64,000 bases of DNA from Luteolibacter luteus. Lineage in GTDB: Bacteria; Verrucomicrobiota; Verrucomicrobiia; Verrucomicrobiales; Akkermansiaceae. This document shows, one piece after another, positions 1-64,000 of this stretch. The stretch covers positions 4,216,001 through 4,280,000 of the forward strand of contig NZ_CP051774.1 in the NCBI RefSeq assembly GCF_012913485.1, given 5' to 3'. Position 1 is the stretch's first letter, and each line of letters starts with the position of its first letter. The position numbers and the translations under genes are program-made. Below the pieces are notes generated by a model, which was given only the letters and a program-made list of their open reading frames with translations, searched no databases and was not told the origin of the DNA.

Positions 1-1004
1 TACGCCGACTCCAATAGGATATCGGTGGTGCCTTCGGTCACGCCGCTTTCCGCGCCGCCCATCACGCCGCCGAGGGCGAGAGCATGGCCGGCTTCATCGG
101 AGATCACGCAATCCTCGGCTTGGAGGGGGTAGGTCTGATCGTCGAGTGCGAGGAACTCTTCGCCTTCCTTGGCAGTGCGGATGACGAGCGCGCCTGAAAC
201 CTTGGCGGCATCGAAGGCGTGCAGCGGCTGGCCAATTTCGTGCAGCACGAAGTTGGTGATATCGACGATGTTGTTGATTGGACGCAGGCCGATCGACTCG
301 AGGCGCTCGGCAAGCCATGCCGGGCTGTCAGCGACCTTCACGCCGGAGATCTTCACGGCGGTGTAGAACGGGCAGGCATCGCTGGCTTCGATCTTCACGC
401 CGTCTTGCGTGAAGGAGCCGCGTGCCGGGATTTCCAGCGGGGCCAGCGGCACTTCAAGCAGCGTGGCCATTTCACGGGCCATGCCGTAGTGGCTGAGCAG
501 ATCGGGACGGTTTGGCGTCACTTCGACTTCGAGAAGCACGTCGTTGTCGAAGAGCTCCTTCACCGGCTTTCCGATCGGTGCATCGTGCGGCAGGATCATC
601 AGGCCGTCTTCCGCATCGACCAAGCCGATCTCGCTGGCCGCGCAGAGCATGCCCTTCGACTCGACACCACGCATCTTCGTCTCGCCGATGGTAAAACCAC
701 CGGGCAAGGCAGCGCCCGGGAGCGCGCAAGGAACGCGATCGCCGACCTTGTAGTTCTTCGCACCGCAAACGATCTGACGCAGCGCGCCTTCTCCGGCATC
801 CACCTGTGTGACCTTGAGCTTGTCTGCATTGGGATGCTGGACAGCTTCCTTGATCTCCGCGACGACGACCTTGTCCGAGGACACTCCCTTCACTTCGATG
901 CCTTCGACTTCGACGCCGGCGAAGGTGAGAAGCTTGTCGAGCTCGTCGGGGGTCTTGCCCTTCAGGTCAACGTGAGTCGCGAGCCAGTTCAGCGAAACGT
1001 TCAT
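1..1004 (-). CDS. pheT: Phenylalanyl-tRNA synthetase beta subunit, N-terminal part (runs off the window)
   Basis: Beta chain of the alpha2-beta2 phenylalanyl-tRNA synthetase, which charges tRNA-Phe in the cytoplasm. The reverse strand from the ATG at 1004 reads MNVSLNWLATHVDLKGKTP and stays open to the window edge, about 334 codons. The N-terminal tRNA-binding (EMAP-like) domain is visible, with the stretches HPNADKLKVTQVDAG and GVESKGMLCAASEIGL typical of bacterial PheT, followed by the start of the B3/B4 editing region with VTPNRPDLLSHYG. The gene follows pheS with a 47-base spacer, so the two are co-transcribed. The C-terminal part lies outside the window. Identification is secure. Confidence 0.95.
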   Translation of the reverse strand, partial: MNVSLNWLATHVDLKGKTPDELDKLLTFAGVEVEGIEVKGVSSDKVVVAEIKEAVQHPNADKLKVTQVDAGEGALRQIVCGAKNYKVGDRVPCALPGAALPGGFTIGETKMRGVESKGMLCAASEIGLVDAEDGLMILPHDAPIGKPVKELFDNDVLLEVEVTPNRPDLLSHYGMAREMATLLEVPLAPLEIPARGSFTQDGVKIEASDACPFYTAVKISGVKVADSPAWLAERLESIGLRPINNIVDITNFVLHEIGQPLHAFDAAKVSGALVIRTAKEGEEFLALDDQTYPLQAEDCVISDEAGHALALGGVMGGAESGVTEGTTDILLESA

Positions 1005-1016
1005 AGCCAAAAAATC

Positions 1017-1041
1017 TTCCGTGTTTTCCGTGTAATCCGTG
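1017..1041. repeat. Three 9-bp tandem repeats in the pheS-pheT spacer
   Basis: TTCCGTG, TTCCGTG and ATCCGTG occur at 1017, 1026 and 1035, an exact 9-base period. Read on the transcribed strand this is a CACGGA-type triplet in the 47-base gap between pheS and pheT. It is close to pheT but does not overlap its start. No function can be assigned from the sequence. Confidence 0.6.
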
Positions 1042-1051
1042 GTGCTTCAGC

Positions 1052-2071
1052 TCAAGCGAACTGCTTCAGGAAGCGCGCGTCGTTCTCGATCAGCAGGCGG
1101 ATGTCCTTGATGCCCCAGCGGATCATCGCGAGGCGATCGAGGCCCATGCCGAAGGCGAAGCCGGTGACCTTTGCCGGGTCATAGGCGCCATCATTCTTGC
1201 GTGAGGCGTTGATGGCCTCGAACACGGCGGGATCCACCATGCCGCAGCCGGCGACCTCGATCCAACGGGGATCCTGGCCCTTCACATGGAGCTTCACATC
1301 GATCTCGAAGCTGGGCTCGGTGAAGGGGAAGAAGTGCGGGCGGAAGCGGACCTCCGTTTCGGAGCCGAACATCTCCTGGAAGAAATATTCCAGCGTGCCC
1401 TTCAGGTCGCCCAGTGATACATCCTTGTCCACGTAGAGGCCTTCGAGCTGGTTGAAGACAGAAAGGTGGGTCGCATCGATCTCATCGCGGCGATAGGCGG
1501 AGCCGGGTGCGATGATGCGGACCGGCGGGACCTGCGATTCCATGGTGCGGACCTGCACGGAGGACGTGTGGGTGCGCAGCAGCTTGCCGGAGTCAAAGTA
1601 GAAGGTGTCCTTTTCGTTGCGCGCCGGGTGATCGGCGGGCGTGTTCAGGGCGTCGAAGCAGTGGAATTCGTCTTCGATTTCCGGACCTTCGGCGAGGGCG
1701 AAGCCCATGCGACGGAGGATCGAAATCGCTTGGTGGCGGAGAATCGTCAGCGGGTGAAGGGATCCGTGATGCAGCGCGCGGGAGGGCAGGGTGACGTCGA
1801 TACCTTCGAGCGACTTCTTGTCCGCCGCGTCCTGCAGGCCTTGCTGCTTGCCTTCCAGTGCCGCGGTGATCGCGTTGCGGGCGGTATTGAGTAGCGCGCC
1901 CACGGCCGCTTTTTCTTCCTTCGGCACATCGCGCATGCCGGCGGAAACTTCGGTGAGCGTGCCCTTCTTGCCGAGCACAGCGACGCGGGCGTCCTCCAGC
2001 GAGCGGGTGTCCGTCGCGGCTTCGATCCGGGCCAATGCCTCGGCCTGAATGGCTTCGATCTGATCCTTCAT
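1052..2071 (-). CDS. pheS: Phenylalanyl-tRNA synthetase alpha subunit
   Basis: Catalytic alpha chain of PheRS, a class II aminoacyl-tRNA synthetase of 339 residues, the usual bacterial length. The N-terminal 90 or so residues form the charged coiled-coil arm. Motif 2 follows around TSSVQVRTME, then a VFNQLEG segment in the active-site region, and motif 3 appears near residue 310 as GFAFGMGLDRLAM. The start at 2071 gives the expected MKDQIEAIQAEA opening. It lies directly upstream of pheT. In many bacteria pheST follows rpmI-rplT. Here those genes have the same strand and order but lie about 10.6 kb upstream. Confidence 0.97.
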   Translation of the reverse strand: MKDQIEAIQAEALARIEAATDTRSLEDARVAVLGKKGTLTEVSAGMRDVPKEEKAAVGALLNTARNAITAALEGKQQGLQDAADKKSLEGIDVTLPSRALHHGSLHPLTILRHQAISILRRMGFALAEGPEIEDEFHCFDALNTPADHPARNEKDTFYFDSGKLLRTHTSSVQVRTMESQVPPVRIIAPGSAYRRDEIDATHLSVFNQLEGLYVDKDVSLGDLKGTLEYFFQEMFGSETEVRFRPHFFPFTEPSFEIDVKLHVKGQDPRWIEVAGCGMVDPAVFEAINASRKNDGAYDPAKVTGFAFGMGLDRLAMIRWGIKDIRLLIENDARFLKQFA

Positions 2072-2205
2072 GGGAAAGCGGGGCGCAGGGATTAGCCGCT
2101 GGCGGGGCGAGAGTCAAAGGCTTGTCTTCCGCCAAATCTGCCCAGGAAGGTCTCTGCCGGACAAATCGCTTTCCCCAGGCTACGGATCGGTGGAGCTTCC
2201 GCGCC

Positions 2206-3267
2206 ATGAAACGGCGATTTTTCCTTCTGGCGGCGGCATTTCTCGGAGTTTCCCCGGTCTGTCCGGCGGAAGAGAAGGCCCCGGCCGAGGGACAGGAGGG
2301 TGGCTGGGTGATGGCCTATTTCCGCCAGCGCTATGAGGGCCGGGTAGAAATCGATGCCCAAGGGAAGGAGCATCAGGTCCCGCTGGCGGACCCGATGGCG
2401 GTGGAATACCTGCATCTGGCGATTTCGGCGGATGGTCGCAAGTGGACTCCGCTCAATGAGAACAAGCCGGTCTGGAACCAGCGGCTGCGCGATCCTTTCC
2501 TGCGGCGCGGGCCGGATGGGATGTGGCACCTGATGGGCACGGGCGGCGGGAATCTGCGGAAGGCGGAAGAGCGGGGATCCGGCCCGGTCTGTCTGCATGC
2601 GGTTTCGAGTGATCTGCTGAAATGGGATCTGGTGGAGGCGTTGCCCCTGATGAAGGGCGTGAAGGACGGAGAGGGCCGTCCGGTCCGGAACATCTGGGCG
2701 CCGGAGTGGTTCGCCGACCCAAAGAGCGGAGACACTTTTCTGATCTGGTCCTCGTCCTTTGAGGACGCGGGCTGGAAGAAGAGCCGGCTTTGGTATTCGC
2801 GGACGAAGGATTGGAAGACCTTCACTTCTGCAAAGGAGTTCTTCTCGGCGCCTTATTCTGTAATCGATGGGACCCTCCTGCTGGAGGGTGGGAAGTATTA
2901 TCTCTTCCACAAGGAGGAGGAGTTCACCCGTGAAACCGGGGAACGCCGTGCCATCCGTGTGGCGGTGGCCGATCAGATCGAAGGGCCTTACAAGATCCAT
3001 GAAGGGCCGCTGAACAAAGGTCAGATCGTTCCGGTGATCACGGAAGGTCCGAGCATCGTGCCGGATCCGAAAGGAGAAGGGTGGCTGCTTTTCTATGACT
3101 ACTGCATGACGAACCGCTTCGGGCTTTCCTCGTCGAAGGACCTGTTGAATTGGGAGATTGAAGAGAAGGTCGAGTTTCCTGCCGACGCGCGGCATGGCAG
3201 TGTCTTCAAGGTGGATGCGAAGGAGTTGGAGGCATTGAAAGCCGCCTTCCCCGGGGAAACGCCATGA
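2206..3267 (+). CDS. Secreted GH43-like five-bladed beta-propeller glycosidase
   Basis: Probable exported glycoside hydrolase related to family 43/arabinanase-type beta-propellers, 353 residues. The ATG at 2206 was chosen because it opens directly on a signal peptide (MKRRFFLLAAAFLGVSP, cleavage near residue 21). The open frame extends further upstream without a signal. Candidate catalytic residues fit the family: Asp96 in LRDPF (base), Asp221 in VIDGT (pKa modulator) and Glu280 in TEGPS (acid), with WAPEW at 164-168. The substrate is unknown; arabinan or xylan side chains are typical for relatives. It is divergent from pheS and converges on the sigma factor gene, one base beyond its stop. 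Family assignment is moderate, because the propeller is also used by other C2-type glycosidases. Confidence 0.7.
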   Translation: MKRRFFLLAAAFLGVSPVCPAEEKAPAEGQEGGWVMAYFRQRYEGRVEIDAQGKEHQVPLADPMAVEYLHLAISADGRKWTPLNENKPVWNQRLRDPFLRRGPDGMWHLMGTGGGNLRKAEERGSGPVCLHAVSSDLLKWDLVEALPLMKGVKDGEGRPVRNIWAPEWFADPKSGDTFLIWSSSFEDAGWKKSRLWYSRTKDWKTFTSAKEFFSAPYSVIDGTLLLEGGKYYLFHKEEEFTRETGERRAIRVAVADQIEGPYKIHEGPLNKGQIVPVITEGPSIVPDPKGEGWLLFYDYCMTNRFGLSSSKDLLNWEIEEKVEFPADARHGSVFKVDAKELEALKAAFPGETP

Positions 3268-3268
3268 T

Positions 3269-4846
3269 CTACTCCTTCCGGGTCGGGACATCCCTGAGTT
3301 CTGCCTCGGCTTCAAGGGCCTGAACCAAGCCCTGCATCACGAGGAGGTTGGAGTTCATTTTGGCCTCCAGCTCATCCAAGGAGGTCGGTTCCAAGTGGGT
3401 GAAGCCGGATTTTCGCCGGATCCGTGTGGCGGTTTTCACGCCTTCGTCCAGAAGGGTGTGCTGTTCCGCGGTGTTCAGGATGGTGCGGAAGTCTTTCACG
3501 AAGAGTGGATCGAGCAGGGGATCTTGGATCGCCGGAAGGGTCAGACCCACGTAATCCGTGGCAACCGGCTCTTCGATATAGGCAACCTGCTCTCCCAAGC
3601 GGGAACGGGTGTCTAGATATTCGTTTTCGGGAATCTCGCTTTTGGAGCAGGCGTCGGATGCCAGAAGCAGCTCCATCAAGGGCGCCGGATCCGAGGCCAG
3701 TTTTTCGGCGGCACTTCTCCGCATCCCGATGCAGCGGAACATGAAGTCCGCTGCGAGCTTGTCGGCTGCCGCGAGCTGTTCTTGGGAGAGTTTGAGGTCT
3801 CCCTGCATGGCGAGGACGTTGTAGAGAGAAAGAGGTCCCTCATTGGAGATCATCAGGGTCTGGAAGATCTCTGCGGACATGCTTGCTTGCCGGATGATGG
3901 TGTCGGCCGTGGCGCGGGCCTGATTGGTACGTGGGATGCCGTAGTTCTTCTCCAGTTGCTGGATGGCCAAGCGAGCCGGGCTGAGGTTGCGGGGTCTCTG
4001 ATCCGCGGCTTGTGAAGGGCCACCCGTGGCTAGAGCGGCGGATGCGACGCTGCCAGAAGATGTCCAACCCGGTTTATCGGCAGTAGAGTGGACCAAGAGG
4101 CCGACTCCCAACAGGGCGAGCACGACAAGAGCGGCTGCGGCGTACTTCATGGATAGCAGGAGGGGTAAGAATCCAATGACCGACGTGCCGGCGAGCTTGG
4201 CTGCGTTCATCGCGCCGGTGGCGAGCGATGAAGACATCGAAATTCCGGCTTCCGCATCGGTGGCAAGGCCTGCTGCCAGTGCTGTTGCCAGCGCCGCGCT
4301 GCCGACTTGAGTGCCAAGCTTCAGCCGCAGGCGGTCCATGGCCCGGTCCACGCGCTTCTGGGCGGCTTCCACTGTGATGGAAAGGGAGGCGGCGATATCC
4401 CGCATGCTGAGTACCCGGTAGTGCCGGAGGAGGATAAGCTCTCGGTCTCCTTTCGCGAGGGAAGAGAGGGCTTCGTCCAAGGAGGCCTCGAGGTTCTTCC
4501 ACAGAGCGAGCGGGGAATCCGTGGAAGAGCTTTCGAGATGATACCTTAGCCGTTCGCGTTTCCTGCATTCCCGCTCGCGGTGGTTCATCAGGTTCTTGGA
4601 GTTCAGGATCGCGGTAACGTGGAGCCATCCGGCCAAGGAATCGCGGGTCGAGAGAGAGCCAGCTTTCCGGGCCAAGGTGATGAAGGTCATTTGGGATGCC
4701 TCGGAGGCGAGTTGCCTGTCGCCACAGGTCCTCAACGCGGCCTTGTAAACGAGGCCGGCGTAGCGCTCCACGAGGGTTCGGAAGGCTGTTTCGGATTCGT
4801 GGATCTGCCATTGGCGGAGCAGATCGGCATCGGAGGATTCGGGCAT
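3269..4846 (-). CDS. ECF-type RNA polymerase sigma factor with a membrane-anchored C-terminal extension
   Basis: Alternative sigma-70 family factor of 525 residues. Region 2 spans roughly residues 20-90 (AFRTLVERYAGLVYKAALRT, then ASQMTFITLARKA) and region 4 roughly 120-175 (SLDEALSSLAKGDRELILLR, IAASLSITVEAAQKRVDRAM). After an Ala-rich linker comes a hydrophobic segment at about 222-253 and a further 270-residue tail with no family I recognise. Stand-alone ECF factors are about 180-200 residues, so the extension is an extra output or sensory part that probably tethers the factor to the membrane. The start at 4846 excludes a long upstream extension that would run through purU on the other strand. 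No separate anti-sigma gene is adjacent, so regulation may be built into the protein. Confidence 0.85.
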   Translation of the reverse strand: MPESSDADLLRQWQIHESETAFRTLVERYAGLVYKAALRTCGDRQLASEASQMTFITLARKAGSLSTRDSLAGWLHVTAILNSKNLMNHRERECRKRERLRYHLESSSTDSPLALWKNLEASLDEALSSLAKGDRELILLRHYRVLSMRDIAASLSITVEAAQKRVDRAMDRLRLKLGTQVGSAALATALAAGLATDAEAGISMSSSLATGAMNAAKLAGTSVIGFLPLLLSMKYAAAALVVLALLGVGLLVHSTADKPGWTSSGSVASAALATGGPSQAADQRPRNLSPARLAIQQLEKNYGIPRTNQARATADTIIRQASMSAEIFQTLMISNEGPLSLYNVLAMQGDLKLSQEQLAAADKLAADFMFRCIGMRRSAAEKLASDPAPLMELLLASDACSKSEIPENEYLDTRSRLGEQVAYIEEPVATDYVGLTLPAIQDPLLDPLFVKDFRTILNTAEQHTLLDEGVKTATRIRRKSGFTHLEPTSLDELEAKMNSNLLVMQGLVQALEAEAELRDVPTRKE

Positions 4847-4969
4847 TGCTTGAAAATGGACTGTTGAGCCAAGGGCCGGATCAGACAGGGAATTTAAACT
4901 TTCTCGTCGCGTCCGTGACCACCTCCCTCCTTGCCATCGGCTGCCCGGGCCGTCTGAATCCGCCCCGAA

Positions 4970-5830
4970 ATGGCCCGTCCCGGATTGATTCTCAAGCTCA
5001 GCTGCCCTGACCAGCCTGGCATCGTCGCGAAGATTGCGAGTTATGTCGCCGGGCACCGGGGCAACCTGATCGAGTTTGCGCAGTTCACGGACAAGCTCTC
5101 CCTGCGCTTTTTCGCGCGATTGGAGATCGAGACCGGGGAACTGGATGTGGACCCGGAGGATTTCATCGAAGGCTTCGGCACGCTCGGACGCTCGATGAAG
5201 GCGGTGTGGCACTTCCGCCGCCTGCCTTACAAGATGCGCACGGCGGTGCTGGTGACGAAGACCGACCACTGCCTGAACGAGATCCTGTGGCGCGCGGAGA
5301 TTGGCGAGATGCCGGTGGAGATCACCTCGATCATCGGCAACCGCGATACCTGCCGTCCGATCGCGGAGCGCGCCGGGATTCCGTTTCATCTGATCGAGAT
5401 GGATGGCGAGGCCAAGGATGCGGGCTTCAAGAAGATCCGGCAGATCCTGGCGGATGAGAACGTGGAGCTCGCGGTGCTTGCCCGCTTCATGCAGATCATC
5501 CCGGATGACTTCTGCCGGGATTTCGCGGGACGGTTGATCAACATCCACCATAGCTTCCTGCCCGCCTTCATTGGAGCGAACCCTTACAAGCAGGCCTACG
5601 AGCGCGGGGTGAAGCTGATCGGCGCGACCTGTCACTACGTGACCGCGGATCTGGACGCTGGGCCGATTATCGAGCAGGAGGTCGAACGGGTGCAGCACTT
5701 CCACGCACCGAATGACCTCGTCCGCTTGGGGCGGAATTGCGAGCGGATCGCCTTGGCGAAGGGAATTCGTTACCACGTCCATGACCGCACGATCATCGAC
5801 GGGCATCGGGCGATCGTGTTCCCGGATTGA
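4970..5830 (+). CDS. purU: Formyltetrahydrofolate deformylase
   Basis: Hydrolyses 10-formyl-tetrahydrofolate to formate and tetrahydrofolate, balancing one-carbon units and supplying formate for PurT-type purine synthesis. The protein has 286 residues, the usual length. An N-terminal ACT domain occupies about 5-85 (LILKLSCPDQPGIVAKIASY) and a formyltransferase-fold domain about 90-275. The catalytic residues are Asn191 and His193 in INIHHSFLP and Asp229 in DLDAGPI, as in PurU and PurN. It is divergent from the sigma factor gene, and its 3' end is followed by repeat copy 1 and a hairpin. The assignment is secure. Confidence 0.95.
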   Translation: MARPGLILKLSCPDQPGIVAKIASYVAGHRGNLIEFAQFTDKLSLRFFARLEIETGELDVDPEDFIEGFGTLGRSMKAVWHFRRLPYKMRTAVLVTKTDHCLNEILWRAEIGEMPVEITSIIGNRDTCRPIAERAGIPFHLIEMDGEAKDAGFKKIRQILADENVELAVLARFMQIIPDDFCRDFAGRLINIHHSFLPAFIGANPYKQAYERGVKLIGATCHYVTADLDAGPIIEQEVERVQHFHAPNDLVRLGRNCERIALAKGIRYHVHDRTIIDGHRAIVFPD

Positions 5831-5835
5831 GGGCC

Positions 5836-6012
5836 GGGGACCTTTGATATTTCCCGCCTGTTCCGCCTGTTATAACAGGGAAAATAACAGGTGGCGTTCC
5901 GGACGGTGCCGGTTTGGCAGTTGACAGGTTTCTTGTGGGGCTGCGTGCGGGACGCTTGGACATTTGCATGGGGCCATCATGGCCCCAAACCTGAGGTGCG
6001 ATCTACTGCCAG
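5836..6012. repeat. Dispersed intergenic repeat, copy 1
   Basis: The left block is 5836-5891. It contains the perfect 14-base palindrome CCTGTTATAACAGG at 5866-5879, nested inside a second pair (CCTGTT at 5857, TAACAGG at 5885-5891). The same block recurs at 27350-27404 and 48463-48497. A right block, GCATG at 5966 and TCTACTGCC at 6002, matches the right ends of the other copies at similar spacing (34, 37 and 38 bases between the two motifs). This copy is the most divergent on its right side. It fills the convergent gap between purU and the RND pump. Confidence 0.8.
5970..5986. terminator. Hairpin between convergent purU and the RND permease
   Basis: GGGGCCA and TGGCCCC form a 7-bp perfect stem with a 3-base loop (TCA), in the gap between two genes that end towards each other. 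It has no T tract on either side, so an intrinsic terminator is only plausible. It also lies inside repeat copy 1. Confidence 0.4.
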
Positions 6013-6024
6013 ACCGGAGCGGTT

Positions 6025-9000
6025 TTATGCGGGCTGGGCTTCCGGGCCGGGATTGGCCGCAGCCTTTCTGTCCCGCCGTTTCTTGGCCCGCAGGACGATG
6101 CCATCGAACATGAGGTAAACGACCGGGGTGGTGAAGAGGGTCAGCATTTGGCTAAGGGCAAGGCCACCAACGATCGCGTAGCCGAGGGGTTGGCGGAGTT
6201 CCGAGCCATCGCCGTGGCCGAGGGCCAGCGGGATGCCGCCGATCATGGCGGCGAGGGTAGTCATGAGAATGGGGCGGAAGCGCTTGATGCAGGCCTCGAA
6301 GATCGCCTTTTCCGGCTCCATCCCGTGATCGCGCTCCGCCTCGATGGCGAAGTCGATCATCATGATCGCGTTCTTTTTCACGATGCCGATAAGGAGAAGG
6401 ATGCCGATGATCGCGATCACGCCGACGTCATGGCCGAAGGCCCAGAGCGTAAGCAGCGCGCCAAGACCGGCGGAGGGCAGCGTGGAGAGAATCGTCAGCG
6501 GGTGGATGTAGCTCTCATAGAGCATCCCGAGGATGATGTAGATGGCCACGAGAGCGGCGGCGATCAGGAGGGGCTGTGAGCGCAGGGAGTCCTGGAAGGC
6601 CTGAGCAGTGCCTTGGAAGCTGCCGATCACGGTGAGCGGCAGGCCCATTTCCTGGTTCGCTTTCTCCACCGCGGCCACGGCATCGCCGAGTGCGACATTG
6701 GGAGCGAGGTTGAAGGAAATCGTAACCGAGGGGTATTTCCCGAGGTGGTTCACCGAGAGTGGCTTGGTGCCGCCGGTGTTGAAGGTGATCAATGAGGAAA
6801 GGGGAACCTGGCCGCCGGTGATGGGGGACTTAAGGAAGATCTTGTCGAAGGTCGAGGGATCCTTCTGCAGTTCCGGAGGGACTTCGATGATGACCTTGTA
6901 CTGGCTGACCTGGGTGTAGAACTGGGTCACCTGACGCTCGCCGAAGGCATTGTAGAGCGCGGAGTTGATGTCCTGGGCGGGGATGCCGAAGCGGCTGGCG
7001 GCCTGGCGGTCGATCTCGACATTCAGGGCCGGTGCTGCGGATTCCTGGTCGGAGGTCACATCACGGAGTTCGGGCAACTGCTTCATGCGCTCCATGATCT
7101 TCGGAGCCCATTCATTCAGCTCGTCCATGTCGGCATCGCGCAGGGCATACTGGAACTGCGTCTTCGACTGGAAGCCGCCCACGTTCAGGTCCTGCTGTGG
7201 CTGGAAGAACATGGTGATGCCCGGCACGCCCGAGGTGGACTTGCGGAGGCGGTTCATCACCTCGCCCACGGGATCGCGCTGGTCGCGTTCCTTCAGCGTG
7301 ATGAAGAAGCGCGAGCTATTCATCGAGCCGCCGCCGCGGCCGCCGGAGCCGACGCGGTTTTGAAGGCCCTGGACGGCGGGATCGTTCTTGATGATCTCAC
7401 CAATCTCCGCGACCCGCGCGGTCATGGCTTCGTAGGATATGTCCGGGGAGGCTTCAGCGGTGGCATTCATCAGGCCGGTGTCTTGCGAGGGGAAGAAGCC
7501 CTTCGGCATCTTCATGAAGACAAAGGCGGTGAGGCCGACGGTGATGACCAGAGAGAAGAGCGTGGATTTCCGGTGCCGCAGGACGAAGTGCAGCATGGAT
7601 TCGTAGGTGCGCTCCAAGCCGCCGAAGAATTTCTCCAGCGCGCGTTCGAGTAATGCGAGGGGGGTTTTGCCCTTCGCAGGCTCATGATGGCGCAGGAAGC
7701 GCGAACACATCATCGGCACGAAGGTCAGCGAAACGAAGCCGGAGACGAGCACGGCCGCGGTCACGGTGACCGCGAATTCGCGGAACAGACGGCCCACGAT
7801 GCCGCCCATGAGCAGCACGGGTATGAAGACCGCGATCAGGGAGAAGGTGATCGAAAGGATGGTGAAACCGATTTCCTTCGCGCCCTTCAAGGCCGCATCC
7901 ATCGGCTTCATCCCGTCCTCGATGTGCCGGTAGATATTCTCCAGCATCACGATGGCGTCATCGATCACGAAGCCGACGGAGATCGTCAGCGCCATCAGCG
8001 AGAGATTGTTCAAGCTGAAGCCCAAAGCATACATGATCGCGAAGGTCGCGACGATGGAGATGGGCACCACGGCGCTGGCGATGAGGGTGGCCCGCATGTC
8101 CCGCAGGAAGGCGAAGACGACGACGGTCACCAGAACCACGGTCAGCACGAGGTGCATCTCAACCTCCGCCACGGAGGCACGGATGGTGCGGCTGCGATCG
8201 CTGAGCAGATCGATCTTCATTGCCGGCGGCATGGAGGCACGCAGCGCTGGCAGCAGGTCATTCACGCGGGCGATGGTGTCGATGACATTGGCATCGGCTT
8301 CCTTGCGGATGATGAGACCCACGCCCGGCTGGTTGTTCACCATGGCAGAGGAGCGCGCGGTTTCCGGTCCATCCACGGCCTGGCCCACGTCTCGCACGCG
8401 GATCGGAGCACCATTGCGATAGGCGAGGATCAGGTCGTTGTAGGGCTCCGCCTTGAGAAGCTGGTCGTTCGCGTAGATCGAGAAGCTCTGCCGGGGGCCA
8501 TTGAGCGTGCCCTTTGGGGAGTTGATAGTGGCGGAAGCGATCACGCCGCGCACGTCATCGAGGGTGAGGCCGAGTGCCGCGAGCTTCGCGGGGTCCACCT
8601 GCACGCGCACGGCGGGCTTTTGTTCGCCCATCACGTCCACCTGCGCGACGCCGCTGAGCTGGGAGATCTGCTGCGCCACCACGTTCGAGGCATAGTCGCT
8701 CACCTGCGTGAGCGGCAGCACGTCGGAGGTGAGGCTGAGGATCAGGATGGGAGCATCAGCCGGATTGACCTTCCGGAAATTGGGCGGGCTAGGAAGATTT
8801 GTCGGCAGCTGTCCCCCGGCGGCGCTGATGGCGGCCTGCACTTCCTGTGCGGCGGCATCAATGTTCTTGTTGAGATCAAACTGGATGGTGATCTGAACGT
8901 TTCCCAAGCCGCTGGCAGAAGTCATCTGGGTGACTCCGGGAATCAGCGCCAGCTGATTCTCCAACGGAGTGGCCACGGAAGAAGCCATCGTTTCCGGGCT

Positions 9001-9162
9001 GGCACCGGGCAGGTTCGCCGAGACCTGGATGGTGGGGAATTCCACCTGCGGCAGGGGAGCCACCGCGAGGAAGGGGAAGCAGATGATGCCCGTCAGCAGG
9101 ATGCCGATCGTGAGCAGCATCGTGGCGATCGGGCGCCGAATGAAGGGTTCCGAGATGCTCAT
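6025..9162 (-). CDS. RND multidrug efflux permease (HAE-1, MdtB/MdtC-like)
   Basis: Inner-membrane proton/drug antiporter of the AcrB/MdtBC type, 1045 residues and full length. The N-terminus MSISEPFIRRPIATMLL, the LPQVEFPTI segment and the paired proton-relay aspartates at 401-402 (SVGFVIDDAIVMLENI) are diagnostic. Two large periplasmic loops follow the first and seventh membrane segments. It is transcribed after the adaptor gene with a TAATG stop/start overlap, so translation is coupled. No TolC-like outer membrane gene is in the window. The divergent response regulator and kinase at 10473 are the obvious candidate regulators. Whether it exports drugs, bile salts or other compounds cannot be told. 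Confidence 0.93.
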   Translation of the reverse strand: MSISEPFIRRPIATMLLTIGILLTGIICFPFLAVAPLPQVEFPTIQVSANLPGASPETMASSVATPLENQLALIPGVTQMTSASGLGNVQITIQFDLNKNIDAAAQEVQAAISAAGGQLPTNLPSPPNFRKVNPADAPILILSLTSDVLPLTQVSDYASNVVAQQISQLSGVAQVDVMGEQKPAVRVQVDPAKLAALGLTLDDVRGVIASATINSPKGTLNGPRQSFSIYANDQLLKAEPYNDLILAYRNGAPIRVRDVGQAVDGPETARSSAMVNNQPGVGLIIRKEADANVIDTIARVNDLLPALRASMPPAMKIDLLSDRSRTIRASVAEVEMHLVLTVVLVTVVVFAFLRDMRATLIASAVVPISIVATFAIMYALGFSLNNLSLMALTISVGFVIDDAIVMLENIYRHIEDGMKPMDAALKGAKEIGFTILSITFSLIAVFIPVLLMGGIVGRLFREFAVTVTAAVLVSGFVSLTFVPMMCSRFLRHHEPAKGKTPLALLERALEKFFGGLERTYESMLHFVLRHRKSTLFSLVITVGLTAFVFMKMPKGFFPSQDTGLMNATAEASPDISYEAMTARVAEIGEIIKNDPAVQGLQNRVGSGGRGGGSMNSSRFFITLKERDQRDPVGEVMNRLRKSTSGVPGITMFFQPQQDLNVGGFQSKTQFQYALRDADMDELNEWAPKIMERMKQLPELRDVTSDQESAAPALNVEIDRQAASRFGIPAQDINSALYNAFGERQVTQFYTQVSQYKVIIEVPPELQKDPSTFDKIFLKSPITGGQVPLSSLITFNTGGTKPLSVNHLGKYPSVTISFNLAPNVALGDAVAAVEKANQEMGLPLTVIGSFQGTAQAFQDSLRSQPLLIAAALVAIYIILGMLYESYIHPLTILSTLPSAGLGALLTLWAFGHDVGVIAIIGILLLIGIVKKNAIMMIDFAIEAERDHGMEPEKAIFEACIKRFRPILMTTLAAMIGGIPLALGHGDGSELRQPLGYAIVGGLALSQMLTLFTTPVVYLMFDGIVLRAKKRRDRKAAANPGPEAQPA

Positions 9163-10295
9163 TATCCGGGGTTCTTGCTGGTGATCTTCGCGCCGGGCTT
9201 GAGCTTGCTTTGGCCATCGCGCACCACGCGGTCGCCGGGTTGCAGTCCTTCCTCGATCACGGTGAGGTTATCGAGCGTCATGCCCGGTTTCACCTGGCGA
9301 GCTTCCACAGTCTGGTCATCCTTCACGAGATAGACGAAAGGCCCTTTCAGGCCGGGCTGGACGACTTCCGGCGGAACGACAATCGCGTCTTTCTTGGTGT
9401 CGACGAGCACCCTCGCGTTGAGGTACTGGCCGGGCCAGAGGGTGAAGTCCTTGTTCGGGAAAGATGCCTTGAGGCGGAGTGTCCCGGTGGTGTTGTCGAT
9501 CTGGTTGTCCACTAGCTTGAGCATGCCTTCGTCGAGGAGAGTGCCCTCGTCATCGGTGGCCTGCACCCGGAGTTCGGCCGCGCCGGGCTTCATGTGCGGG
9601 CGCAAGTCAGGCAGGTAGCGCTGGGGAAGGGTGAAGATCACCGAGATGGGCTGCATCTCCGTCACGACCACGAGGCCTTCGGTCTGGCTGCCGGTCACCA
9701 CGTTCCCGGCATCGACGCGACGGACACCGGTGCGGCCGGAGATCGGGGCGCGGACGGTGGTGAAATCGAGGTCGAGCTGGGCGGCATCGATGGCGGCTTG
9801 GTCCGCCTTTACCTGGGCGTCCAGCTGGGCGGCGGAAGCCTCCGCTTGGTCCACCAACTGGCGGCTGATGGCGTTCTCCTTCACCAGGGATTGGGCGCGC
9901 GCGAGAGTGGCCTGCGCATTGGCGAGCTGGGCTTCGTCCTGGGCTTTCTTGGCCTTCGCCTGTGCGAGGATGGATTCGAAGGGGCGGGGATCGATTTTCG
10001 CGAGGACATCGCCCTCCTTCACCATGGAGCCTTCGGTGAAACTGACGCTTTCCAAGGTGCCACCGACGCGGGGGCGGACGGTCACGGTATTGGCGGCTTG
10101 GACATTGCCGATGCCTTCCAGCCAGACGGGCAGGTCCTCGCTGGTGACTTCCGCGATCACCACGGGCACCTCTTGCGGGCCGCGCTGGCCCTGTGCCGCG
10201 CCTTTGGCGGCCGAGTTCACGCGATTCCGCACGACGTAGGCGGATGCCGCGGACAGGCCCAGCAGGGCGATCAGAAACCAAGAGACTTTCTTCAT
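9162..10295 (-). CDS. RND efflux periplasmic adaptor (membrane fusion protein, MdtA-like)
   Basis: Adaptor linking the RND permease to an outer membrane channel, 377 residues. An N-terminal membrane anchor or signal sits at about 4-22 (VSWFLIALLGLSAASAYVV). The first lipoyl half motif is at about 70-110 (VTVRPRVGGTLESVSFTEGS), an alpha-hairpin rich in Ala and Gln at about 110-170, and the second lipoyl half is around TVRAPISGRTGVRRVDAGN. Beta-barrel and membrane-proximal domains complete the protein. The stop overlaps the permease start by one base (TAATG). It is the first gene of the efflux operon, and its upstream region is shared with the response regulator. Confidence 0.93.
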   Translation of the reverse strand: MKKVSWFLIALLGLSAASAYVVRNRVNSAAKGAAQGQRGPQEVPVVIAEVTSEDLPVWLEGIGNVQAANTVTVRPRVGGTLESVSFTEGSMVKEGDVLAKIDPRPFESILAQAKAKKAQDEAQLANAQATLARAQSLVKENAISRQLVDQAEASAAQLDAQVKADQAAIDAAQLDLDFTTVRAPISGRTGVRRVDAGNVVTGSQTEGLVVVTEMQPISVIFTLPQRYLPDLRPHMKPGAAELRVQATDDEGTLLDEGMLKLVDNQIDNTTGTLRLKASFPNKDFTLWPGQYLNARVLVDTKKDAIVVPPEVVQPGLKGPFVYLVKDDQTVEARQVKPGMTLDNLTVIEEGLQPGDRVVRDGQSKLKPGAKITSKNPG

Positions 10296-10375
10296 GAACA
10301 GGGAAGCTTACGGATGGACAAAGGCATCGATAGCACGGGAACCGGCCGGATGCGTGTCGGGTTGCTGGGTTTATC

Positions 10376-10424
10376 GTCGCGAATTGTCGCAACACGGAAA
10401 GTGCCGACACAATTTGCGACAATT
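10376..10424. promoter_or_regulatory. Candidate operator between the efflux operon and the response regulator
   Basis: AATTGTCGCAA at 10382-10392 is an exact inverted copy of TTGCGACAATT at 10414-10424. The two centres are 32 bases apart, close to three helical turns. A further GTCGC at 10376-10380 lies 10 bases before the GTCGC of the left arm, giving the tandem half-site spacing typical of OmpR-family dimers. The site sits in the 177-base gap between the divergent adaptor gene and the regulator gene. Binding by the adjacent regulator is inferred from position and spacing. Confidence 0.55.
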
Positions 10425-10472
10425 TTTTGCACGCTCCTGAGGATCAAGCTGCGATGGTAGCTCCGACGAGGA

Positions 10473-11198
10473 ATGGAGCCGACTCCGCACATCGCCGTGG
10501 TGGACGACCACCGGGAAATCCGTGAGCTGCTGGTGCGCTATCTGGGCCAGCACGGCTACCGGGTGAGCGCTGCTGGGAGCGCAGCGGAATTCCGCGCCCA
10601 GATGGAGCGGGGAGAGGTGCCGGATCTGGCGGTGCTGGACATCATGATGCCGGGGGAGGACGGGCTTTCGCTATGCCGCCACCTGCGGTCCACGAGTCCG
10701 CTGCCGGTGATATTCCTGACCGCGATGGCCGAGGATACAGAGCGGATCGTGGGGCTGGAGCTCGGGGCGGACGACTATTTGGTGAAGCCCTTCAATCCCC
10801 GGGAGCTGCTGGCCCGGATCCGTGCGGTACTGCGCCGCTCGAGCGGGGGCGCGACGAAGGAGGAGCCGCTCGCGAAGGGAAGCAGCGTGAAGTTTGGCGA
10901 CAAGGTCTTCGACATGACCCGGCATGAGGTCACGGGCCCCGACGGGGTGGCCGTGCCGCTGAGCACGGCGGAGTATCGCTTGCTCTGTGTCTTTCTGGAG
11001 CATGCGGGAAAGGTGCTCAGCCGGGATTCCTTGCTAGACCTGACCAGTGGTCGTGAGGCGGAGGTCTGGGATCGCAGCATCGACAACCAGGTCAGCCGCT
11101 TACGAAGGAAGATCGAGGAGGATCCGAAGAATCCGATGCTGATCAAAACCTATTGGGGCGATGGCTATTGCTTCACTGGAAAGGTGACACCGGCATGA
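10473..11198 (+). CDS. OmpR-family response regulator
   Basis: Two-component transcription factor of 241 residues. The receiver domain covers about 5-120 with the acidic pair Asp11-Asp12, phospho-acceptor Asp56 (LAVLDIMMPGEDG), Thr83 and Lys105 (YLVKPF). A winged-helix DNA-binding domain covers about 140-235, ending in the KTYWGDGYCF-type wing. Its stop overlaps the kinase start (ATGA), so the two are translationally coupled. The gene is divergent from the RND efflux operon and shares an intergenic region containing an inverted repeat, which suggests that it controls efflux and perhaps itself. Confidence 0.95.
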   Translation: MEPTPHIAVVDDHREIRELLVRYLGQHGYRVSAAGSAAEFRAQMERGEVPDLAVLDIMMPGEDGLSLCRHLRSTSPLPVIFLTAMAEDTERIVGLELGADDYLVKPFNPRELLARIRAVLRRSSGGATKEEPLAKGSSVKFGDKVFDMTRHEVTGPDGVAVPLSTAEYRLLCVFLEHAGKVLSRDSLLDLTSGREAEVWDRSIDNQVSRLRRKIEEDPKNPMLIKTYWGDGYCFTGKVTPA

Positions 11199-12559
11199 AG
11201 CGCTTCTGGATGCGAAGCCTGACCGGGCAGTGGATCACACTGATGCTGCTGGCGCTGGCGCTTTCGCAGGTGCTGTTCCTAGCCATTTATCGGGGGGATC
11301 AATTGCGGACAGTCTTCCTTTTGCGGCGAGATGAGTTTTTGGCGCGGGCGGCCTCGGTGGCGCGCTTGCTGGATGCCGCGGAGCCGACCTTGCATCCGGG
11401 GATTCTGGATGCCGCGAATACGGTGGCGGTCCGCTATTGGGTAGGAAGCCGGCCGGAGGGGGATCCGCTGGCTTGGGAGGAACAGGCACGTGCGAGGCTG
11501 ATGGAGTCGACGCGTCCGCCACCGGCCGATGATCTGCCGCTGCAGGCCGGGGTGAAGTGGGAAACGCTGCCGCTCGAGGAGTGGAAGGGTGGCTCGCCCG
11601 CAATGCTGGTGCATCTGCCGGATTGGAATGGTTTCGGACTCGCAACGGAGATCGGCGAGGGAAGATGGCTGAACGCGGTCTATGCGAAGCCGGGTTCTCC
11701 GGTGGGGCCACCGGGGTCCTATTATGTGTCGATGGCGATCACCGCGGTGCTTCTTTGCGTGGTGACTGCCCTGATTGCTAACCGGGTTGGCAGGCCATTG
11801 CGCCGTCTCACCGATGCGGCGGAGAAGCTCGGGCGCGGGGAAGAGACCGATCCGCTGCCGGAGGATGGGGCTGATGACATCCGGCGCACGGCCACGGCTT
11901 TCAACCGGATGCAATCGCGGCTGAAGCGCTATGTGGAGGATCGCACGGGGATGATGGCGGCGATCAGCCATGACCTGCGGACGCCGATCACTTCGCTGCG
12001 GTTGCAGGCGGAGTTCGTGAGTGATGATGAGACGCGCGACAAGCTGGTGGCGACGCTGGATGAGATGAAGGCGATCACGGAAGCGAGCCTCGCCTTTGCC
12101 CGTGAGGAAGCGGCGTCGGAAGCGACGCGCTCGGTGGACATGGAGGCTTTGTTGGAGAGCCTCTGCGAAGATCTTTCGCAGCTAGGCTGGGAGGTGGAAT
12201 TTGTCGGAAGCGAGGCGATGCCCTGGCGCTGCAGACCGGATTCGCTGCGTCGTGCCCTCAGGAACGTGATCGAGAACGCCGTGCGTTACGGGGGCGAGGC
12301 GACGGTAAGCATGAAGCTTGGTGCGAACGCGCTGGAGATCTTCGTGGATGACGATGGTCCGGGGATTTCCGAGGCGGATCGGGAGCGGGTGTTTGCGCCC
12401 TTTGTGAGATTGGAGAGTTCCCGGAACCGGGCGACGGGCGGGACAGGGCTTGGCTTGCCGATCGCGCGGACGATCCTGCGGAATCACGGGGGGGATTTGG
12501 TGTTGGCGAACCGGAAGGAGGGAGGGCTGAGAGCGGTCCTGCATTTGCCGCGGGATTGA
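11195..12559 (+). CDS. Sensor histidine kinase, partner of the upstream regulator
   Basis: Membrane histidine kinase of 454 residues from the ATG at 11195, which overlaps the regulator stop. An earlier in-frame start lies inside the regulator gene and is less likely. It has two membrane segments (about 10-32 and 178-196) with a periplasmic sensor of about 145 residues, a HAMP domain (NRVGRPLRRLTDAAEKLGRG), the H box with His259 (AAISHDLRTPITSLRL), the N box (ALRNVIENAVRYG), and G boxes (DDDGPGIS, GGTGLGLPIA). The architecture is that of EnvZ/CpxA-like kinases. The signal is unknown, but the neighbouring pump suggests envelope or toxic-compound sensing. Confidence 0.93.
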   Translation: MKRFWMRSLTGQWITLMLLALALSQVLFLAIYRGDQLRTVFLLRRDEFLARAASVARLLDAAEPTLHPGILDAANTVAVRYWVGSRPEGDPLAWEEQARARLMESTRPPPADDLPLQAGVKWETLPLEEWKGGSPAMLVHLPDWNGFGLATEIGEGRWLNAVYAKPGSPVGPPGSYYVSMAITAVLLCVVTALIANRVGRPLRRLTDAAEKLGRGEETDPLPEDGADDIRRTATAFNRMQSRLKRYVEDRTGMMAAISHDLRTPITSLRLQAEFVSDDETRDKLVATLDEMKAITEASLAFAREEAASEATRSVDMEALLESLCEDLSQLGWEVEFVGSEAMPWRCRPDSLRRALRNVIENAVRYGGEATVSMKLGANALEIFVDDDGPGISEADRERVFAPFVRLESSRNRATGGTGLGLPIARTILRNHGGDLVLANRKEGGLRAVLHLPRD

Positions 12560-12610
12560 GGCTCGCCTCCTACCATGGCCCGGCATTCCTGCGACTGCGG
12601 CCGAACAAAC

Positions 12611-12646
12611 AAAAAAGCCGCCCGGCATGACACCGGACGGCTTTTT
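12611..12646. terminator. Bidirectional intrinsic terminator between the kinase gene and rplT
   Basis: GCCGCCCGG and CCGGACGGC pair as a 9-bp stem with one mismatch, flanked by six A residues on the left and five T residues on the right. This makes a U-tract terminator in both directions. It separates the kinase gene (plus) from rplT (minus) and ends the rpmI-rplT transcript well before pheS. Confidence 0.85.
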
Positions 12647-12671
12647 CAAATGAGGTCTGGTCCTTTCGGAA

Positions 12672-13043
12672 TCAGGCGGCTGCCTTCTTCTCGAGGGCGG
12701 CCTTCGCTTGGGCGATGATCGCGGAGAACGCGGCTGCGTCCTTGACGGCGATGTCCGCGAGGATCTTGCGGTCGGCTTCGATGCCGGCTGCATTGAGACC
12801 CTCAATGAAGCGGGAGTAGGTCAGGCCTTCGTTGCGGGTCGCAGCGCTGATACGCTGGATCCAGAGACGACGGAACTGGCCCTTCCGCTTCTTGCGGTCG
12901 CGGTATTCGTAGGTCATCGCCTTCCGGACCGCGTCCTTCGCGTAGCGGAAGAGCTTCGAGCGGAATCCGCGGAAGCCCTTGGCGCGATGAAGGACACGCT
13001 TGCGACGGGCGCGGGAAGCCGGGCTGTTGGTTGCGCGTGGCAT
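12672..13043 (-). CDS. rplT: 50S ribosomal protein L20
   Basis: Large-subunit assembly protein binding 23S rRNA, 123 residues (about 117-120 is usual). It has the expected basic N-terminal helix ([18 protein letters not shown]), the [20 protein letters not shown] region and the conserved middle [20 protein letters not shown]. The last residues are Ala/Lys-rich and slightly extended. It follows rpmI on the same strand with a 136-base gap. In many bacteria L20 represses its own operon by binding the leader. The terminator at 12611 lies immediately downstream. Confidence 0.97.
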
Positions 13044-13138
13044 TGTATCGTTTCGGGTCGGACAGGCCGTTGGTTATTCTTTCCTCCCTCAGTCTCGCTT
13101 GTCCGGTGGTACCCTTGCGGGTCAGGCTGAGATGGAGG

Positions 13139-13157
13139 CCGTCCGAGGCGCGGACGG
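13139..13157 (-). promoter_or_regulatory. Hairpin in the rpmI-rplT spacer
   Basis: A 7-bp perfect stem (CCGTCCG and CGGACGG, 5-base loop) lies in the unusually long 136-base spacer between rpmI and rplT. It could be an RNA processing or L20-binding structure. The function is a guess from position only. Confidence 0.3.
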
Positions 13158-13179
13158 GGGCGCGGTTTGTTGCTTCAGC

Positions 13180-13389
13180 TTAATGGAACGGAAGGTTTTC
13201 CTTCACGTTCTTGATGTCGGCATCGGACACAAGTGCGGCGCTGGTAAGGCTCCGCTTGCGCTTACGGTTCTTGCATTGGAGCAAGTGCCGGGCGCCTTGC
13301 TTCCGGCGCAGAACCTTACCGGTTCCTGTCACCTTGAATCGCTTGGCAACAGCCTTTCGAGTCTTTGCTTTTCCTGAGACGCGTGGCAT
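13180..13389 (-). CDS. rpmI: 50S ribosomal protein L35
   Basis: Small basic ribosomal protein of 69 residues with the family core KTRKAVAKRFKVTGTGKVLR and RHLLQCKNRKRKRSL. It is the promoter-proximal gene of the rpmI-rplT pair. The usual upstream partner infC is absent, and the next gene at 13532 is divergent. The start codon at 13389 opens with MPRVSGKAKT, as expected for the family. Confidence 0.96.
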   Translation of the reverse strand: MPRVSGKAKTRKAVAKRFKVTGTGKVLRRKQGARHLLQCKNRKRKRSLTSAALVSDADIKNVKENLPFH

Positions 13390-13531
13390 GGGGCGGCGAA
13401 ACTAGGGGTCGGGCCCGGCTTGGCAAGGCAAAAGTAGCTCGCGGCGGGGAAAAGCGGCTCGCGGGCCCGCGCTCGCATGAACAGTATCCGGGGCTTGACC
13501 GGGATGGGAAGTCCCGGGTTTCCTCCGCGCC

Positions 13532-14680
13532 GTGGATTCGGTCACGCAGGCGGCGCTGGGCGCGGTGATGGGGGAGCTGGTGCTGGGGCGCCAGCTCGGG
13601 CGGCGTGCGATCGGGTGGGGAGCGCTCTTCGGAACGCTGCCGGATCTGGACGTGATTTTTTCCCCGGTGCTGGATACCGCCCGGACCCTCGCCTTCCACC
13701 GGGGCATTTCGCACTCGATCCTGCTGATGGTGGTGGTCTCGGTCTGGTTGGCCAAGCCGCTGGCCCGGCGCTGGAAGAAGGACAAGGTGACGCCGCAGCG
13801 GGCCGGGCTCTTCGTCTTTCTGGCGTGGAGCACCCACGTGCTGATCGATGTTTTCACGACCTACGGGACGAAGGTTTTTTCACCCTTTTCGGGGTATCCG
13901 GCCTCGTTCGACAACCTGTTCATCATCGATCCGGTTTTCACGATCCCGCTGGTGGTGGCGGTGGTGATCGGGCTCTTCGTGAAGCCGAAGGAGTGGAAAA
14001 AGGGCAAGGGGCTGCGCTCCGCTTGGTGGTGTCTGGGGGTGAGTTGCTTCTACGTGGGGCTGAGTTTTTGGGCGAAATACGCGGTCGGGAAGTCGATCGA
14101 GGGGGATCTCGCGCGGCGCGGGGTGGCGTGGCAGCGGAAGATGGAAGCGCCTACGCCCTTCAACATCATTCTATGGCGGGCCGTGATCGAGCGTCCGGGG
14201 GAATTCTGGATCGGGTATCGTTCGATCTTTGATTCCTCCGAAGTTCCGGTGCGCTGGATCGTGGTGCCGAAGGGCGAGGATGCCATGGCGACGCATAAGG
14301 AGCAGCGCGAGGTGAGGACGGTGCTGAATTTCTCAAAGGGTTGGTGGATTGCGCGGAAAGTGCCCGGGGGCGTGTGGATCGCGGATCTGCGTTTCGGCGA
14401 AGGGCGGGCTTGGGATGACAAGGGTTTGGCGCTGCGTCCGCGGTTTGCGTGGAATTTCCAGGCGGAAGATCAGAAGGACCGCCTCCATTTCCGGAGTCCG
14501 GATGCGCGTGGTGGCTCCGAGATGCTGCGACGGATGGTGCGCCGGGCGATGGGTGAGACGGCGGCGTGGGAGAGCTCCACGGATGCCGGCCCACGCTTGA
14601 TCGGAAACCCGGGACAGGCCGCAGTTTATGATCCGACGGCGGGTGCGGGGCTGCAGGAATACCTAGCAGAGCATCGCTGA
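13532..14680 (+). CDS. Membrane-bound metal-dependent hydrolase, YdjM/DUF457 family
   Basis: Polytopic membrane protein of 382 residues with a GTG start (MDSVTQAALGAVMGELVLG). It has the family's metal-ligand motifs near the N-terminus: Asp38 and Asp40 in GTLPDLD, and His56 and His61 in FHRGISHS, then SWAWSTHVLID-type histidine and aspartate in membrane segment 3. Four or five hydrophobic segments occupy the first 190 residues. The C-terminal half is soluble and specific to this group. Relatives are LexA-regulated in enterobacteria, but their reaction is not established. It is divergent from rpmI and transcribed towards the 5'-nucleotidase-like gene, 79 bases away. Confidence 0.8.
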   Translation: MDSVTQAALGAVMGELVLGRQLGRRAIGWGALFGTLPDLDVIFSPVLDTARTLAFHRGISHSILLMVVVSVWLAKPLARRWKKDKVTPQRAGLFVFLAWSTHVLIDVFTTYGTKVFSPFSGYPASFDNLFIIDPVFTIPLVVAVVIGLFVKPKEWKKGKGLRSAWWCLGVSCFYVGLSFWAKYAVGKSIEGDLARRGVAWQRKMEAPTPFNIILWRAVIERPGEFWIGYRSIFDSSEVPVRWIVVPKGEDAMATHKEQREVRTVLNFSKGWWIARKVPGGVWIADLRFGEGRAWDDKGLALRPRFAWNFQAEDQKDRLHFRSPDARGGSEMLRRMVRRAMGETAAWESSTDAGPRLIGNPGQAAVYDPTAGAGLQEYLAEHR

Positions 14681-14759
14681 GGCGGTGACGAAATGGGCAC
14701 CCGGACTGTTTGGTCTTAGGGATTGATGCGCCGGACGATCCTGGCGATTTTATCCTCTG

Positions 14760-16271
14760 ATGAAAGACGTCTGTTTCTCCCCGATTTCCCGCAGGCGCTT
14801 TCTAGCTGCGGGCGGTGCTTGGCTGGGTGCCGGTCTGTTTGCCGATGCTGCGGCGGAGCGCCGAGGGAAGACGGTATCGATCCTGCATACCACCGACCTG
14901 CACGGGCACATCCTGCCGACGGTGACCTATGACGGGCTGGGTGATGTCGGGGGGCTTGCGCGCTGTGCGACGCAGATCCGGCGCTGGCGGAAGGAGTTTC
15001 CGGATTCGCTGCTGGTGGATATCGGCGACGTTTATCAGGGGACGGCCGTGGGCCTGAACAGCGGCGGCAAGCTGATGATCGAGCTCTTCAACAAGCTGGG
15101 CTATGATGCCTGGGTCTTGGGGAACCACGACTTCGATTGGGGGCGTGAGATTCTGGAAGGGGCGCTCGCGCTTTCGACACCCGGTGTTCTAACAGGAAAT
15201 CTCCGCGTGGATGGGAAGGCGGCGGGCGACGCCGCGGGCGTCTGGCAGAAGGTGAAGCCGTGGGCGATCCGTGAAGTGGGTGGCTTTCGCATCGGACTGG
15301 TGGGCGTGATTACGCCGGGTCTGCCTTTCTGGCTCACGCCGAAGACCCTTGGAGGAGTGGAAGCGCTCAATCCGGTGGAATCCCTCCGCCGCAGCGTGGC
15401 AGAGATGAAGGCGGAGGGAGTGGATGCGATCGTGGTGCTGGGTCACATGGGCTGGCGTGCTCAGGATGACTTTGCCAATCCGATCCGTGAGATGCTTGGC
15501 GCGGTGGAAGGAGTGGATGTTTATTTGGCCGGGCATTCTCACCAGGATCAGCCGTCGTGGATGACGGGGCGGGTGCTGTGCTCGCAGGCGAACTACTATG
15601 GCATCCACTGCGGTCGCGTGGATCTGACCTTTGATCTGGAAAGCCGCAAGCTGATCGATCGCCGGGCATTCACGGTGTTGATGGATTCGCGCTTTGACTT
15701 CGATCCGCTGGTAATCGAGGTGGCGAAGCCGGAACTCGCGAAAGCGGATGAGCAGATGAAGCGGAAGGTGTGCACGGTGAAGGCGGAGATTCCAGCCGTC
15801 GGCGTGGCTTCCTTGCTCTGTGCTGCCTTCGCCACCGCGCTGCAAAAAAACGGAACTACGGTGGATGGCGTATTTCACGGAACCTTTGGCAGGGATCCGA
15901 TTGAAGCCGGGGAGAAGACGGTCGAGGATATCTGGAAGATCTTGCCGTATGAAAATGGCCTCGTCGTTGCGGATCTCACCGCGGCGGAGTTGGTGGAGAT
16001 CGTCGCGGAGGATGGTGGCAGCCGTTTGCTGTGGCCCTTCGAGATCGAGCTTGATGGCGGAAAGGCGAAGCGCTTCACCCTGAAGGGCGAGTTGGTTGAT
16101 GGCTCGAAGCGCTATCGGGTCGCGTTCAATACCTATGACGGCCAGTCCGGCGGCAGGCGCTTGATGAAGCTGAATGAGATCCTACTGAGGCCCGAGAGCA
16201 AGCGACAGGAGATCGATCTGGGGACGAGGCAGGCGCTGATCGACTACCTTTTGGACAAGGGAGAGATTTGA
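14760..16271 (+). CDS. Tat-exported bifunctional metallophosphatase / 5'-nucleotidase
   Basis: Periplasmic UshA-like phosphoesterase of 503 residues. The N-terminus carries a twin-arginine signal (SRRRFLAAGGAWLGAG, Arg11-Arg12). The metallophosphoesterase domain has Asp46 and His48 (TTDLHGHI), DIGDVYQG, LGNHDFDWG, LGHMGW and AGHSHQ, the full dimetal ligand set. A C-terminal 5'-nucleotidase domain follows from about residue 330 and closes around FNTYDGQSGG. It probably releases phosphate from nucleotides or related esters outside the cytoplasm. This fits the phosphate-polymer genes just downstream, although those are on the opposite strand at the junction. Confidence 0.88.
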   Translation: MKDVCFSPISRRRFLAAGGAWLGAGLFADAAAERRGKTVSILHTTDLHGHILPTVTYDGLGDVGGLARCATQIRRWRKEFPDSLLVDIGDVYQGTAVGLNSGGKLMIELFNKLGYDAWVLGNHDFDWGREILEGALALSTPGVLTGNLRVDGKAAGDAAGVWQKVKPWAIREVGGFRIGLVGVITPGLPFWLTPKTLGGVEALNPVESLRRSVAEMKAEGVDAIVVLGHMGWRAQDDFANPIREMLGAVEGVDVYLAGHSHQDQPSWMTGRVLCSQANYYGIHCGRVDLTFDLESRKLIDRRAFTVLMDSRFDFDPLVIEVAKPELAKADEQMKRKVCTVKAEIPAVGVASLLCAAFATALQKNGTTVDGVFHGTFGRDPIEAGEKTVEDIWKILPYENGLVVADLTAAELVEIVAEDGGSRLLWPFEIELDGGKAKRFTLKGELVDGSKRYRVAFNTYDGQSGGRRLMKLNEILLRPESKRQEIDLGTRQALIDYLLDKGEI

Positions 16272-16333
16272 TCCTTTCGAGCGGTAGCGAAGCAGCGTTC
16301 CGCTTCCGATCTGCCGTCATCGCTGCGTCAATG

Positions 16334-18427
16334 CTACTTCGGCACGTGGGGCTCGAAGGTCATGGCGCGCTCGTGCTCGCGGGCCTTGGCGGTGCGCCGG
16401 GCTTCCTTGAAGAAGTGTTCCTGGGCGCGGAACTTCTTTTCGCCCGCGGCGGCCTTCAGGCGCTCGGAGGAGCCATCGGGCAGGATCTTGGAGGCTTGGG
16501 TGTTGTCTTGGAAAAAGGCCTCGAGGATGCGAAGCAGGCGGCGACGGGCGCGGCTGTCTTCGATCGGGATCATGAGCTCGACGCGGCGGTCAAGGTTGCG
16601 TCCCATCCAGTCGGCGGAGGCGATGAAGATATCCGGGTCGCCGCCCTGATGGAAATAGAAGATCCGCGCGTGTTCCAGGAAGCGGTCAATCACCGAGACG
16701 ACGCGGATGTGCTTCGAGTGTCTGGCGTCGCCGGTCTTCAGGCAGCAGATGCCGCGGACATTGAGGTTGATTTCCACACCGGCCTTCGAGGCTTGATAGA
16801 GAGCGGCGATGATCTCCGGATCCTGCAGGGAGTTCACCTTGGCGAGGATGCGTGCGGGCTCGCCTTGGCGGGCGCGCTCGGCTTCCGAAGCGATGAGCTC
16901 AAGAAGGCGCGGCTTCATCGCGGTAGGCGCGGGGACGAGCCGCTGGAAGCGGAGGAGCTTCGAGCGACCGGTGACCGCATTGAAGAAGAGGGATGCATCC
17001 GAGCCGTATTCGGGGCGGCAGGTCAGGAGGGAGATGTCGGTGTAGAGCTTCGCGGTGCTCTCGTTGTAGTTGCCCGTGCCGAGGTGGACGTAGCGGCGCA
17101 GGCGGCCGTCCTCGCGTCGGACGACAAGGCAGATCTTCGCGTGGGTCTTGAGGCCCTTCACGCCGTAAACGATCTGGGCGCCGGCGCGCTGGAGTTCTTC
17201 CGCGCGGAGCAGGTTACGGGCCTCGTCGAAGCGGGCCTTGAGTTCGACCAGCACGGTCACGGTTTTGCCGTTTTCCGCGGCGCGGATCAGGGCATCGATG
17301 ATCCGGGATTGGCGTGCGGTGCGGTAGAGCACCTGCTTGATCGAGACGACCTGTGGATCGTCAGCAGCCTCTTCGATCAGGCGCATCACCGGCTCGAAAC
17401 TTTCGTAAGGCTGATGCAGTAGCACATCGCGACGGCTGATTGCTTCGAAGATCGAATCTCCCGGTGCAAGCTCCGGAGAAGGCTGAGAGGGCCAATCCTC
17501 ATCGCGCAGCTGGTCGAAGCCGGGAAGGAAGGCGAGATCCATGAAGCCGGCCAAAGCCAGAGGACCGGCGAAGCGATAGGTCTCGTTGCTGGTGGCACCG
17601 CAGACTTCTTGGATCACCTTTGCGAGATCGCGGGGCAGGCTGGAGGGGAGCTCCAAGCGAACGGTGCCGGAAAGCTTGCGGGCCGCGAGGACTTCTTCCA
17701 TCTCGCCGGCAAGGTCGCTGGCATCGTCTTCCTGCACGGCGATATCGCCGTTTCGCGTCACGCGGAAACAGGTGGTGGCCTCGACATCTTCGCCTGGGAA
17801 GAGCTCTTCGGCATGAAGTGCCACGACGTCCTCCACGAGGACGAAGGCCACGCCGTCCCCGACTTCGCTGACCGGGATGCGCCGGGCCACGCCGTCCGGG
17901 ATCGGGATTAGCACGTGGCGGATCGCTCCGGTTTCCGTATCCTTCACCCGGCAGGTGACGATCAATTGTAGCGCAGGAACCAGCGGCGGTTCTTCACCCG
18001 CGACGACTGCCAGGGGTGTGAGCAGCGGTGAGATCTGGTCGTGGAATGCCGCAGCCACCTGGTCATACTGCGTCGGGGTCAGGCCCTTGGTGGAAAGCAG
18101 CCGGATCCCCGCACTCCGCAGGCCCTTGGTGAGATCCTCGGCGAAGAGATGATACTGATCCTCCACCATTTTTTGCACCCGGCGGCGGATGGCGGTCAGT
18201 TGCTGGGTGGGCGTCATGCCCGACGGGTCCGGATTTTTCCGGCCGCTGCGCTGGAGGAGCATCAGGCTTCCCACACGGACTTGGAAAAACTCATCGAGAT
18301 TCGAGGCCGTGATTGCCAGGAACTTCACACGCTCCAAGAGCGGCAAATCGCTTCGCAGGGCTTCGTTCAATACCCGCTGGTTGAATTCCAGCCAGGAGAG
18401 CTCGCGGTTGATGAAGGGAAGCGACAT
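16334..18427 (-). CDS. ppk1: Polyphosphate kinase 1
   Basis: Reversibly transfers the terminal phosphate of ATP onto polyphosphate. The protein has 697 residues, close to the 688 of the E. coli enzyme. The N-terminus FINRELSWLEFNQRVLNEA is typical. The two active-site histidines are visible: His429 in LKTHAKI (the phosphorylated one in relatives) and His448 in RYVHLGTGNYNESTAKLY. The C-terminal PLD-like half includes the KHIRVVSVIDRFLEH region. It lies 38 bases downstream of the Ppx-like gene on the same strand, so both are probably one transcript. ppk2 is divergent upstream. Confidence 0.96.
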   Translation of the reverse strand: MSLPFINRELSWLEFNQRVLNEALRSDLPLLERVKFLAITASNLDEFFQVRVGSLMLLQRSGRKNPDPSGMTPTQQLTAIRRRVQKMVEDQYHLFAEDLTKGLRSAGIRLLSTKGLTPTQYDQVAAAFHDQISPLLTPLAVVAGEEPPLVPALQLIVTCRVKDTETGAIRHVLIPIPDGVARRIPVSEVGDGVAFVLVEDVVALHAEELFPGEDVEATTCFRVTRNGDIAVQEDDASDLAGEMEEVLAARKLSGTVRLELPSSLPRDLAKVIQEVCGATSNETYRFAGPLALAGFMDLAFLPGFDQLRDEDWPSQPSPELAPGDSIFEAISRRDVLLHQPYESFEPVMRLIEEAADDPQVVSIKQVLYRTARQSRIIDALIRAAENGKTVTVLVELKARFDEARNLLRAEELQRAGAQIVYGVKGLKTHAKICLVVRREDGRLRRYVHLGTGNYNESTAKLYTDISLLTCRPEYGSDASLFFNAVTGRSKLLRFQRLVPAPTAMKPRLLELIASEAERARQGEPARILAKVNSLQDPEIIAALYQASKAGVEINLNVRGICCLKTGDARHSKHIRVVSVIDRFLEHARIFYFHQGGDPDIFIASADWMGRNLDRRVELMIPIEDSRARRRLLRILEAFFQDNTQASKILPDGSSERLKAAAGEKKFRAQEHFFKEARRTAKAREHERAMTFEPHVPK

Positions 18428-18465
18428 GGACTAAGGAGTAAGAAAGGTAAAGATGCGGTGGTGAC

Positions 18466-20013
18466 TCAGCCCGCGTCGTCGATCACGACTTCGAGGCCGA
18501 AGACCTGCTCGAAAAGATCGGCCTTCGAGGCCATCGCCAGCCGTTCCACGGCGGCGTCCGTGACACCGGGGAGGACGAGGCGCAACCGCCGCTCGTCGCG
18601 GCGGATCAGGATTTCGTGGACGCGCTGGTCGTGAGTGCGCTCAAGCGCATCGGCCACGCGGAGAAGAGCGGAGAGCTTTGCCACGCGGATGCGGTCGACG
18701 GTGTCGAGATCACGGTAGTTCGGGTGATCGATGCGCGGTCCCGAGTGGCGATGATAGCGCGCAACCATGGCGATCATCGTGATATCGAGCCGGTCGAGCC
18801 CGAAGATCTCGCTATTCAGGATGATATACTCGGAGTGCTTGTGGTGAGCGCGGGGGCTAACGAAGGTGCCGACCTCGTGAAGGATCGCCGCGACCTGGAG
18901 AAGCATGGCATCGTGTTTGGTCATGCCGTGAAGATCCTGCAGCTCGGTGAAGAGATGATGGCAGATCCGGGCGACATGTTCCCCGTGGCGGGGATCCGAC
19001 TGGTAACGCAGCGCCAGAATCCGCGCGGAACGCAGCACTTCCTGGTCGAGGGTCCCCGCCAAGCTTCCAGAGACGAGGAGGTCCTGTAGGATTCCTTGCT
19101 CGTAATCGCTGATGGGAATGTGAATTTCCTTCAGGTCGAAGGTTTCCGCGATGGCGAGGTTCGTCTCCAGTGCTGGCAGGAGCGCTTCGGAAGTCTGATA
19201 GTCGATTTGGAAGCGGGTGACCAGGTCGAGCTCGCTCATTTGCGAGGCTTCGACCGCGGCTTTCTTCAGTGCCTTGGTGGAGCAGGTGCCGGAGCCCTTC
19301 GAGAGGTCGCGAGCGATCTGTTGGATCTCGTAGCCGATCACCACCAGCGCATCCAGCTTCACATCGTGATAGTCGAAGCGCATCTGGGCGAGATTGCCGG
19401 AGGTGTGCTCGCGGATCACGCGTAGCATGGAGGTGCCTTCGGCGTGGGAGCCTTCCGTGGCCTCGCGGGTCCGGTGGGTTCCCAAGCGGTAGCTCGTATA
19501 GCGGGTGATAGCACCTTCCTGGAAGAGCAGGGCGCGGGTATTTCCCGGGCCGACGTGCACGACCAAGGTGCAGCGCCGCTTCATCGCTGGCGTATCCTTC
19601 AGCCGGCGGCGGGTCTTCAGATAGATGAGGCGGGTCATCTCGCCGTCGTCGATCGGATTGATCGAGAGGCCGCAGGCGATCCGGATGCGGTTGAGGAAAA
19701 TGTCGTGGTTGGTCGCCTCCACCAGGATGTTGGTCGCTACGGCCCGGGTGATGTTTTGTCCGTCCGCGCCGTACTCCGCCAAGGCATTCTGATAGTCTTT
19801 CAGGATGCCCACGATACGTTCCGTGGTCTCCGCGCTGACCACGCCGTGGCGAAAGACATCGCGCGCCAAAGGGGCAGGTTGCTCAAGGAAATCGACGGCG
19901 CGGTAACTGCCATCCGGTTGCTTTTCCGCGATGAGCAGCGAAACCGCGCTGGCCCCGACGTGAATCGCGGTGGCGAGAAGGCCGGTGGCTTCGGCAGGCG
20001 GAGCGGATGACAT
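18466..20013 (-). CDS. Ppx/GppA-like protein with C-terminal HD-type domain
   Basis: Homologue of exopolyphosphatase/guanosine pentaphosphatase, 515 residues from the ATG at 20013. A longer frame to 20118 has no supporting start context. An actin-like N-terminal half is followed by the helical Ppx C-terminal domain (ILHEVGTFVSPRAHHKHSEY, VARYHRHSG). The phosphate-binding loops deviate from the family: AIDxGSNS is AIHVGASA (16-23) and DIGGGST is VHVGPGNT (152-159). Glu125 (DDGEMTRLIYL) is kept. Genomic pairing with ppk1 and ppk2 supports a polyphosphate role, but it could act as a sensor and not a hydrolase. Confidence 0.8.
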   Translation of the reverse strand: MSSAPPAEATGLLATAIHVGASAVSLLIAEKQPDGSYRAVDFLEQPAPLARDVFRHGVVSAETTERIVGILKDYQNALAEYGADGQNITRAVATNILVEATNHDIFLNRIRIACGLSINPIDDGEMTRLIYLKTRRRLKDTPAMKRRCTLVVHVGPGNTRALLFQEGAITRYTSYRLGTHRTREATEGSHAEGTSMLRVIREHTSGNLAQMRFDYHDVKLDALVVIGYEIQQIARDLSKGSGTCSTKALKKAAVEASQMSELDLVTRFQIDYQTSEALLPALETNLAIAETFDLKEIHIPISDYEQGILQDLLVSGSLAGTLDQEVLRSARILALRYQSDPRHGEHVARICHHLFTELQDLHGMTKHDAMLLQVAAILHEVGTFVSPRAHHKHSEYIILNSEIFGLDRLDITMIAMVARYHRHSGPRIDHPNYRDLDTVDRIRVAKLSALLRVADALERTHDQRVHEILIRRDERRLRLVLPGVTDAAVERLAMASKADLFEQVFGLEVVIDDAG

Positions 20014-20046
20014 TGCCTGAAGACAGCGCGGGAGGGCACTGCTTTC

Positions 20047-20065
20047 AATGACGAATGTGTGACGG
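20047..20065 (-). promoter_or_regulatory. Pho-box-like direct repeat between ppx-ppk1 and ppk2
   Basis: On the minus strand two GTCA half-sites lie exactly 11 bases apart in CCGTCACACATTCGTCATT, resembling the PhoB box (two CTGTCA-type repeats, 11-base period) at about 12 of 18 positions. It lies 34 bases upstream of the Ppx-like start in the 113-base gap shared with ppk2. The match is partial, and no phoB gene is in the window. Confidence 0.3.
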
Positions 20066-20126
20066 ACCCGCGCGAGCCGGACTCCATGCTTGCAAGCGTG
20101 CCCGACCGAGGGAACCATAGCTTCCG

Positions 20127-20951
20127 ATGAAAATCGGTGAGGCCATCAAGAAATACCGGGTGAGGCCGGGGGAAAAGGTGGACTTCCGCACCATCGACGC
20201 CAGCGACTGCTCGCTGTTCGCGAATGGCGGGAAAGTGGAGTCCCAAGCGGTTTTCGATGAGCTCCGGGACGAGTTGCAGGCGCTCCAAAAAGTTCTCTAC
20301 GCCCAGAACAAGCACCGCATCCTGATCGTCCTTCAGGCGATGGATACCGGGGGCAAAGACGGCTGCGTGAAGCATGTGTTTTCCCGTGTGGATCCGCAGG
20401 GGGTCAGCGTGAAAGCCTTCAAAAAGCCGACGGAGGAGGAACTGGGGCACGATTTTCTCTGGCGAGTGCATCCCCACGTGCCGGGAAACGGCCAGATCGT
20501 GATTTTCAATCGCAGTCACTACGAGGACATCCTTGCAGTCCGGGTGAAGAAGCTTTTCGGGGACGAAGTATGGAAGCGCCGCTACCGCCACGTGGTCGAA
20601 TTCGAGCGCATGCTGGCGGAGGAGGGGACGACCATCATCAAGATGTACCTCCACATCTCCAAGGATGAGCAGAAGCGCCGTCTGGAGTCCCGTCTGGCCA
20701 ACCCGGCGAAGCACTGGAAATTCAACCCGGATGATCTTTCCGACCGCGCCCGCTGGGATGACTTTCAGAGGGCCTATGAGGACCTGATCGAGAAAACGAG
20801 CACGGACCAAGCTCCTTGGTTCATCGTCCCGGGTGACCGGAAGTGGTACCGGAATCTCGTCGTCGCCCGCATCATGGTGGATACCTTGCGGAGCCTGAAG
20901 ATGGATTTTCCCAAGCCTGCTTGGGATGCCTCCGGTGTGAAAATCGTTTGA
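20127..20951 (+). CDS. ppk2: Polyphosphate kinase 2 family protein (class III-like)
   Basis: Uses polyphosphate to phosphorylate nucleotides, 274 residues. The Walker A loop is at 72-79 (MDTGGKDG) and the lid/Walker B region at 124-135 (IVIFNRSHYEDIL). The sequence around RVDPQGVSVKAFKKPTEEEL and HDFLWRVH resembles class III enzymes, which can act on both NMP and NDP. It is divergent from ppx-ppk1 across 113 bases, so synthesis (PPK1), nucleotide charging (PPK2) and a Ppx homologue form one locus. The class is by motif resemblance only. The family itself is secure. Confidence 0.92.
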   Translation: MKIGEAIKKYRVRPGEKVDFRTIDASDCSLFANGGKVESQAVFDELRDELQALQKVLYAQNKHRILIVLQAMDTGGKDGCVKHVFSRVDPQGVSVKAFKKPTEEELGHDFLWRVHPHVPGNGQIVIFNRSHYEDILAVRVKKLFGDEVWKRRYRHVVEFERMLAEEGTTIIKMYLHISKDEQKRRLESRLANPAKHWKFNPDDLSDRARWDDFQRAYEDLIEKTSTDQAPWFIVPGDRKWYRNLVVARIMVDTLRSLKMDFPKPAWDASGVKIV

Positions 20952-20957
20952 GCCGTG

Positions 20958-21374
20958 ATGAAGGGTGTGGCGTATGTGTTAGGCGTGGCCCTTTGTGGAG
21001 GGCTTACAGGTTGCGGCTTGTTCAAGAAGGAGCCTGAGGAGCAGCTGGATCCTTACCGGTCAATCGCTTCGGAGCAGATCAACGCGGTTCTCTACACCAA
21101 CAAGTCTCCGGAGAAGATCCTGAAGAAGCTTGCCGAGATGGGCGTGGTCAAAGGTCGACTCTTCGGGGAATTCAAGTCCACTACGAAGATCGACGATTGG
21201 TTCGCCGACGATCGCGACGACGGCACCGTGCGCTACACCTCGCTCACCTGCGGGCTTTCGCCGGTGGTGGATGACGCGGGGATCATGACCGCCTTCTACC
21301 GGAACCGGAAATTCTACGAGGAGAAGCCCTATCCCGAGATTCCGCTTTCGCCGGAGCTGCAGGGGAAGGAGTAG
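20958..21374 (+). CDS. Small putative lipoprotein of unknown function
   Basis: A 138-residue protein with a lipoprotein signal: hydrophobic residues 4-16, then the lipobox LTGC with Cys19. The mature part is acidic and short, with RSIASEQINAVLYTNKSPEK and a Tyr/Pro-rich end. No family is recognised. It starts 7 bases after the ppk2 stop (a GTG three bases earlier is an alternative), so it is probably co-transcribed with ppk2. It ends one base before the convergent Fe-S gene. The link to ppk2 is positional only. Confidence 0.7.
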   Translation: MKGVAYVLGVALCGGLTGCGLFKKEPEEQLDPYRSIASEQINAVLYTNKSPEKILKKLAEMGVVKGRLFGEFKSTTKIDDWFADDRDDGTVRYTSLTCGLSPVVDDAGIMTAFYRNRKFYEEKPYPEIPLSPELQGKE

Positions 21375-21375
21375 T

Positions 21376-22029
21376 TCAGCGCTTGGCGTCGTTTTCCGCC
21401 TTTGATGCTTTGCGGGCTTCGGCCACGAAGTGATTGCAAGCCTCCCGGCAGAGCAGGGGAATGGCGGCTTGTCGATCGAATGCACCCACCACACCATCAA
21501 AGCGGCTTGCTTCGCTGTCTTCCAGAGGTGTGTTCGAATCGATCTGCCAGAGAATCTTTTTAACGCAGCAGTTGCTCGGGCCGCAGACTTCACGGACCAG
21601 TTTTTGGGCTCCGGCGTCGCCGAGATTTCGAGCGAAGCGATACATCCCCGTCTGTCGGTTCAGCTTGTCGCGCAGATGCTCGATTTTCAGATGATCGTCC
21701 TTGTCGGCCATCCATAAACCGACCCCCGCAGGATAGAAGAGGTCCAGTGCTTGCTTCAGTTCGTCCGCGGAAGAGAGCCGGAGGATCCAGCCCCGCTTGA
21801 GGGAGAGTTCGCTCTTCGTGAAGCGATAGTGTCCGTCTTCCGCCCAGGTCGAGATGTCCCGCGCTGCGGCGGCACCATTGTGGATCTCTAACGAATGGGG
21901 GTCGGCCGCTTCGTCCTCAATGTGGCACAAGGCATAGGCTGCGCCCGCAAGATCGGGGCGGATGGAAACCTGACCGATGCGGCGGATGCCGGCGGCGATG
22001 GCTTGGGAAAGTCGCTCAGCGAGTTTCAT
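21376..22029 (-). CDS. DR2241-type Fe-S domain protein associated with CbiX
   Basis: A 217-residue protein (ATG at 22029; an alternative ATG at 22044 adds five residues). It resembles the C-terminal part of Deinococcus DR2241-like proteins, where a CbiX chelatase is fused to a stabilising domain and a 4Fe-4S site. Candidate ligands are Cys149, Cys154, Cys155, Cys194 and Cys198 (VREVCGPSNCCVKK and LLCREACNHF). The start lies 14 bases inside the end of the upstream CbiX-like gene in a different frame, so the two are translationally coupled and probably form a complex. Cofactor identity and role are inferred. Confidence 0.65.
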   Translation of the reverse strand: MKLAERLSQAIAAGIRRIGQVSIRPDLAGAAYALCHIEDEAADPHSLEIHNGAAAARDISTWAEDGHYRFTKSELSLKRGWILRLSSADELKQALDLFYPAGVGLWMADKDDHLKIEHLRDKLNRQTGMYRFARNLGDAGAQKLVREVCGPSNCCVKKILWQIDSNTPLEDSEASRFDGVVGAFDRQAAIPLLCREACNHFVAEARKASKAENDAKR

Positions 22030-22837
22030 GAAGTCTGGCGTCAAAGTCGGCGATCTGGTCGAGGATCACATCGGCGATGTGGCGTTCGGTGCCAATGGCA
22101 GAGGAATAGTAGAGCGTCTTGCCGCGAAGATGGTGGGGATTGTGGCGGAAGACCTCGCGCTGGCTGGCGGCTTCGCCGGGCTCTGTTTCGATTCCTAACA
22201 GCACCGGGATGTCCTGGTAGCTGTGAAGGCCGTCGGCAATAAAGAAGGGAACGACGATGACGTTCGGAGTGGTGGCGAGCTTGTCCCACTCCGCGATGAA
22301 GGGTTGTTCCTCCATGAACGCATCCAGCACTTCGGCATAGCCCGCCCCGGAGGCCTTGATGTGCTCGACCTGATCGCGGATCGCCTTGGTTGAATTCTGG
22401 TTTAAGCCGGTGCCGTGGCCCACGATGAAAAGGGTGGTCTCCGCGGGATTCGCGTCCGGAGCGACTTCCTTGGCGCGCTGGAGCAGGAGACCGGTCATGG
22501 AAGAGTGGACGCCGACCGGCAGGGTGTAGTGCCAGGTCTTTCCTGCCCGCCGCGTGGTGGGTCCTTCGAGCTGCAGCTCGCGGGGGATCACGTCCTGTGT
22601 GAAGTAGCCTTCACTGATAAAATCCGGGACCACGTAGATCTCCTCGGCATCGATCATGTAGCCAGCTTCGCGCATGGAAGGTTCTTCCTTCCAGAAGCAG
22701 CAGTGGACCTCGCCGAAAAGACCGCGGTTCCGGATTTCGTCGGCATGCTCGAAGTAGGGCGTGGACGAATCCGGATTTTCGGTCGAGCCGTGGCCCACGA
22801 TGAGGAGGGCGGCGTGCGGCTTGGGCGTGAAAGGCAT
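22016..22837 (-). CDS. CbiX-like sirohydrochlorin chelatase family protein
   Basis: A 273-residue protein with two CbiX/CbiK-type halves: AALLIVGHGSTENPDSSTPY at the N-terminus and TTLFIVGHGTGLNQNSTKA in the middle. Each contains the GHG motif with a candidate metal-binding His. Relatives insert cobalt, iron or nickel into sirohydrochlorin. The start at 22837 was chosen because MPFTPKPHAALLIVGHGS gives a compact N-terminus, whereas the frame upstream runs through the divergent ligase gene. No other cobalamin or siroheme gene is in the window, so the metal and pathway are open. It overlaps the downstream Fe-S partner gene. Confidence 0.75.
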   Translation of the reverse strand: MPFTPKPHAALLIVGHGSTENPDSSTPYFEHADEIRNRGLFGEVHCCFWKEEPSMREAGYMIDAEEIYVVPDFISEGYFTQDVIPRELQLEGPTTRRAGKTWHYTLPVGVHSSMTGLLLQRAKEVAPDANPAETTLFIVGHGTGLNQNSTKAIRDQVEHIKASGAGYAEVLDAFMEEQPFIAEWDKLATTPNVIVVPFFIADGLHSYQDIPVLLGIETEPGEAASQREVFRHNPHHLRGKTLYYSSAIGTERHIADVILDQIADFDARLHETR

Positions 22838-22909
22838 GCCCGAAGGTGCGTGGCGGAGCCGGGGATGCAAGGGTTTGCTTCGCGTCCCGCGCTGTGCCAG
22901 CAATCGCCC

Positions 22910-23554
22910 GTGCTCGCGTTTCTCCGGCTCTGGATCGACCCCGTCGCCCGCGATGGGCCGGAAAACATGGCGGTGGATGAGTGGCTGGCCGAGACTGCGG
23001 ATGTGCCGGTCCTGCGCTCCTACCGGTGGAAGCCGGGGTGGGGGAGCTTCGGTTATTTCGTGAAAGCGGGGGATTTGCCGGACCATGGCCTGAAATGGGT
23101 CAGGCGCTGGACCGGTGGGGGGATCGTCGACCACCGGGAGGACTGGACTTATACGGTTTTTGTCCCGCGGGGGCATTCGCTTGCGGAGGCTCGCGGGGCG
23201 GAGAGCTATCGGGTGATCCATTCCGCCGTCGTGGCCGGGCTGCTGGAGGCGGGGAAGGAAGCTCTGCTGGCCGGTCCTGCGGCTGCCGCGGCGGGCGGGG
23301 AGTGCTTTATCCAAGCGGTGGAGCACGACGTTCTCGACGCTACAGGGCGGAAAATCGCGGGCGCGGGGCAGCGGAGGAGCGTGCGGGGCTTGCTCCATCA
23401 AGGGTCGGTGGCGGTCGAAAGCTCGCTAGAGCGGGCGCTTGCGAGCGCACTGGCGGAGAAGGTGGAAGAAAATCCGTATTTTCCGGATCCCGGGACGCTG
23501 GCAGCGAAGGTGGCGGGGCGCTACGGCATGGAGAATTGGGCGAATCGGCGGTAG
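22910..23554 (+). CDS. Lipoate-protein ligase A family protein
   Basis: A 214-residue protein of the biotin/lipoate ligase fold, using a GTG start at 22910. An ATG at 22865 would add 15 residues and leave only 27 bases to the divergent CbiX-like start. Family motifs are GPENMAVDEWL near the N-terminus, WVRRWTGGGIVDH as the lipoyl-binding loop, and the catalytic-lysine segment GRKIAGAGQRR. It could transfer lipoate or octanoate. Short LplA-like proteins without the C-terminal accessory domain often act as octanoyl transferases. A substrate cannot be assigned. Confidence 0.75.
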   Translation: MLAFLRLWIDPVARDGPENMAVDEWLAETADVPVLRSYRWKPGWGSFGYFVKAGDLPDHGLKWVRRWTGGGIVDHREDWTYTVFVPRGHSLAEARGAESYRVIHSAVVAGLLEAGKEALLAGPAAAAAGGECFIQAVEHDVLDATGRKIAGAGQRRSVRGLLHQGSVAVESSLERALASALAEKVEENPYFPDPGTLAAKVAGRYGMENWANRR

Positions 23555-23629
23555 TTGGTGAAGGAAAGCGGTGCATCGGTGCCTTTCCTCTTGCATGCCG
23601 CGGCTCGCTTGCAGATGGTCCCGCCCGTC

Positions 23630-23706
23630 CGGGGCGTAGCTCAGCCTGGTAGAGCGCCTGCTTTGGGAGCAGGATGTCGTCAGTTCGAATCTGGCCGCCC
23701 CGACCA
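23630..23706 (+). tRNA. tRNA-Pro (anticodon TGG)
   Basis: A 77-base cloverleaf: acceptor CGGGGCG pairs with CGCCCCG, D arm TAGCTCAGCCTGGTAGAGC, anticodon stem CCTGC/GCAGG with loop TTTGGGA, T arm with GTTCGAAT, and an encoded CCA at 23704-23706. It is followed by a bidirectional terminator. Confidence 0.97.
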
Positions 23707-23733
23707 CTTCTTTCCGGTATCTCCGGAAATGGA

Positions 23734-23765
23734 AAAGGCAGGATGGTGAAAATCATCCTGCCTTT
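23734..23765. terminator. Bidirectional terminator between tRNA-Pro and the sulfatase
   Basis: AAAGGCAGGAT and ATCCTGCCTTT form an 11-bp perfect stem, extendable by G-C inside, with A and T runs at the ends. It follows tRNA-Pro on the plus strand and the sulfatase at 23800 on the minus strand, so it can end both transcripts. Confidence 0.85.
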
Positions 23766-23799
23766 CTGTTGGTCACCTGAAGGAGAGGGGCCTCCGTCT

Positions 23800-25224
23800 T
23801 CAAGGTTTAGCTTTCCTTGCGGCGGCCCGAGCCGGCTTTTCGCTGCCGAAGCGATCAGGGTCGGCGGATTCGGGAAGCTTGTAGGCGGTCTCGCGCTTGA
23901 GTTCTTCCAAGCGGGTTTCCAGCCGCTGGCGAAGACCGGTCTTCTCCGAGTTGGCGTAGTGGTTGGCCAGTTCGTAGGGATCCTCCCTTACCTCGAAGAG
24001 CTGATTCCAGGCGTCGCGGCCAGGATAAGTCACCAGCTTCTCGTTCTCGGTGCGGATGGCGACGACAGGCGGGTTCCTGAAGTTCCGCTCGTAGAAGTAT
24101 TCGTAGAGGAAGTCTTTACGCCACGTGTCCGGCTTGTTGCCTTCCAGAAGGGGCTTGAGACTTTTCCCTTGGAACGAGGATGGAACCGGAAGTCCGGCGA
24201 GATCGACAATCGTTGGCGCGAGGTCGATGTTCAGAACGATGGGCTGAACTGCCGACTTCGTCTCGTCGTGGAAGGGTGAGCGGACCAAAAGCGGCAGGCG
24301 TAGGGCTTCCTCATAAGCGGAGCGCTTGTCGCCTAGTCCGTGTTCGCCAAGGTAGTAACCGTTGTCACTGGTGAAGATGACGATCGTGTTTTTGTCCAAG
24401 CCCAGGGCGTCGACTTCATCAAGGAGCCGGCCGAGACTGCGGTCCGCGCTGGTGAGGGTCCGGAAATAATCCAGCAGCTTCGGGTTCCCGGGATTGTCCC
24501 TAGCCGGGCTGGCTTTCTTTTCCGGAAGGAAGGGGGCGTATGCTCCAAGGTTTGGAACCGGCCTGACCTTGTCTCCGCTGTAGCTGCTCTTGTGATCCGG
24601 ATGCGGCTCGCGCGGGCCGTGCACGGACTTGAAGCCAACGGTGAGCAGGAAAGGCCGTTCCTTGTTCTCGCGCAGGAAATCGATGGCGAAATCGGCCGAG
24701 GCGTCGTCGATCCATTTGTCAGCGACAATGTCTTTCCTCTCTCCATCCTTGCGGACGATCACGGGGCAATTGAAGAATTTACCTTGGCCCCGGAAACTGG
24801 CGGAGAAATCGAATCCTGGCCGCTGATCCTCATTTCCCATGTGCCATTTTCCGACGTAGCCGGTGCGGTAGCCGTTCTTCTGCAGAACGGTTGCATAGGT
24901 AGTGGCTCCCGAAGGAAAGGGTGAGTGATTGTTCGTTACCCCGTGGGTGTGGGTGTATTGGCCGGTGAGGAAGCTGGCGCGGCTGGGGGAGCAAAGCGAG
25001 GTGGTGCAGAAGGCGTTCCGGAAGGAGGCCGACTGCCCTTTCAGCCGATCGAGTGCCGGTGTATCGAGCCAAGGGAAGCGGGCGTTGTCGCCTTGTTCCT
25101 TCTGGACCGCGGCGATGGCATCCCAGCGCTGGTCATCGGTGATGATGAAGAGGAAATTCGGCCGCTTTTCCTCCGCGAAGGAAGCCAGCGTGGAAGCGAG
25201 CAGGACGAGGAGCGGAAATTTCAT
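23800..25224 (-). CDS. Exported sulfatase
   Basis: Arylsulfatase-family (S1) hydrolase of 474 residues with a signal peptide (MKFPLLVLLASTLASFA). The metal-binding Asp pair is at 30-31 (FIITDDQRW) and the formylglycine motif is Cys78-Ser-Pro-Ser-Arg82, followed by SFLTGQYTHTHGV. Downstream motifs TGYVGKWHMG and FTSDNGYYLGEHG complete the active site. The sequence resembles heparan- and iduronate-type sulfatases more than the other three in this block. It is the last gene of the run, and its start overlaps the stop of the preceding sulfatase (ATGA). Activity needs an FGE or anaerobic maturase, which is not in this window. Confidence 0.92.
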   Translation of the reverse strand: MKFPLLVLLASTLASFAEEKRPNFLFIITDDQRWDAIAAVQKEQGDNARFPWLDTPALDRLKGQSASFRNAFCTTSLCSPSRASFLTGQYTHTHGVTNNHSPFPSGATTYATVLQKNGYRTGYVGKWHMGNEDQRPGFDFSASFRGQGKFFNCPVIVRKDGERKDIVADKWIDDASADFAIDFLRENKERPFLLTVGFKSVHGPREPHPDHKSSYSGDKVRPVPNLGAYAPFLPEKKASPARDNPGNPKLLDYFRTLTSADRSLGRLLDEVDALGLDKNTIVIFTSDNGYYLGEHGLGDKRSAYEEALRLPLLVRSPFHDETKSAVQPIVLNIDLAPTIVDLAGLPVPSSFQGKSLKPLLEGNKPDTWRKDFLYEYFYERNFRNPPVVAIRTENEKLVTYPGRDAWNQLFEVREDPYELANHYANSEKTGLRQRLETRLEELKRETAYKLPESADPDRFGSEKPARAAARKAKP

Positions 25225-27290
25225 GAGGTCTTCTTCTTGCCGAGGGTGATTTGGACGGAGCGGAGGGTGCCCTGGAAGGGGGCTGCGGTTTCGTAGGGGC
25301 CGACTGCGGGGCCGCCGTCGTCACCGACGGTGAGGCCGTCGATGGGGTTGGTGCCGATCAGGCCTTTGCGAGTCGCGCTAGCTTCCTTACCGCCGGCGGA
25401 GAGGGTGACCTTGCCATCGCGGGTGAGCGTGGCCTTTGCTTGGACGGCTCCTTCAAAGGGACCGGGAAGGTCCACGCGGGTGGTATCGCCTGCGCTGCGA
25501 AGGAAGAAGACCAGCTTGCCCTCGAGGATGGAGAGGGAGAGGCCGTGAAGCGTTCCTCCTTGGGCGAGAATCACGCCATCGCCCTTCGGTGCATCGAAGT
25601 CCGCGGTCAAGGTGATCGCGCGATTGCGGAGATCGGGTGCCTCATCGCCTTCGAGGTGGTCCCCAGCTTTTACTTCGAAGTTCCGCTTCTTGCTGCCCTT
25701 CGGATTCTTCGCTTCGGGAGCGCGCCAAGCACCCAGAGGCAAGACGTTCGCGCGGGCTGCCCATGCATCCCACTTCGCGGAAAGGTCCTTCACGGTCTCC
25801 GGCTTTTCTGCGGCGAGGTCGTGCTGCTCGCTTCGATCCGCGGCGAGATCGTAGAGACGCCAGGGTTGGTTCTCGAGAGCCACGAGTTTCAGGTCGCCTT
25901 CGCGAACGGCGCGATTGCCTTCATGCTCCCAAAAGATGGGCGCGGTGCGGGCGAGCTTCTCGCCCTTGAAGGCGGGAAGCAGGCTGGTGCCTTCCTTCGG
26001 GGTGATCGACTTGCCCTTGAACTCCGCAGGATACTCGGCGCCCGCGACGTCGACCGCCGTGGCGAGGATATCGATCAGGTGTCCCGGTTGCTTCTCGATC
26101 GCGCCGCGGCGTCCGTCCTTGATGACGGCAGGCCAGTGCGCGATGAGCGGGGTGGAGATGCCGCCTTCGTCGGTGTAGTGCTTGTAGCGGACGAAAGGCG
26201 TGTTGTTGAGCGTTGCCCAAGTTTTGCCGATGAAGACGTCGGAATTCGCGTCGCCGAGATTGTCGCCACGCGAGCGGCCCTGTACACCGGCCTCAGCGTT
26301 GCCACCATTGTCGCTGAGGAAAAGGATCAGCGTGTTGTCGAGTTGGCCGCGCTGGCGAAGACCATCGACGAGAATGCCGACGCCCTTGTCCATACGCTCG
26401 ATCACCGCGGCGTAGATGGCCATGAGGTGGTCGTAGCGATCCTGGTCCTCCGCAGAGAGGCTATCCCAGGCGGGCACATCCTCGGGGCGTGGCGAAAGAG
26501 GCCACTTGGCGTCGATCAAGCCTCCCGCGATCTGGCGGCGGTAGCGTTCTTCGCGCAGCTTGTCCCAGCCTGCCTTGAACTTGCCGCGCCAGCGGGCGAT
26601 GTCTTCGGCCGGAGCTTGTAGCGGGAAATGCGGGGCATTGAAGGCATTGTAGAGGAAGAAGGGCTTCTTCTCCGTGATTGCTTCATCGATGAACTTGAGC
26701 CCGAAGTTCGGCCAGAGATCGCTGGCGTACCAATCCTTCGGCAGGGGATCGGCGTTCTTGCCGAGGTCCTTGCCATTGTAGAAGACGCGGGTGCCCTTCG
26801 AGTCCGGGAAATAGAAGCCACCTGCAGCGGCGCTGAGGGTTCGTTGGAAGCCGCGCTCCTCGGGTTTTACACCGTGGTTCTGGCCGACGTGCCACTTTCC
26901 GGTCATGGCCGTGAAATAGCCCGCATTGCCGAGTACTTCGGGGATGGTCACGCTGGTGTCATTGAGACGGCCGGAATATCCCGGGCGGACTTTCCCGCTC
27001 TCGTCGCGTCGTTCCTCAGTCATGTGGCCCACACCCGCCTGATGGGCATAGAGGCCGGTGAGGAGCGATGCGCGGGTGGGGCAGCAACGGGCACCATTGT
27101 AGAACTGGGTGAAGCGCAGGCCGTTCTTGGCAAGGGCATCGAGATTCGGGGTCTTCAGTTCGCTGCCGTAGCAGCCGAGGTCGGACCAGCCCATGTCATC
27201 CACGAGGAAGACGACGATGTTCGGCTTCTGCGTGGTGTCGGCATGCGCGATTGCGGAGGAGAGCAGCAGCAAGGGTAAAAGAAGTTTCAT
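25221..27290 (-). CDS. Exported arylsulfatase with C-terminal jelly-roll domain
   Basis: A 689-residue sulfatase. The ATG at 27290 was chosen because it opens on a signal peptide (MKLLLPLLLLSSAIAHA); the open frame extends further upstream across a repeat. The Asp pair is at 31-32 and the formylglycine motif is Cys69-Cys-Pro-Thr-Arg73 (ARCCPTRASLLTG). It then follows the arylsulfatase A pattern (MTGKWHVGQNHG, FLSDNGGNAE, YKHYTDEGGISTPLI). The last 140 or so residues form a beta-rich extension with GDGVILAQGG and DGLTVGDDGG, resembling the C-terminus of the sulfatase at 28973. It is translationally coupled to the next sulfatase. Confidence 0.92.
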   Translation of the reverse strand: MKLLLPLLLLSSAIAHADTTQKPNIVVFLVDDMGWSDLGCYGSELKTPNLDALAKNGLRFTQFYNGARCCPTRASLLTGLYAHQAGVGHMTEERRDESGKVRPGYSGRLNDTSVTIPEVLGNAGYFTAMTGKWHVGQNHGVKPEERGFQRTLSAAAGGFYFPDSKGTRVFYNGKDLGKNADPLPKDWYASDLWPNFGLKFIDEAITEKKPFFLYNAFNAPHFPLQAPAEDIARWRGKFKAGWDKLREERYRRQIAGGLIDAKWPLSPRPEDVPAWDSLSAEDQDRYDHLMAIYAAVIERMDKGVGILVDGLRQRGQLDNTLILFLSDNGGNAEAGVQGRSRGDNLGDANSDVFIGKTWATLNNTPFVRYKHYTDEGGISTPLIAHWPAVIKDGRRGAIEKQPGHLIDILATAVDVAGAEYPAEFKGKSITPKEGTSLLPAFKGEKLARTAPIFWEHEGNRAVREGDLKLVALENQPWRLYDLAADRSEQHDLAAEKPETVKDLSAKWDAWAARANVLPLGAWRAPEAKNPKGSKKRNFEVKAGDHLEGDEAPDLRNRAITLTADFDAPKGDGVILAQGGTLHGLSLSILEGKLVFFLRSAGDTTRVDLPGPFEGAVQAKATLTRDGKVTLSAGGKEASATRKGLIGTNPIDGLTVGDDGGPAVGPYETAAPFQGTLRSVQITLGKKKTS

Positions 27291-27349
27291 GATCTTGTGA
27301 GACAGGAGTGTCCCGAGATGGGACTGCGTTCGGATGATTTTTCGGACCT

Positions 27350-27536
27350 GGGGACCTTTGGCTTTCCCGCCTGTTCCGCCTGCTATAATTGGGAAAATAA
27401 CAGGGGGCTCGAGGCGGCTGCGATTTGCCGGTTGACGGGTGTGCCGATGAGATTTTCCGAAGCTCCGCTTCTCTTTTCTCGCAGGCATGTTGCTGTCCAC
27501 CGTCGCAGGGTGCGGCGAAAGTTTCTACTGCCGAGG
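27350..27536. repeat. Dispersed intergenic repeat, copy 2
   Basis: Left block 27350-27404 matches copy 1 over GGGGACCTTTG, CCCGCCTGTTCCGCCTG and GGGAAAATAACAGG. Its inner palindrome has drifted to CTGCTATAATTGGG. The right block, GCATGTTG at 27485 and TTTCTACTGCC at 27522, matches copy 3 with spacings of 37 and 38 bases. It fills most of the 250-base gap between two sulfatase genes. Confidence 0.85.
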
Positions 27537-27540
27537 TCTC

Positions 27541-28884
27541 TCAGGACTGGCCCCAGATGGCGGGTGCCTTGAAGCCGCGTGGCTGTGGTTTTGATTTCGG
27601 CGCGACGGCTTCCTTGTCGAGGGCTTCCAAGCGTTCGCGGAGTTCCTTCACTTTCTCCGGGTTCTTCTCCGAAAGGTCGTTCTTTTCCGAAGCATCATCG
27701 CCCAAATTAAAGAGCTCCGCTTTCTCCTCCGTTTTGCGGTTGTGGACGACGAGCTTCCAATCGCCCACGCGAATCGCTGCGGCATCGGGCGCGAGATTGA
27801 GAATAACCTCGCGATCCGGAATCGTGGCGTTCTCCGTGAGCACGGAGCTGATATCGCGGCCATCGAGCGGAAGCTTCGGCGCGGCTTCCGAGCCGGAAAG
27901 CTTCACGAGGGTGGGATACCAGTCGGAAATGTGGGTCGGCTGGCGGATCGCGCTGCCGGCCTTGATCTTGGCGGGCCAGTTCGCGAAGGCCACGACGCGG
28001 ACGCCGCCTTCGTAGACGCCACCCTTGCCGCCGCGAAGCTTGCCATTATCGGAGAGTTTGCCGGGATTCGGTCCGCCGTTGTCGCTTGAGAACACGATCA
28101 GCGTGTTGTCACCGAGGCCGGCTTCCGCCGCTGCTTTCACGATCTCGCCGACGGCATCATCGACGGCGCTGATCATGCCCGCGTAGAGCTTCCGGTTTCC
28201 TTGGAACTGCGGATACAGCGAGAGGTAGCGATCAGGAACCTGGAAGGGACTGTGGACGCCATTGAAGGGGACGTAGAGGAAGAGCGGCTTTGATTTGTCA
28301 CGCTCGCGGATCAAGCGGGAGGCTTCCTTGCCGATGAGTTCGGTGGAGTAGCCTTCGTCGCGGTTCACGGTGTCGTTCTTATGCCAATCGAAACCGCCGT
28401 CGCGTTCGTGGGTGAAGTAATCGAGCGCGCCATTGTAGTGGCCATATTGATGGTCGAAGCCGCGCTTCGTTGGAAGATACTCCGGCTTGAAGTGGCCGAG
28501 GTGCCACTTGCCGGTGATGGCTGTCTCGTAGCCGGCTTCCTTGAGAGCCGAGGGCAGCGTGTTTTCTTCAAGCGGCAAGCCATACTGGGCCCATGGACGG
28601 ACGACGCCGGTCTGCAGACCGTGACGGAAGGGATAGCGTCCGGTCATGAATGCCGCGCGGGTGGGCGAGCAGACCGGTTGCACGTAGTATTGCTCCAGCT
28701 TCGCGCCGCCTGCCGCCAGCTTGTCGAGATTCGGTGTTTTGATCTCTGGATTTCTCCACCCCACGTCGTCGTAGCCGAGATCATCGGCGAGGAGATAAAT
28801 GACGTTGGGCTTCTTGGCGGAGCCTTCTTCTGCCGCGATGGCGGGGAAGGCGATAAGGGCGAAAAGCAAATGCCGGATTTTCAT
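27541..28884 (-). CDS. Exported arylsulfatase (arylsulfatase B-like)
   Basis: A 447-residue sulfatase with a signal peptide (MKIRHLLFALIAFPAIAA). The metal-binding pair is at 34-35 (YLLADDLGYDD) and the formylglycine motif is Cys72-Ser-Pro-Thr-Arg76 (PVCSPTRAAFMTGRYPFRHG). Then come ITGKWHLGHFKPEYLPTKRG and FSSDNGGPN. The pattern is that of N-acetylgalactosamine-4-sulfatase-like enzymes acting on sulfated glycans. It has no C-terminal jelly-roll extension, unlike its neighbours. A strong intrinsic terminator lies just upstream, between it and the preceding sulfatase, so it probably has its own promoter or depends on read-through. Confidence 0.92.
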   Translation of the reverse strand: MKIRHLLFALIAFPAIAAEEGSAKKPNVIYLLADDLGYDDVGWRNPEIKTPNLDKLAAGGAKLEQYYVQPVCSPTRAAFMTGRYPFRHGLQTGVVRPWAQYGLPLEENTLPSALKEAGYETAITGKWHLGHFKPEYLPTKRGFDHQYGHYNGALDYFTHERDGGFDWHKNDTVNRDEGYSTELIGKEASRLIRERDKSKPLFLYVPFNGVHSPFQVPDRYLSLYPQFQGNRKLYAGMISAVDDAVGEIVKAAAEAGLGDNTLIVFSSDNGGPNPGKLSDNGKLRGGKGGVYEGGVRVVAFANWPAKIKAGSAIRQPTHISDWYPTLVKLSGSEAAPKLPLDGRDISSVLTENATIPDREVILNLAPDAAAIRVGDWKLVVHNRKTEEKAELFNLGDDASEKNDLSEKNPEKVKELRERLEALDKEAVAPKSKPQPRGFKAPAIWGQS

Positions 28885-28917
28885 GAAAGACGATGGAAGC
28901 GGGAAGCGGGTGATGCG

Positions 28918-28956
28918 AAAAAAGAGGAAGGGATCACGCCACGTGATCCCTTCCTC
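28918..28956 (-). terminator. Intrinsic terminator after the sulfatase at 28973
   Basis: A 14-bp perfect stem (GAGGAAGGGATCAC and GTGATCCCTTCCTC, 5-base loop) is followed on the minus strand by six T residues (28923-28918). It is a textbook Rho-independent terminator, 16 bases after the stop of the gene at 28973. Confidence 0.93.
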
Positions 28957-28972
28957 ATTCCAACCGTCGTTC

Positions 28973-30823
28973 CTAGTGAATGGTTACGTTGACGTTTGCC
29001 ACCTTGCCGGAAAAGGCATGGGGAGCGGTGTATTGGCCGACCGGTGTGCGGCCGTCATCGCCCACCGTCAGGCCTTCGCCCGGGCGGCGTTCGATGCTGC
29101 CATTGACCTTGCCTTGGCCTACGGCCTTGTCATCGACCTTGAGGGTCACCTGGCCATCGGAAGTAAAGCTGGCCTCAAGCTTGTGATGGCCTGCTTCCAA
29201 GGGCTCGGTGGCAACAATGGTGCCTAGGCCATCGCCAGCGCGAATCGAGAAGCTCAGCTTGCCGTCTTGCACATGGAGCGCGTAGCCGCGGGCGGCTCCT
29301 CCCTGGGCGAGGATCACGCCCTTGGGCGCGCTTTCGCTATCGATCTCGGCGGAGACGGTGAAGGCCTTGCCTGCGATGGCAGGGGAATCTTCGCCGCTCA
29401 GGACATCGCCTGATTTCCACGGGCCGGCCTTGGATGCATTGCTGGCGACCTCTTCGGTTCTGCCGGCGTGACGCCTACCATTCCCGTTCGGGGTCCACTT
29501 CGGATCGACGTTGCTGGCGTTCCACTTGGTCCATTCGGCTTCGAGTTCCTTCACCTTTTCCGGATTGCTGGCGGCGAGGTCATTCTTCTCACCAATGTCC
29601 TCCTTAAGGTTGTAGAGCTTCGCTCCATCGGGGCTGGCTTTGCCGGAGCCATTGCGAGCATCGCCGTCGGCGGCCGACTTCACGAGCTTCCAATCGCCCT
29701 TGCGCACCGCGAGCTGCTGGCCGAAGCGCCAGAAGAGCGTTTCGTGAGGAGCCTCGGTTTTCTCACCCTTCAGGTAGGGCAGAAGGTTGACGCCATCGAG
29801 CTTCCAGGACGGATCGACCTCGACGCCCGCAGCTGCCAAGCTGGTCGGCAGCACATCCAACTGGATGACCGGGCGGTCTTCTGTCTTGCCCGCGGGGATC
29901 TTGCCCTTCCATTGGACGGAGAAGGGGACGCGGATGCCACCCTCGGAAGTCTGCGACTTGTAACCCTTCAACGGTCCGTTCTGAGAAGTAATGGACGGAG
30001 TCGGTCCGCCATTGTCGCTGAAGAAATAGATCAGCGTGTCTTCTTCCAGGTTCAGGTCGCGGACCTTGTTCAACACGGTGCCGACGGAGTCGTCCAAGGC
30101 GGAAAGAAGTCCGGCGAACTTGCGGCGCTTCGGATCCTGGATGGAACTAAAGCGACTCTCGTACTTCTCCAAAGTTTCCAAGGGAGCATGCACAGCGTTG
30201 AAGGGCAGGTAGACGAACCACTGCTGGTCCTTCTTCTGCTCGATGAACTTCGCGGCCTCGCGTGCGAATGCCTCGGTCAGGTAGCCCGGATCCTTCACCT
30301 CCTCGGTGCCGTGGAAGATGCCGTTCGTTCCTTGGCCCGGATTGATGTAGCTATGCGCGCCACCCAGGAAGCCGTAGAACTCATCGAAGCCCCGCTTCTG
30401 AGGATGAAACTCAGGGGCGGATCCGAGGTGGGACTTGCCGAACCAGCCGGTGGCATAGCCAGCTCCCTTCAGCCGATCACCGATGGTGGTTTCCTTGAGG
30501 GAAAGACCGATGGGTTCGCCTTCGGTCGTTGCGCGCCCCGGATTGAACTCGTGGCCGAAGCGCTGCTGGTAGCGGCCGGTCAAGAGGCCGGCGCGCGTTG
30601 GGCTGCAATACGGGCCGCTCACGTAGCCATTGGTAAAGCGGATGCCATTGGCGGAGATGCTGTCGATGTTCGGGGTCGGGATGTCCTTGGTGATGCCTTG
30701 GGAAGTCAGCTCTCCCCATCCGAGATCGTCGGCGACGATGAGCAGGATGTTCGGCTTGCGCTCGGCATGGGCAGGCAGGGCGAGCGCGGCAAGAAGGCCT
30801 GCGAGGGCGTAGGATGTCTTCAT
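28973..30823 (-). CDS. Exported sulfatase with C-terminal jelly-roll domain
   Basis: A 616-residue sulfatase with a signal peptide (MKTSYALAGLLAALALPAHA). The Asp pair is at 32-33 (IVADDLGWGEL) and the formylglycine motif is Cys73-Ser-Pro-Thr-Arg77. Then come YATGWFGKSHLG and FSDNGGPTPS. Residues from about 470 form a LamG-like extension (GVILAQGGAARGYALHVQDG, GLTVGDDGRTPVG) that matches the one on the sulfatase at 25221. This suggests a shared glycan-binding or anchoring part. It is followed by a strong terminator and preceded by an unknown exported protein 45 bases away. Confidence 0.92.
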   Translation of the reverse strand: MKTSYALAGLLAALALPAHAERKPNILLIVADDLGWGELTSQGITKDIPTPNIDSISANGIRFTNGYVSGPYCSPTRAGLLTGRYQQRFGHEFNPGRATTEGEPIGLSLKETTIGDRLKGAGYATGWFGKSHLGSAPEFHPQKRGFDEFYGFLGGAHSYINPGQGTNGIFHGTEEVKDPGYLTEAFAREAAKFIEQKKDQQWFVYLPFNAVHAPLETLEKYESRFSSIQDPKRRKFAGLLSALDDSVGTVLNKVRDLNLEEDTLIYFFSDNGGPTPSITSQNGPLKGYKSQTSEGGIRVPFSVQWKGKIPAGKTEDRPVIQLDVLPTSLAAAGVEVDPSWKLDGVNLLPYLKGEKTEAPHETLFWRFGQQLAVRKGDWKLVKSAADGDARNGSGKASPDGAKLYNLKEDIGEKNDLAASNPEKVKELEAEWTKWNASNVDPKWTPNGNGRRHAGRTEEVASNASKAGPWKSGDVLSGEDSPAIAGKAFTVSAEIDSESAPKGVILAQGGAARGYALHVQDGKLSFSIRAGDGLGTIVATEPLEAGHHKLEASFTSDGQVTLKVDDKAVGQGKVNGSIERRPGEGLTVGDDGRTPVGQYTAPHAFSGKVANVNVTIH

Positions 30824-30868
30824 ATCAGAGGAGTCTTGGTGATCGGAGTGATGCGGCTGCGGGATCGT

Positions 30869-31567
30869 TTATTCAGCGATCGAGGCCGTCGCGTTGGAAG
30901 CTGTGACGAGATTGACCGTGCGGTCGGGGATGCTGCGCAGGTTCATGCGCTTGGTGGCCGGATCCTGATAGACGCAGACCAGCCAGCGGCGGTCGCGTCG
31001 CACGGCGCAGCGGGTTTCCGTCAGGCGGTTCCACTTGCCCTCCTCCAGAAACTCGAACTTGGCCCCTTGGGTTGCGCCATTTTCTCCCTGAAGTTCGATG
31101 CCCGCGATCCCGCCCGGCTTCACCTCCGCATAACTGCGGCCGATGGCACCGCGCACGGCGTGCTTCGAGACATTCACCAAGCGATAGGTGCCGAGAGGGA
31201 ACTTCTCATGGCCGTAGTCGATGGCGAAGGCGTGGTAAGGCTCCGCGCTCCCCGCAGGCGAGGGCATGAGTACCACGAGTGCCTTTCCGATCTCCGCGGG
31301 AATCTTGAGCTTCGCAGCGGGCAGGGCCTGGTCTGCCCGAAGGATCACGGCTTGGTTGTCGCTCACCGGCAAGCTGACCGGCTCGGTGATGTTCGCCGTC
31401 GAGAGGCGGATCGACTTGCTGGTCTCGCCATTGGCCACCTGCACGGTTTCCACGCCGGGAGCATACTTGAAGCAGTAGAAGGAAACTTCAACGGTCCGGC
31501 TTTCGGTGGCGGCATGCACGGGTAGTGCAAGCGCGATCAGGGCTGCTAGTTTCTTCATGGTGTTCAT
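30869..31567 (-). CDS. Exported protein of unknown function in the Verru_Chthon/LamG locus
   Basis: A 232-residue protein (an ATG at 31558 would give 229) with a signal peptide (MKKLAALIALALPVHA). The mature part is rich in beta-prone Val/Thr/Ser stretches, for example RTVEVSFYCFKYAPGVETVQ and HEKFPLGTYRLVNVSKHAVR. It ends in a basic segment with two cysteines (RCAVRRDRRWLVCVYQDP). I recognise no family. It starts 21 bases after the Verru_Chthon A-like gene, so co-transcription is likely. Position suggests an accessory of the surface protein or sulfatases, but no function should be assigned. Confidence 0.75.
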   Translation of the reverse strand: MNTMKKLAALIALALPVHAATESRTVEVSFYCFKYAPGVETVQVANGETSKSIRLSTANITEPVSLPVSDNQAVILRADQALPAAKLKIPAEIGKALVVLMPSPAGSAEPYHAFAIDYGHEKFPLGTYRLVNVSKHAVRGAIGRSYAEVKPGGIAGIELQGENGATQGAKFEFLEEGKWNRLTETRCAVRRDRRWLVCVYQDPATKRMNLRSIPDRTVNLVTASNATASIAE

Positions 31568-31587
31568 GGATTCAGTCGTGGTTGGAT

Positions 31588-34500
31588 TCAGATTTCCCGT
31601 GGCTTCAGCCAGCGGAAGGAGACGAGCTCGAAGCGTCGTCCGAAGTTTTGATTCACGGGCGAGGATGCGGTGGCGGAGGCCTTGTCGGTCTGGTCGAGAT
31701 ACTCGGGGACGCGTTGCACGGTGGCTTCGCACCAGACCTTGACCTTCGAGTTCTTTTCATCGGTGGCCTCGCCGTAGGCGCGGATGCGGAAGGTATCCCC
31801 GCGCACCGTCAACTGTGGTGCGAGGGGAGTGAGAAGGTCGGCCTGATTGATCGTTCCAGGTGCTCCGTCCGCCGTGTTCCCGCCATCAGGCAAGCCGTAG
31901 GATGGATCCAAGACCGAAGCATTCAGTCCGGCATTCTCGATGGCGGCTTCCAGCGCGCCCTTGCGAGCGAGTTCCCCGCTGCCAGGGCGGCGGTTCACAA
32001 ACTCGGCGACGGATTGGAAGGGACCGCGTTCCTTGACTTGCTCCACGATCTCCTCGGCGAGCTTGGTGATCTGGTCTTCATCGAGGCGGCGGTAGCCGTT
32101 CCACTTGGCATGATCGGTCCCGCTGGAGCCGCTGCCGGATTCCAAGCTGCCGGATGCGGCATGCGAGTGGCGGAGCACCGGCAGATTGTCTCCTTCATCG
32201 AGCTTCAGCGACCCGTCAGTGATGATCGGAGCCGCGGCCCCGAAGTTGGAGCCGAGGAAAGCCTGCCAAGCGGCGATCCGCGTGGAGTTCACATTGAAGG
32301 GGGCATCCACCAGCAGGTGAGCTGCAGTTTCCTCGTAGGCATCCTCCGACGAGGAAAGTTCTTCGGCCAATTCTTCGCCGTCACGACCGCCGCGATGCGG
32401 ACGGAAGCGCGAATTCGGCAAAGCATCGCCCTTTGTGAAGAAGGCTTCCAGCAACTCCTTCGCGGAGCGCTTATCGGAACCCGGAAGTGCCGGGTGGTCC
32501 GCGGCGCTCGAAAGGAACCATGAGTCGAAGAGCGCATTGTTTGCGAGGTAGGAGTGATCCAGGTAGGCCCGGTTTCCCGCGGCGGTCTGGACCTTGTCAT
32601 CACCCAGCAGGGGCGGAGCGAAGGAGTTGGCGAGGACCTGTGCTGTCAGTGGCAATTGTCCGCCGACATTCAGCGGTGCGTGGCGGAGTTGTGCGAGGGA
32701 ATGGGCGGGTGCGAGCGGGAGGCTTGCGAAGGTGGCGAACTCGACGCCGCTTTGGGCATAGATGCCCGGCCCGCCGTAGCCGCGATTTCCGGTGTTGCTG
32801 ATCTCGATGGTGGGGCTGTTCGGCGGCCAGTCGGTCATGGCCTCCCACTTGAATTCATACTGGTGGTGGGCGAAGTCCTCCGTCTGGTCGATTCCTTCGC
32901 TGGCGTAGAAGTTTACCGGCGAGTTGTTCAGCCAGGACCGGGATCCGAAGCGTGAATCGCGTTCAGTCTTCTCCTGGAAGGTTGAAATGAGGAAGGGCTC
33001 CTTGAAGCGCAGCGCGTGGCGCGCGGCATTGAGTCCGGCCGTGCTGCCTTTCGGGATATCCGGGCTGACCACGATGGTGGGGAGGTCCTCCTTGGGGAAG
33101 TGGGGAAGCAATTCCTCCTCGCGGTCACCGTAGTCCAACTCGATGCCACCCAGCAGGCGTGTCACATTGCCACCGCCGAGGTAATACTTCAGGAAGCCGG
33201 TGATTTCCTGGCCGCCGGTTTCCTTGAAGTTATCCACGCCGGCGCGCTGAGCCTTTACTTCCACCTGGATGCGATCCCCCGCTTTCACCGCGATGGTGCG
33301 GACGGTCTTGCCGTAGTCCTTCCCTGAAGAGATCCCGCTGGAGTTGACGAAGATATTCTGAGTTGTCACCCCGCCAATTTCGGGACTGCTGGCACTGCCC
33401 GCGGGCGGATTGAAGCCGGGACGAAGCGTGACGCCGGTGAGGTTGTAGTCATGGCCGCCGTGCATCTTGTGGTTGTGCGCGGTGAAGACGACGTGCTCGC
33501 CGGGAGCGAGGATGCGTTCGGTGGTTCCGTCCTCGGGTTGGATGTTGAGACGATAGAAGCGGGACTGGCGCGTCTTGAAGTCCTCGACCGTATGGGCGTT
33601 GGTGAGCTTCGTGTACTCGGTGTTGATGAGAGTGCCGTTCTTATAGATGCGGAAGGCAAGCGGGATGCGGTAGAGCTCCACGCGAGCACCGGTGAAGCGC
33701 AAGGGAACATTGTAGGGATTCCACAGCGTGATGACCGGATCAATCACCAGCCAAGTGATGTATTCATCGCGCTGTTCCGGCGGGCTCTTCTTGGCGCTGC
33801 CGTCGTTGTACATGTTGTTCAGCGTGTCGGCATTGTAGCCGAAGGCCAAACTAAAGACGAACTGGGCCTTCGCGATCACCGGGGCGATCTGCTGTTCGGT
33901 GAAAGCCTTGTGCCGAAGCAGCTGCGTTCCTTGTGTGGCTGCGGTGGGGCGTGCGGTAACAGAGGCTACGCCGGCATCGAAGTAAGGGGAGTCGCCGCCG
34001 GTGAGACGCGTGTAGGCACGGTAATGGGACTGGAGGATGGACCAGGATGGGTCGGGGCTGGGCAAGGGATTCGCGCCGTTGAAGCGCGCCGGTATCCCGC
34101 TCAGCGGCTCATCGCCGCCGGAGTAGAGGAAGCGTGAGGCATAGCTGGAAGGAAGAGCGGAGGAGTCGAAGAGACGTGAGAGGTCCTTGGACAAGCCGCC
34201 CTCGGCTGCATTGCTCAAGACACCGAGGCTATCGGTGGTGAGATCGTGAAAGCCGAGATTTTCCTTCGCCAGCCCCGCGAGGGTCGTTTGACCGGTGCTG
34301 AGGAGCTTGTGGTGATCTGTCTTTTCATCGGCGAGGGCGCTCCAATCGAGGGCCTTCACCGCTTCAAAGCCATATCCCGCCGCTGATCCGGCTTGATCGT
34401 AGCTGCTCGCGAAGTCGGTGGGCTCTTTCTTGCTGATCGAGGCGGATGCCTTCTGGGATTCGTCAAAGACGGCCCAGGCGTAGGCTTCATCCGTGCCGAG

Positions 34501-35010
34501 TTTGACGAGTGGTGCCCTTACGGACTTGTCCGTGACGAGGGTGCTCCCGACGAGTTCGACGGATTCCTTCGGCACTTCGCCATCAGCGTATTTTTCTTCC
34601 TTGGTGTCGGCAGGGGTGGGAGAGGAGACCAGCCAGCCCTTGAAGCGTTTGGATTTCTCCTGATCCCAGTTCGGCGTGGAGCCTTTGCCATCCCACTTCC
34701 ACCCTTCCCAGACGCCGGTGAGATGGTCTTGCTGGCGCTGACCATGCTGGGAGGCCGGAGCCGTGATTCGTTGGTCCGGGCCAGCCGTGGCCTGCAGGCG
34801 GCCGATCGCCAATTGCAGCGCGAGCTTTGCATTCGATCGTGCTTGCTGAAGCGCTGCATCCCGCGATCCCGCCCGCAGGCTGATGGCCGAAAGCGACATC
34901 AATCCCACTGCCAGCAACAACAGCAGGACAAGCAGGCACATCGCCACCACGAGGGCGAAGCCCTTTTGGGTGCGTTGCGATGTGGTGGTGCGTGTCTTGC
35001 GTAGGATCAT
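31588..35010 (-). CDS. Verru_Chthon cassette protein A-like protein with pilin-like N-terminus
   Basis: A 1140-residue exported protein starting at the ATG at 35010, just before a type IV pilin/PilX-like segment: basic KTRTTTSQRTQKGFALVV, then a long Leu/Val-rich helix and LSAISLRAGSRDAALQQA. The next part, LALQLAIGRLQATAGPDQR, and the overall size fit the TIGR-defined Verru_Chthon cassette protein A family known from Verrucomicrobia. Cassette proteins B-D, which carry minor-pilin signals, are not next to it here. It may be a large minor pilin or a surface protein delivered by a type IV or type II-like system. Family assignment is from recall of the signature region, not a search. Confidence 0.7.
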   Translation of the reverse strand: MILRKTRTTTSQRTQKGFALVVAMCLLVLLLLLAVGLMSLSAISLRAGSRDAALQQARSNAKLALQLAIGRLQATAGPDQRITAPASQHGQRQQDHLTGVWEGWKWDGKGSTPNWDQEKSKRFKGWLVSSPTPADTKEEKYADGEVPKESVELVGSTLVTDKSVRAPLVKLGTDEAYAWAVFDESQKASASISKKEPTDFASSYDQAGSAAGYGFEAVKALDWSALADEKTDHHKLLSTGQTTLAGLAKENLGFHDLTTDSLGVLSNAAEGGLSKDLSRLFDSSALPSSYASRFLYSGGDEPLSGIPARFNGANPLPSPDPSWSILQSHYRAYTRLTGGDSPYFDAGVASVTARPTAATQGTQLLRHKAFTEQQIAPVIAKAQFVFSLAFGYNADTLNNMYNDGSAKKSPPEQRDEYITWLVIDPVITLWNPYNVPLRFTGARVELYRIPLAFRIYKNGTLINTEYTKLTNAHTVEDFKTRQSRFYRLNIQPEDGTTERILAPGEHVVFTAHNHKMHGGHDYNLTGVTLRPGFNPPAGSASSPEIGGVTTQNIFVNSSGISSGKDYGKTVRTIAVKAGDRIQVEVKAQRAGVDNFKETGGQEITGFLKYYLGGGNVTRLLGGIELDYGDREEELLPHFPKEDLPTIVVSPDIPKGSTAGLNAARHALRFKEPFLISTFQEKTERDSRFGSRSWLNNSPVNFYASEGIDQTEDFAHHQYEFKWEAMTDWPPNSPTIEISNTGNRGYGGPGIYAQSGVEFATFASLPLAPAHSLAQLRHAPLNVGGQLPLTAQVLANSFAPPLLGDDKVQTAAGNRAYLDHSYLANNALFDSWFLSSAADHPALPGSDKRSAKELLEAFFTKGDALPNSRFRPHRGGRDGEELAEELSSSEDAYEETAAHLLVDAPFNVNSTRIAAWQAFLGSNFGAAAPIITDGSLKLDEGDNLPVLRHSHAASGSLESGSGSSGTDHAKWNGYRRLDEDQITKLAEEIVEQVKERGPFQSVAEFVNRRPGSGELARKGALEAAIENAGLNASVLDPSYGLPDGGNTADGAPGTINQADLLTPLAPQLTVRGDTFRIRAYGEATDEKNSKVKVWCEATVQRVPEYLDQTDKASATASSPVNQNFGRRFELVSFRWLKPREI

Positions 35011-35077
35011 GGCTTTGTGGCTGGGAGAGTGGGACCGATGCGGTCCCGGTCGCGTATGAGTGGGGATGGAGGAGGAC

Positions 35078-38000
35078 TCAGGGTTGGTCCTCGATCCGGA
35101 TGAAGTGACTGGCTCCGGAGACGATCGGGATCGTGGTGGTGCCGTTGCCCGAGGCATCGGTGGTCACGGTGCCGTGGTCTTCGGTGAAGCCGCTGCTCAA
35201 GTTTGCGGAACCGCGCACCAGGTAGGTTGTCGAAGGCGCACCGCTGAAGTTCACGACGAGGTCGCTTCCCTGGATGATGCTGGAGCGGACGTTCAGGGAC
35301 GAAGCGACGGTGATGGTGATCGTCCGTGTGAAGGTGCCGCCGGGGCCGCTGAAGGTGATGGTGTAGGTCGTGGTGACACTGAGATTCAGCGGGATGATCG
35401 CATTGCCATTCACCAACGGGACGTTGCCGATGCCGTGGTCGACGCTCACCGAGGTGACATCCGGTCCCACCTTGATCGTGAGATCCGTGGAGCCGCCTGA
35501 ATTGATGGTGGCCTGCGCGCTGCTGAGCTGGATCACGCCCGATGTCTGCTGCCACCATGCCTCACGGTGAGCAGGGATGCGGGAATCATTCGTGGCGGGA
35601 TTCAGATCCGGGTCATCAAGAAGGGTGGGGTAGATGGCAACTTCATCAATCTCGCCGCGCCAGAGATCGGCAGTGAGCGTTTTCTGGGCTCCGATGACCC
35701 AGTCTCCCGAGGAGGCTTCGAAGACAAAGTTTGGATCGAAGGTGCTGCCGTCCGGGTTGGTGCCGTCCTTGGAGGATCCGATGAGCTGGCCATCGAGATA
35801 CCAGCGGACTTCCGTGTTCAGCGCATCCACGACGATCACGAGGTGGGCCCAGGTCTCTGCGGCCACGTTCACGTCCGCATCTTTCCGGACACCTTGGCCC
35901 AGATAGGTTCGCGGCGTGCCGTTGGCGTCGGAGAGGGAGAGCAGCACCCGCCCGGTGCCTTCGTTGTCCCGCTGGCTGACGATGGCGCGGTTTGCGGTGT
36001 TAAGTGCGGCATCGCGGCGGACCACGCTTTCGATGGTGAAGCCGGGATCGAGTTGGCCGGGATTGAGGATCAGGTTGGTAACCACTCCGCCATTTGCATC
36101 GAGGGTAATTGCTCCATCGACCACACCCGTGGCACCAGAGACGGGAGTTCCGGTAGGGCTGCCATTGTGCGGTGCCGTGTTGTCAGCCGAGTCGACGAAG
36201 ATCTCGGTGCCGGCGGGTTCGTTGAAGCGGAACCATGCGATGGGTGCATCGGCGCGAACGGCTGTGGAGAACTCATTTTCGGCATAGAGGGACTTGGTGG
36301 AGTCCGTCGTGCCGGTGCTATTCGTGGCGCTCAGGGTGAAGGTGGTCGCGCTGCCCGCATCGACATCGGCGAAGCCTTGCAGGGTGCTGCCGGTGTGCAG
36401 TTCGGTGGTGCCGGCCTTGATGCTGATGGTGGTTGGATTGGCGGCTTCACCTTCGGTGACCTTCCAGTGCAGGCGCACCTGGCCCGGCGTGCCGAGCTTC
36501 GTGACCTCGAAGCCTTTCACGACGGGTGCCTGATATTGGAGGGCGGTGACAGTGACGCTGCGGGTGACGCTTCCGCCCGGGCCGGTGGCGGTGACTTGAT
36601 AGGTCGTCGTGGCGGCGGGATTCACCGTGATGCTGGCGGTGCCGTTCGCGAGCGGCACGGTGCCGACGCCATTGTCGATACTCACCGAGGTGATGTCCGC
36701 GCCGACGTTGGCGATGAGATCAACCGCATCTCCGGAATTCACGACAGTCTTCGAAGCGGCGAAGCCGAGCAGGCCGCTCGTCTGGCTCCACCAGGCATTG
36801 CGGTGTGCGGGAATGCGTGAATCGGCCTTGTCGTTGTCGGCATTCGGATCGTCCAGAAGGCGGTCGTAGACAGCGATGTCGTCGATCTTGCCTTTCCAGA
36901 AGTTTCCGCTGAGAGCCTTTCCAAGCCCGATGATCCATTCTCCGGCCGCGGCTTCCAGGGTGATATTGGGATCGAAGGTTGTTCCGTCAGGGTTCAGTCC
37001 GTCGGCGCTGCTTCCTGACAAGACTCCATCCAGATAGAAGCGGAGTTCGTGATGTGCTGCATCCGCCACCACGGCGATGTGAGCCCAGCGCTCGTCGTCC
37101 AGTTTCGCGTCCGCGATCTTGTTGGTGCCGCCGCTGATGTCGGTCAGCACTTTGCCATCGGCGGCGGATGCGAGGAGGACGCGGCCGGTGCTGCCGCGCT
37201 GGGCGATCACCACGGGATTTGCGCCGGATGCTCCGGTTGCCCGCTGGACCACCGCTTCCACCGTGAAGCCGCTGAGCAGGGTTCCGGGATCGAGGATGGT
37301 ATTGCTGATGATGCCACTGCTGCCATCGAAGAGTGCGGCTCCATCGCCGAAGCCGGTGCTGCCGCTAACAGGTTGGCCGTAGATGCGGCCATTGTGAGGA
37401 GTGCCGTTTTCCGCGGAGTCCGCGATGAGCTGCGAGCCGGTGGAATCGTTGAAGCGGAACCAAGCGACGGGTGAATCCGCACGCACCTCTGCGGAGAAGG
37501 CTGTTTCAGCGGAGAGGATGGCAGGCTTGTTTGTGGTGCCCGTGGCATTGGTCGCGGCGATGCTGAAGCTGCTCGTGCCGCTGGTGGTCACATCGGCGAA
37601 GCCTTCCAAGGTAGATGGCGTGTGGACGATTACATCGCCTTCCTTGATCACCAGGGATGTGGGGTCGGGCACACCGCCTTCCGTCACGCGCCAATGGAAG
37701 CGGACCTTGCCGCTGGAAGGGAGGCTGGTTGCCTCGAAACCAAGTACGGCGGGAGCCGTAGCAACCGGCGGTGTCACGGCGGCGGCGTTCCAGAACAGGG
37801 CGCGGCTGACGCTGCCTTCAAGGCTGAACGCATTGTGGACATCGAAGGGGGCTCCGAGGACATTGGAGGCATTGCTGCCGGCGAGGCCGCCCACTGAACC
37901 GGCGGTGGGCAAGGTTTTCACGGACAGCGTGTCGTTGCCGGACCAATTCGACGGGGTTCCGGAAATAACGAAGGAGGAGGTGATCACGCTGCCGCCGTCC

Positions 38001-38521
38001 GGCTGGACTTTCAGCTCCAGCGTGCCCTGGTGATTCCAGGATGCGGAGAACGAGTAGGCGGTTCCTGCGCTAAGCTTTCCGATCGAGCTCTGCACCGCGA
38101 TCGCCGGGAGGGAGGTGTCATTGAGCGAGGCAGGGATGGTGATGTCGTTCGAGCCTTGCTTGGAAAGCAGGGTGGGCACGCCATCGACTAGATAGAGGCC
38201 GATCCCGTTCGAGGTGCCCCCGAGTTCGATCAGCAGTACGACGCGTGCCTCCGCAGGTGTGGCGCGCTCCAAGTCGGCGGAGGTGGGAATGAACGCGATG
38301 TTGAAGGTGGCGCCGAGGAGGTGTTCCGGGTCACCGAGGATCGGGATGCCGGATTGGCTGCCAGCAGTGCCGCCGTCATTGGCGATGCCCTTGATATCGC
38401 TGTCGTAGAGGGCGGTTTCCGGACCCAGTGCCGGAAGGATTGCGGCATGGGCGGTATGAGCGCCCAAGGTGGCGGCGAGGGCGAGTAGCTGGAAGCGGCG
38501 TGTTGTGGGGAAAGACTGCAT
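35078..38521 (-). CDS. Large secreted LamG-domain protein with an internal duplication
   Basis: A 1147-residue exported protein with a signal peptide (MQSFPTTRRFQLLALAATLG, cleavage after HTAHA). Residues 30-255 form a unique beta-rich region. Two similar modules follow, about 257-661 and 665-1060, with a 409-residue period. Each consists of an Ig/FN3-like domain (GFEATSLPSSGKVRFHWRVT; GFEVTKLGTPGQVRLHWKVT), a LamG jelly-roll (PVAWFRFNDSTGS; PIAWFRFNEPAGT) and a second Ig-like repeat. The last 85 residues have the APSTTYLVRGSANL pattern of short C-terminal domains in verrucomicrobial surface proteins. It is the first gene of the minus-strand block and is probably a carbohydrate-binding adhesin. 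Confidence 0.8.
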   Translation of the reverse strand: MQSFPTTRRFQLLALAATLGAHTAHAAILPALGPETALYDSDIKGIANDGGTAGSQSGIPILGDPEHLLGATFNIAFIPTSADLERATPAEARVVLLIELGGTSNGIGLYLVDGVPTLLSKQGSNDITIPASLNDTSLPAIAVQSSIGKLSAGTAYSFSASWNHQGTLELKVQPDGGSVITSSFVISGTPSNWSGNDTLSVKTLPTAGSVGGLAGSNASNVLGAPFDVHNAFSLEGSVSRALFWNAAAVTPPVATAPAVLGFEATSLPSSGKVRFHWRVTEGGVPDPTSLVIKEGDVIVHTPSTLEGFADVTTSGTSSFSIAATNATGTTNKPAILSAETAFSAEVRADSPVAWFRFNDSTGSQLIADSAENGTPHNGRIYGQPVSGSTGFGDGAALFDGSSGIISNTILDPGTLLSGFTVEAVVQRATGASGANPVVIAQRGSTGRVLLASAADGKVLTDISGGTNKIADAKLDDERWAHIAVVADAAHHELRFYLDGVLSGSSADGLNPDGTTFDPNITLEAAAGEWIIGLGKALSGNFWKGKIDDIAVYDRLLDDPNADNDKADSRIPAHRNAWWSQTSGLLGFAASKTVVNSGDAVDLIANVGADITSVSIDNGVGTVPLANGTASITVNPAATTTYQVTATGPGGSVTRSVTVTALQYQAPVVKGFEVTKLGTPGQVRLHWKVTEGEAANPTTISIKAGTTELHTGSTLQGFADVDAGSATTFTLSATNSTGTTDSTKSLYAENEFSTAVRADAPIAWFRFNEPAGTEIFVDSADNTAPHNGSPTGTPVSGATGVVDGAITLDANGGVVTNLILNPGQLDPGFTIESVVRRDAALNTANRAIVSQRDNEGTGRVLLSLSDANGTPRTYLGQGVRKDADVNVAAETWAHLVIVVDALNTEVRWYLDGQLIGSSKDGTNPDGSTFDPNFVFEASSGDWVIGAQKTLTADLWRGEIDEVAIYPTLLDDPDLNPATNDSRIPAHREAWWQQTSGVIQLSSAQATINSGGSTDLTIKVGPDVTSVSVDHGIGNVPLVNGNAIIPLNLSVTTTYTITFSGPGGTFTRTITITVASSLNVRSSIIQGSDLVVNFSGAPSTTYLVRGSANLSSGFTEDHGTVTTDASGNGTTTIPIVSGASHFIRIEDQP

Positions 38522-38547
38522 GGGAACGATCGGTGACGGCGGGGAAA

Positions 38548-38706
38548 TCAGTGGGGCTTGCGGATGCGCAGCGCAGGCGTCTCCAAGGGACGCTGGAGGG
38601 TGCGGTTCAAAAGGGAGTCAGGCCGGGCTCCGGCGAGCTGCCGACCGCTCAAAGAGCGGCGGGTTGCCTCGCCGGGAGCGATCAAGTGAAGTTTGTAAAG
38701 TAACAT
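38548..38706 (-). other. Possible 52-codon leader ORF overlapping a long hairpin, upstream of the LamG gene
   Basis: On the minus strand an ATG at 38706 opens a 52-codon frame (MLLYKLHLIAPGEATRR..., ending LRIRKPH) that stops at 38548, 26 bases before the LamG start. It is too short to be certain. Inside it, GCTCCGGCGAG (38627-38637) pairs with CTCGCCGGGAGC (38668-38679) with one bulged G, enclosing a second hairpin (CCGCTC/GAGCGG, loop AAA). GTAAAGT occurs at 38695 and 38726, 31 bases apart. The element could be a leader peptide, a structured 5' UTR or a regulatory site. Confidence 0.3.
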
Positions 38707-38812
38707 GGTAAGGTATCGATTGAGGGTAAAGTCTCCTCCGGAGTATGATTTGATGAAGGGTCAAAGCCCTTCTGTCCAAGAGGCCGTGTCGACAGCGAGT
38801 GGCTGGAAGGCG

Positions 38813-39023
38813 CCACGGCGGGCTCGGGAAAACCCATTATCCCGCGCCCGCCGTGGTCTGTTTGGTGCAGTCAGCCGGTGAAACCCAAGACACCGGCAAC
38901 CGCAGATCCGTCCGTTAACCACCGGAAAGCTGCGAGAGGTCGGCCCGCATCGACTCGCGGAAAATCACCGCGTCGATGCACTCAGGCCGACACCAGGTCG
39001 TACAACACATCGCAAGGGCGATG
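38813..39023. other. Hairpin-rich segment, candidate structured non-coding RNA
   Basis: At least four strong stems lie within 211 bases. H1: 38813-38856, 16 bp with one mismatch (CCACGGCGGGC/GCCCGCCGTGG plus CGGG/CCCG). H2: 38874-38897, 7 bp perfect, 10-base loop. H4: 38939-38991, coaxial GTCGGCC, CATCGA and CGCGG arms. H5: 39008-39023, CATCGC/GCGATG with loop AAGG. The loops of H1 and H2 share AAACCCA on the plus strand. No convincing ORF covers it. The strand of any transcript is unknown. Confidence 0.45.
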
Positions 39024-39412
39024 CGGCGACGGGTGTAGCGAGCGATTGGAAAAAGATTCATCGGATGCAGGAGACGGTTTCGATTCGCCACCACGGTCGG
39101 GGAGCTGTCCCGTCCCGATTTGTGGCACCATGTCAACTTTGCTCCCCTGCCCGGGGTCGCCGGATCGCTCGGTGAGGTCCTTCCGGACCCTCTCTGCGGC
39201 TGACGGGCGGACTAATGCCTATGTGATGGTGGGAATTCAAGAAGAAATTTCTCGCGACTTTTCCGGAGGACTGGGTTTTGCCTGTCTGAAAGCGGTGGAA
39301 GCCCTTAGGGCTGTGTCGGCTCTGTCGTTGTCTCCTCCTCGAAGGCGGGAGGTATTTTGTTACGAAGCCTGCCTTGTGTCGCGATGCCGAGTCCCTATCT
39401 CAGGTCCCGTCA
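39024..39412. other. Remainder of the gene-free interval before chrA
   Basis: No gene, clear promoter or terminator could be supported here. Open frames cross it on both strands, but none has a convincing start, family motif or composition like the neighbours. It is the 5' flank of the chromate transporter. Confidence 0.4.
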
Positions 39413-40717
39413 ATGAACGAAAACAGTCCTCCTCCCGCACCCAGCTTTCCGGAGGCACTCCGCTTTTGGGTCAAGCTGGGCTGGATCAGCTTCGGAGGAC
39501 CGGCTGGCCAGATCGCGATCATGCACAAGGAACTCGTCGAGCGTCGCCGCTGGATGAGCGAGGACCACTTCCTGCACGCGCTGAATTTTTGCATGCTGTT
39601 GCCGGGCCCGGAGGCCCAGCAGCTCGCGACCTATCTGGGCTGGCGCTTGCATGGCGCGCGCGGAGGAATCGCAGCCGGAGCGCTATTCGTCTTGCCTTCG
39701 ATCTTCATCCTGTGGGGGCTGAGCTGGCTCTATATGGCGGGAGGCGAGGTGAAGTGGATCCAAGGAATCTTCTACGGCCTTATCCCGGTGGTGATCGCCA
39801 TCGTGGCGGCCGCGGTGAAGCGGATTGGTTCGAAGGCGTTGAAGACTCCGGCGCTGTGGGGACTGGCTATCGCTGCCTTCATCGCGATCTTCTTTTTCAA
39901 GATCTCCTTCGTGGTGATCATCATTGTCGCTGCCTTGATCGGGTTTCTGGGCAGCAAGTGTTTTCCAAAGCAATTCCCTGCAGGGAAAGGTCACGGCAAA
40001 GCCGAGGTGGGGGATGAGCCCTTCGTTGCTCTTCCGCCGGCTCCGCGCGCGAGTTGGGCGCGGACCTTCATGGTGTCTGCTCTTTGTCTGGTGCTGTGGT
40101 GGGTGCCGGTGCTGGCCTGCGGGTTTCTGCTGGGGTGGCGGGATGTCCATTTCCAACAGGGAATTTTCTTCAGCAAGGCAGCTCTCGTGACCATCGGCGG
40201 CGCCTATGCGGTGCTACCCTATGTCGCCCAGATGGCCGTGGACCACTTTGGCTGGCTTAGCCAGCGGCAGATGATGGCGGGACTGGGGCTCGCTGAAACG
40301 ACCCCGGGACCCTTGATCATGGTGCTGCAATTTGTCGGCTTCGTGGCGGCTTGGCAGAACCCTGGAGATCTTCCCCCTTTGCTGGCTGCCACGCTGGGTG
40401 CCCTAATCACGACTTGGGTGACTTTCCTGCCTTGTTTCCTCTTCGTCTTTCTCGGCGCACCTCATGTGGAAAGCCTCCGCGAGCGTCCCGGGATTTCCAC
40501 CGCACTGACGGCGGTGACTGCGGCGGTGGTGGGTGTTATTCTCAATCTCGCGATTTGGCTCGCTTGGCATGCGTTGAAGCCGGAGAGCGGCGGCTTTGAT
40601 TTCTTCGTGGCCGTCGGCGCGATCGCCGCGTGGGTGGCGATGGAGCGATTCAAGGTGGGGGTTGTCCCGACCCTTCTGAGTGCGGCCTTGCTAGGGATGC
40701 TGTGGATTCACATTTGA
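39413..40717 (+). CDS. chrA: Chromate efflux transporter, CHR family (long, two-domain form)
   Basis: Polytopic membrane protein of 434 residues that expels chromate. The ATG at 39413 precedes the first CHR domain (FPEALRFWVKLGWISFGGPA, then NFCMLLPGPEAQQLATYLGW). The second CHR half has SKAALVTIGGAYAVLPYVAQ and AETTPGPLIMVLQFVGFVAA. The repeated FGG and PGP motifs are the family signature, and the length matches the long-chain form. About ten membrane segments are apparent. It stands alone, with no ChrB-like regulator adjacent. Some CHR proteins have other anion substrates. Confidence 0.9.
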   Translation: MNENSPPPAPSFPEALRFWVKLGWISFGGPAGQIAIMHKELVERRRWMSEDHFLHALNFCMLLPGPEAQQLATYLGWRLHGARGGIAAGALFVLPSIFILWGLSWLYMAGGEVKWIQGIFYGLIPVVIAIVAAAVKRIGSKALKTPALWGLAIAAFIAIFFFKISFVVIIIVAALIGFLGSKCFPKQFPAGKGHGKAEVGDEPFVALPPAPRASWARTFMVSALCLVLWWVPVLACGFLLGWRDVHFQQGIFFSKAALVTIGGAYAVLPYVAQMAVDHFGWLSQRQMMAGLGLAETTPGPLIMVLQFVGFVAAWQNPGDLPPLLAATLGALITTWVTFLPCFLFVFLGAPHVESLRERPGISTALTAVTAAVVGVILNLAIWLAWHALKPESGGFDFFVAVGAIAAWVAMERFKVGVVPTLLSAALLGMLWIHI

Positions 40718-40899
40718 GGGTCGTGCGGGATGCACTGTGCGGACATTGTTAGGTGGCTTCATTGCATTATGCAGCCGAAACGATGTTAGAGCCTTGCGGA
40801 AGTGTCTGAAATTTAGCGCTCAGTGGAGCGGGCACGGGGCTTGCGAGAAAGGAATCACGACGGGCTTCTCCGGCCCGTCGGAACTTAAAAGCCACAATC

Positions 40900-41343
40900 A
40901 TGAAATACCTCCACATCACCCTTGCCGCCGTCTCCTCGCTCGCGCTCACCCAATGTGAGAAAGCTTCCAATGCGGCGGCGGGCAAGGCGGACATGTCTTT
41001 TGCCAAGAATGCCTTCGAGTCCCTCGCCAAGGGGGATAGCACGGTGAAGGAGAAGATCGATTGGGACACCTTGAACTCGATGGGGCAGAACGTGGGCGCT
41101 GCTTACGTCCAACTTCCGTCCGAGACCGAGAAGGTGAATTTCCAGAACGCTTTCGTGACCCAGTTTTCCAGTTCCTTCCGCGAGTCGGGCGGTTCGCCGG
41201 ACAAGTTCGAGAACTGGCGGGTCAGCTATCATGATGACCTTAAGACGGAAGTGGCCGCCGATTCCGGAGGAGGCACGGTCACCATCACCGTCACCGAGCG
41301 CGATGGAAAAGAACGTGTCTCGGGCCTTGGCTTCATCCGCTGA
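40900..41343 (+). CDS. Small exported protein of unknown function
   Basis: A 147-residue protein with an N-terminal signal (MKYLHITLAAVSSLALTQCE). Cys19 sits where a lipoprotein cysteine would be, but the -1 residue is Gln and not Gly, Ala or Ser, so lipidation is doubtful. The mature part is polar, with DTLNSMGQNVGAAYVQLPSE and a Thr/Val-rich strand GGTVTITVTERDG. No family is recognised. It is monocistronic and converges on the gene at 41410 across a hairpin. Confidence 0.65.
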   Translation: MKYLHITLAAVSSLALTQCEKASNAAAGKADMSFAKNAFESLAKGDSTVKEKIDWDTLNSMGQNVGAAYVQLPSETEKVNFQNAFVTQFSSSFRESGGSPDKFENWRVSYHDDLKTEVAADSGGGTVTITVTERDGKERVSGLGFIR

Positions 41344-41369
41344 GCGGTTGGAGTTGCCATGACAAGCAA

Positions 41370-41398
41370 GGGTCGGCTCCCGGCAAGGGAGTCGGCCC
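41370..41398. terminator. Hairpin between convergent genes
   Basis: GGGTCGGCTCCC pairs with GGGAGTCGGCCC over 12 positions including two G-U pairs, with a 5-base loop. It lies between two genes that end towards each other. There is no U tract, so termination is inferred from position and stem strength. Confidence 0.5.
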
Positions 41399-41409
41399 GA
41401 TAGCGTCCA

Positions 41410-42132
41410 CTACTCCAAGGGTTCGAGGTTCTTGTTATAGAGCTTTTCGGTTTTGAGCGAGAGCAGCTGTTGCTTGTTGCTGTTCGCGAAGTTCGAAGGA
41501 ATCGATTGCGCGTAGTAGATCTCCGAGCCATCGGCATTGTGGATCACCAGGGCATAGCCAATGTAGCGGGCGCCAAACTTGGCGTAGCCGCGGCGATCGT
41601 AGGCCTGGGAGATCTTTGCCACCTTGAATTCCGTTGATCCGATGGGTTCCAAGGAGGCTAGGTCGAAGGTCTGGGTCTTGAAGACATAGACATTGGAAGC
41701 ATTCTCGACTGGCTTGCCGAGGAAGACGGCGGTGACTTTTCCTCCTATCGTCTTCCGGTGAACGTCCGGGTTCTTGACCGTAATCTTCGGTTCTAGGGTG
41801 ACCCGCTGGTCATCGAAGTCGTCAGATCCGGTGGTTTTACGGGTTCTGCCGGCATCCACCTGGACGTCGAACTTGGTCGAGATGTTTCCGCCTTTGGCGT
41901 CCCAGTCCTTGATCGCCGCTTGGGTCTTTTCGTCGAGACTGTCCACGGCCATGTCGAAGACCTTCTTATCACCCTCACGAATCACCGTGACCTTTCCATC
42001 GGCCATGGAGCGCAGGCGTCCTGTCATGCTCTTTCCCGCGGAGCTGGTAATGGTCATCGGCTCGCTATCCGCAAACGCAGATGCAGAGAAAAGTCCGAGC
42101 GCAACCCGGAGGGAGAGTTGAAGCATCTTCAC
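41410..42132 (-). CDS. Exported protein with an SLA1-like N-terminal segment
   Basis: A 240-residue protein with a signal peptide (MKMLQLSLRVALGLFSASAFA). Residues about 27-80 (AGKSMTGRLRSMADGKVTVI, VDSLDEKTQAAIKDW) resemble the short SHD1/SLA1-type segment common in planctomycete and verrucomicrobial exported proteins. The remainder is beta-rich with RRGYAKFGARYIGYALVIHN and has no family I recognise. It lies 49 bases downstream of the epimerase gene and may be in the same transcript. The function is unknown. Confidence 0.65.
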   Translation of the reverse strand: MKMLQLSLRVALGLFSASAFADSEPMTITSSAGKSMTGRLRSMADGKVTVIREGDKKVFDMAVDSLDEKTQAAIKDWDAKGGNISTKFDVQVDAGRTRKTTGSDDFDDQRVTLEPKITVKNPDVHRKTIGGKVTAVFLGKPVENASNVYVFKTQTFDLASLEPIGSTEFKVAKISQAYDRRGYAKFGARYIGYALVIHNADGSEIYYAQSIPSNFANSNKQQLLSLKTEKLYNKNLEPLE

Positions 42133-42181
42133 GGCGCGGTGTTATCAGAACACGCGAAATCCGCAAGTAGGGGAAGGAACG

Positions 42182-43024
42182 TTACGATAGATCTAGGTCC
42201 TTCGCGATGCCAGGGGCGGCATCGGGGAAGGATGGATAGGCCGGTTGCCAGCCCGTCGCGCGTAGCTTGGCGTTGGAGACCCGCTTGTGGGTCCAGCCGC
42301 GCTTGCGGTCGGGGTCCCGCGGGCCGGAGGACGGCAAAGGGCGGAGGAAGAGCTCGCTCAATCTCTTGAAACAATCCAACTGGGAGAGCGGATTCGAGTC
42401 GGCGATGTTGTAAATTTCGGAGCTTTTTCTTCCGGCGGCCGTCCATGCCAGATGGAAGACCGCGGAGGCTGCATCATCCCGGTGGATTTGGTTCAAGTAG
42501 CGTCGGCCATCTTCTTCGATGACCGATTCACCTCTCAGGAACTTTTTCAGGATCACGCTGCGTTGCGGCCCGTAGATGCCTGCCAAGCGGGTGACGATTC
42601 CCCCGTGGGAAAGGACCAGCTCCTCGGTTTCGCGGAGGATCTTCCCGGTTTCCCTGTCCGGATCGGCGAGGCTTTCCTCGGTAACCTCGGAGCCATCAGT
42701 CTGTGCGTAGACGGAGGTGCTGGAGGTAAAGAGCAGCGGGATGCCGGGAAAGCGTTGAAGGAGATAGCGGCAGCCTTCCAGATAAACGGCGCGATAGGCA
42801 TCCGCTCCGCCGCGTCCGGATGAGGCGCAGTGGACAATGAAATCCGGGCTGACGTTGAGAGCCGCGACTTGTTCCGCCGAGCTGAGGTCGCAGGAGACCT
42901 CCGGAGGTGTTGCATCTGGATCCCCTTCGCGGGAGATGGCGGTCACGTCCCAACCACCCGTGATGAAATCACGGGAGATCGCCTGGCCCAGATAGCCGTG
43001 GCCGCAGAGCAGGAGAGTGGGCAT
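42182..43024 (-). CDS. NAD-dependent epimerase/dehydratase family protein (YeeZ-like)
   Basis: Extended short-chain dehydrogenase fold, 280 residues. The nucleotide-binding loop is at 7-13 (CGHGYLGQAI, a GxGxxG variant). An STSVYAQ segment carries the catalytic Ser region, and RLAGIYGPQRS and QIHRDDAASAVFHLA are typical of atypical SDRs such as YeeZ. The classical YxxxK is not obvious, so the reaction is unclear. It begins 6 bases after the YitT-like stop, which indicates co-transcription. Confidence 0.8.
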   Translation of the reverse strand: MPTLLLCGHGYLGQAISRDFITGGWDVTAISREGDPDATPPEVSCDLSSAEQVAALNVSPDFIVHCASSGRGGADAYRAVYLEGCRYLLQRFPGIPLLFTSSTSVYAQTDGSEVTEESLADPDRETGKILRETEELVLSHGGIVTRLAGIYGPQRSVILKKFLRGESVIEEDGRRYLNQIHRDDAASAVFHLAWTAAGRKSSEIYNIADSNPLSQLDCFKRLSELFLRPLPSSGPRDPDRKRGWTHKRVSNAKLRATGWQPAYPSFPDAAPGIAKDLDLS

Positions 43025-43030
43025 GGGAAT

Positions 43031-43930
43031 TTATCCGATCGGCTTGATGTAGTAGCTGCGGGAGATGCCCTCGATGTCGTGATGGAAATGGAAGGCTTCG
43101 GGGCAGTCTCGTTCGAGGGCGTCGAGGACCTCGGGGAGTTCCTCGTGGGTCACAATGGTACGCACGAGGTGCACGGGTTCGGAAGAGTAACCACCGGTCC
43201 CCGGCTGAATGGTGTAGGTGCGGTGCGGGGCGGCGGTGGTGATCGCCTTGCCAATGGCGTCCGGTTGCTTGCCGAAGGCCGTAATCATCACCAGCTTGAA
43301 CTTCCGGAAGAAGTTGTTGAGCGTTTCGGCGCCGGTGAAGATGAAGATGCTGGTGTACATCAGCGTGTTGATCACCGGCTCGATCTGTTTGTAGGTGAAG
43401 TATTCCATCACCAGGCCGAAGACGCAGGAGATGGCCGCGGAGATGACCGCGATCGAGCCGACCGGCTTGAGGTACTTCATGGCGAACCATGCGCCGAGGA
43501 CGTCCTCATCTCCCGTCGAGCTGCGCAGCCGGAGGGCCATGGCTTTCGCGAGACCGGAAATGATGCCGCCGAAGAGCACCAGGATCAGACGTTCCTGCTG
43601 GGATTCGGCGACCTTGAGTTCGGGGAGCAGCGGAAGGGCCACGATCACCATGCCGACGGTCAGGGCAGTGCGGATGGCGAAGGTGCGGCTGATCTTCTTG
43701 TAGGCGAAGACGATGAGGATCGCCTGCGAGATCCCGTAGATGATCAGGAAGAGGGATGGGCTCTTGAAGAAGTAGCTGAGGGCCGCGGCGATGCCTTCGA
43801 AGCCGGTGAGGATCACCTTGGCAGGAAAGACGAGATACTTCAGTGCGATCGCATAGAGCAAGCCGGCGGCCGCCATGCCGATGTATTCCAGCACGGGATG
43901 ACGGGTTGCAAGCCAGGTGGAGATTTTCAA
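43031..43930 (-). CDS. YitT family membrane protein
   Basis: A 299-residue protein with five or six membrane segments in the first 200 residues (YIGMAAAGLLYAIALKYLVF, LTVGMVIVALPLLPEL, SIAVISAAISCVFGLVMEYF) and a cytoplasmic DUF2179-like C-terminal domain at about 205-299 (LVMITAFGKQPDAIGKAI). This matches the YitT architecture, whose function is not well defined. It is upstream of and tightly spaced to the epimerase-like gene. There is no clear terminator between them. Confidence 0.85.
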   Translation of the reverse strand: MKISTWLATRHPVLEYIGMAAAGLLYAIALKYLVFPAKVILTGFEGIAAALSYFFKSPSLFLIIYGISQAILIVFAYKKISRTFAIRTALTVGMVIVALPLLPELKVAESQQERLILVLFGGIISGLAKAMALRLRSSTGDEDVLGAWFAMKYLKPVGSIAVISAAISCVFGLVMEYFTYKQIEPVINTLMYTSIFIFTGAETLNNFFRKFKLVMITAFGKQPDAIGKAITTAAPHRTYTIQPGTGGYSSEPVHLVRTIVTHEELPEVLDALERDCPEAFHFHHDIEGISRSYYIKPIG

Positions 43931-44006
43931 TGCGGCGAGGCTAGAGGCGGAAAAGCCGTCGCGGCAAGGCGTGACCTCGCGCGGTCCGAGAATCTCGAAA
44001 TATCAG

Positions 44007-44026
44007 CCAAGGAGTAACTTCCTTGG
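44007..44026. terminator. Small hairpin downstream of the HsdR-N gene
   Basis: CCAAGGA and TCCTTGG form a 7-bp perfect stem with a 6-base loop, 36 bases after the end of the HsdR-N-like gene on the minus strand. The U tract is poor, so this is a weak terminator call. Confidence 0.35.
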
Positions 44027-44061
44027 TGGGAACAGTGCGGGAATGGCATTTCTCTGCCCCG

Positions 44062-45165
44062 CTATGCCGAAGCAACATCCTCGCTTTCGCTCTTCTTTGT
44101 GTCGTAGTTTGTCACAGCTTCGATCAAGCGATCTTCAAATTTGAAGATGTCTAGCGGAACGTTGAGAGGGAATTTCTCCTCGTTCTTTTGGGCGTCGAAG
44201 AGACCCAAATATTTCTGGGAGTAGTTGAACCGAAGTCTGCAGATTGGTTTTCGATTATTGTCGTCCAACAGAACCCCGCAATAGCTTTTGGTATCCCTCA
44301 TCACGACTCGGGCTGGCTGAACGTGTTTCGAAAGGATGGCCCTCACGATCTGGAATGCTTCTTTTTCCTCCTGAGTTGTGATGATTTCTTCTTCCCCGTT
44401 CTCAGCAATTGGCTCGGTTACACGCGGAAGGCTGGTTCCGGGTGCCGGAGTATTGTCGTCGAGGGCAGATTGAAGTCTCTGTGCTACTCTGCCCTTGATG
44501 AAGTCGCGGAAGGCGTCTCCAACGAGAGATGTAAATTGCGACTTGATTGCCGGACTGAATACTCCCCCATGGACTTGCTTGGCAAAATGGCGGACCAAGT
44601 CTTCGGAGGGAGCTTCCAGCTCCTTTGCAAGTAGCAGTAAAATCTGCTTCTTATATTTCAGTTCGCTGGCGGTGCTAAGGATCGCCTCCAAATTAAAGAC
44701 TGTCTTCGAAAATTTCCGGACTTCCTCGATTGTCCTAGAATCCAATGAAAGCATCGAGAGCTCGAAGAAGGGCTTCTCGTCCATCTTGTTCGGTGCTTCG
44801 ATATCGGTATAGAACTGATAGTCGACTCCATTTGTCAAAATGGCGAACCGCGCGTCTGTTACCGAGAAGTATCTAAAGAGCTGCGATGCGTGGTTGATAT
44901 GAAGCTTTGCTCCAACCGGCTTGCACTCGATCAGAAGACAGGGCTTGCCGTCCTTCATGATCACATAGTCGACTTTCTCTCCCTTTTTCGTGCCGACATC
45001 CGCTATAAATTCCGGAATGACCTCGGTTGGGTCGAAGACATTGTAGCCGAGCCCATTTAGGAACGGTAAAACAAGGGCGTTCTTCGTGGCTTCTTCGGTT
45101 TGCAGGTGTTGTATCTGCGCAGGAATGCGAGAGGCAATCTGGAGGAGGTGGTCGGCAAGATCCAT
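44062..45165 (-). CDS. Orphan HsdR N-terminal-like (PD-D/ExK) nuclease domain protein
   Basis: A 367-residue protein from the ATG at 45165; a TTG at 45201 would add 12 residues. The N-terminal half is the type I restriction R-subunit N domain: TEEATKNALVLPFLNGLGYN, then Asp66, Glu80 and Lys82 in VDYVIMKDGKPCLLIECKP, the complete nuclease triad. There is no helicase, methylase or specificity gene, so it is not a working type I system. The base composition is visibly AT-richer than its flanks, which suggests acquisition. Stand-alone proteins of this kind are common and their role is unknown. Defence is one possibility. Confidence 0.75.
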   Translation of the reverse strand: MDLADHLLQIASRIPAQIQHLQTEEATKNALVLPFLNGLGYNVFDPTEVIPEFIADVGTKKGEKVDYVIMKDGKPCLLIECKPVGAKLHINHASQLFRYFSVTDARFAILTNGVDYQFYTDIEAPNKMDEKPFFELSMLSLDSRTIEEVRKFSKTVFNLEAILSTASELKYKKQILLLLAKELEAPSEDLVRHFAKQVHGGVFSPAIKSQFTSLVGDAFRDFIKGRVAQRLQSALDDNTPAPGTSLPRVTEPIAENGEEEIITTQEEKEAFQIVRAILSKHVQPARVVMRDTKSYCGVLLDDNNRKPICRLRFNYSQKYLGLFDAQKNEEKFPLNVPLDIFKFEDRLIEAVTNYDTKKSESEDVASA

Positions 45166-45257
45166 AACCCCGGATATATCGGTTGGTTGATTGTCAATCA
45201 AGCCATGTTTAGTCGGAGGTACAGCGCGATTTGTTGAGGATACCCTGTATGTAGCCC

Positions 45258-46718
45258 TTACTTCGGGATTTCGTTGAGCGTATACCAGCCTTCGTCGTGC
45301 CAGAGCTTGGCACCGCTGGCGGAGGTGACGCCCTTTGCTTCGAGGTGGTGGACGTGGCCCTGGACGAGGCCATCGACCTTGAGTCGGACCTTTTTCTTGT
45401 CTGGGGAAACGGAGACGCCGGTGATCTTCGGGGTGACTTTGTCGACTTCCGGAGAGCCGTATTCAGCCTGATAGATGTAGGTCCACGCATCCATCGAGTA
45501 GGACTCGGGCTTGCTGGCGGTGGCCGGGTCGACGGGTTCGGTGAAGGTGACCTCGAAGCCGTCCTTCAGTGCGGAGATGTTCTGCATTTCGAAGGGCGTC
45601 TTGCCGGTCCAGCGGACGCGTTCGAAGGTGAAGGGCTTGCTGCCGCTGGAAGCCCAGCCGCGGTTGGTGCCGCCGACGAAGACGGTGCCATCGGGTGCCT
45701 GGCGGACGGGAACGAGGCCGGCCTCGAAGCCGCTGAGGAAGTGAAAGACGGCACCTTGGTAGAGGCCGTTCACCTTTTCCAAGGAGACGCGCTGAAGCTC
45801 GGACTTGGTCTGCTCACCGATATAAAGCTGCTTTTCCCAAGGGCCGAACTTGCCGCCGGTGGTATCCGCGACGATGCCGGAGGGCGAGTGGCCGACCTTG
45901 GCGTGTGGCAGGATGACCGCCGGAGGGACGAACTCCGCGATCCGCTTGCGCTCGGCGATGATGCGGGACTTATCGTTCGGCTCGACCGGGCGTTTGCCCA
46001 TGGCCTTGGTGTCCTCGTAGAACTTGTTTCCCGTCGGATTCCCTTGGAAGGAACCGGGCTTCAGCCACTTCAGCGAAGAGGAGCCGTTCCAAGGTCCTTG
46101 GTTGTCCGTGTAGAAGACATCGCCTTCGGCATTGAAGCCGATGCCACCGGGAGAGCGGATGCCAGAGCAAGTGGGAATCATCTCGCCCTTCGGCGTGATC
46201 CGCATGCACCAGCCGCGCCATGGGGACTCGGCGGTGAAGGAGCCGGTCAGGCAGAAGACGGTCCAGATATTGCCCTCCTTGTCGGGATCGGAGCCGAAGG
46301 CGTACTCATGGTAGTCGCCCTTGATCCCCCAATCGGAATTGATCGTTTCGAAGATATCGGCCTTTCCGTCGCCATCGCTGTCCTTGATGCGGGTGACCTC
46401 CGGACGCTGGGTGAGATAGAGCCAGCCGTCCTTCCAGAACATGCCGAGCGGCTCGTGCAGGCCTTCGGCGAACTTCTCCCATTTCACCTGTGAGAGATCG
46501 GAACCATAGGCGCCGCTGCAGATCCACAGATCGCCGCGGCGGGTGGTCACCGCGACCTTCTGGTCGGGCATCAGGGCGATGGAACCGAGTTCCATGACCT
46601 CGTCCGTGGGGGTGGGGATTTCCTCGCGGATGTAGAAGTCGGACTGTTGCTGGGCTTGCGCGAGATTCGAGGCCGCGAAGACCAAGGCGAGCAGGACCGA
46701 TGGGCGTGAAGGGAGCAT
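45258..46718 (-). CDS. Exported PQQ-dependent sugar dehydrogenase-like beta-propeller protein
   Basis: A 486-residue secreted protein (signal MLPSRPSVLLALVFAASNLAQA). The start at 46718 was chosen over an upstream frame extension. It follows the membrane-bound dehydrogenase/GSDH-like propeller pattern of PVC bacteria: IALMPDQKVAVTTRRGDLWI, EPLGMFWKDGWLYLTQRPE and GFNAEGDVFYTDNQG, with a Ca-loop-like DSDGDGKAD at about 130. A C-terminal beta domain follows at about 370. It starts 41 bases after the cytochrome c/PA14 gene, so the two probably form an extracytoplasmic redox pair. The substrate is unknown. Confidence 0.75.
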   Translation of the reverse strand: MLPSRPSVLLALVFAASNLAQAQQQSDFYIREEIPTPTDEVMELGSIALMPDQKVAVTTRRGDLWICSGAYGSDLSQVKWEKFAEGLHEPLGMFWKDGWLYLTQRPEVTRIKDSDGDGKADIFETINSDWGIKGDYHEYAFGSDPDKEGNIWTVFCLTGSFTAESPWRGWCMRITPKGEMIPTCSGIRSPGGIGFNAEGDVFYTDNQGPWNGSSSLKWLKPGSFQGNPTGNKFYEDTKAMGKRPVEPNDKSRIIAERKRIAEFVPPAVILPHAKVGHSPSGIVADTTGGKFGPWEKQLYIGEQTKSELQRVSLEKVNGLYQGAVFHFLSGFEAGLVPVRQAPDGTVFVGGTNRGWASSGSKPFTFERVRWTGKTPFEMQNISALKDGFEVTFTEPVDPATASKPESYSMDAWTYIYQAEYGSPEVDKVTPKITGVSVSPDKKKVRLKVDGLVQGHVHHLEAKGVTSASGAKLWHDEGWYTLNEIPK

Positions 46719-46759
46719 GGCGGTGGAAAGGGTGTCTGGGGTTGCGTTCGCTTGTAGCC

Positions 46760-48241
46760 TCATTTCCAGCAATAGGTGATAGGCACGGAAGCGCCGGGTG
46801 GCACCTTGATGTAGGTCTTCCCGTCCCTTATTTCGGGATACAAACCTTCGGTGTGGATCGTCAGCCCAGGAACGAGTTCCCACTGCTGGTCGTCCGACTG
46901 CTTGGCAGCCTGCTTGTCACCGAGAAGAATCTCAACGGGGGCGCTGCCACCCCTGACCGAGATCTTGCGAACCAGCGCAGGCAAGGTTTGGAAGGTGCCA
47001 GGCTTCCACTCATCAAGGACGTATTGATTCCCGATTTGCACGGAGAAGGTCGGATTGCCTGCGGGGTCGAGCTTGTAGCCCTTGAAGCGACTGCCCTTTG
47101 GTAGGGCCGGGGAACCGGAAAGCTTCGTGACTTCTTCCCCGGCAGGATCCTGGTCGCCTTGGCCGCGGTCGGTCCAATGGCGGGAGGCGTCCATGAAATT
47201 GCCCTTCCAGACCAGCTCGGCGGTGAGGTTGTCCGCGCTGTAGGCGAGATTCACGCCATTCGGGAATCCGATGCCGATGGCGCGGGGTGTGGTGTTGCTG
47301 ATGAAGTTCCGGTAGATCACCGCCCGGCCATTCTGTGGTCCGAGAAGGATGGGATCGCGTCCGCCCTTCAGCGAGGTATCGGAAAGTGCCTTCCAGCCTT
47401 TGACTGCTGCGGGCCGCCAGGCGACGGCGATGCCTTCGTTGCCCTTATACTCGAAGTACTCGACACGGATCTTGTGGGTGCCGGCGGAGAGATTGATGCT
47501 GCCTTCCTTCGCGCGGCCGCCATCCATGGGCCCGGTGCCATCCACCTCCGCGATCTTCTTGCCATCGATGAGGATGCGTGCGCCGTCATCGGCATCCACG
47601 CGGAAGAGATATTCGCCGGCTTCGGGGGCGGTAAGGTCGCCCTCCCAGACCATGCCGAAGAGTTCGTCGTGGCCGGCCTTCTTGATGCTGATCTTGCCGT
47701 CGTGCTCCTCCTCGACGTTCGAGGCCTTGAGCTGGGAGAAGTCGGGGAGGCTCTGCCATTCGCCCTCGTAAACCTGCGAGATCAGATTCTCGATCGGCGG
47801 CTTGGCCTTGGGGAGGGGATGGAGCTTAAGGATCTCGTTTGCAGTCCAGGGGGCCTTGCGGTCGGCGGTGGCCTCGCGGGTAGCCTTTACGAATTCCGCG
47901 GTCACGGGATCTGCCTTGTTACCCCAAGAGGTGCGCGCGTAGGTGAGGATCGCGGCGATCTGATCGTCCGGAAGTACGCTGCCTTGGGGTGGCATCTCGA
48001 GGTTGAACTTCCGGCCATCGACCTCCACTTCGCCGTGCAAGCCGTGGAGCACGATCTTCACCGCGCGGGCGGCATCACCCATCACCCAATCGCTACCGGC
48101 GAGCGGCGGGAACTGGCCGCCGGTGGCGCCTTTCCCGTCCGCACCGTGGCAGGCGGAACAGTAGAGAGTGAAGAGTTGGCCGCCATCCTGGGCGTATAGC
48201 GGCAGGGTGAGAGCAGAGGCAAGGAGGACGGCGCGGAGCAT
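46760..48241 (-). CDS. Exported cytochrome c with PA14 domain
   Basis: A 493-residue secreted protein (signal MLRAVLLASALTLPLYA). A cytochrome c domain at about 19-120 has the heme motif Cys28-Ser-Ala-Cys31-His32 and a likely distal Met83 (NLEMPPQG). A PA14-type beta domain at about 175-300 (GEYLFRVDADDGARILIDGK, GTHKIRVEYFEYKGNEGIAV) suggests carbohydrate contact. The C-terminal 190 residues are beta-rich. It is upstream of and co-oriented with the propeller protein, 41 bases apart, so it is a plausible electron acceptor for it. The start at 48241 is the one that yields the signal peptide. Confidence 0.85.
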   Translation of the reverse strand: MLRAVLLASALTLPLYAQDGGQLFTLYCSACHGADGKGATGGQFPPLAGSDWVMGDAARAVKIVLHGLHGEVEVDGRKFNLEMPPQGSVLPDDQIAAILTYARTSWGNKADPVTAEFVKATREATADRKAPWTANEILKLHPLPKAKPPIENLISQVYEGEWQSLPDFSQLKASNVEEEHDGKISIKKAGHDELFGMVWEGDLTAPEAGEYLFRVDADDGARILIDGKKIAEVDGTGPMDGGRAKEGSINLSAGTHKIRVEYFEYKGNEGIAVAWRPAAVKGWKALSDTSLKGGRDPILLGPQNGRAVIYRNFISNTTPRAIGIGFPNGVNLAYSADNLTAELVWKGNFMDASRHWTDRGQGDQDPAGEEVTKLSGSPALPKGSRFKGYKLDPAGNPTFSVQIGNQYVLDEWKPGTFQTLPALVRKISVRGGSAPVEILLGDKQAAKQSDDQQWELVPGLTIHTEGLYPEIRDGKTYIKVPPGASVPITYCWK

Positions 48242-48462
48242 CGTGACAGAAGAACGTAAGGGGCTTGGGCTTGCTATCCCGCGGACGGGGGAGATGACAG
48301 GATTTCCGGGTTGCTCTGGAAACCCGCGATGGGACGCGAGGACCATGATCTTACGGTGATAGTCCAGGAACATTGCTGCTTTATAGTCCCCATTTGGGGG
48401 ACAGCGCGGGATGCCGGGGTGTTTGCCTGGTGGGAGGTGTTTTTTGAACGGCTTGGATGGTG
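48242..48462. other. Upstream region of the cytochrome gene
   Basis: No gene is seen in this stretch. It contains a 6-bp hairpin at 48386-48402 (GTCCCC/GGGGAC) with TATAAA beside it on the minus strand, and a weaker stem near 48306 (CGGGTT/AACCCG). A promoter for the cytochrome gene probably lies here, but no hexamer pair is convincing. Confidence 0.35.
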
Positions 48463-48637
48463 CCTGTTCTGCCTGTTATAACAGGGAAAATAACAGGCGG
48501 GGCTTGGGGTGCGGAATCATCAATCATCAATCTTCCAATCACCAAATGAGGTGCGCTCCGCGAGGAGGAGGGCGGGGACGGGAAGCATGTTGGCGAGGAG
48601 TATCGCGGATGTGGACGGTGGATTTCTACTGCCAAGG
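48463..48637. repeat. Dispersed intergenic repeat, copy 3
   Basis: Left block 48463-48497 matches copy 1 almost base for base (CCTGTTCTGCCTG, CCTGTTATAACAGG at 48472, GAAAATAACAGG). The right block has GCATGTTG at 48585 and TTTCTACTGCC at 48623, with the same spacing as copy 2. The middle differs. It is oriented like the other two copies. Confidence 0.85.
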
Positions 48638-48676
48638 TGGGCTAAGATGGAGACGGATGAGTTTACCGGCCTCCCG

Positions 48677-48752
48677 GCACCCCTTCAGGGTGCGATTCCT
48701 TTTCCGTGGATACCCAGGGTTGCGCGCTGCGCGCTTACCCTGGGCTATCTCC
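48677..48752. repeat. REP-like cluster of short palindromes
   Basis: GCACCC/GGGTGC (48677-48693) is followed by ACCCAGGG and CCCTGGG arms (48712-48720, 48737-48744) enclosing a GCGCGC pair. The third palindrome, GCCCCGTTGGGGC, is the first unit of the adjoining tandem array. The layout is that of a composite REP-type element. Confidence 0.65.
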
Positions 48753-49051
48753 CGGTCGCCCCGTTGGGGCTTTAGCGGTCGCCTGGTTGGGGCTTTAACG
48801 GTCGCCTGGTTGGGGCTCTGGCGGTCGCCTGGTTGGGGCTCTGGCGGTCGCCTGGTTGGGGCTCTGGCGGTCGCCTGGTTGGGGCTCTGGCGGTCGCCTC
48901 GGTGGGGCTCCGGCGGTCGCCTCGGTGGGGCTCTGGCGGTCGCCTCGGTGGGGCTCTGGCGGTCGCCTCGGTGGGGCTCTGGCGGTCGCCTCGGTGGGGC
49001 TCTGGCGGTCGCCTCGGTGGGGCTCTGGCGGTCGCTCCGTTGGGGCTCTAG
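48753..49051. repeat. Thirteen 23-bp tandem repeat units
   Basis: CGGTCGC recurs every 23 bases from 48753 to 49029, giving 13 units (299 bases). Units 2-6 carry GCCTGGTTGGGGCT, units 7-12 carry GCCTCGGTGGGGCT, and units 1 and 13 carry CCGTTGGGGCT. The block structure suggests stepwise expansion. Because 23 is not a multiple of three, all frames stay open across it. The last unit includes the amidase stop codon. Confidence 0.95.
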
Positions 49052-50346
49052 AAAGCTGCGCGCTTGGCGCGGTAGTAGCGCTCGAGGCCGAGGGCGACGG
49101 TGTCGGCGTATTCGCGGAGGATGGCGGGGTATTGCTTGCCGGCGATCTCGCGGGTGCCTTCGTAGTCGCCGGCTTGGATGCGTGCGTGGTCTTCGAGCGA
49201 GTTCATGACGTAGGGCTCGAAGTAAACAACGGGGCAGCGGTAGATGCGGTTGGCCAAAAGATTCCGCGCCCAGAGATATGGATTTCCATCTACGTTCCGG
49301 GAGTTCTTCGCCTCGGGATTGTAGATATAGGGAGGCATGCCGGTCTTCTCGACGAAGGCGGCGGCGGCATAGGTAGCGAGGCCGGTTTCCTCCCCGTGCA
49401 CGCCTTCAAGGAGCTTGGTGAGGAGGTCATGGCGCTGGTCCTCGAGAGCGACTTCACCATCGGTGTAGCCGCCGTTCAGGATCATGTGGAAGTGGTTTGC
49501 GGGAACGAGCGTGGGATTGGAGGGATCTCCCCATGCATCCGCGTTGAAATGGAGGCAGAGGACGATGTCTGGCTTGATGGTCTCGTTCACCAACTTGGCG
49601 CGGGCGCGGATTTCCGCGGTGCGGTAGAAGAGGCGCTCCGCGAGCTTGGCGATGTCACCGCCGGAAGTGCTGTGCCGTGCTTCATCCCGGAGCATCTCGG
49701 GGCGGATCGTGGTGACGGGTTCGGTCTTGTCCCGAACCATGGTGACCGTTGCTCCGAGACGTTCGAGTTGTGGCTTGAGCAGAAGGGCAACTTGAAGGGT
49801 CATGTCGCCTTCCTGGACGGGCTGATTGCCCGCGATCTGGAACCAGCGCTCCTCCATTTTCCCCCATCGGCCGCCGATATGGCCGGGATCGATGGCGATC
49901 CTGATGCCCTCCAGCGGCCGATCGGCGGGAGCGGCCGGAAGCGAGGAGACTGGACGCCAGTAGCGAGGGGGGGCGCTTTCAAGGCCCTCCGGGGAAAAAC
50001 GCAGGCGCAGCTCTTGGCCGGGGGAGGTGACGATTTTTACGTCCTGGGTGCCAACTTCGAACCAATCCCGCCAAGCCGGTGAAACGGTGAAAATCCCGTC
50101 CATCTGGCGCAGGAAGTCGCCGCGCGAAATGGTGGATTGGAAGCCATTGAGGGCAAGCCAGTCGGGTGTCCCGGCGAGATCGGATAGCGAGTGTGCCGGG
50201 GCGGGGGAGGGATCCTCCGGGGCCGGGGCGGGTGAGGGCGGGATGGAAGGCTGTTTCAGCCACACGATGGCGGCGGCCAAGCCGAGAATCCCGACGATCC
50301 AGAGGGGCAGGGTGCGGGGTGTCATCGGGAATTTGGCTTGGCGCAT
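49048..50346 (-). CDS. N-acetylmuramoyl-L-alanine amidase, membrane-anchored
   Basis: Amidase_3 family zinc hydrolase of 432 residues that cuts the peptide from muramic acid in peptidoglycan. An uncleaved-looking N-terminal membrane segment (about 13-30) is followed by a Pro-rich linker. The catalytic domain starts at about 147 with zinc ligand His156 (IAIDPGHIGG), probable Glu179 (QEGDMTLQVALLLKP) and His266 (CLHFNAD). About 90 residues before the domain are unrecognised. The stop codon lies inside the last unit of a 23-bp tandem array. The gene is divergent from the YmdB-like gene. Confidence 0.88.
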   Translation of the reverse strand: MRQAKFPMTPRTLPLWIVGILGLAAAIVWLKQPSIPPSPAPAPEDPSPAPAHSLSDLAGTPDWLALNGFQSTISRGDFLRQMDGIFTVSPAWRDWFEVGTQDVKIVTSPGQELRLRFSPEGLESAPPRYWRPVSSLPAAPADRPLEGIRIAIDPGHIGGRWGKMEERWFQIAGNQPVQEGDMTLQVALLLKPQLERLGATVTMVRDKTEPVTTIRPEMLRDEARHSTSGGDIAKLAERLFYRTAEIRARAKLVNETIKPDIVLCLHFNADAWGDPSNPTLVPANHFHMILNGGYTDGEVALEDQRHDLLTKLLEGVHGEETGLATYAAAAFVEKTGMPPYIYNPEAKNSRNVDGNPYLWARNLLANRIYRCPVVYFEPYVMNSLEDHARIQAGDYEGTREIAGKQYPAILREYADTVALGLERYYRAKRAAF

Positions 50347-50412
50347 CGGACGCTGCGGGGGTAAGGCTCCGGCACCGGAGCGATGGCGTTCCGGGCGAAA
50401 TCCCCCGATTTC

Positions 50413-51273
50413 ATGGAGCCTCTCCGCATACTTTTCTTAGGTGACATCGTCGGCGAACCTGGTCGCAAGGCGGTGATCGAGCATTTGCCTGCGCTACGCA
50501 AGGAACTGGAGCTCGATTTCATCATCGTCAACGGCGAGAATTCCGCTGGCGGGCGGGGAATCACGCCCCGCATCGCGATCGATTTGCTCCGAGCCGGAGC
50601 GGCTGTGATCACCACCGGCGACCATGTCTGGGATCAGGCGGAGATTGTCGATTATTTCCCCACGGAGCCGCGCTTGCTGCGCCCGATCAATTACCCGGCC
50701 GATACGCCGGGAAGCGGTTCGGTGGTGCTCGAAACCCCGAAAGGAAAGGTAGGGGTCATTCAGGCTCAGGGGCGTTCCTTCATGCAGCCGCCCTTGGAGA
50801 ATCCCTTCCTGATGGTCGAAGTGGAGGCTGAAAGGCTGCGCGCGGACGGGGTGCAGGTGATTTTCATGGACATGCACGCCGAGACCACGAGCGAGAAAAT
50901 CGCGATGTGCTGGGCGCTGGATGGCAAGGTCTCGGTGATCGTGGGCACCCACACCCACGTCCAGACGGCGGACGAGCGGATCCTGGCGGGTGGCACCGGC
51001 TGCCTCACCGACGCGGGGATGTGCGGGCCGGATGATTCGATCCTAGGGCGGGCTCCGGAATCCGTGGTGTGGCGTTTCCGCACCGGAATGCCGACGCGAT
51101 TCCCTATCGCTCAAGGACCCGTGCGCTTGTGCGGGGTGGTGGCAGATGTAGACCCCGAAAACGGCCGCTGTGTGGCGATCTCGCGCTTCAACCGCCTGAT
51201 CTCTTCGAAGGAAGTGGCCGAAAGTCCGGAAACGGCGGGTTCGGGGGTGGCTGAAGTGGTTGGTAACCAGTGA
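50413..51273 (+). CDS. YmdB-family metallophosphoesterase
   Basis: Cytoplasmic phosphoesterase of 286 residues, the usual length for YmdB/TIGR00282 proteins, which hydrolyse 2',3'-cyclic nucleotides in Bacillus relatives. The dimetal ligands are visible: Asp11 (LFLGDIVGEPGR), Glu42/Asn43 (VNGENSAGG), GDHVWDQ, DMHAETTSEK and GTHTHVQTAD. The ATG at 50413 gives the expected MEPLRILFLGDIVG start, while the frame upstream has no support. It is divergent from the amidase; a 16-base palindrome (50366-50381) lies between them. Confidence 0.9.
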   Translation: MEPLRILFLGDIVGEPGRKAVIEHLPALRKELELDFIIVNGENSAGGRGITPRIAIDLLRAGAAVITTGDHVWDQAEIVDYFPTEPRLLRPINYPADTPGSGSVVLETPKGKVGVIQAQGRSFMQPPLENPFLMVEVEAERLRADGVQVIFMDMHAETTSEKIAMCWALDGKVSVIVGTHTHVQTADERILAGGTGCLTDAGMCGPDDSILGRAPESVVWRFRTGMPTRFPIAQGPVRLCGVVADVDPENGRCVAISRFNRLISSKEVAESPETAGSGVAEVVGNQ

Positions 51274-51318
51274 ATTCTATGGTTTTTCCGACAAATCTTC
51301 TTTCAATCGATATTTTTT

Positions 51319-51347
51319 TTGACAGGATCGGCGGTTCCGGTCAACTT
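51319..51347 (+). promoter_or_regulatory. Possible promoter for tRNA-Thr and tuf
   Basis: An exact TTGACA at 51319-51324 follows a T-rich run. A weak -10 candidate, CAACTT, sits at 51342-51347 with 17-base spacing. The gap to tRNA-Thr is about 110 bases. The -35 is good and the -10 is poor. Confidence 0.35.
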
Positions 51348-51460
51348 CCGCCCCGCTTTTCCCGGAACCGACCAGGAAATTCGCGGGGGTCTTTGTCCCA
51401 TGAGACAAGATCCCCACGAAGTCCCCGGTAGTTCTCGGGGCCAGCGTCAACGCCGTTAAG

Positions 51461-51535
<75 letters not shown>

Positions 51536-51585
51536 GCGGCCGCATGACCGGACGAGCAGCAGCCCAACGCGAAACATCCACAACC

Positions 51586-52767
51586 ATGGCCAAAGAATCA
51601 TTCAAGCGGAACAAGCCGCACGTCAACATCGGCACCATCGGTCACGTTGACCACGGCAAGACTACTCTCACTGCAGCGATCACGAACACTCTCGCGGACA
51701 AGGGTTTCGCTGAGAAGAAGAGCTACGCTGACATCGACGCTGCTCCGGAAGAACGCGAGCGCGGCATCACGATCAACACCGCCCACGTCGAATACGAGAC
51801 CGACAACCGTCACTACGCGCACGTGGATTGCCCGGGTCACGCTGACTACGTGAAGAACATGATCACCGGTGCTGCCCAGATGGACGGTGGCATCCTCGTG
51901 GTGTCCGCTGCTGACGGCCCGATGCCGCAGACCCGCGAGCACATCCTTCTTGCCCGTCAGGTCGGCGTGCCGGCTCTGGTGGTGTTCATGAACAAGGTCG
52001 ACCTCGTTGACGACGCCGAGCTTCTCGAGCTTGTCGAAATGGAAGTTCGCGACCTCCTTTCCACCTACGAATTCCCGGGCGACGAAATCCCGATCGTGAT
52101 GGGCTCTGCCAAGCAGGCTCTCGACGGCGACGCGACCCACAAGGAAAACATCCTCAAGCTGATGGCTGCCGTGGACTCCTACATCCCGGAGCCGGAGCGC
52201 GCCATCGACAAGCCCTTCCTCATGCCTGTGGAAGACGTGTTCTCGATCGAAGGTCGTGGAACGGTCTGCACCGGTCGTGTGGAGCGCGGCATTATCAAGA
52301 AGATGGAAGAAGTCGAGATCGTTGGTATCCGCGACACGCAGAAGACCACCGTCACCGACATCGAAATGTTCCGCAAGCTGCTCGACGAAGGTCGTGCAGG
52401 TGACAACGTGGGTCTCCTGATCCGCGGTCTGAAGAAGAACGACGTCGAGCGCGGCCAGGTGATCGCCAAGCCGGGTTCGGTGAAGGCGCACAGCAAGTTC
52501 AAGGGCGAGATCTACGTCCTGTCCAAGGACGAAGGTGGCCGTCACACCCCGTTCTTCTCGAACTACCGCCCGCAGTTCTACTTCCGCACCACCGACGTGA
52601 CCGGCAGCATCAAGCTTCCGGAAGGCGTGGAAATGGTGATGCCGGGCGACAACGTGAACCTCGAAGTCGAGCTCATCACGCCGATCGCCATGGAGCAGAC
52701 CATGCGCTTCGCTATCCGCGAAGGCGGCCGCACCGTGGGTGCCGGTCGTGTCAGCGAAATTCTTTGA
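51586..52767 (+). CDS. tuf: Elongation factor Tu
   Basis: GTPase that delivers aminoacyl-tRNA to the ribosome, 393 residues. G motifs: GHVDHGKTT (P-loop), RGITIN (switch I), DCPGHADY (switch II) and NKVD. Domains 2 and 3 follow. The ATG at 51586 gives the standard [16 protein letters not shown] start; the frame upstream is not supported. It is flanked by tRNA-Thr and tRNA-Trp, in the common bacterial tRNA-tuf-tRNA-secE arrangement. The str operon partner fusA is not in the window, so a second copy may exist elsewhere. Confidence 0.98.
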
Positions 52768-52888
52768 CTTACCCTAAGGTAGGTCCTCAGTCTGTCGCCC
52801 CGCGACATCCGGCTGAGACGATTTCCGGGGCATTTCGGCAAGTTGCCGGGGTGCCCCGCCATCGCCTCCACCGGTGAAGAAGGAAAAT

Positions 52889-52964
52889 ACGGAAGTAGCT
52901 CAATTGGTAGAGTAGCGGTCTCCAAAACCGTTGGTTGTGGGTTCGAGTCCCACCTTCCGTGCCA
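52889..52964 (+). tRNA. tRNA-Trp (anticodon CCA)
   Basis: A 76-base cloverleaf: acceptor ACGGAAG pairs with CTTCCGT, D arm AGCTCAATTGGTAGAG, anticodon loop CTCCAAA, T arm with GTTCGAGTC, and an encoded CCA at 52962-52964. It sits between tuf and secE, as in many bacteria. Confidence 0.97.
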
Positions 52965-52998
52965 TCCCCCTCCCGCAAATTTCGAAGGTTAATCCGGC

Positions 52999-53226
52999 AT
53001 GTTCGCAAAAGTCTCACGTTTCGTCGGCGAAGTAAAAGGCGAGCTCCGCAAGGCCAACTGGCCTTGGGAGGCAGATCCGAAGGTCAAGGGTTTCAAGAAA
53101 TACAAGGAACTCACGGATTCCACGGTGGTGGTGCTGATTGCGACGATCCTGCTGGCCGGCTTTGTTTCCGCCTGGGACTTCATTTGCACCTACGTCCTGA
53201 ATTTCATCACGTCCTTCGGACACTGA
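52999..53226 (+). CDS. secE: Preprotein translocase subunit SecE
   Basis: Single-span SecE of 75 residues, part of the SecYEG channel in the inner membrane. The amphipathic helix FVGEVKGELRKANWP precedes one membrane segment (TVVVLIATILLAGFVSAWDF), the minimal form outside enterobacteria. It is followed by nusG after 38 bases in the standard order. Confidence 0.95.
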   Translation: MFAKVSRFVGEVKGELRKANWPWEADPKVKGFKKYKELTDSTVVVLIATILLAGFVSAWDFICTYVLNFITSFGH

Positions 53227-53264
53227 TTTCCCGCTCTCCCGGTTAGCTTTTTCCGATTCCCGTC

Positions 53265-53831
53265 ATGCCTGCACCGTCTCCAGAGAACCAGTGGTACGTG
53301 GTCCATGTCCTTTCCGGACAGGAAGGAAGGGTTCGCGACCGCATCCTCCGCCAGCGTGAAGCGGAAGAGATGGGGGAATACATTTACGAGGTGCTGGTTC
53401 CGACCGAGATGGTTTCCGAGATTCGCCGCGGCAAGAAGACTTCCACGAAGCGGAAGTTCTTCCCGGGCTACATCATCGTGAACATGAACCTCCTGACTCC
53501 TGACAACCAGCTCGTCGAGAAGACCTGGTATTTCATCAAGGAGATGGAGGGAGTGATCGGCTTCGCCGGCACCAAGGACCGTCCGATCCCGATGCGCCAG
53601 AGCGAAGTGGACGGCATGCTTTCCCAGATCAAGGAGCGTGAGGAGCACGCCCGCCCTGCCATCAGTTTCGAAGTCGGCGATACCGTGAAGGTCGCCGACG
53701 GTCCGTTCCAAAGCCAGAACGGCATCGTCGAGGAAATCGACCCCGAGCGCGGCAAGCTGCGCGTGGCGGTCACGATCTTCGGTCGCTCCACTCCGGTGGA
53801 ACTTGAATACTGGCAGGTCGAACGCGCCTGA
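53265..53831 (+). CDS. nusG: Transcription termination/antitermination protein NusG
   Basis: Transcription elongation factor of 188 residues that binds RNA polymerase and couples it to Rho or the ribosome. The NGN domain starts at NQWYVVHVLSGQEGRVRDRI and runs to about 115, with KFFPGYIIVNM and YFIKEMEGVIGFAG. The KOW domain begins around EVGDTVKVADGPFQSQNGIV and ends LEYWQVE. It lies between secE and rplK, its canonical place. Confidence 0.97.
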   Translation: MPAPSPENQWYVVHVLSGQEGRVRDRILRQREAEEMGEYIYEVLVPTEMVSEIRRGKKTSTKRKFFPGYIIVNMNLLTPDNQLVEKTWYFIKEMEGVIGFAGTKDRPIPMRQSEVDGMLSQIKEREEHARPAISFEVGDTVKVADGPFQSQNGIVEEIDPERGKLRVAVTIFGRSTPVELEYWQVERA

Positions 53832-53878
53832 TCTTCACACGCTCTTAAACATCCCGATCCCGCAATCCCTCTACCACC

Positions 53879-54307
53879 ATGGCCAAGGAAGTCGTTAAAG
53901 TCATCAAGCTCCAGATTCCTGCCGGAGCTGCCAACCCGTCCCCGCCTGTCGGTCCCGCACTCGGCCAAGCTGGTGTGAACATCATGGGCTTCTGCAAGGA
54001 GTTCAATGCCCAGACCCAGAGCCAGTCCGGCGACGTGCTCCCGGTCGTGATCTCGGTCTACAAGGACAAGAGCTTCACCTTCATCACCAAGAAGCCCCCG
54101 GCGGGCAACCTGCTGAAGAAGGCCGCCGGTCTCGCATCCGGCTCGAAGGAAGCAAACAAGATCAAGGTCGGCAAGATCACCAAGGCGAAGCTCATGGAAG
54201 TGGTCGCCATCAAGATGCCTGACCTGAACACCAAGGACCCCGAGGCTGCGGCCCGGATCCTGGCTGGCACCGCCCGCCAGATGGGTCTTGAGATCGAAGG
54301 CATGTAA
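53879..54307 (+). CDS. rplK: 50S ribosomal protein L11
   Basis: L11 of 142 residues, which with 23S rRNA forms the GTPase-associated centre. It has the proline-rich N domain ([20 protein letters not shown]), [13 protein letters not shown] and the C-terminal RNA-binding part ([17 protein letters not shown]). It is followed by rplA after 89 bases; a hairpin with GCTCC/GGAGC arms lies in that gap and may be part of L1 autoregulation, which is not demonstrated. Confidence 0.97.
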
Positions 54308-54396
54308 TTTTCCGCTCCGGCTCTCGTGGCTGGAGCTCCGAAACCGCAGGAGGGCTCGTCAATCGGGCGGGTCCGCCAGCACTGCAAAGAAGAAAC

Positions 54397-55095
54397 ATGA
54401 AGAACCGCAGCAAGCGCTACGAGAAAGCCTCCGCCCTCGTGCAGGCAGGCAAGTCCTACGGCTTGGAAGAAGCTGTCGGCACCGTGAAGAAGTTCCCGGC
54501 ACCGAAGTTTGACCCGACCGTTACCGTTTCCTTCCACCTCGGCGTGGATCCCCGCAAGAGCGACCAGATGGTCCGTGGTTCCGTCGCCCTGCCGCACGGC
54601 ACGGGTAAGAACGTCCGCGTGGCTGTCTTCGCCGCCGGTGCCGCCGCTGAAGCAGCCGAGGCTGCCGGCGCGGAATTCGTCGGTTTCGAAGACCTGATCA
54701 AGCGCGTTCAGGGCGGCTTCACCGACTTCGACGTGGCGATCGCCACGCCGGATGCGATGACCGAAGTCCGCAAGATCGCCCGTGTTCTTGGTCCCCGCGG
54801 CCTGATGCCGAACCCGAAGACCGGCACTGTCACCGACGACACCGCCAAGGCGGTGAAGGAAGTGAAGGCCGGCCGTATCGACTACAAGCTCGACAAGAAC
54901 GGCAACGTCTCCGGCGCTGTCGGCAAGGCGTCCTTCTCTGAGGAAGCCCTTCTCGAAAACGCCCGCGCTTTCATCGATAGCGTGGTGCGCGCCAAGCCTG
55001 CCTCTGCAAAGGGCAACTACGTCCGCAGCGTGACTGTCGCTGCATCCATGTGCCCCGGCATCCCTCTGGAGTCCGGCGTCTACACCAAGGCTTAA
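54397..55095 (+). CDS. rplA: 50S ribosomal protein L1
   Basis: L1 of 232 residues forms the mobile L1 stalk at the E site and in E. coli represses rplKA. Motifs are [33 protein letters not shown] and [17 protein letters not shown], plus the C-terminal [15 protein letters not shown]. It is separated from rplJ by only 12 bases. Its length is standard. Confidence 0.97.
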
Positions 55096-55107
55096 TTTCC
55101 CACGACC

Positions 55108-55632
55108 ATGAATCCCGACAAGAAAGTCATCATCGACCAATTGCTCGAAAAGGTGAACGCCTCGCCGTACGTGCTCGTGGTGGATTACACCGGCATGACG
55201 GTTCCTCAGTTCTCCGAGCTCCGTAACCGCCTGGGTGCGGCCGGTGCCGAGTGCCACGTCGCCAAGAACACCTACGTGAAGAAGGCACTCTCCGAAGCCG
55301 GTCTCCCGGACATCGGTGAGTCGCTGATCGGCCAGACCGCTTTCGTCACCGGCAGCAGCGAAGTTTTCGCCGCCGCCAAGGCGATCAAGAACTTCGAAAA
55401 GGAGTTCAAGAAGCCGGAACTGAAAGTTGGCATCCTCGACGGAGCGATCCTTGACGCCGACAAGCTCAAGACCATCGCCGACATCCCGTCCCGCGAAGCG
55501 ATCCTTTCCCAACTGCTTGCCACGATCCTCGAGCCGTCCACCCGGATCGCCCGTGTCATCCAGAAGAAGTTCAACCCGGACGCGGACTCCAAGTCCGACG
55601 AAGCTGCCGCCGAACCGGCTGCAGAAGCCTGA
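55108..55632 (+). CDS. rplJ: 50S ribosomal protein L10
   Basis: L10 of 174 residues anchors the L7/L12 stalk and represses its operon in E. coli. The N-terminal rRNA-binding domain is seen in SPYVLVVDYTGMTVPQFSEL and the L12-binding helix in the Ala/Lys-rich C-terminal 30 residues. It is followed by an unusually hairpin-rich 135-base spacer before rplL. Confidence 0.96.
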   Translation: MNPDKKVIIDQLLEKVNASPYVLVVDYTGMTVPQFSELRNRLGAAGAECHVAKNTYVKKALSEAGLPDIGESLIGQTAFVTGSSEVFAAAKAIKNFEKEFKKPELKVGILDGAILDADKLKTIADIPSREAILSQLLATILEPSTRIARVIQKKFNPDADSKSDEAAAEPAAEA

Positions 55633-55649
55633 TAAGAATCTGACCAGAC

Positions 55650-55738
55650 GGCAGCGGCGTCTCCCGCCGCTGCCTGAACCCACAATGGTTCCTCGTCGGG
55701 GTGGCGGCCGCCACTCTCAAATGTCCGGAAGCCTCCGG
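55650..55738 (+). promoter_or_regulatory. Three hairpins in the rplJ-rplL spacer
   Basis: A 10-bp perfect stem (GGCAGCGGCG/CGCCGCTGCC, 55650-55674), a 14-base perfect palindrome (GTGGCGGCCGCCAC, 55701-55714) and CCGGA/TCCGG (55725-55738) fill the gap. They end 17 bases before a strong AAAGGAG ribosome site and the rplL ATG. They may partly terminate, be RNase sites or set L10:L12 stoichiometry. Confidence 0.6.
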
Positions 55739-55767
55739 GTGCGACGATACCGCAAAGGAGAAATACA

Positions 55768-56139
55768 ATGGCCAATATCGAACAACTCGTTGAAGAACTC
55801 GGCAAGCTCACCGTTCTGGAAGCTGCCGACCTCGTGAAGAAGCTGGAAGAAACCTGGGGCGTTTCCGCCGCAGCTCCTGTAGGCGTCGCCGTGGCCGCTG
55901 GCCCAGTCGAAGCTGCTGAAGAAAAGACCGAATTCGACGTCGTCATCACCGACGGTGGTGCGAACAAGATCGCCGTCATCAAGGCTGTCCGCGAAGTTTC
56001 GCCGGGCCTGGGCCTTGCGGATGCGAAGAAGGTCGTCGAAAGTGCTCCTGCCAAGGTGCTCGAAGGTGTCTCCAAGGACGCCGCCGAAGCTGCCAAGAAG
56101 AAGCTCGAAGAGGCCGGCGCCAAGGTCGATCTCAAGTAA
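55768..56139 (+). CDS. rplL: 50S ribosomal protein L7/L12
   Basis: Acidic stalk protein of 123 residues, dimeric and multi-copy on the ribosome, which recruits translation factors. It has an N-terminal dimerisation domain ([20 protein letters not shown]), an Ala-rich hinge at about 40-55 and a C-terminal domain with [20 protein letters not shown] and [23 protein letters not shown] stands 8 bases before the ATG. A 13-bp hairpin downstream separates it from rpoB. Confidence 0.98.
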
Positions 56140-56156
56140 TCCAGTTTACCGGATTT

Positions 56157-56187
56157 GCTTCGCGGCCGGAGACCCCGGCCGCGAAGC
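56157..56187 (+). terminator. Attenuator-like hairpin between rplL and rpoB
   Basis: GCTTCGCGGCCGG and CCGGCCGCGAAGC form a 13-bp perfect stem with a 5-base loop, 17 bases after the rplL stop. There is no U tract, so it is more likely a partial terminator or RNase III site, as at the same position in E. coli. It would lower rpoBC relative to the stalk proteins. Confidence 0.7.
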
Positions 56188-56327
56188 CATTTCCCGGAAC
56201 CGGCGGAAGCCGTCACCAAAAACAGCGACAGTTTCCGCCGATCCCGGACTCTCTCACCAGTCTCTGAATCTCATCTGCCCGGCACCGCTAGCGGTCCGGG
56301 CTCAACTTGCAAGCACCACATCAAGCC

Positions 56328-60215
<3,888 letters not shown>

Positions 60216-60258
60216 TAGCCCGAACCACGAACCGATACCCTAACGAGCATTCGATATC

Positions 60259-64000
<3,742 letters not shown>

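Follow-up and report, generated by a model that had tools for sequence, protein, structure and literature searches.

The window analysed in the present study is a stretch of 64,000 nucleotides, positions 4216001-4280000 of the single 6.41-Mb contig of the Luteolibacter luteus genome (G000). On its minus strand, a gene encoding a protein with a Laminin_G_3 (lectin-like) domain (35078..38521) is preceded by a small ORF of 52 aa (MLLYKLHL.., 38548..38706, minus strand), which has no Pfam match and stands between this gene and the hairpins described below. The ORF is separate from the gene in the window and seemingly continuous with the gene start at two related loci (L062 and L067).

The hairpin cluster and module A

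A dense hairpin cluster had been described here in a first-pass annotation, and the hairpins were found at that place. The stem given as 16 bp is part of an inverted repeat with 20 nt arms that are 90% complementary (38813-38856), the 7-bp stem belongs to a shorter hairpin with the stem CCGGTG/CACCGG, the three-arm hairpin appears as a long nested hairpin (about 38938-38994), and the tetraloop hairpin is CATCGC-AAGG-GCGATG (39008-39023); the AAACCCA said to be repeated was seen in the loop of the long stem and in that of the shorter hairpin. The segment 38800-39050 folds better than its dinucleotide shuffles, with z = -6.30 on the plus strand (none of 200 shuffles as good) and z = -3.83 on the minus strand (again no shuffle as good). 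Comparison with homologues places the conserved part at 38811-38931 of the minus strand, where a short 5' module is followed by two hairpins, both loops reading UGGGUUU. Hairpin 1 (38813..38856, minus strand) has a long GC-rich stem (CCACGGCGGGC..) and the loop AUAAUGGGUUUU, hairpin 2 (38866..38904, minus strand) presents the loop UCUUGGGUUU, and the 5' module AGCTTTCCGGTGGTTAACGGACGGATC (38905..38931, minus strand) matches a stretch that, in the sigma-54 classes described below, holds the -12 box and the probable start. In an alignment of eight loci of the same class as the window copy (class B), the stretch with the third and fourth hairpins was not conserved, and additional conserved segments were found outside the stretch first annotated, at 39066-39241. 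The claim of a new non-coding RNA stands in that the family is conserved and uncatalogued, and has been narrowed to hairpins 1 and 2, on the minus strand. Hairpin 1 was also considered as a terminator in the window and was rejected, as no U tract follows the stem on the minus strand.

In class B loci, the order of elements is a sigma-70-like promoter, module A and the two loop hairpins. Module A (39066..39150, minus strand) is a second structured segment, an extended imperfect hairpin (GCAGGGGAGC..CTCCTGCA) whose internal loops are conserved and in which 6 of 25 pairs have changed on both sides (8 cells versus 2.1 in shuffles, 0/500 as high). The sigma-70-like promoter, recognized in the alignments at 39212..39241 (minus strand), comprises CTTGAA and, with 17 nt counted after TTGAAT, CATTAG; it lies about 280 bases upstream of the two-hairpin unit, its CATTAG is kept in 8 of 10 aligned loci, and the pair of boxes was not reported by a stricter consensus scan. 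Module A has also been observed where the loop hairpins are missing, at 4783321 of the window's genome and in another genome (G015), and with its own putative promoter, as at 39066-39241 of the window (minus strand), in L136 and L132. A coding reading of the ORF at 38915-39136 (minus strand), which runs across module A, was rejected, since it has no Pfam match and homologue indels break the frames in the alignments, as judged by eye.

Conservation, genomic classes and relatives across the order

A DNA search with 38800-39050 as the query matched 12 of 57 genomes, the own genome included. Alignment A2, with twelve sequences from 8 genomes oriented so that the loop reads TGGGTT, revealed a conserved unit that opens with the 5' module and continues with hairpin 2 and then hairpin 1; TTGGGTTT in the hairpin 2 loop and TGGGTT in the hairpin 1 loop are invariant. 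Compensatory changes in homologues, proposed earlier as a check on the annotation, are present: 10 of the 33 pairs of the whole structure have changed on both sides, giving 30 such cells compared with 12.8 +/- 2.4 in shuffles (0/500 as high) and 3-12 in slid controls, while further pair types did not exceed the shuffles (28 versus 26.9, 202/500 as high). These changes are confined to hairpin 2; hairpin 1 hardly varies in A2 and so provides no evidence of covariation. A model of the two-hairpin form (R1), with 13 candidates scored per genome, so that copy numbers are lower bounds, matched 27 of 260 genomes of the family at E <= 0.01. All 18 genomes of the own genus are among them, with best matches of E 5.3e-9 or better, and 10 of these 18 had contributed no sequence to the model; the nine matching genomes outside the genus gave weak matches (best 3.4e-5). 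As minor observations, a third hairpin with a like loop (TTCATGGGTTTT) follows the two of the element in L087 (about 4152-4200), and two loci in other genera, L095 (G133) and L049 (G199), contain the 5' module GGTTAGCGGATGG without UGGGUUU loops, preceded in L049 by a sigma-54-like box.

Thirty-nine two-hairpin elements were taken with their flanks and classed by genomic context, Pfam being applied to representatives only. In class 1 (n=11), a HAD-phosphatase family gene precedes 8 of 11 elements and an RlaP-family gene lies downstream within 4 kb in 9 of 11. A Na/H-antiporter family gene precedes every element of class 3 (11/11), and a gene for a GNAT-carbon-nitrogen-hydrolase comes after in 8 of 11. 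An ankyrin-YkuD gene adjoins five of the six elements of class 4. Class B (n=8), which includes the window copy, has a gene for a lectin-domain protein downstream in 6 of 8 and different genes in the other two; three elements fall in no class. The motif TTGGCAY-N7-GCW was observed at the element start in 28 of 39, comprising all 28 elements of classes 1, 3 and 4 and none of class B (0/8) or of the unassigned elements (0/3), and occurs elsewhere in the same loci only 3 times in 622,646 positions on both strands. From its spacing and its variable middle, which are those of the sigma-54 consensus, we take this motif to be a sigma-54 promoter. RpoN is present in 357 of 386 genomes and in all 50 genera of the order. 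The window copy, like the rest of class B, has no sigma-54 box.

These contexts bear on one alternative, namely that the window copy is a cis-acting leader of the lectin-domain gene, riboswitch-like, with module A as the sensor and the hairpins as the output. Such a leader would fit the recurrence of this gene family downstream in 6 of the 8 loci of class B, the conservation of the promoter, and the presence of a further structured module whose internal loops are conserved. However, the remaining two class B elements precede different genes, the association does not extend to the other classes, module A also exists without the loop hairpins, and the same loop is found on free-standing relatives. 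A terminator-like site near hairpin 1 was observed in 1 of 8 class B loci compared with 22 of 300 random windows (class 1, 10/11; class 3, 3/11; class 4, 2/6; unassigned, 0/3). As an explanation of the elements, we regard a cis-acting leader as somewhat unlikely; a leader role of the window copy is, however, compatible with a family of loop-pairing RNAs.

The weak R1 matches in other genera led to single hairpins bearing the same loop. Among 260 genomes of the family, 76 contained the pattern GGTTNNTGGGTTTTCC and 5 its reversed control, and most of the loci examined present a compact RNA, often with a sigma-54 box, a GTCGCGAC-like palindrome, a loop-bearing terminator hairpin and a T run; a few loci (e.g. 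L097, L098 and L118) lack this layout and look like chance matches. In an alignment of 22 such hairpin-terminator sequences, 8 of 20 pairs have changed on both sides, with 27 cells versus 7.4 in shuffles (0/500 as high). The corresponding model (R2), with 10 candidates scored per genome, matched 141 of 386 genomes, spread over 27 of 50 genera of the order (Verrucomicrobiales), with from 1 to at least 10 matches per genome and two clear copies in the window's genome. A sigma-54 score of at least 11 of 13 was obtained upstream of 18 of the 28 hairpin-terminator RNAs examined, compared with 2.6% of background windows, and in 17 of these 18 the box is located 64-69 bases before the loop; other relatives, L168 of the own genome among them, carry a box of the TTGAC type recognized by eye. 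Hairpins with TGGGTT in the loop numbered 59 in 383 kb, versus 8-11 for four scrambled hexamers, in a set of sequences centred on the elements. A scan of genome contigs returned 11 stretches, three of them in genomes already in the set; the other eight may be chance. Across families, no gene shared beside the RNA was recognized by eye in 20 loci, and synteny was therefore rejected as an order-wide clue to function. In the own genus, three R2 copies (L227, L229 and L230) adjoin the same gene family, which we take to be pyruvate carboxylase from the N-terminal sequence. Palindromes like GTCGCGAC or GTCGCAAGAC occur near the predicted start of many related small RNAs (L107-L126, L138-L167). Tandem hairpin-terminator copies were observed in L108, in L109 and at G175:C125 3757-4905; those of L108 and L109 (the same places as L149 and L153) have a sigma-54 box at the first copy only.

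Several copies per genome, tandem at times, together with strong palindromes, might also suggest a palindromic DNA repeat, mobile or of the REP kind, that has no function as RNA. Several results argue against such a repeat. First, promoter boxes are located at the start or at a near-fixed distance, and on the strand of the loop. Second, the paired positions show compensatory changes. Third, the elements occupy the same places across species, next to the antiporter gene in 11/11 of class 3 and the phosphatase gene in 8/11 of class 1, and the window's genome has six clear copies. A DNA repeat of this kind is, in our view, very improbable.

Comparison with known RNAs

The first-pass annotation had matched the cluster to no known RNA class and had named an Rfam scan as a check. 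The scan with Rfam 15 agrees: over the RNA of the window no model reached its gathering score, 38500-39450 gave only five sub-threshold matches (E 0.98-8.4), and 28 other loci of the family were likewise without a match over the RNA. The RNA family is likewise undescribed in the open-licence literature, as far as titles and the openings of abstracts tell. That the elements form a conserved non-coding RNA family absent from Rfam 15 is well supported.

The Hfq family PF17209 was detected in none of the 57 relatives, the window's genome included, whereas the same search was positive in 5 of 14 genomes used as controls. Multicopy small RNAs under sigma-54 control are known from enterobacteria (GlmY/GlmZ), and the Qrr RNAs of Vibrio likewise resemble classes 1, 3 and 4, as well as many hairpin-terminator relatives, in being sigma-54-driven and multicopy. 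The present RNAs differ from both in having no Rfam match, as far as those families are in Rfam, and in that a sigma-54 box precedes 28 of 39 two-hairpin elements and is absent from the window copy. Qrr RNAs use Hfq, in contrast to the lack of a detected Hfq among the relatives of this order (0/57).

The loop complement upstream of start codons

If the loops pair with messenger RNAs, the targets should carry AACCCA-like sites. Such sites were sought in 1.264 Mb of the own genome (about a fifth, window included) upstream of 973 starts, which were ATG codons called by a simple script, with signal peptides assigned by a crude rule. Strictly upstream of these starts, AACCCA was observed 34 times versus 12.9 expected and ranks third among hexamers; ACCCAA ranks 11 and AAACCC 13. 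TGATCC and CCGGTG, which rank above it, are as strongly enriched upstream of the same starts, a point against the pairing reading. When overlap with the start codon was allowed, AACCCAT occurred 20 times, a count that no other of its 140 permutations (mean 4.1) equalled, and AAACCCA 23 times compared with 6.8, a level reached by 3 of its 35 permutations, AAACCCA among them. AACCCA is the commonest of its 20 permutations (39 of 972 genes), and its genes are signal-peptide-like in 24 of 39 cases versus 375 of 972 overall (p 0.0026); for ACCCAA, the proportion is 20 of 31 (p 0.0027), both values being uncorrected for the 20 permutations, among which only these two favour signal-peptide-like genes. 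When only genes preceded by a gap of 50 bases or more were counted (n=655), 16 of 28 with AACCCA (p 0.013) and 15 of 24 with ACCCAA (p 0.005) are signal-peptide-like. In G057, which has no R1 or R2 match, AACCCA was not enriched in a small sample (2 versus 5.7 expected; 0.4 Mb, 284 starts). The 12-base complement AAACCCAAGAAA gave 52 matches in the 18 genomes of the genus, of which 39 are the loops themselves and 13 lie elsewhere, compared with 3 for the reversed pattern. These statistics, drawn from sequence, are suggestive of pairing between loops and leaders and do not prove it.

Herein, we propose, at a probability of about 0.5, that the elements are an Hfq-independent family of regulatory RNAs whose loops pair with the leaders of mRNAs for secreted proteins; transcription, loop pairing and the direction of the effect are what we infer. 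The cluster in the window would be the 3' portion of a non-coding transcript that runs leftward on the minus strand and belongs to a regulatory family spread through the order, with one or two long stems presenting the same loop as its hallmark. Most relatives would be free-standing RNAs under a sigma-54 or sigma-70-like promoter, and the window copy a longer form upstream of the gene for the lectin-domain protein. Without Hfq, the loops might pair with AACCCA just upstream of start codons, chiefly those of secreted or envelope proteins, and the pairing might alter the translation of these targets.

Alternatively, the loops may be sites for an RNA-binding protein, with the RNAs acting as sponges or loading platforms in the manner of CsrB/RsmY. 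Those sponge RNAs repeat one hairpin-loop motif, GGA. The present RNAs share with them one loop motif on several hairpins. A protein site would suit the recurrence of the same loop in both hairpins of a single RNA and in every paralogue examined, on stems that differ in sequence, and also the one element with a third such hairpin. The loop here, however, is UGGGUUU and not GGA, and the enrichment of AACCCA upstream of starts in the own genome argues for pairing. No partner protein is known, and a search by regular expression for RRM-type motifs returned none in the examined loci, which cover a small part of any genome. We judge a protein site unlikely. The FopS RNAs of Bacteroides thetaiotaomicron are multicopy paralogous sRNAs that bind near the start codons of envelope-protein mRNAs, with the RRM protein RbpB as the partner (PMC11697453). 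The present family is similar in its multicopy paralogous RNAs and may be so in its putative binding near start codons, and differs in that the shared part is a hairpin loop and that no partner such as RbpB is known.

The family was found in over a third of the sampled genomes of one order, and a table in a 2022 review gives 8 small-RNA families for the Planctomycetes-Verrucomicrobia-Chlamydiae group as a whole (PMC9029176). The present elements would add a further family, in bacteria where no Hfq has been detected, along with a directly testable target code; the question then arises how small RNAs in many copies act without the usual chaperone. In a broader and more tentative form, one loop code, with UUGGGUU on the RNA side and AACCCA on that of the mRNA leaders, might enable many paralogous RNAs, switched by sigma-54 or sigma-70, to control the secreted and envelope proteome jointly and independently of Hfq; this code would drift between families (GGG to GGGGG), and the targets would be expected to follow. 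The loop reads UUnnUGGGUUU in the window's genus and in several related genera, and mostly UUAUGGGGGUUU or similar in the order's other families. The leader motif was also counted in loci from further genomes, where the starts are too few and too near the RNAs for the counts to be of use: AACCCA was observed 0 times versus 0.9 expected in other families, 3 versus 1.4 in g13 and 5 versus 1.9 in the genus.
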